From Candidatus Calescibacterium sp. (GTDB taxonomy: Bacteria > Calescibacteriota > Calescibacteriia > Calescibacteriales > Calescibacteriaceae), in the NCBI GenBank assembly GCA_025060505.1, contig JANXBU010000023.1, positions 1-20,862 on the forward strand: a stretch of 20,862 nt of DNA. Reading direction: 5' to 3'. Shown in pieces: positions 1 through 20,862 of the stretch. The translations under genes and the position numbers were made by a program. Every line of letters begins with the position of its first letter. Positions within the stretch are counted from its first letter, which is position 1. A model generated the notes under the pieces. It was not told where the DNA came from, did not search any database, and worked only from the letters and a program-made list of their open reading frames with translations.

Positions 1-1
1 G

Positions 2-742
2 ACCGGTGGATCAGATGTTCAGCAGGATCATGAAGGAACTGACAGAATTGTCAGAATCGGTGGTCGATACGAAAGGATTACTGTCAGAGCTCAGAGCAGA
101 AAAGTCGTTGTTGAAGAATTACTGGAAACAATTGGAGGTACTCGTGCACCTGCGAACATAGATCTTCTGCCTACATTTGTTGAATCAGCTACTAATGATA
201 TCATGGTAGAGATAGACAGAGAGATAATACAGACGTTAAGACAACACGCTATTGGTGGTTATGCTGAGTGGGATGCGGTTCCGCCAGCTGGTATTTCCCT
301 TGTTGAGCATACAAGAGACCTAATTCTTGCTATTTCAACTGTTTCTCAGCAGATATTCCAGAGGAGTATGATCAGAGAGGCAAACTGGATACTTACTTCT
401 CCAAAAGTGGCCGCAAGGTTGTCTGCACTTGCGGGATTCAGAAGAACAGACAATGATGACTATACTGGAACAATAGCTTTCTCTAGAGTAGGTGTTCTTG
501 AATCCAAATGGAAGGTTTTTGTTGATCCTCTCTTTCCGGATAATGAGATACTTGTAGGATTTGTAGATCATCTTAAGCCAACTAATGCTGGTTGTATCTA
601 CTCACCTTACATTCCGATGGATGTTTCTCAAGCTCTTGTTCTTCCTCAGGTTACTAAAGTGTTCCAGACTATTCGTTCAAGGTATGCGATTACAATGATA
701 AGACCTGAGTTTTACGGAATCGTTAGAGTGAAGAATCTGTAA
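2..742 (+). CDS. T4 gp23-like phage major capsid protein, 5' partial
   Basis: This is the C-terminal 246 residues of a protein whose beginning lies before the window; the frame is open from base 2 with no stop, so the Met at base 203 is internal. It would be the HK97-fold shell subunit of a tailed phage of the T4-like group. The sequence shows the expected order of gp23-type features: an RK-rich strand and ELLETIGG helix, an EIDREII helix, a block ending EANWILTSPKVAARL, a WKVFVDPLFP / ILVGF strand pair, the AGCIYSPYIPMDV strand, and a terminal RYAITMIRPEFYGIV segment. Only 9 of its 24 Ile codons are ATA, whereas neighbouring genes favour ATA, which hints at a foreign origin. No other phage gene is visible; the next gene is a convergent housekeeping-type gene. 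The family call is from recognised motifs; whether it belongs to a prophage, a relic or a particle-producing element is unknown. Confidence 0.82.
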   Translation, partial: TGGSDVQQDHEGTDRIVRIGGRYERITVRAQSRKVVVEELLETIGGTRAPANIDLLPTFVESATNDIMVEIDREIIQTLRQHAIGGYAEWDAVPPAGISLVEHTRDLILAISTVSQQIFQRSMIREANWILTSPKVAARLSALAGFRRTDNDDYTGTIAFSRVGVLESKWKVFVDPLFPDNEILVGFVDHLKPTNAGCIYSPYIPMDVSQALVLPQVTKVFQTIRSRYAITMIRPEFYGIVRVKNL

Positions 743-795
743 TAATAAATGAAGCTTGTTGATATAACTGCTTCTTTGAATAAAGAATATATTTG

Positions 796-864
796 ATGAG
801 CATTTTGATTAAAGTGTTACTTATTTTAACCGTTGTGTCAACCTGCGACTGTAATTTCATTTAA
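796..864 (+). other. Micro-ORF with signal-peptide-like sequence in the capsid-yifB gap
   Basis: A 22-codon frame (ATG 796 to TAA 864) encodes MSILIKVLLILTVVSTCDC and three more residues, resembling the start of a lipoprotein signal with a VVSTC lipobox. There is no Shine-Dalgarno and no downstream domain. It may be a gene fragment at the junction with the phage-derived segment, or chance. The rest of the 743-1009 gap has only a 13-base inverted repeat (884-896, TGAATT-G-AATTCA). Confidence 0.2.
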
Positions 865-1009
865 ATTCTTCTCTTTTTACTGATGAATTGAATTCAGCAA
901 AATTATAGAAACAGTTCGCAATGGTTTTGAAAGCGGAGCCGAAAAATATCTTAATTCCAAAGTCCTATTCCATGCTAGGGAACTTTAACGTAAAAACTCA
1001 ACAAAATCT

Positions 1010-2554
1010 CTAAAACTGAATAACATCTTGTTGAAAGAAACTCTCAGCTTTTCTCAAACTTATAGCTTCAAGTATATGTTTAGAAAGTATCTTTTCTGAT
1101 TCATCAATATCTGCTATTGTTCTTGCAACTTTAAGTGTTCTGAAGACGGCTCTTGCAGACATAGAATATTTTTTGATAGCATTTTTCAATATTTCCTCTC
1201 CTTTATCATCTACTTTCAAGAATTCATTCTGATGTTTTACAGGTATTTCTGAGTTCACCGAAAATCCGTATTCCTTGTATCTTTTGAGCTGTATTTCTCT
1301 CGCTTTCAAAACCTTCTCTCTCGCTTCCTTAGTTTTCTTCATCTCTGAGGATTTCTCTGAACTTATTATCTCTTCTGGTTCAAGCGGTGGTATTTCAAGA
1401 AAAACATCAAATCTGTCAAGAAGTGGACCTGATATCTTTGATATATAATTTTTTATCTGTCGTGGTGAGCATCTGCATTCTTTTTTGGGATTTCTGAAGT
1501 TTCCGCAGGGACACGGGTTCATTGCTGAAATAAGCTGAAAACTTGCTGGAAAAATTGATGTTCTCTGAGCTCTTGATACCACAACCTTTCTCTCTTCAAT
1601 GGCTGTTCTGAGTGATTCAAGGGCTTTTCTTCCAAATTCCGGTAGCTCATCCAAAAACAGAATCCCTCTGTGCGCGAGCGTTACCTCCCCGGGTTTAGGA
1701 ATGGAACCTCCACCTATCAAAGCTACATCAGATATTGTATAGTGTGGTGAGCGAAAAGGTATCTTACCTATATCTCTTCTAACTCCCGCAACAGAATATA
1801 TCTTCATTACTTCTAACTCCTCTTCCTCTGAAAGTTTTGGCATAATTGACACAATTGACTTTGAAAGTATAGTTTTTCCGGCTCCTGGTGGTCCAACCAT
1901 AATTATGTTGTGTCTTCCTGCGGCTGAAATTGTAAGAGCTCTTTTTGCAAAGTCCTGTCCCTTAATGTCGTCAAATGTTATTTCAAAATCCTCGTCTGCT
2001 GACTCAAGAGATCTATGCTTTATTTTCGTTAATGTCTTTTGTTCTTTCAGGAACTTTATTACATCTTCAAATCTTTCAGCGTAAAATCCATCTGCTCCAA
2101 TGAACTCTGCTTCTTGGTTCTCACAAGGTATGATTATACTTTTTTTCTTCTCCTTAGTTAAAACCAGTATTGGAACAATTCCGTTTACTGATTTCAATCT
2201 CCCCTCAAGAGAAAGCTCTCCGACAAAAATAAGTTTCTCATCTGGATTTTTTATCTCTCCCGTTGATGCAAGTATGCCAACGGCTATTGGTAGGTCATAC
2301 AGGGATCCTTCTTTTCTTATGTCAGCTGGTGCTAAATTCACCGTTATTCTCTTCTGCGGAAAGTTGAATCCAGAATTTTTGATTGCGCTCTTGACCCTAT
2401 CTCTACTTTCTTTTACAGCAGAATCTGGAAGCCCAACTATGTTGAAAGAAGGTATTCCGGGAGAAACATCTACCTCAACCAAAACTTCATAAGCATCTAC
2501 TCCAAATATACCAGCAGATAATATCTTTGCTACTTTTCTTGTTCCCTGTTCCAC
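1010..2554 (-). CDS. yifB: YifB/ComM-type magnesium-chelatase-like AAA+ ATPase
   Basis: This 514-residue protein belongs to the YifB/ComM family, whose ComM members act as hexameric helicases that extend branch migration during natural transformation. Residues about 8-190 form the N-terminal ChlI/Lon-protease-like domain (VDVSPGIPSFNIVGLPDSAV, NLAPADIRKEGSLYDLPIA). The AAA+ module carries Walker A GPPGAGKT at 221-228, Walker B ILFLDE at 298-303, a cysteine cluster C348/C350/C360/C362 that probably binds zinc, and an arginine in LLDRFDVF at 381. The C-terminal Mg-chelatase lid (SARAVFRTLKVARTIAD) is intact, and the length is normal. The start is a GTG with no good Shine-Dalgarno; the first family-conserved residues follow within ten codons, so little room exists for another start. 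It is transcribed alone, convergent with the capsid gene and divergent from the gene at 2683. A role in DNA uptake here is inferred from the family. Confidence 0.93.
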   Translation of the reverse strand: MEQGTRKVAKILSAGIFGVDAYEVLVEVDVSPGIPSFNIVGLPDSAVKESRDRVKSAIKNSGFNFPQKRITVNLAPADIRKEGSLYDLPIAVGILASTGEIKNPDEKLIFVGELSLEGRLKSVNGIVPILVLTKEKKKSIIIPCENQEAEFIGADGFYAERFEDVIKFLKEQKTLTKIKHRSLESADEDFEITFDDIKGQDFAKRALTISAAGRHNIIMVGPPGAGKTILSKSIVSIMPKLSEEEELEVMKIYSVAGVRRDIGKIPFRSPHYTISDVALIGGGSIPKPGEVTLAHRGILFLDELPEFGRKALESLRTAIEERKVVVSRAQRTSIFPASFQLISAMNPCPCGNFRNPKKECRCSPRQIKNYISKISGPLLDRFDVFLEIPPLEPEEIISSEKSSEMKKTKEAREKVLKAREIQLKRYKEYGFSVNSEIPVKHQNEFLKVDDKGEEILKNAIKKYSMSARAVFRTLKVARTIADIDESEKILSKHILEAISLRKAESFFQQDVIQF

Positions 2555-2671
2555 TTCTATAAATTATTACCGTGAAGGTTGGTTTTTCTTTAATTTTAAT
2601 TGTTGATTCTTTCAAGAAGCAGATATGTTATATTACTGTTATTCTTGTGAAAAAGTCAATTTTTAAAATAT

Positions 2672-2676
2672 AGGAG
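2672..2676 (+). promoter_or_regulatory. Shine-Dalgarno site deciding a TTG start
   Basis: AGGAG lies six bases before the TTG at 2683. It supports the non-ATG start of the TPR/PEGA-like gene over the internal ATG six codons later. Confidence 0.6.
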
Positions 2677-2682
2677 ATACTA

Positions 2683-3408
2683 TTGAAATCAGGGTTAATG
2701 TTTTCTTTCAGGAATCTTCTTGTTTGCTTCTCAATTCTGCTTCTTTCTCATTCTTTTGCCTTCGGTGAGAAGTATTTCGCTGAAAGGAAAGAGTATATTG
2801 AGCTTGAACAAGCAAAGGATCTGGTTTTGAAATTTGAATTCCGGCGCGCAAGAAAAATTACATCAGATCTGAGAGAAAAACTGCTCCAGCAATGTAAAGA
2901 TAAAAATTTTTTACGCGTTTATGCTTCTACGTATGCTATTGATGGCATATCTTATTACCTTGAAGGAAAAATTCCGGAGGCAGAAGAAAATATAAGAAAT
3001 GCTTTTTCTCTTACTCCAGATTTAAAACAAGAGATAGAGTCAGACCAGACTATACCAGAAAAAATAAAGTTGTTTGTCAAAGATATAAAACCATATGAGA
3101 AAAAATATACTGTTGAAATACTTTCTGGTGGAGATATATTTGTAAACGGAGAGTTTGTTTGCAGCTCGCCATGTAAATCTCAATTGAATCATGGCATAAA
3201 CATAATATGTTCAGAAAGCTTATGTTTAGAGAAGCTTATATTAAGAGAAGAAAAGACATTTCTTCCAGAGAAGAAAAAAGAATTCAAGATTGCAAAACCG
3301 ATTGTTGCAGGAGTAGTTTCAGCAGTATTTATCTCAGCAGCTGTGATTATAATCATGAAGTCTACACAAAAACAGAGTTTGGGATTAAGGATAATCTTGT
3401 ATGAATAA
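2683..3408 (+). CDS. Secreted TPR-like protein with PEGA-like domain and C-terminal membrane helix
   Basis: The 241-residue product is not assignable to a named protein. Residues 1-28 look like a signal peptide (hydrophobic LLVCFSILLLSHSFAFG). A helical region follows, with a TPR-like hairpin near 84-113 (DGISYYLEGKIPEAEENI), then a short beta domain around 143-175 whose GGDIFVNGEFVCSSPCKSQLNHG pattern resembles PEGA repeats: a 'xVNGExVxxSP' strand followed by a glycine turn. A second hydrophobic helix lies at about 205-225, followed by a short basic tail. Four cysteines (160, 164, 176, 181) sit in the beta domain and could form disulfides. The start is TTG at 2683, chosen because AGGAG lies six bases upstream and the signal peptide begins directly after it. 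The next gene starts 14 bases after its stop, so the two are probably co-transcribed. It is presumably a periplasmic, membrane-anchored protein; its function is unknown. Confidence 0.72.
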   Translation: MKSGLMFSFRNLLVCFSILLLSHSFAFGEKYFAERKEYIELEQAKDLVLKFEFRRARKITSDLREKLLQQCKDKNFLRVYASTYAIDGISYYLEGKIPEAEENIRNAFSLTPDLKQEIESDQTIPEKIKLFVKDIKPYEKKYTVEILSGGDIFVNGEFVCSSPCKSQLNHGINIICSESLCLEKLILREEKTFLPEKKKEFKIAKPIVAGVVSAVFISAAVIIIMKSTQKQSLGLRIILYE

Positions 3409-3422
3409 AATTTCTGAATGAA

Positions 3423-4805
3423 ATGTTTTGCTTTGAGCTTCTGAAGCGAGTTTTTGGTTGTAAATTTTTTCCCTTCATATCTTCCTTTTCATCTTTTCAT
3501 TTCACCTGGTCTTTCATTTTGTCCTCGTTTTTACTTACAAGTTGTGGCTCTTCTGTAAATTATAAAGAGCTAAAAATAAAACTTTCAAAAATTATACCCT
3601 CGGCGTACGATAGCCTTGAGATATGGATAAGAGACAAAGATGGAAAGACTTTATATTTTTCAGAGTCTCCAAAGGCTTTTGAACACAGGATTTCTATTGA
3701 TGATTTTCCAAAAAAAATTCAGGTTTTAGTTAGAGCAAAGAAAGGAGATTCATATGTTATGGAAGGTGTATCTCCTTTAATTTCACCAGAAGATTTAGAT
3801 AGAGTTGAGATCCTTTTTTTGCCATCCTCAAAGTCAATAATATTTCCGGTAGTGAAAGATGTAGTATCTTATGATGTTTGGGCTTACCCTTATGAGCTGT
3901 CTGACAGCTTATATATCTTCACAGAAAAGGGACGAATCTTCCGTATAAGCTATGTTTCTTGGAGATCAGAAGAGGTTGGAAGTTTTACTCCAAGAAAGAA
4001 TTTTACTCTTTTTGGGAGAGAATACAAAGACAAAAACTCGATATTTATAGTTGGCGGAGAAGATGGAGAAAGAAAATTAGATATAGTTGAGGTTTTTGTT
4101 CCAAACGAAGCGGTTTTTACATACGGTCAGCTGAACTATAAAAGATCCGGAGCAAAAGCTCTAACCTGGCAAGATGTTATCATTATTCTTGGAGGAGATT
4201 CAGAAGGGTACTGCGAGGCTATAACTCAAAGTGGAATCAAAGCGTTCCCGTGTGGAATCACGGGAAGGTTTTCCCCGGTCGTTCTATCTCAATCGAAAGG
4301 TCTTATAAAGGTTCTTTTGTACTACAAGAATACAGGAAAGACACAGATGATATATATAATGAGAACTCGCGATGAGTTTGAGGTCTCTTATGTAGAAGAT
4401 ATAAAGTCAATCAAAAGAATAAATGGAGAGGTAGTGAAGCAGGGTGATAAAACTTTGCTTTTCGGAGGATATGGCGACAGCGGATACATTCAAGAGTGCG
4501 AAATATATGATCCTGAAACAAATTCATTTGTGGTTAGCGGTTACTATAACACACCAAGAGTAGATTTCTCTGCTGTGGATGTTGAAGGCAACATATTTAT
4601 TGTAGGTGGAAGAGATCAGTCTGGCTCTGCTATATTAGATATAGATGCTATGAGAGGATGTGTATTTGAAGAAACTGGAAAAACATTGTCTTTTCCTCCA
4701 AAGCCATCGGACTGTGTGTTCAATCTCTTTAGCTCATATATCATGATATTTTGCCAAGGAGCGATACCTGAAATATTTCCTATTTTGTCTTTTATTTTGA
4801 AGTAG
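3423..4805 (+). CDS. Kelch-repeat-like beta-propeller lipoprotein
   Basis: The 460-residue protein carries a type II signal: a long hydrophobic stretch ending L-T-S-C, with the lipidated cysteine predicted at residue 41, followed by GSS. A small beta domain (about 45-135) precedes a repeat region with paired glycines of kelch blades: IFIVGGEDG (GG at 211-212), VIILGGDSEG (257-258), TLLFGGYGDSG (348-349, followed by the typical CEIYDPETNSFV) and IFIVGGRDQSG (395-396). The blades are uneven and diverged, so the propeller is inferred. The ATG at 3423 has no clear Shine-Dalgarno, and the leader before the hydrophobic core is unusually long, so the true start could be a little downstream. It follows the gene at 2683 by 14 bases. 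Kelch propellers usually bind proteins or glycans; the ligand here is unknown. Confidence 0.72.
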   Translation: MFCFELLKRVFGCKFFPFISSFSSFHFTWSFILSSFLLTSCGSSVNYKELKIKLSKIIPSAYDSLEIWIRDKDGKTLYFSESPKAFEHRISIDDFPKKIQVLVRAKKGDSYVMEGVSPLISPEDLDRVEILFLPSSKSIIFPVVKDVVSYDVWAYPYELSDSLYIFTEKGRIFRISYVSWRSEEVGSFTPRKNFTLFGREYKDKNSIFIVGGEDGERKLDIVEVFVPNEAVFTYGQLNYKRSGAKALTWQDVIIILGGDSEGYCEAITQSGIKAFPCGITGRFSPVVLSQSKGLIKVLLYYKNTGKTQMIYIMRTRDEFEVSYVEDIKSIKRINGEVVKQGDKTLLFGGYGDSGYIQECEIYDPETNSFVVSGYYNTPRVDFSAVDVEGNIFIVGGRDQSGSAILDIDAMRGCVFEETGKTLSFPPKPSDCVFNLFSSYIMIFCQGAIPEIFPILSFILK

Positions 4806-4938
4806 AGCAAAGATTTTCAAGATCGAATCATTTATGAAGAATTAATGAAAAATTAACTAGCTCAGATTAAAGTATGTAAAGAAAATATTTTTCTCTGTTT
4901 TTAGCAAAAAAACATTTTCTGATGTAAAAAAATATTGT

Positions 4939-7674
4939 ATGTTAAAGAGAATATGGTGGAAGGTACTTGACTTTGTTTCCGATCTTCCTGTTAAGTTTTA
5001 TTGGTTCTTTGTTCCTTTGTTTTTGGTGCTCGCCATAATATCAGCTAATTCGGCAAAAAAGATGGTGATAAAGCTTTCATTTTTTGACGAGCTTCCTGCA
5101 GATCATCCTCAGGTGATAAGATATAAAGATGTGGCTGAAAGATACGGCGGTGTAGATATGGTATTTTTTGTCATACAGTCAGATAATTTATCCGAACTCA
5201 AGCAGTGTGCCGGAGAAATTGAAAGTTCTCTCAAAGCTATGGAGGAAATAAAATCTGTCAGAGGTAGGATGCCAGTGGATTTTTTAAAGCAGCATGCCCT
5301 TTTCTTTGTTGAGAGAGACAATTTGAATGAGCTTGAAGATTTCCTCAAAAGAAGAGAAAAGGAGTTTTCTAAACTTTTTGAAGATCTTGATTTCATTCAC
5401 TTTATAAAGAATTGGTCTGCTCTTATGGAAAGTGAAATACTTCAAAGAGAAGATGTTGGAGACGAAAAGGAATTTGTTGAATCAATAACAAATATAAGGA
5501 ATTGGATAGAGCTTATAAAGCTATATTTTGAAAGCGGTCAACTTGATGAGGGAAAATATAGAAGTTTCTTTCGCAAAGCATTTCTTATAGGTTCTCAAAC
5601 GAATAACTCTTACGAATATGATATAGACCATGAATACATGCTATCGAAAGATTTAACTACCATATCTGTTTTTGCTATTCCTGTCAGACCATCTGATGAT
5701 TACAACTTCAACAAGCTAATATACAAAAAGCTTTTTGATCTGAAAGAAAATCTTCAAAAAGGTGTTTGTTCAAATGAGAAAATCTATTTGGGAGGAACAT
5801 ATGTTGCTCTTGAGGAGCAGAGATTGATCACATTGAAAGATATGCGGACTACAACCTTACTTTCAGGTGTGCTCGGTATTATCATATTTATACTCATATT
5901 TAGAGGAATTGGAGGTATAGTAATTATTGGTTCTGCTATTGCTGTTGGTCTTGCTCTGACTTTTGGCTTTCTTATGTTAGTTTATGGATACATAACCGTT
6001 ATAAGTGCTCTTTTTGGAGCATTCCTGATCGGTCTTGGAGTTGATTTCCAAGCTTATGTTTTTTCAAGATGGAAAGAGCTGATTCAAGAAATTCCAGATC
6101 CAAAGAAGGCTATGCGTGCAGCACTAAGAAGTGTTATACCTCCTATGCTCATTGGTGCAACTACAACATCTGCTGCATTCTTTTCTGTTACTATAAGTGA
6201 AATAAGGGGGTCAAAAATTCTCGGAGTTATAGCTGGAAGCGGAATAATCATATACCTTATAACATCTGTGTTCTTCACATCATCTCTTATAATACTTCTC
6301 AGAAAAATTCTTGTAAAAGAAAAAGCTCTTACGCTTGATTATCCTCTTATGTTTATTTCCAGACTTGTATCAAGATTCTCATTTCCATTTCTTATAATAT
6401 TCTCGGCTCTGCTACTTACAGGTATATTTGGGCTTAGCAAGTTTGGTTTCGAGTATAACCTCAGAAAGATTCTTCCAAGTCTCCCGGCAATAGAAGCGGA
6501 GGACAAAATAATTGAAAAGTTCGGTAGACCAAAAGACTATACAATATTTGTTTTTGAAGATCTTGAATCTCTTGATAGAAAAATCAAAGAAATCGAGCAG
6601 AAAACAACAGTCAAAATGATAGAATCTATAAGAATATTTTACCCATCTGATATAAGTGAGAAACTACCTATTGTTGAATCTGTTTATGATGTCGTTTATG
6701 ATATAAAATTGGGTAAGAAGCCAGATATACCTTCTGTTTTGGAGTCAGGTTATGTTGCTGAATCTTTTGGGGCACTCAAGAAGGTTTCAAGCGCATTAGT
6801 TGAACTTTCTATACTTTCGGGTACATTTCAGGGTGAAAACGAAGCGAAGAAATTAAGCAAAGATATAGAAGACATAATAAATATATTGTTAAGCAAAAAG
6901 TATGTAGATCTTACTACTTTGCAGATTGTAAATTCAAAAGTGGTCTCCGATATGCTTATTGATCTGAAATTAGCGTCAGAGAGTAGGGGATTTGGAATTT
7001 CAGATATCCCGGAAGATATAAGAAAAACTTTCGTTGGTAAAGATGGCTCGTTTATAGTTTTTGTTTATCCAAAAAGAGCTATATGGGAGGATGAAAACTA
7101 CATGAGACTTATAAAGAAAGAGATGGAGGATGTGGATCCAAAATCATTCAGTATAGTTTCTGTGTTCCTGAATGTTACAGATAGAGTGAAGAAAGATTTT
7201 GTGATCTCTTTGTCTCTTGCTTTTGTTTTGGTTTTCGCTTTGGTTTTTGCTGGTTTCAGGAATCTCGGGAATGCAATATTAGCTATTATACCTGTTTTAT
7301 CTTCTCTTATAATCACATCTGGAATTGCTTCCCTTCTGGGTATAAAAATACATTATATAAACATGGGAGCTTATGCTCTGCTTTTGGGAGTTGGAGTTGA
7401 TTACGGAGTTCATATAGTCCACAGATTGATTGAAGAAGGTGGAGACGTAAGGAAGGCCATAGGCGGAACAGGTAGAGCTATTTTGATAGCAGCTATAACA
7501 ACTATGATAGGATTCGGTTCTATGCTTGCTGCCCATTTTCCGGGTCTGAAAGATCTGGGGGAGATACTAACTATTGGAATATTTTTCTCGGCTGTAGTAT
7601 CAATAGTATTTATGCCAGTGATTTTTGGTTTCATTTCAAGAAAATTCAAGATTTTTCAGAAGACTTCTCATTGA
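4939..7674 (+). CDS. RND superfamily / MMPL-type exporter, 12 membrane helices
   Basis: This 911-residue inner-membrane protein has the duplicated RND layout. There is one helix near 20-38, a large periplasmic domain (about 45-300), five helices between about 305 and 455, a helix near 480-500, a second periplasmic domain (about 505-750) and five final helices from 752 to about 900. Each half carries the MMPL signature in its fourth helix: GLGVDF with D369, and GVGVDYGVH with D821, the likely proton-relay aspartates. The eukaryote-like GxGxD spacing and single-subunit organisation fit the MMPL/HpnN/Patched branch, which moves lipids or hydrophobic molecules outward, rather than the AcrB branch. 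No membrane-fusion or TolC partner is adjacent, which is normal for that branch. The ATG lacks a visible Shine-Dalgarno. The two preceding envelope genes may supply periplasmic partners, but a 133-base gap separates them. The substrate is unknown. Confidence 0.88.
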   Translation: MLKRIWWKVLDFVSDLPVKFYWFFVPLFLVLAIISANSAKKMVIKLSFFDELPADHPQVIRYKDVAERYGGVDMVFFVIQSDNLSELKQCAGEIESSLKAMEEIKSVRGRMPVDFLKQHALFFVERDNLNELEDFLKRREKEFSKLFEDLDFIHFIKNWSALMESEILQREDVGDEKEFVESITNIRNWIELIKLYFESGQLDEGKYRSFFRKAFLIGSQTNNSYEYDIDHEYMLSKDLTTISVFAIPVRPSDDYNFNKLIYKKLFDLKENLQKGVCSNEKIYLGGTYVALEEQRLITLKDMRTTTLLSGVLGIIIFILIFRGIGGIVIIGSAIAVGLALTFGFLMLVYGYITVISALFGAFLIGLGVDFQAYVFSRWKELIQEIPDPKKAMRAALRSVIPPMLIGATTTSAAFFSVTISEIRGSKILGVIAGSGIIIYLITSVFFTSSLIILLRKILVKEKALTLDYPLMFISRLVSRFSFPFLIIFSALLLTGIFGLSKFGFEYNLRKILPSLPAIEAEDKIIEKFGRPKDYTIFVFEDLESLDRKIKEIEQKTTVKMIESIRIFYPSDISEKLPIVESVYDVVYDIKLGKKPDIPSVLESGYVAESFGALKKVSSALVELSILSGTFQGENEAKKLSKDIEDIINILLSKKYVDLTTLQIVNSKVVSDMLIDLKLASESRGFGISDIPEDIRKTFVGKDGSFIVFVYPKRAIWEDENYMRLIKKEMEDVDPKSFSIVSVFLNVTDRVKKDFVISLSLAFVLVFALVFAGFRNLGNAILAIIPVLSSLIITSGIASLLGIKIHYINMGAYALLLGVGVDYGVHIVHRLIEEGGDVRKAIGGTGRAILIAAITTMIGFGSMLAAHFPGLKDLGEILTIGIFFSAVVSIVFMPVIFGFISRKFKIFQKTSH

Positions 7675-7803
7675 GGGAAAATTCAATATATCTGATAAGA
7701 AGTAAACATAGAGAAAATAAAGTAAAAATCAACCAGAAGAAAAACCTAAGTAAAAAACTGAAAAAAACTAATTTTGAAAAAGTATGAATAAAAGTAAAGC
7801 TCT

Positions 7804-8283
7804 ATGAAAGGTGCAGAAAAAGGTAAGCCACAAGATAAAGGCGCAAAAGGTGGTGGTCCAAAAGAAGTAGTTGCAAAATTTAGAATAAAGATTCCGGCTC
7901 AGGAGGCAAATCCTGCTCCACCAGTTGGTCCAGCTCTTGGACAAAGAGGAATAAACATATCTGAATTCTGCAAAAGATTTAACGATGCATCAAAGACATT
8001 CCCAAAAGGTTTGCCAGTCACAGCTCATGTTACGGTATTCAAAGATAGATCTTTTGAGTTTATAATAAAAACTCCGGTAACTTCTGCATTGATTCTAAAA
8101 TATGCCAAGCTTGAAAGTGGTTCAGGAGAAGCTGGAAAGAAGATTGTTGGGAAAATAACTAAAAAGGATGTTGAGGAGATTGCAAAAATAAAGCTTCCAG
8201 ATCTAAATGTGAATTCATTTGAATCTGCATGTAGAATCGTTGAGGGAACAGCAAGAAGTATGGGAATAGAGGTCTCTCAGTAA
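7804..8283 (+). CDS. rplK: 50S ribosomal protein L11
   Basis: L11 binds the GTPase-associated region of 23S rRNA and forms the base of the L7/L12 stalk. Conserved landmarks are ANPAPPVGPALGQRGINISEFCKRFN in the N-terminal domain, DRSFEFIIKTPV in the hinge, and SGSGEAGKKIVGKITKKDVEEIA with the terminal VEGTARSMGIEV in the RNA-binding domain. At 159 residues it is about 15-20 longer than usual because of a Lys/Gly/Pro-rich N-terminal tail (MKGAEKGKPQDKGAKGGG); no alternative start lies between the ATG and the conserved core, so the tail is probably genuine. In most bacteria rplK is followed by rplA and preceded by nusG and secE; here it stands between a transporter and mnmE with neither. The upstream 129 bases are A-rich, with no clear ribosome-binding site. 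Confidence 0.97.
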   Translation: MKGAEKGKPQDKGAKGGGPKEVVAKFRIKIPAQEANPAPPVGPALGQRGINISEFCKRFNDASKTFPKGLPVTAHVTVFKDRSFEFIIKTPVTSALILKYAKLESGSGEAGKKIVGKITKKDVEEIAKIKLPDLNVNSFESACRIVEGTARSMGIEVSQ

Positions 8284-8348
8284 TTTCGTCAAATTTTCAT
8301 ATTCAAGCAAGATGAATAAAAATTAACATATCAACAAGAAAGAATAAT

Positions 8349-9728
8349 GTGTTTGACACAATAGTATCGCCAGCTACCGCGCTTTATCCTTCTGCAATAG
8401 GAATAGTAAGAATATCTGGTAGTAAAACGAAAGATATACTGACTAAAATTACAAGGAAACAGAATTTTAGCCCAAGATTTGCTCATCTAGTTCGGGTATA
8501 CGATGAAGATGGAACACAGTTAGATGAGAGTATTGCAATTTTTTATCCAGAGCCATCGTCTTACACAGGAGAGGATATGGCAGAGATATTTCTGCATGGG
8601 AACCCAGTTATAATAAATCATGTTGTTAGCTTGTGCATAAAAAATGGAGCAAGAATGGCTCAGGAAGGAGAGTTTACAAAAAGAGCATTTTTAAACGGTA
8701 AGCTGTCTTTGGAGAAAGCCGAATCTGTTCTTTCCATAGTCAATTCGTCAACTCTGGCTGGTGTAAAAGCGTCTTTTAAAGTTCTCAAAGGAGAATTTTC
8801 TCGCGTTATTGAAGATATACGTACTGGCATTATAGATGTTCTTTCTGATATAGAGGCTTCGGTGGACTTCCCAGAAGATGTAGACCCTGATATACCAAAA
8901 GAGAAGATTGAAAATAATATCAGATATAATTTGGAGAAGGTGGAGAAAATTTACAGTTCTTGGAAAGGTGCAAAAGTGATGTTAGATGGGGCGGTTTGTG
9001 TTGTAATAGGCAAGCCCAATGCCGGAAAGTCAAGTCTGTTCAACATTCTTGTCGGAGAGTCAAGAGCTATAATATCTCCTTTCCCCGGGACAACTCGTGA
9101 TTACATTGATGCGAGAATAGATATAGGAGGAGTTCTGATAAAGCTTATTGATACAGCGGGAGTAAGAGAAACACCGGATCCCATAGAAAAAGAGGGTATA
9201 AAGAGAGCAATAGAGCTCGCGAAAAAATCAGATATAATTCTGTGTGTCTTTGATAGCTCGTCTGAATTCGATCAAGATGACAAAAAATCTGTTGAGGTCT
9301 CGTTTTTATCAGATGCTCAGTTGATAATTTTTGTTGTAAACAAATCTGATAAGGGAGATGTTCTCAAATACAGAGAAATTCTTGAAAATATTATTCAGAG
9401 TTCTGATGTAAAACACAAAGAAATCGAAATTGTAAATACATCATGTATAGAAGGAAAGGATATAAACAAAGTTCGTGAAATTATGAAGAATTTTGTTATG
9501 CGCGGAGAGAACACAGATTTTTTTGCACTTTCATCAAGGCAGATAGGTATAATTCTTTCTGTTATTGAAAATTTGAGGAGTTCTCTTGAATTTATATCTA
9601 ACTCAGATTACATCGGTAGCGTTCTTAAATTGAGAGAAGCTCTTACAAGCTTAGATGATATAATAGGTCAGGGGAGTTCTCAGAAAGTTATAGATGATAT
9701 ATTCAAAAAGTTCTGTATTGGTAAATGA
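8349..9728 (+). CDS. mnmE: tRNA modification GTPase MnmE
   Basis: MnmE, with MnmG, installs the aminomethyl or carboxymethylaminomethyl group on wobble U34 of several tRNAs. The 459 residues match the family length. The N-terminal formyl-THF-binding domain opens with DTIVSPATALYPSAIGIVRISG. The G domain, inserted into the helical domain, has G1 GKPNAGKS at 221-228, the K-loop/G2 region ISPFPGTTRD near 242-251, G3 DTAG at 268-271 and G4 NKSD at 331-334. The C-terminus keeps the catalytic C-x-G-K motif (CIGK, 456-459). The start is GTG at 8349; an overlapping ATG two bases earlier is out of frame. It lies 65 bases after rplK on the same strand and is probably co-transcribed with it. MnmE in many genomes sits by oxaA/yidC or mnmG, so this pairing is unusual. 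Confidence 0.97.
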   Translation: MFDTIVSPATALYPSAIGIVRISGSKTKDILTKITRKQNFSPRFAHLVRVYDEDGTQLDESIAIFYPEPSSYTGEDMAEIFLHGNPVIINHVVSLCIKNGARMAQEGEFTKRAFLNGKLSLEKAESVLSIVNSSTLAGVKASFKVLKGEFSRVIEDIRTGIIDVLSDIEASVDFPEDVDPDIPKEKIENNIRYNLEKVEKIYSSWKGAKVMLDGAVCVVIGKPNAGKSSLFNILVGESRAIISPFPGTTRDYIDARIDIGGVLIKLIDTAGVRETPDPIEKEGIKRAIELAKKSDIILCVFDSSSEFDQDDKKSVEVSFLSDAQLIIFVVNKSDKGDVLKYREILENIIQSSDVKHKEIEIVNTSCIEGKDINKVREIMKNFVMRGENTDFFALSSRQIGIILSVIENLRSSLEFISNSDYIGSVLKLREALTSLDDIIGQGSSQKVIDDIFKKFCIGK

Positions 9729-9743
9729 TTTATGATGATTTAG

Positions 9744-9763
9744 TTTAATATGCTTTAATATGC
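9744..9763 (+). repeat. Two-copy 10-bp tandem repeat
   Basis: TTTAATATGC occurs twice in direct succession just after the mnmE stop, in the 153-base gap before the convergent cobS end. No function is evident. The rest of the gap shows no clear terminator. Confidence 0.6.
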
Positions 9764-9881
9764 AATGTTGAGCTTTCATTATTTGGATAAAACTCTTGTT
9801 CTGTTTCCCGCGATTACGGAATGGTATGTTGTTTCTTCGGAGGAATTCTTCTTGCAGCGGAGCATTTTGTTACATTTATTT

Positions 9882-10610
9882 TCACTTCCAAGAGTATAGA
9901 GTTAGGAGCCACAAGAGCTCCGAGATTTCGCATATGAATCCGAGTATATCTCCTGTAAATCCTCCCACTTTTTTTATGAAGTATATGGAAAACAGAAAAA
10001 CTACAATGAGTGTCAGTATAGTCTGGTAAAAGTATATAGAAGATATAATAAGAAGTAGTATGGCTGATGTTAGGAAACCTTTTTTTACATTTGATATAAA
10101 AGTGTATCCAAGCCCGTAGTCTTTTGCGCTACGATTGAATACAGAAGGGAAGATAACCATACATATTCTTCCTAAGGAAAAGGAAAAAATGAGAAGTTCT
10201 GGATAATCTGTTACAAGGTTTATGTATAGGAAAAGTTTTAGAAATATATAGATTGAACCAAATAGAACTGCAAATGCTCCGGTATGTGTGTCTTCCATAA
10301 TTTTTAGGATTTCTTCTTTTTTGGTTTTGCCGGAGAGGAAAGCATCTGTTGTATCAAGGAAGCCATCAAAGTGGAAGAAGTTGAAAATAATGTATTGTAT
10401 AACGAGAGTAAGCACCACAGCAATGTCTTCTTTTATTATCAACGAGAAAATTTTGAAACAAAAAAACAAGGCTGTACCTGAAATCAGTGAAAAGAGAGGT
10501 ATATATTTTATAGATTTGGGAAGGAGTCTTTGGAAATCTGTGCCTTTGTATAGGTTTATTCTTGAAAAAAACGAGAAATTAAGGAGAAATGCTCTTATTT
10601 CATCTGACAT
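9882..10610 (-). CDS. cobS: Adenosylcobinamide-GDP ribazoletransferase (cobalamin synthase)
   Basis: CobS is the integral membrane enzyme that joins adenosylcobinamide-GDP and alpha-ribazole (or its phosphate) in the last steps of cobalamin assembly. The 242 residues are mostly hydrophobic, with five to six likely helices. The diagnostic metal-site motif is HFDGFLDTTDAFL (H80, D82, D86, D89), followed by a second motif MEDTHTGAFAV (D107, H109) and the C-terminal GGFTGDILGFICEISE. I chose the ATG at 10610, whose A is also the last base of the rpsB stop (TGATG), over the TTG one codon earlier; such overlap implies translational coupling. No other cob gene is in the window, so the rest of the nucleotide-loop pathway must be elsewhere, or the cell salvages corrinoids. 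No cobalamin riboswitch is visible upstream of rpsB. Confidence 0.92.
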   Translation of the reverse strand: MSDEIRAFLLNFSFFSRINLYKGTDFQRLLPKSIKYIPLFSLISGTALFFCFKIFSLIIKEDIAVVLTLVIQYIIFNFFHFDGFLDTTDAFLSGKTKKEEILKIMEDTHTGAFAVLFGSIYIFLKLFLYINLVTDYPELLIFSFSLGRICMVIFPSVFNRSAKDYGLGYTFISNVKKGFLTSAILLLIISSIYFYQTILTLIVVFLFSIYFIKKVGGFTGDILGFICEISELLWLLTLYSWK

Positions 10611-11410
10611 CAAGTGGTGGCTGGGGCTTCACCGGATTCCACAATCATTCTCTGCTGCTCTACAAATTCCTTTCTCCCAGCCTTTATAGATCTTGAAATA
10701 ACTGAGCAGTAAAATTTTATCGCTCTTATTCCATCGTCATTTCCGGGAAATGGGAATGTTATAGGATCCGGATCGCAGTTTGTGTCAACCGGTGCTATAA
10801 TTGGAACTTTCATTTTTACAGCTTCTGCTATACAGGTTTGTTCCTCCATAATTCCCAGAACAAAAACTGCATCGGGTAGTTTTTTCAGATTTCTTATACC
10901 TTCGTAGTATTTTCCCATTTTTTCCATTATTCTTTTTATACTATTTGCTTCTTTTTTAGTATATAATTTGTATACTTCTCCACTTTGTATCATCTCTACA
11001 TATCTGTTATATCTTTCTATTCCGTTCAGGATTGCCTGAAAATTTGTAAGAGTTCCACCGAGCCATCTTTCTACTATATAGGGCATCTCGCATTCTATGG
11101 CGTAGTTCTTTACTAATTCTTTTCCTATATTTTTTGTTCCAACAAACAGAATCGTTCCACCTTGTGACGCAAGATAGTACGCATACTTGCAGGCTTCTGT
11201 TAACATCTCCTGAGTTTTCTGAACATCTATTATGTGTATTCCGTTCCTTTCACCAAATATGTATGGCTTCATCTTTGGGTTCCATTTTTCTGCATTGTGT
11301 CCAAAGTGAATTCCGTTTTCAAGAATATCTTTTATACTTATGCCCGGATTATAATTTACTTGATCCAAGAATTTGAAGAAGTCATTTTTAAATCTGATTT
11401 GTACTGGCAT
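10610..11410 (-). CDS. rpsB: 30S ribosomal protein S2
   Basis: S2 assembles late on the 30S head/body junction and helps recruit S1. Family landmarks are ILENGIHFGHNAEKWNPKMKPYI, GIHIIDVQKT, GTKNIGKELVKNYA, ERWLGGTLTNF, the PDAVFVLGI strand and PVDTNCDPD near the C-terminus. The 266 residues include about 20 extra N-terminal residues ahead of the usual start region; no ATG occurs between, so the extension is either real or translation begins at a TTG at codon 15. The stop overlaps the cobS ATG by one base. Its normal partner tsf is about 4.6 kb away on the other strand. The gene has no visible Shine-Dalgarno and its start lies 36 bases from the divergent prepilin gene, so its promoter must be very compact or overlap that gene. 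Confidence 0.96.
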   Translation of the reverse strand: MPVQIRFKNDFFKFLDQVNYNPGISIKDILENGIHFGHNAEKWNPKMKPYIFGERNGIHIIDVQKTQEMLTEACKYAYYLASQGGTILFVGTKNIGKELVKNYAIECEMPYIVERWLGGTLTNFQAILNGIERYNRYVEMIQSGEVYKLYTKKEANSIKRIMEKMGKYYEGIRNLKKLPDAVFVLGIMEEQTCIAEAVKMKVPIIAPVDTNCDPDPITFPFPGNDDGIRAIKFYCSVISRSIKAGRKEFVEQQRMIVESGEAPATT

Positions 11411-11446
11411 AATGCATTTATTAGATAATTAATTAAAATAAAAATT

Positions 11447-11830
11447 GTGAAAACACAAAAAGGTTTTACACTTGTAGAAGTTCTTGTTGCAATATGGATA
11501 ATTGGGACTGCGCTTGTAGCTTTGGTTGGACTTAATATAGGAAACATAAAATTTTCAAAAAGTATAGATGAATTATCGCAAGCTATGTTTATACTCTATG
11601 ATGTAAGAATGAGAAGCTATCTGCAAACAAAATACAATACTGAAATTCCACCTATTGAGTATCCACAGGACTACGAAGCAAGTACCGATGTTCTGGACCT
11701 ATCTTCTATGAAAGAATTTGCTATACCATTTCTCTCTGGTGTGAATATACCACCAATACCAATAGCTTTTGTCAAGACACCTTCCGAAAAAAGATTTGAG
11801 TTGTTTGGAGTATCTTATACCAAGAAGTAG
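11447..11830 (+). CDS. Type IV pilin-like / type II pseudopilin-like protein
   Basis: The 127-residue product begins with a short basic leader and the prepilin peptidase site KG|FTLVEVLVAI: cleavage after Gly6 leaves an N-terminal Phe with Glu at +5, followed by a roughly 20-residue hydrophobic helix (WIIGTALVALVGLNI). The 'TLVEVLVAIWI' flavour is closest to minor pseudopilins of the GspI/PilV kind. After about residue 45 the globular part is short and unrecognised, with no cysteine pair. The start is GTG at 11447 without a clear Shine-Dalgarno. It stands alone: upstream is the divergent rpsB and downstream a convergent Nfu gene, so no pilus or secretion operon is visible here. It probably acts as a minor subunit of a pilus or secretion pseudopilus encoded elsewhere; that is inference from the N-terminal motif only. 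Confidence 0.8.
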   Translation: MKTQKGFTLVEVLVAIWIIGTALVALVGLNIGNIKFSKSIDELSQAMFILYDVRMRSYLQTKYNTEIPPIEYPQDYEASTDVLDLSSMKEFAIPFLSGVNIPPIPIAFVKTPSEKRFELFGVSYTKK

Positions 11831-11872
11831 TTGGAGAGTGTCAATTCAATTTTTCAATTTTGTTTTTTCAAT

Positions 11873-12334
11873 TCAAGTTGTTTTTGGGGCGAGTTTGAAT
11901 CCAAAGTCCGGTTCCTTTGGCTCTTCTGCTGGTTCAACTCTTTTGACCCACGGAATAAACTGAGAAAGTATTCTTCTTATTCCAGCTTTCATGGTCACAA
12001 CCGCAGAGGGACAAAGAGCACAAGCTCCGGACATAGAAACTACTACTTCTCCTTTTTCTTGATCTACCTTCACAAGTTTAAGTTCTCCACCGTGAGATTT
12101 TATGTAATCTATGACTTTTCGGTTCAAGACATATTCAACTTCTTCAAACGGATCAGATAGAATTATTACCTCTTTTGCTGTTTTTTGGGCTATTATTTTT
12201 TGTATTTCTGATTTGTCTACGGACTTTGTTCTTAATCCGAAGATTATTTTATTCTGATCTTCTTCTATTTTGTATAGCTTTATATCTTTTTTTTGTTCTT
12301 CTTTGAGTTGCTGAATTATTTCATCTTCAAGCAT
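11873..12334 (-). CDS. NifU C-terminal (Nfu)-domain protein
   Basis: This 153-residue protein has an Nfu-type domain at about 65-130: the helix VLNRKVIDYIKSHGGELKLV, the strand GEVVVSMSGAC, and the cluster-binding pair C105-ALC-P with C108, followed by SAVVTMKAGIRRIL. Nfu proteins carry a 4Fe-4S cluster bridged across a dimer through this CxxC and deliver it to target enzymes. The N-terminal 60 residues are charged and unrecognised; the C-terminal 20 residues (EPAEEPKEPDFGFK) form a Pro/Glu-rich tail. The ATG at 12334 follows the stop of the CxxxCxC gene by nine bases, so the two are surely one transcript. The gene ends 42 bases from the convergent prepilin stop. A role in Fe-S maturation is known for the family; which targets it serves here is unknown. 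Confidence 0.87.
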   Translation of the reverse strand: MLEDEIIQQLKEEQKKDIKLYKIEEDQNKIIFGLRTKSVDKSEIQKIIAQKTAKEVIILSDPFEEVEYVLNRKVIDYIKSHGGELKLVKVDQEKGEVVVSMSGACALCPSAVVTMKAGIRRILSQFIPWVKRVEPAEEPKEPDFGFKLAPKTT

Positions 12335-12343
12335 CAGTCAAAT

Positions 12344-12655
12344 TCAGTTAGTTTCGTTCCACATTTTGAGTATATCTTCAGAAGGTATGTCAGCAAGTCC
12401 TACGACTCTTTTTACTTCTGGGAACTCGCCGGATATTTCTTGGCCTATTATCTCAGCTATTTGATTAGCAGCGCAACCGCAGAATGGTGAGCACCCAACA
12501 CCGTTTCCGAGAGCCAGACCCAGATAAACTGTTCCGGTTCCTTCGTCAAACTTTTTGAGCCAAACTATAACATCCTCAATTTGAGGAGATGCTTTTATTC
12601 TTGGTCTGATGTCCTCCATTATAAATTTTTGTATTTGTTCTCCTATGTTTTTCAT
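12344..12655 (-). CDS. Small CxxxCxC protein, possible Fe-S or metal-handling partner of Nfu
   Basis: I do not recognise this 103-residue protein with certainty. It has an alpha-beta look: helix 5-20, strand EDVIVWLKKF, strand TGTVYLGLALG, then a glycine-rich loop with three close cysteines (C55, C59, C61 in GCSPFCGC), a helix ANQIAEIIGQEISGEF and a final strand KRVVGLADI with a helix after it. That order of strand, Cys-containing turn, helix and strand recalls MIP18/DUF59 and NifU-type folds, both used in Fe-S assembly, but the cysteine spacing is not standard for either. It has the strongest Shine-Dalgarno in the window (AAGGAGGT, seven bases before ATG) and is nine bases upstream of the Nfu gene. 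Partnership in cluster assembly or transfer is inferred from that linkage. Confidence 0.75.
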   Translation of the reverse strand: MKNIGEQIQKFIMEDIRPRIKASPQIEDVIVWLKKFDEGTGTVYLGLALGNGVGCSPFCGCAANQIAEIIGQEISGEFPEVKRVVGLADIPSEDILKMWNETN

Positions 12656-12662
12656 TGATTTT

Positions 12663-12670
12663 ACCTCCTT
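12663..12670 (-). promoter_or_regulatory. Strong Shine-Dalgarno before the CxxxCxC gene
   Basis: On the minus strand AAGGAGGT ends seven bases before the ATG at 12655, nearly full complementarity to the 16S rRNA 3' end. Several other genes here have no visible site, so this gene/Nfu pair is likely well translated. Confidence 0.75.
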
Positions 12671-12696
12671 CCTTTTAAGGTAGAAATTTTTTGATT

Positions 12697-13191
12697 TTAA
12701 AGATATTTTTTCTGCAATTTTTTTCTAACGAATTCATCAAGAATTCTTCTAGATTTCTCGTCGATGTACGTTATTTCTACACCCATACCGGGTAGAACGT
12801 TCGGATCGGTTGGGTCTGCCTTCCATCTGACTACGCCTTCCACAAATATCTCTTCTTCGGTCTCTGGAATAGAAAAATATATTTTCAGATTAGAGCCCGG
12901 TGGCAGAGGATTTGGTGTCCTTATAAACATTCCGCCTCTTGATATGTTCATAGTCCAGTCTACTGCAAAACTTTCTCCTGTTGAATACTTTACTTCTATT
13001 TCTGCTGGAATTCTTTCCTCTCTGCGTTTTTCTTCTGTTTTTATATTTTCTTTGTTTTGTGTTTCCTGTTCTTTTGATTGCTTTGGGTTATTGTTCTCTT
13101 TTTTGTCTTTTAACTTTTTGACTGTTTTGCCTGTACTGTTTATTTTTTCAATTTTGTTCTTTGCTTTATTGTTTTTTTTCTTACTCGGCAT
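12697..13191 (-). CDS. PilZ-domain protein with Lys-rich N-terminal tail
   Basis: The C-terminal 110 residues of this 164-residue protein form a PilZ domain, which usually binds cyclic di-GMP. Both ligand motifs are visible: an RxxxR-type box within KRREERIPAEI (R56, R60) and NISRGG, matching the [D/N]xSxxG box (about 82-87). The domain continues with beta strands MFIRTPNPLPPGSNLKIYFSIP and VEGVVRWK, and ends with a helix SRRILDEFVRKKL. The first 53 residues are low-complexity Lys/Glu/Asn (MPSKKKNNKAKNK), probably disordered. No output domain is fused, so it would act by binding a partner. It lies 40 bases after the unknown gene at 13771 and 41 bases before the CxxxCxC gene. Cyclic di-GMP control of pili or surface behaviour is typical of the family; its target here is not shown. 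Confidence 0.88.
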   Translation of the reverse strand: MPSKKKNNKAKNKIEKINSTGKTVKKLKDKKENNNPKQSKEQETQNKENIKTEEKRREERIPAEIEVKYSTGESFAVDWTMNISRGGMFIRTPNPLPPGSNLKIYFSIPETEEEIFVEGVVRWKADPTDPNVLPGMGVEITYIDEKSRRILDEFVRKKLQKKYL

Positions 13192-13231
13192 ATCTAAAAT
13201 TAATAATACAAATTAATCCTTGAATGTAAAT

Positions 13232-13771
13232 TTATTCATCCTTCTCTTTTTCTTTTCCGCTTTTTTCTTCTGTTATTGGTTTTATTCCAAAAAGTTCTTC
13301 GATCTTTTTATCATTGTTCTTTATACTGAATGACGGAATCACATCATTCTTTATTATTGAAGTTTTCTGTTCTTTCTTGCTTGTGTTTCTATTTCCAGAA
13401 AGCAGTTCAATTATAATGTGATCCCATCTTATATCTTTTGAAAGAATATCTGATGCAGATGTGATTTTGTTGATCAAATTGTTCTGTTTATCTATGTATT
13501 CTTTTAGGGCCGAGTTTACATTTTCAACTATTTGGAATACTTTTTCATAATCTGGGTTGCCGTTTATAATCATAGGAATTATATCTCTTACTGCTCCAAG
13601 TGTTGTATTAAGTATGCTGTTTGTTTCGCTAACGAATGTCTTGAACTCCGAGAAGACATCTCTTACGATGAAAAAATAATCGTCAAGACTTTTTACTTCA
13701 TATATTTTCTCTTCGTTATTACTGCCTTCGTCTTTTTTTTCATCTGAGTCCTTTTTTTTCTTTTTTCCCAT
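13232..13771 (-). CDS. Unknown charged helical protein upstream of PilZ
   Basis: I do not recognise this 179-residue protein. It starts with MGKKKKKDSDEKKDE and ends with SGKEKEKDE, both highly charged, while the centre (about 28-125) is predicted mostly helical with heptad-like hydrophobics (DDYFFIVRDVFSEFKTFV, NSILNTTLGAVRDII, VFQIVENVNSALKEYI). That core resembles coiled-coil or four-helix-bundle partner proteins but matches no family I know. It has no signal peptide, membrane segment or cysteine. It is first in a same-strand run with the PilZ gene 40 bases downstream, and both proteins begin with a similar Lys-rich tail, which suggests shared partners or location. An inverted repeat (7-base arms) lies three bases before its ATG. 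Real-gene confidence rests on length, an in-frame ATG and operon position. Confidence 0.65.
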   Translation of the reverse strand: MGKKKKKDSDEKKDEGSNNEEKIYEVKSLDDYFFIVRDVFSEFKTFVSETNSILNTTLGAVRDIIPMIINGNPDYEKVFQIVENVNSALKEYIDKQNNLINKITSASDILSKDIRWDHIIIELLSGNRNTSKKEQKTSIIKNDVIPSFSIKNNDKKIEELFGIKPITEEKSGKEKEKDE

Positions 13772-13774
13772 TTA

Positions 13775-13802
13775 CTTCAAATTTAGTCATCTATGTTTGA
13801 AG
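13775..13802. repeat. Perfect 7-bp inverted repeat next to a start codon
   Basis: CTTCAAA at 13775-13781 and TTTGAAG at 13796-13802 are exact reverse complements separated by 14 bases; arm centres are 21 bases apart (about two helical turns). It lies three bases upstream of the ATG of the minus-strand unknown gene. It could be an operator or a 5' UTR hairpin; in such AT-rich DNA chance is possible. Confidence 0.4.
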
Positions 13803-13886
13803 ATTATTTTTTTAACAAAATGATACTTTAATAATTATGTATTTTGTATATTTGAAAAACGTCTACTCTCTCTTATTTTCTTAAAA

Positions 13887-13904
13887 TTTGAACAGATATT
13901 CAAA
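13887..13904. repeat. 6-bp inverted repeat upstream of accC
   Basis: TTTGAA and TTCAAA flank a six-base spacer about 50 bases before the accC start. The arm sequence matches the core of the repeat at 13775-13802, in the same divergent intergenic region, so a shared regulator is conceivable but unproven. Confidence 0.3.
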
Positions 13905-13952
13905 AATTCTGTTTTTGGTCTTTGTTTCCGAACAAGTTTTAGTTTCAAGATT

Positions 13953-15311
13953 ATGGAAATAAAAAAGATACTTGTTGCAAACAGAGGAGAGATAGCAAGA
14001 AGAGTTATAAAGTCTGCCAAGAAGCTTGGGAAAAAAGTTGTGGCGGTTTATTCTGAAGCAGATAAAGATCTTCCGTTTGTAAGTGAAGCAGATGAATCGG
14101 TAAATATTGGAGAGCCGCATCCGCTGAAAAGCTATCTTGATATATCAAAAATAATAGAAGCTGCCAAAAAAACAGGAGCAGATGCTATACATCCTGGATA
14201 TGGATTTCTTTCGGAGAGGGAAGATTTTGTAAAAGCCTGTGAAGATAACAACATAACATTCATAGGTCCAACGGCAAAAAGCATGGAGATAATGGGAGAT
14301 AAAGCTACAGCAAGAAGATTTGTGAGGTCAATAAACATACCTATTCCACCTGGAACAGAGATTATTGACGATGTTGAAGTCTTGAAAATTGAAGCAAGAA
14401 AGCTCGGGTATCCAGTTTTACTCAAAGCAGCAGCTGGTGGTGGAGGGATTGGAATGGTGAGGGTAGAGAAGGAAGATGAGCTTTCAAAGGCATATGAGCA
14501 AGCTCGTTCAAGGGCGAAATCTGCTTTCGGAGATGAAAGAGTATATATGGAAAAATATCTTCAATCACCGCACCACATAGAAATTCAGGTTCTTGGAGAT
14601 GGAAAAGGCGGAATAACAACCTTCCCAGAAAGAGAATGCTCGGTTCAGAGGAGACACCAGAAAGTTATAGAGGAATCTCCTTCTACTTTTGTAGATGAAG
14701 AACTCCGTAAAAAGATAAGAGATTTTGCCAGAAAAATTATGTCTGAGCTCAAATACAGAAATGCAGGAACAGTAGAGTTTGTTGTTGATAGAGACAAAAA
14801 CATATACTTTCTTGAAGTAAATACCAGATTGCAAGTTGAGCATCCAATAACAGAGGCGATAACAGGCTTTGATCTTGTAGAGTGGCAAATAAAGATAGCT
14901 GAGGGAGAAAATCTTCCTGATGAAAGAGATATAAGAATCAACGGTTGGGGTATTGAATGTAGAATATATGCTGAAGATCCTGTGACTTTTCTTCCTTCTC
15001 CGGGAAAGATAACGGAGCTTGTTGAACCAAAGTGCACAAAGTTTTTCTGGGACTCAGAGAATATAAGACTTGATATAGGCTATATAGGAGGAAACAGTAT
15101 AACTCCTTTTTATGACCCACTTATTGCAAAACTTGTTGCAAGAGGGAATAATAGATCGGAAGCTATACAAAACATGCTTCAAGCTCTTTCGGATATAAAA
15201 ATAGAAGGAATAAAAACAAATATAAAGTTCCTTCTGGAAGCAGTTTCTTCTGATTTATTCAAAAATGGTGGATATGATACTCACTTTATTCAGAATCTAA
15301 GAAAAAAATAA
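13953..15311 (+). CDS. accC: Biotin carboxylase subunit (acetyl-CoA, propionyl-CoA or pyruvate carboxylase type)
   Basis: This enzyme uses ATP and bicarbonate to carboxylate biotin on a carrier protein. The 452 residues have the full order: N-terminal domain KILVANRGEIARRVI and HPGYGFLSE (80-88), the ATP-grasp domain with K117, K158, the glycine loop AGGGGIGM (161-168), ERECSVQRRHQKVIEE (K237), E275, E288/N290, R292 and the VEHPITE catalytic loop, then the C-terminal biotin carboxylase domain (GWGIECRIYAEDP, YDPLIAKLV). The glycine loop has Ile where many AccC have Arg (GGGGRGM); this variant occurs in some propionyl-CoA and pyruvate carboxylase subunits, so the carboxylated acceptor is open. 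No biotin carrier (accB) or carboxyltransferase lies adjacent. No Shine-Dalgarno is evident before the ATG. A sORF, rplJ and tsf follow closely on the same strand. Confidence 0.94.
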   Translation: MEIKKILVANRGEIARRVIKSAKKLGKKVVAVYSEADKDLPFVSEADESVNIGEPHPLKSYLDISKIIEAAKKTGADAIHPGYGFLSEREDFVKACEDNNITFIGPTAKSMEIMGDKATARRFVRSINIPIPPGTEIIDDVEVLKIEARKLGYPVLLKAAAGGGGIGMVRVEKEDELSKAYEQARSRAKSAFGDERVYMEKYLQSPHHIEIQVLGDGKGGITTFPERECSVQRRHQKVIEESPSTFVDEELRKKIRDFARKIMSELKYRNAGTVEFVVDRDKNIYFLEVNTRLQVEHPITEAITGFDLVEWQIKIAEGENLPDERDIRINGWGIECRIYAEDPVTFLPSPGKITELVEPKCTKFFWDSENIRLDIGYIGGNSITPFYDPLIAKLVARGNNRSEAIQNMLQALSDIKIEGIKTNIKFLLEAVSSDLFKNGGYDTHFIQNLRKK

Positions 15312-15346
15312 GTTTTTTATTGACTGGCATATAAAAGGAGATCCTA

Positions 15347-15454
15347 GTGAAGGATGTTTCAAAGTTTTATAAATCACAAAAATCTGATTTTTACAAAAAT
15401 TTTGGGGCTTTGTTTATCATTTTGATAATTTTTATTTTCTGCGGAGGAGAATAA
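15347..15454 (+). CDS. Short membrane sORF (35 codons) coupled to rplJ
   Basis: A GTG start at 15347 is preceded by AGGAG (15336-15340) at six bases spacing. The 35-residue product has a charged N-terminal half (MKDVSKFYKSQKSDFYK) and one hydrophobic segment (FGALFIILIIFIFC) ending CGGE. Its TAA stop at 15452-15454 is followed by a single base and then the rplJ ATG, and the rplJ Shine-Dalgarno (GGAGGAG) lies inside its last codons, so translation of the two is almost certainly coupled. The position resembles that of secE near ribosomal stalk genes, and the charged-then-single-helix plan is similar, but it is far too short and lacks SecE's conserved motifs, so I do not call it secE. It could be a small membrane protein or a leader controlling rplJ. 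Confidence 0.5.
   Translation: MKDVSKFYKSQKSDFYKNFGALFIILIIFIFCGGE
15443..15449 (+). promoter_or_regulatory. Shine-Dalgarno of rplJ within the upstream sORF
   Basis: GGAGGAG sits six bases before the rplJ ATG and inside the last codons of the 35-codon sORF, so ribosomes reading the sORF would pass over or expose it. Confidence 0.7.
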
Positions 15455-15455
15455 C

Positions 15456-15953
15456 ATGATAACAAAAAAAGGGAAGGAATGGAAGAAAAAGAAGTTTCAA
15501 GCTTTTGAGGATTTGGTTAAGAGCAACAAGTATTTCTTATTCTTCAATTTCAATGAGTTGGATATACCAGCATTTGTAGCAATCAAAAAGAAGATGCGAG
15601 AGTTGGAAAATCAGGTGATGATAGCAAAGAATGTTTTTATCAAGATGCTTATGAATGTGAAATTTGAAGAACCAATTGCTGTTGTAGCTGTTAAGAAAGA
15701 TCCAATAAAAACTCTCAAAGAGCTTATAAAGGTATTGGATAAGGAGAAGGTCAGGGGCTCACTTATAGGCAACAGATTTTATAGCAAAGAAGCAACGCTT
15801 GAGCTTTCAAAGTCGCCAGATTCAGACGAGCTCAGAGGCATGGTTTTGGGGAGCCTTTACGGTATGCTCTACAGACTAGTTTCTTCTTTGCAGTGGTATC
15901 CGGGAGCTCTTATAAATATTTTGAACACCAAATCAAAACAGGGACAGCAATAA
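15456..15953 (+). CDS. rplJ: 50S ribosomal protein L10
   Basis: L10 anchors L7/L12 dimers to the ribosomal stalk. The 165-residue sequence is diverged but keeps the family plan: an N-terminal helix KKKFQAFEDLVKSNKYFLFFNFNEL, a central RNA-binding region (AIKKKMRELENQVMIAKNVFIKMLM), the EEPIAVVAVKKDPIKTLKEL strand-helix, the GNRFYSKEATLELSKSPDSDELRGMVLGSLYG segment, and a terminal helix that would bind L7/L12 (LVSSLQWYPGALINILNTK). It has a strong Shine-Dalgarno and a start one base after the sORF stop. The usual downstream rplL is absent; tsf follows 25 bases later. The classic rplJ autoregulatory leader, in which L10 binds its own mRNA, was not recognisable here. The call rests on overall pattern more than single residues. 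Confidence 0.9.
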   Translation: MITKKGKEWKKKKFQAFEDLVKSNKYFLFFNFNELDIPAFVAIKKKMRELENQVMIAKNVFIKMLMNVKFEEPIAVVAVKKDPIKTLKELIKVLDKEKVRGSLIGNRFYSKEATLELSKSPDSDELRGMVLGSLYGMLYRLVSSLQWYPGALINILNTKSKQGQQ

Positions 15954-15960
15954 ATTAAAC

Positions 15961-15969
15961 GGAAGGGAG
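15961..15969 (+). promoter_or_regulatory. Shine-Dalgarno of tsf
   Basis: GGAAGGGAG ends nine bases before the tsf ATG and lies in the 25-base gap after rplJ. Confidence 0.6.
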
Positions 15970-15978
15970 AATTTAGCT

Positions 15979-16581
15979 ATGGCAGACAAAGACATAATGT
16001 CAAAAATAAAGGAACTGAAAGAGGCAACTGGAGCCGGAGTTGCTGAGTGCAAGGCTGCTATTGAAGAGGCAAACGGTGATTTTGAGAAAGCTATTGAGAT
16101 TCTGAGAAAAAAAGGTATCGCAAAAGCAGAAAAAAGGCTCAGCAGAACAGCAAAAGAGGGTATAGTCGAATCCTATATACACATAGGAGGTAGAATAGGT
16201 GTTCTTGTTGAGCTCAACTGTGAAACAGATTTCGTTGCGAGAAATGATGAGTTCAAAAAGTTGGCGCATGAAATAGCTATGCAGATTGCCGCTATGTCTC
16301 CAAGATGGGTCAAAAGGGAGGATGTTCCAGAAGAAGTTCTCAAAAAAGAATATGAAATATATTTCGAACAGAGTAAATCAGAAGGAAAACCCGATAACAT
16401 TGCGGACAAAATAGCAAAAGGAAAAATTGAGAAGTTCTTTGAAGAAAACTGCTTGTATGAGCAAACTTGGATAAGAGACGGAAAAACGAAAATTCAAGAT
16501 TTTATCAAACTCGCGATATCAAAGTTCGGAGAAAATATTTCTGTAAGAAGATTTTCAAGATTTGAGATTGGTAAAGATTAA
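15979..16581 (+). CDS. tsf: Translation elongation factor Ts
   Basis: EF-Ts is the GDP-exchange factor for EF-Tu. Residues 5-47 are the UBA-like N-terminal domain (IKELKEATGAGVAECKAAIEEANGDFEKAIEILRKKGI), and TDFVARN at 83-89 is the core motif that displaces the EF-Tu magnesium. The 200 residues correspond to the short form with a single core subdomain, as in Thermus-like and many thermophile proteins, versus about 280 in E. coli. The region after 130 ends with EENCLYEQTWIRDGKTKIQDF, the conserved dimer/core strand block. In most bacteria tsf follows rpsB; here it follows rplJ by 25 bases while rpsB is on the other strand about 4.6 kb away. A T-rich hairpin lies just after the stop. Confidence 0.97.
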   Translation: MADKDIMSKIKELKEATGAGVAECKAAIEEANGDFEKAIEILRKKGIAKAEKRLSRTAKEGIVESYIHIGGRIGVLVELNCETDFVARNDEFKKLAHEIAMQIAAMSPRWVKREDVPEEVLKKEYEIYFEQSKSEGKPDNIADKIAKGKIEKFFEENCLYEQTWIRDGKTKIQDFIKLAISKFGENISVRRFSRFEIGKD

Positions 16582-16591
16582 TAATTATTTT

Positions 16592-16618
16592 AATCAATTT
16601 TGATTTTCTTTATTGTTT
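16592..16618 (+). terminator. Possible AT-rich terminator after tsf
   Basis: AATCAA-TT-TTGATT is a perfect 14-base palindrome eleven bases after the tsf stop, followed by a T-rich run. The stem has little G+C, so intrinsic termination is only a suggestion. Confidence 0.3.
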
Positions 16619-16672
16619 TAGTTTTTTGTTTATAATTCAATTGGCATATGTGTCAATTAGAAGAGCTCTGCT

Positions 16673-16709
16673 TAGGAAAAGAGGGTTAAGGAAAGAGGGG
16701 TAGGGAGGA
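16673..16709 (+). promoter_or_regulatory. Purine-rich leader with several SD-like runs
   Basis: Directly before the oxoamine synthase start the sequence is nearly pure purine on the plus strand, with three imperfect copies of a GGAAAAGAGGG-like unit ending in GGGAGG (16703-16708), 13 bases from the ATG. It may offer repeated ribosome-binding sites, or G-tracts able to fold. A TATAAT at 16631-16636 is a possible -10 box for this gene, but no good -35 is spaced correctly. Confidence 0.45.
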
Positions 16710-16721
16710 AAACTTTGTCAG

Positions 16722-17984
16722 ATGGTATCTGATGGAAACGAAATCTTGGAAATACTTTCATCTGAAATAAAGGGTAGATTCGGTGTTTTCAGAATAAAGT
16801 CTCCGGATATATTTGAGAAGTGTAGAAGATTCAATTTAGCAGATAAAGCTCGTGAGCTTGGACTTTACCCATATTTCCTTGAATTTGAGAAGAACGAGGG
16901 TCCGATTGCATACATAAATGGTGAGAAAAAAATAATGCTTGGGTCAAACAACTATCTTGGTCTGACGCATCATCCAAGAGTAAAAGAGGAAGTGATAAGT
17001 GCGGTGAAGGAATACGGAACAAGTGCAACTGGGTCAAGATTTCTGAACGGAACTCTGAAGCTTCACCTTGAACTTGAAGAGGAGCTTGCAGAGTTTGTCA
17101 AAAAAGAAAAAGCTTTGGTTTTTTCTACTGGATACCAAACCAATATAGGTATACTTTCCGCTCTGCTTGGTCCGAACGATTACATAATTTGTGACTCAAA
17201 ATGCCATGCTTCAATAATAGATGCAATTCAGCTTGGACTTGCAAAGAAAGTGAATTTCAGACATAATGATGTTTCTTCTCTTGAAGAAGTTTTGAAGTCT
17301 ATTGAATCAGATAAGGGTAAGCTCATTGTTGTTGATGGAGTTTATTCTATGGATGGAGACATAGCTCCTCTTCCTGAGATATACGAGGTTGCTCAAAAGT
17401 ATCAAGCAAGAATTTTTGTAGATGACGCACACGGGCTAGGTGTTCTGGGATACGGTGGAAGAGGAACAGCAAACAGCTTTGATATGGATGATAGGGTGGA
17501 TCTCATAATGGGAACATTTTCTAAATCTTTTGCATCAATTGGTGGATTTGTTGCGGGAGATAGATATGTTGTAGATTTTATTCAGCATTTTGGTAGGTCT
17601 ATAATTTTTTCAGCAGCTCTTCCTCCTCCCGCTCTGGCTGCTGTAAGAGCATCTTTGCACCTGATGAAGGAAAATCCCCAGATGGCAGAGGAACTTCGCA
17701 AGAAAGGAGAAAAATACAGAAACGAGCTCAAAAGTATAGGACTTGACACCGGAAACTCCCAAACCCCGATTGTTCCAATTATACTCAGGGATGAAGTTAT
17801 GACTATACTTTTCTGGAAAAGACTATTTGATGAGGGAGTCTATACAAACTGTGTGATACCACCAGCGGTCCCGCAAGGACAATCTCTGCTGAGAACCTCA
17901 GTTATGCTTACTCATGAAGATAGTCAGCTTGAATTTGCTGTTGAGAAGATACATAAGGTTGCAAAAGAACTAGGAGTTGTGTGA
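16722..17984 (+). CDS. Alpha-oxoamine synthase (2-amino-3-ketobutyrate CoA ligase / serine palmitoyltransferase-like)
   Basis: This 420-residue PLP enzyme condenses an amino acid with an acyl thioester and releases CO2 or acetyl-CoA, depending on subtype. Family landmarks are LGSNNYLGLTHHPRVKE (near 73-89), GTSATGSRFLNGTLKLHLELEEELAEF, H162 (cofactor stacking), DGVYSMDGDIAPLPEI, DDAHGLGVLG (234-243) and the Schiff-base lysine K268 in GTFSKSFASIGGF. Compared with KBL and AONS there is an extra N-terminal part (about 1-60) containing FEKCRRFNLADKARELGLYPYF, a feature of a subgroup often annotated as serine-palmitoyltransferase-like and working with acyl-ACP or acyl-CoA. The exact substrates cannot be fixed here: threonine breakdown, biotin and sphingoid-base synthesis all remain possible. 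No tdh, bio or acyl-carrier gene is adjacent. Start is ATG at 16722, the only in-frame choice near the purine-rich leader. Confidence 0.87.
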   Translation: MVSDGNEILEILSSEIKGRFGVFRIKSPDIFEKCRRFNLADKARELGLYPYFLEFEKNEGPIAYINGEKKIMLGSNNYLGLTHHPRVKEEVISAVKEYGTSATGSRFLNGTLKLHLELEEELAEFVKKEKALVFSTGYQTNIGILSALLGPNDYIICDSKCHASIIDAIQLGLAKKVNFRHNDVSSLEEVLKSIESDKGKLIVVDGVYSMDGDIAPLPEIYEVAQKYQARIFVDDAHGLGVLGYGGRGTANSFDMDDRVDLIMGTFSKSFASIGGFVAGDRYVVDFIQHFGRSIIFSAALPPPALAAVRASLHLMKENPQMAEELRKKGEKYRNELKSIGLDTGNSQTPIVPIILRDEVMTILFWKRLFDEGVYTNCVIPPAVPQGQSLLRTSVMLTHEDSQLEFAVEKIHKVAKELGVV

Positions 17985-18024
17985 TTCAAATGAATCCAAC
18001 AAATTCAAAAGAATCCAACAAATT
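17984..18024 (+). repeat. Two-copy 19-bp tandem repeat with internal hairpins
   Basis: Two adjacent 19-base copies (17984-18002 and 18003-18021), differing at one base, begin at the oxoamine synthase stop codon and are followed by the first three bases of a third. Each copy contains ATTC-AAAW-GAAT, a small perfect stem-loop. The second copy includes GAATCCAACAAATT, found identically in the first. It could be a 3'-end structure or a remnant of insertion; function is unknown. Confidence 0.65.
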
Positions 18025-18078
18025 TTAATCAGCCTTTAATTTCCTTGAGGAATACTTCTCTCCTTTACTGAATATTTC

Positions 18079-18108
18079 TTGTTGTTCGTTTGAAAAATAT
18101 CATATACT
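18079..18108 (+). promoter_or_regulatory. Candidate sigma-70-type promoter for the Rpn-like gene
   Basis: TTGTTG (18079-18084) and TATACT (18103-18108) are separated by 18 bases and would start transcription about 12 bases before the ATG at 18127. No Shine-Dalgarno is seen in that short leader. AT-rich DNA makes such matches common, so this is tentative. Confidence 0.35.
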
Positions 18109-18126
18109 GCATCAAAAATATAGAAA

Positions 18127-19131
18127 ATGAGATATGACTCTGCAATAAAAACAACATTTGAGAAAGTGGCTCTTGGTGTTCTGAGAGTTCTTGGATACGA
18201 AGTTGTTGAGATAAAGCCGATACCGCAAGAGATGCAGGTTGGTAAGCTTGTAGCCGATTTTCTTGCAATCGTCAAACTCAAAGATGGAACCGAGTTCATT
18301 CTGCATGTGGAGTTTCAGACAAGAAACGATCCAGATATGCCAAAGAGGATGTTAAGGTATTTTTCCATTATATTTTCAGGGCACAATCTTCCAATAAGGC
18401 AGATTGTGATTTACTTGGGAAATGAAGAGCTAACAATGAGCAACAAAATAGACATGAAAAGTGGTGGTACATCTATTTCTTATGAATATGAAATAATAGA
18501 TCTCAAAGAAGTTCAGGCCGAAAAATTTTTGGAGTCAGAGGCTCCAGATGTGTATTTACTTGCAATACTCGGTAGAACTGAAGACATATCAGAAGTTGTG
18601 AGAAAGATAATATCAAGGCTCAGAGAAAGTTTTGAGAAAAGGGAGATAAGCAAACATGATTTGTTAGAATATATAAATAGGTTAGGAGTATTTGCAGAGC
18701 TCAGAGACATAAGAGAAGATTTGAGGAAGGAGGTACAAAAAGCAGTGATAGATATAGACATAACTAAAACTTGGCTCTACCAAGAAGGACTTGAGAAAGG
18801 AATAAAAGAGGGATTAGAAAAAGGAATGCAAAGAGGGATACAAAAAGGGATACAAAAAGGGATACAGCAGGGAAGAAAAGAAGGAATAAGAGAAGGTATG
18901 AAGAAAGGATTAGAGAAGGCGTTGAAGGAAACTATACTCTCTGTTGTAAAGTTCAAGTTTGGTAGAGCATCTTCGTTAATTAGAAAAGGTGTGATGCGAA
19001 TTGATGATATTGATAAGCTCAGATCTTTGAGAGATGAGGCATTGAGGGCAAGAACTCTGAAGGAATTTGAGAAGAAACTCAGATCTACAAATCATATCAA
19101 ATTAAAGTATAAAAATGTCAAAAGGTTATGA
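18127..19131 (+). CDS. Rpn/PD-(D/E)XK nuclease transposase-like protein with Gly-rich repeat
   Basis: The 334-residue product matches the Rpn (recombination-promoting nuclease) / putative transposase group of PD-(D/E)XK proteins. The N-terminal nuclease fold shows D44 in LVADFLAI and the E-x-Q pair E62/Q64 in LHVEFQTRND, the acidic metal site typical of this group. A helical middle part (about 120-215) leads to a tetrapeptide repeat at 218-265 of the form xxxG (GLEKGIKEGLEKGMQRG and so on), and the C-terminus (about 267-325) resembles DUF4351: VVKFKFGR followed by IDDIDKLRSLRDEALRARTLKEFEKKL. Such genes spread widely in some genomes without terminal inverted repeats; none is seen here. In E. 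coli, Rpn proteins nick DNA and stimulate RecA-independent recombination. The last 14 bases overlap the convergent phosphatase gene. Confidence 0.82.
   Translation: MRYDSAIKTTFEKVALGVLRVLGYEVVEIKPIPQEMQVGKLVADFLAIVKLKDGTEFILHVEFQTRNDPDMPKRMLRYFSIIFSGHNLPIRQIVIYLGNEELTMSNKIDMKSGGTSISYEYEIIDLKEVQAEKFLESEAPDVYLLAILGRTEDISEVVRKIISRLRESFEKREISKHDLLEYINRLGVFAELRDIREDLRKEVQKAVIDIDITKTWLYQEGLEKGIKEGLEKGMQRGIQKGIQKGIQQGRKEGIREGMKKGLEKALKETILSVVKFKFGRASSLIRKGVMRIDDIDKLRSLRDEALRARTLKEFEKKLRSTNHIKLKYKNVKRL
18835..18870 (+). repeat. 12-bp tandem repeat inside the Rpn-like gene
   Basis: GGGATACAAAAA occurs twice in succession and a third, altered copy (GGGATACAGCAG) follows. Each unit encodes a GIQK-type tetrapeptide, so slippage would lengthen or shorten the protein in frame. 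Confidence 0.8.
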
Positions 19132-19867
19132 CAACCAGAGTTTTATCATCCCAGGTATACTCGTTCACTTTCTGGGAACTGAGGAGTTTTCTTATCTCAT
19201 CGGTGCATTCTTCCGGATTTTTGTTGTTTTTTAAGCAATAGAAGATTGGTCTGAAGAACTCTTCAAGTGGTACTGATATACCGTTATTTTCCTTTTTTAA
19301 TGCTACGGGCTGGCATCCATCTGTTATTATGGCGATGAATTTGAAGTTCTTTTTGAATTTGTAAAAGTGCATGTAATCATACCAATTTTTCACTGTGATT
19401 GGTGCGACCTTGTATTTTGATTCGGATTCCTCCGGTAATGACAGAATCTCAAGTTTATCTGATTCAGCCAATACTGCTCCGTCTCCAATGTGTGCTATCA
19501 TAACTTCTTTTTGTTTGTCATCAGTTTCATAGGCAACCACAACAATCAAGGTTGTAGCTAAGTTCTGGAAATCTTCTTGTGTGTCTTCAGCCATCTTTTT
19601 TAGCTTTTCACGCGCAAACATTATGACCTCCTTGATATCTCCCTCTTCTATTCTTTGTTTTTTCAAATCAATCTGTTCAAGGTGTTCTAACACTTCGTTT
19701 ACTATAAATCTGGCTCCAATATCGCTTTTTGGTGCGCTACCGACTCCATCTGCTACAGCCACTATGGCTTTCCCATTTGCGGTCACCTTATATTTGCAAG
19801 CATCCTGACAAGGCAGTCCCGAATTCAGATGCGAAACACCTATTACAGATGTTCCAACAATGGTCAT
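19118..19867 (-). CDS. PP2C-family protein phosphatase (stand-alone)
   Basis: The 249-residue protein belongs to the PP2C-like phosphatases often found next to von Willebrand A and serine/threonine kinase genes. Metal-binding aspartates are in GLPCQDACKYK (D22), VAVADGVGSAPKSDIGARF (D40, D49), IAHIGDGAVLA (D129), IITDGCQPVAL (D183) and the terminal WDDKTLVVI pair (D240, D241). The family's GxSVIGxSHxxxGxPxQD opening is complete. I chose the ATG at 19867 over a TTG one codon earlier. No kinase, VWA or FHA gene is in the window, so its usual partner must be elsewhere or has been lost. It dephosphorylates Ser/Thr residues by family knowledge; the target is unknown. Its 3' end overlaps the convergent Rpn-like gene by 14 bases, with both stop codons inside the overlap. 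Confidence 0.88.
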   Translation of the reverse strand: MTIVGTSVIGVSHLNSGLPCQDACKYKVTANGKAIVAVADGVGSAPKSDIGARFIVNEVLEHLEQIDLKKQRIEEGDIKEVIMFAREKLKKMAEDTQEDFQNLATTLIVVVAYETDDKQKEVMIAHIGDGAVLAESDKLEILSLPEESESKYKVAPITVKNWYDYMHFYKFKKNFKFIAIITDGCQPVALKKENNGISVPLEEFFRPIFYCLKNNKNPEECTDEIRKLLSSQKVNEYTWDDKTLVVITF

Positions 19868-19961
19868 CAATTAACGGTAAAGAGAGCTAAAAGTTTTAAT
19901 AGATCTGCAAAATCTATGTTTTTTTCAGGACGTTTGCTAACTGGATTACTTCTAATTAGTT

Positions 19962-19975
19962 ACAAAAGATTTTGT
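19962..19975. repeat. Perfect 14-base palindrome between SDR and PP2C genes
   Basis: ACAAAAGATTTTGT is a perfect inverted repeat in the 124-base gap between the SDR gene and the PP2C gene on the minus strand. It lacks a following T-run on the minus strand, so it is not a convincing terminator; it might be an operator or chance. Confidence 0.35.
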
Positions 19976-19991
19976 TTCTACGTAAAGAAAA

Positions 19992-20861
19992 TTATCCTAT
20001 ATCTCCTTCTGGTTTTTGCAGGTATTCCTTTATTTCGTTAAGCATATCTATGTAGTCTTTGATGGAAAATCCACCTGATTTTGTTTTTCTGAACACAATT
20101 TTTGGCAATGACCATATGTGAAACTCCTCACCGAACACTCCAAAGATCTGTCCATTTATTTCTTTTGCGTAATCAGATATAAGGAAACATATCAAGTGAG
20201 CAACATACTCTGGTTTTGCTGATTTCATTTTTTGAGCAAACTCCTCACCTCTTTTTTTCAGAATGTCCTCTGGTATTGCTTGTGTCAAACGAGTCCAAGC
20301 TATTGGTGCTACGGAATTGACTCTTATTCCGTATCTTTCAAGCTCCTTGTATAGGGTTAAGGTAAATCCGATGAATCCAGCTTTTGCAGTGGAGTAGTTT
20401 GTTTGACCTATGTTCCCTCTGAGACCTGAGGGCGATGTTAGATTAACTATTGCGCCGTGAGTTTTGTTCTTTATCATCTCTGAGACAGCATACTTTGTGC
20501 ACAAAAAAGCACTCCGAAGATGTACTTTCATAACTTCATCCCACTTTTGAGTTTCCATTCTAACGAGTAGGGTGTCACGAGTTATTCCGGCATTATTAAC
20601 AAGTGCATCAACCTTCCCAAAGGCATTTTTTGCAAGCTCAATTATGTCTTTTGCTGAACTTTCTTCAGATACATCTCCTATGTAGGCTGTTGCGTTTCCT
20701 CCCTGATTTCTTATCTGCTCCAGAGTTTCAAGAGCAACATCTGGGTCAATATCGTTGACTACAACATAAGCTCCTTCACGAGCGGAAAGCAAAGCCACCT
20801 CTTTTCCTATACCGCGACCAGATCCTGTGACAACTACGACCTTCCCTTCAAGAAGTCCCAT
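19992..20861 (-). CDS. Short-chain dehydrogenase, MFE-2/17beta-HSD4-like
   Basis: This 289-residue NAD(P)-dependent oxidoreductase begins MGLLEGKVVVVTGSGRGIG, with the cofactor loop TGSGRGIG at 12-19, acidic N35-D-I-D after strand 2 (suggesting NAD preference), NNAG at 89-92, and the catalytic S143, Y156 and K160 (NYSTAK). The tetrad Asn is replaced by His in MKVHLRSAF (H114), as in MFE-2/17beta-HSD4 proteins, which also share the following APIAWTRLTQAIPEDIL segment, a KPEYVAHLICFL helix and the EINGQIFGVFG strand. Those proteins act on (3R)-hydroxyacyl-CoA in beta-oxidation, so a fatty-acyl substrate is likely but unproved. The C-terminal extension (about 250-289) is typical of that subgroup. 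The ATG is at 20861, one base from the window edge, so upstream partners are not visible; the gene appears complete. Confidence 0.88.
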   Translation of the reverse strand: MGLLEGKVVVVTGSGRGIGKEVALLSAREGAYVVVNDIDPDVALETLEQIRNQGGNATAYIGDVSEESSAKDIIELAKNAFGKVDALVNNAGITRDTLLVRMETQKWDEVMKVHLRSAFLCTKYAVSEMIKNKTHGAIVNLTSPSGLRGNIGQTNYSTAKAGFIGFTLTLYKELERYGIRVNSVAPIAWTRLTQAIPEDILKKRGEEFAQKMKSAKPEYVAHLICFLISDYAKEINGQIFGVFGEEFHIWSLPKIVFRKTKSGGFSIKDYIDMLNEIKEYLQKPEGDIG

Positions 20862-20862
20862 A

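Follow-up and report, generated by a model that had tools for sequence, protein, structure and literature searches.

The break-up of two ribosomal operons, rplKAJL and rpsB-tsf, with the joining of their members to new partners, is very probably an ancestral, family-wide trait of the bacteria grouped with Ca. Calescibacterium. In this family rplJ is paired with tsf, rpsB with cobS and, with one exception, rplK with mnmE. Calescibacteriota are little-known uncultured bacteria, found mostly in hot springs. The genus Ca. Calescibacterium is assigned to this candidate phylum in the NCBI taxonomy; Calescamantes, or EM19, is the older name of the phylum (PMC4791363).

The DNA analyzed here, hereafter the window, is 20,862 nucleotides long and corresponds to one whole contig (C31) of a 2.28-Mb genome, G000, assembled in 115 contigs and about 86% complete by estimate. 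By kinship assignment, G000 is a member of the same family as Ca. Calescibacterium nevadense (G004). The family sample consists of G000 and four relatives (G001-G004), which include Ca. C. nevadense, Bacterium HR19 and two uncultured metagenome-assembled genomes; it is small, with five genomes from one family, of estimated completeness 82-86%. One end of the window carries a truncated T4-type major capsid gene (Gp23; positions 2-742, + strand; Pfam E 8e-30, PHROG major head protein E 2e-23), which is either a prophage remnant or an assembly join. An Rpn/YhgA-like putative transposase gene is found at 18127-19131 (+ strand; PHROG transposase E 4e-12), and a stretch 39% identical to it lies near nusG on contig C71 of the same genome. 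The genes relevant to the present analysis fall within a 9-kb stretch:

7804-8283, + strand: rplK, ribosomal protein L11 (PF00298/PF03946; TIGR01632, E 8e-55)
8349-9728, + strand: mnmE (TIGR00450), starting 65 bases past the end of rplK
9882-10613, - strand: cobS, adenosylcobinamide-GDP ribazoletransferase (PF02654, E 7e-42), overlapping the end of rpsB
10610-11410, - strand: rpsB, ribosomal protein S2 (PF00318; TIGR01011, E 1e-81)
13953-15311, + strand: accC, biotin carboxylase, upstream of rplJ in G000 only
15456-15953, + strand: rplJ, divergent ribosomal protein L10 (PF00466, E 3.5e-7, a weak match; NCBIfam NF000955, E 2e-13, under the model cut-off)
15979-16581, + strand: tsf, elongation factor Ts (TIGR00116, E 2e-59), 25 bases past rplJ, with a Shine-Dalgarno (SD) sequence before its start

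Pfam and NCBIfam matches place the pairs rplK-mnmE, rpsB-cobS and rplJ-tsf exactly where the initial annotation had located them. The stretch is best described as three separate units rather than one broken operon, since rpsB-cobS lies on the opposite strand to the other two pairs, and accC, nifU, pilZ and other genes intervene. At its N terminus the L11 protein carries a lysine-rich extension, about 20 residues long (7804-7863), of which relatives have shorter versions.

As reported in the initial annotation, rplA, rplL and nusG are missing from the window; each was located on another contig of G000. A solitary rplA is found at C19:27874, flanked by a FtsW/RodA-like membrane gene and an aminotransferase gene (names assigned by eye). 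The rplL gene, at C27:18227, is followed by rpoB and rpoC, and its adjacency to rpoB is also seen in two relatives (G002 and G003). The nusG gene, at C71:19843, lies downstream of tuf and secE and is followed by a waaA-like gene. The genes rpsL-rpsG-fusA are not found after rpoC in G000; fusA heads instead, in the three genomes inspected, a truncated S10 operon, fusA-rpsJ-rplC-rplD-rplW-rplB, which stops after rplB and is followed by a different gene in each genome (pepA, trmD and sufC, named by eye).

Compared with the nusG-rplKAJL-rpoBC cluster of most bacteria, the family thus has the same genes, cut at nusG/rplK, rplK/rplA, rplA/rplJ and rplJ/rplL. The resulting pieces are tuf..secE-nusG, rplK, rplA, rplJ and rplL-rpoBC (for which three genomes were inspected), and only rplL-rpoBC and tuf..secE-nusG keep the expected order. 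The four genes rplK, rplA, rplJ and rplL occupy separate loci in G000 and are also apart in G001-G004. Similarly, both genes of the rpsB-tsf operon of most bacteria are present in single copy, but unlinked. L11, S2, L10 and EF-Ts have one match each in G000, and no second copy of rplK, rpsB, rplJ or tsf was found in this genome, about 86% complete; rplK, rpsB and rplJ are single in all five genomes of the family, none of which contains a rplKAJL or rpsB-tsf operon. The dismantling of two highly conserved operons, originally proposed from the window, therefore holds across the family.

The new pairs are largely shared. In all five genomes tsf comes directly after rplJ (18-25 bases apart in those with an unambiguous start) and cobS after rpsB, while none has rpsB-tsf; mnmE follows rplK in four (G000-G003), and in Ca. 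C. nevadense its place is taken by a nudix-type gene. None of the other genes of the window was detected in the relatives' flanks of rplK, rpsB and rplJ-tsf, covering about 10 kb per side where the contig was long enough; accC, in particular, was not found in the rplJ flanks of any of the four relatives. The pairs thus persist across three genera while their surroundings are scrambled, which argues for selection on the pairs themselves. Judging from the common strand, the 18-25 base gap and the SD before tsf, the two genes rplJ and tsf most likely form an operon.

Outside the family the arrangement is markedly different. L10 is followed by L12 in all 30 sampled loci, and L1 lies beside L10 in 27 of them; of 76 EF-Ts loci taken from named genomes, 74 have S2 next to EF-Ts. 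The two exceptions (L087 and L093) belong to Thermotogales and have EF-Ts with no S2 nearby, so that the unlinking of rpsB and tsf is not unique to Calescibacteriota; they differ from the family, however, in that no rplJ-tsf pair was found there. In a set of 192 genomes, L10 and EF-Ts were within 14 kb of each other in none of the 126 outside genomes among the matches listed. With rplJ-tsf in five of five genomes inside and none of 126 outside, the earlier view of the new pairs as a strong lineage marker is well supported. Operon loss and unlinked rpsB and tsf are known phenomena, while the splitting of rplJ from rplL and the pairing of rplJ with tsf appear unusual. Among open-access papers, none was found that deals with rplJ next to tsf or with the order of ribosomal genes in Calescibacteriota, which is weak evidence of novelty.

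An origin of the pairs by local rearrangement had been put forward in the initial annotation. In such a scenario, two operons lying near each other in an ancestor would have been broken and re-paired by inversions within about 9 kb. The three pairs do lie within 8.8 kb in G000, and the a priori chance of three given units being so close is about 4e-5. The relatives, however, share the pairs without sharing their proximity, rplK, rpsB and rplJ-tsf being on different contigs or, for rpsB and rplJ in G002, about 90 kb apart; no other gene of the window is shared in the flanks, and the classical linkages are already lost in every relative. The closeness is therefore specific to G000 and, as far as can be seen, neither conserved nor ancestral. 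As the estimated 25 or so ribosomal fragments can form about 2300 trios, one close trio is unremarkable (the probability of some such trio is of order 0.1), and the nearness of the pairs in G000 is most likely due to chance. The proposed local origin is not borne out, and we regard it as very unlikely. A reciprocal exchange between rplJ/rplL and rpsB/tsf was considered separately and rejected: it predicts rpsB beside rplL, a neighborhood seen neither at the rpsB loci nor at the rplL loci inspected.

Chimeric junctions, or duplicates coexisting with intact operons elsewhere, could also simulate a break-up. The G000 assembly is fragmented and incomplete, and a phage capsid gene sits at one end of the window. 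The junctions rplK-mnmE, rpsB-cobS and rplJ-tsf, on the other hand, recur identically in up to four independent assemblies, and the single copies in all five genomes speak against duplicates; an artefact of either kind is hardly credible. Shared pairs, single copies and the lack of intact operons in the family all indicate that the fragmentation is ancestral, rather than a product of assembly error or duplication.

L10 diverges much faster than its neighbor EF-Ts, and its matches to L10 models are weak. Its identity between G000 and the relatives is 43-52%, to be compared with 77-85% for EF-Ts, about 80% for L11 and about 68-70% for S2. By eye, several residues are missing from the L10 proteins of the family in the region of the usual GPTA segment.

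Start signals differ between leading and inner genes. A well-placed SD was found in none of the five family genomes for rplK and rpsB, and in all five for tsf and rplL; the only candidate before rplK is a poorly spaced AGGA in Ca. C. nevadense. An SD is also lacking before rplJ in four of five genomes, before fusA in the three inspected and before rpoB in the two inspected, while rpsJ, rplC, rplW and rplB have one in all genomes inspected. Four genomes have a TANNNT hexamer 7-8 bases upstream of rplK, and four have one 10-11 bases upstream of rpsB. Most rplK and rpsB starts of the family match the leaderless type, with no SD and a -10 element 6-11 bases before the ATG, either fully or almost; in G000 the -10 matches of both genes are imperfect. 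In the same genome rplJ, rplA and rplL carry an SD, and are therefore probably not leaderless.

The tendency extends well beyond these genes. Over 532 kb of G000-G004 loci, unit-leading genes without SD show a TANNNT peak 6-9 bases before the ATG (67 observed, 21 expected, P 4e-16, a somewhat flattering value because the interval was picked after viewing the profile). Every one of the five genomes shows the enrichment, by a factor of 2.3 to 4.6, and it is weakest in G000. Loci of Clostridia, Synergistales and Bacteroidales, handled in the same way, feature no peak (about 1-fold), the start codon in this comparison being simply the first ATG. Patescibacteria loci (L116-L128, L098, L102, L104, L105 and L107) show a similar excess of -10-like hexamers near the ATG. 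In statistical terms, the -10-like hexamer close to the ATG of genes without SD is, in the family, a signature of putatively leaderless mRNA. A similar organization, with a -10 element right before the start and no SD, is described for leaderless expression in Deinococcus-Thermus, a different phylum (PMC12340547, PMC3160421); no open-access paper was found linking leaderless expression with Calescamantes. Rfam leaders, the L10 leader included, were detected neither near rplK, rplA, rplL and rpsB nor in the window, and by eye nothing upstream of rplJ is conserved across genera. Scans for sigma-70 promoters and terminators performed no better than on shuffled sequences.

The L10-L12 complex feeding back on rplJ-rplL is a textbook example of ribosomal regulation. 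mRNA leaders are the sites of action in other bacteria: L1 binds one located ahead of rplK and/or rplA, S2 binds that of rpsB, and L10(L12)4 targets that of rplJL (PMC10931766). In the Ca. Calescibacterium family each ribosomal piece would be transcribed from its own promoter, and leaderless rplK and rpsB mRNAs would offer no 5' leader for L1 or S2 to bind and repress, leaving no room for this type of feedback. Ribosome components would then be balanced by the strength of promoters, the stability of mRNAs or the degradation of excess protein. On the basis of sequence, the loss of leader feedback by L1 or S2 has a little short of an even chance of being correct, and stoichiometric control in the family may be altered, as the initial annotation had surmised, a view to which the leaderless-type starts lend indirect support.

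A fuller scenario is offered tentatively, and we consider it possible though doubtful: Calescibacteriota may have dropped leader feedback, with the leading ribosomal genes leaderless, L10 and L12 on separate transcripts, L10 tied to EF-Ts and evolving fast once freed from L12. In the opposite reading rplJ-tsf would be an adjacency devoid of function, kept because too little time has elapsed, and regulation would be exerted by conventional leaders that went unrecognised. The SD and the room for a leader before rplJ in G000, where a leader of this type is possible, are in line with it; the survival of the pairs across three genera amid scrambled surroundings is not, and makes it unlikely.

The pair rplJ-rplL is among the most stable in bacteria. 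A family that retains the proteins without their linkage indicates that this linkage is not essential, and can serve as a natural experiment on the part that operon structure and mRNA leaders play in balancing the ribosome. The conserved new pairs are in addition handy markers for placing contigs in the Calescibacteriota lineage. For the bacteria themselves, fragmentation of the operons may have done away with the RNA switches that normally keep the parts of the ribosome in balance.
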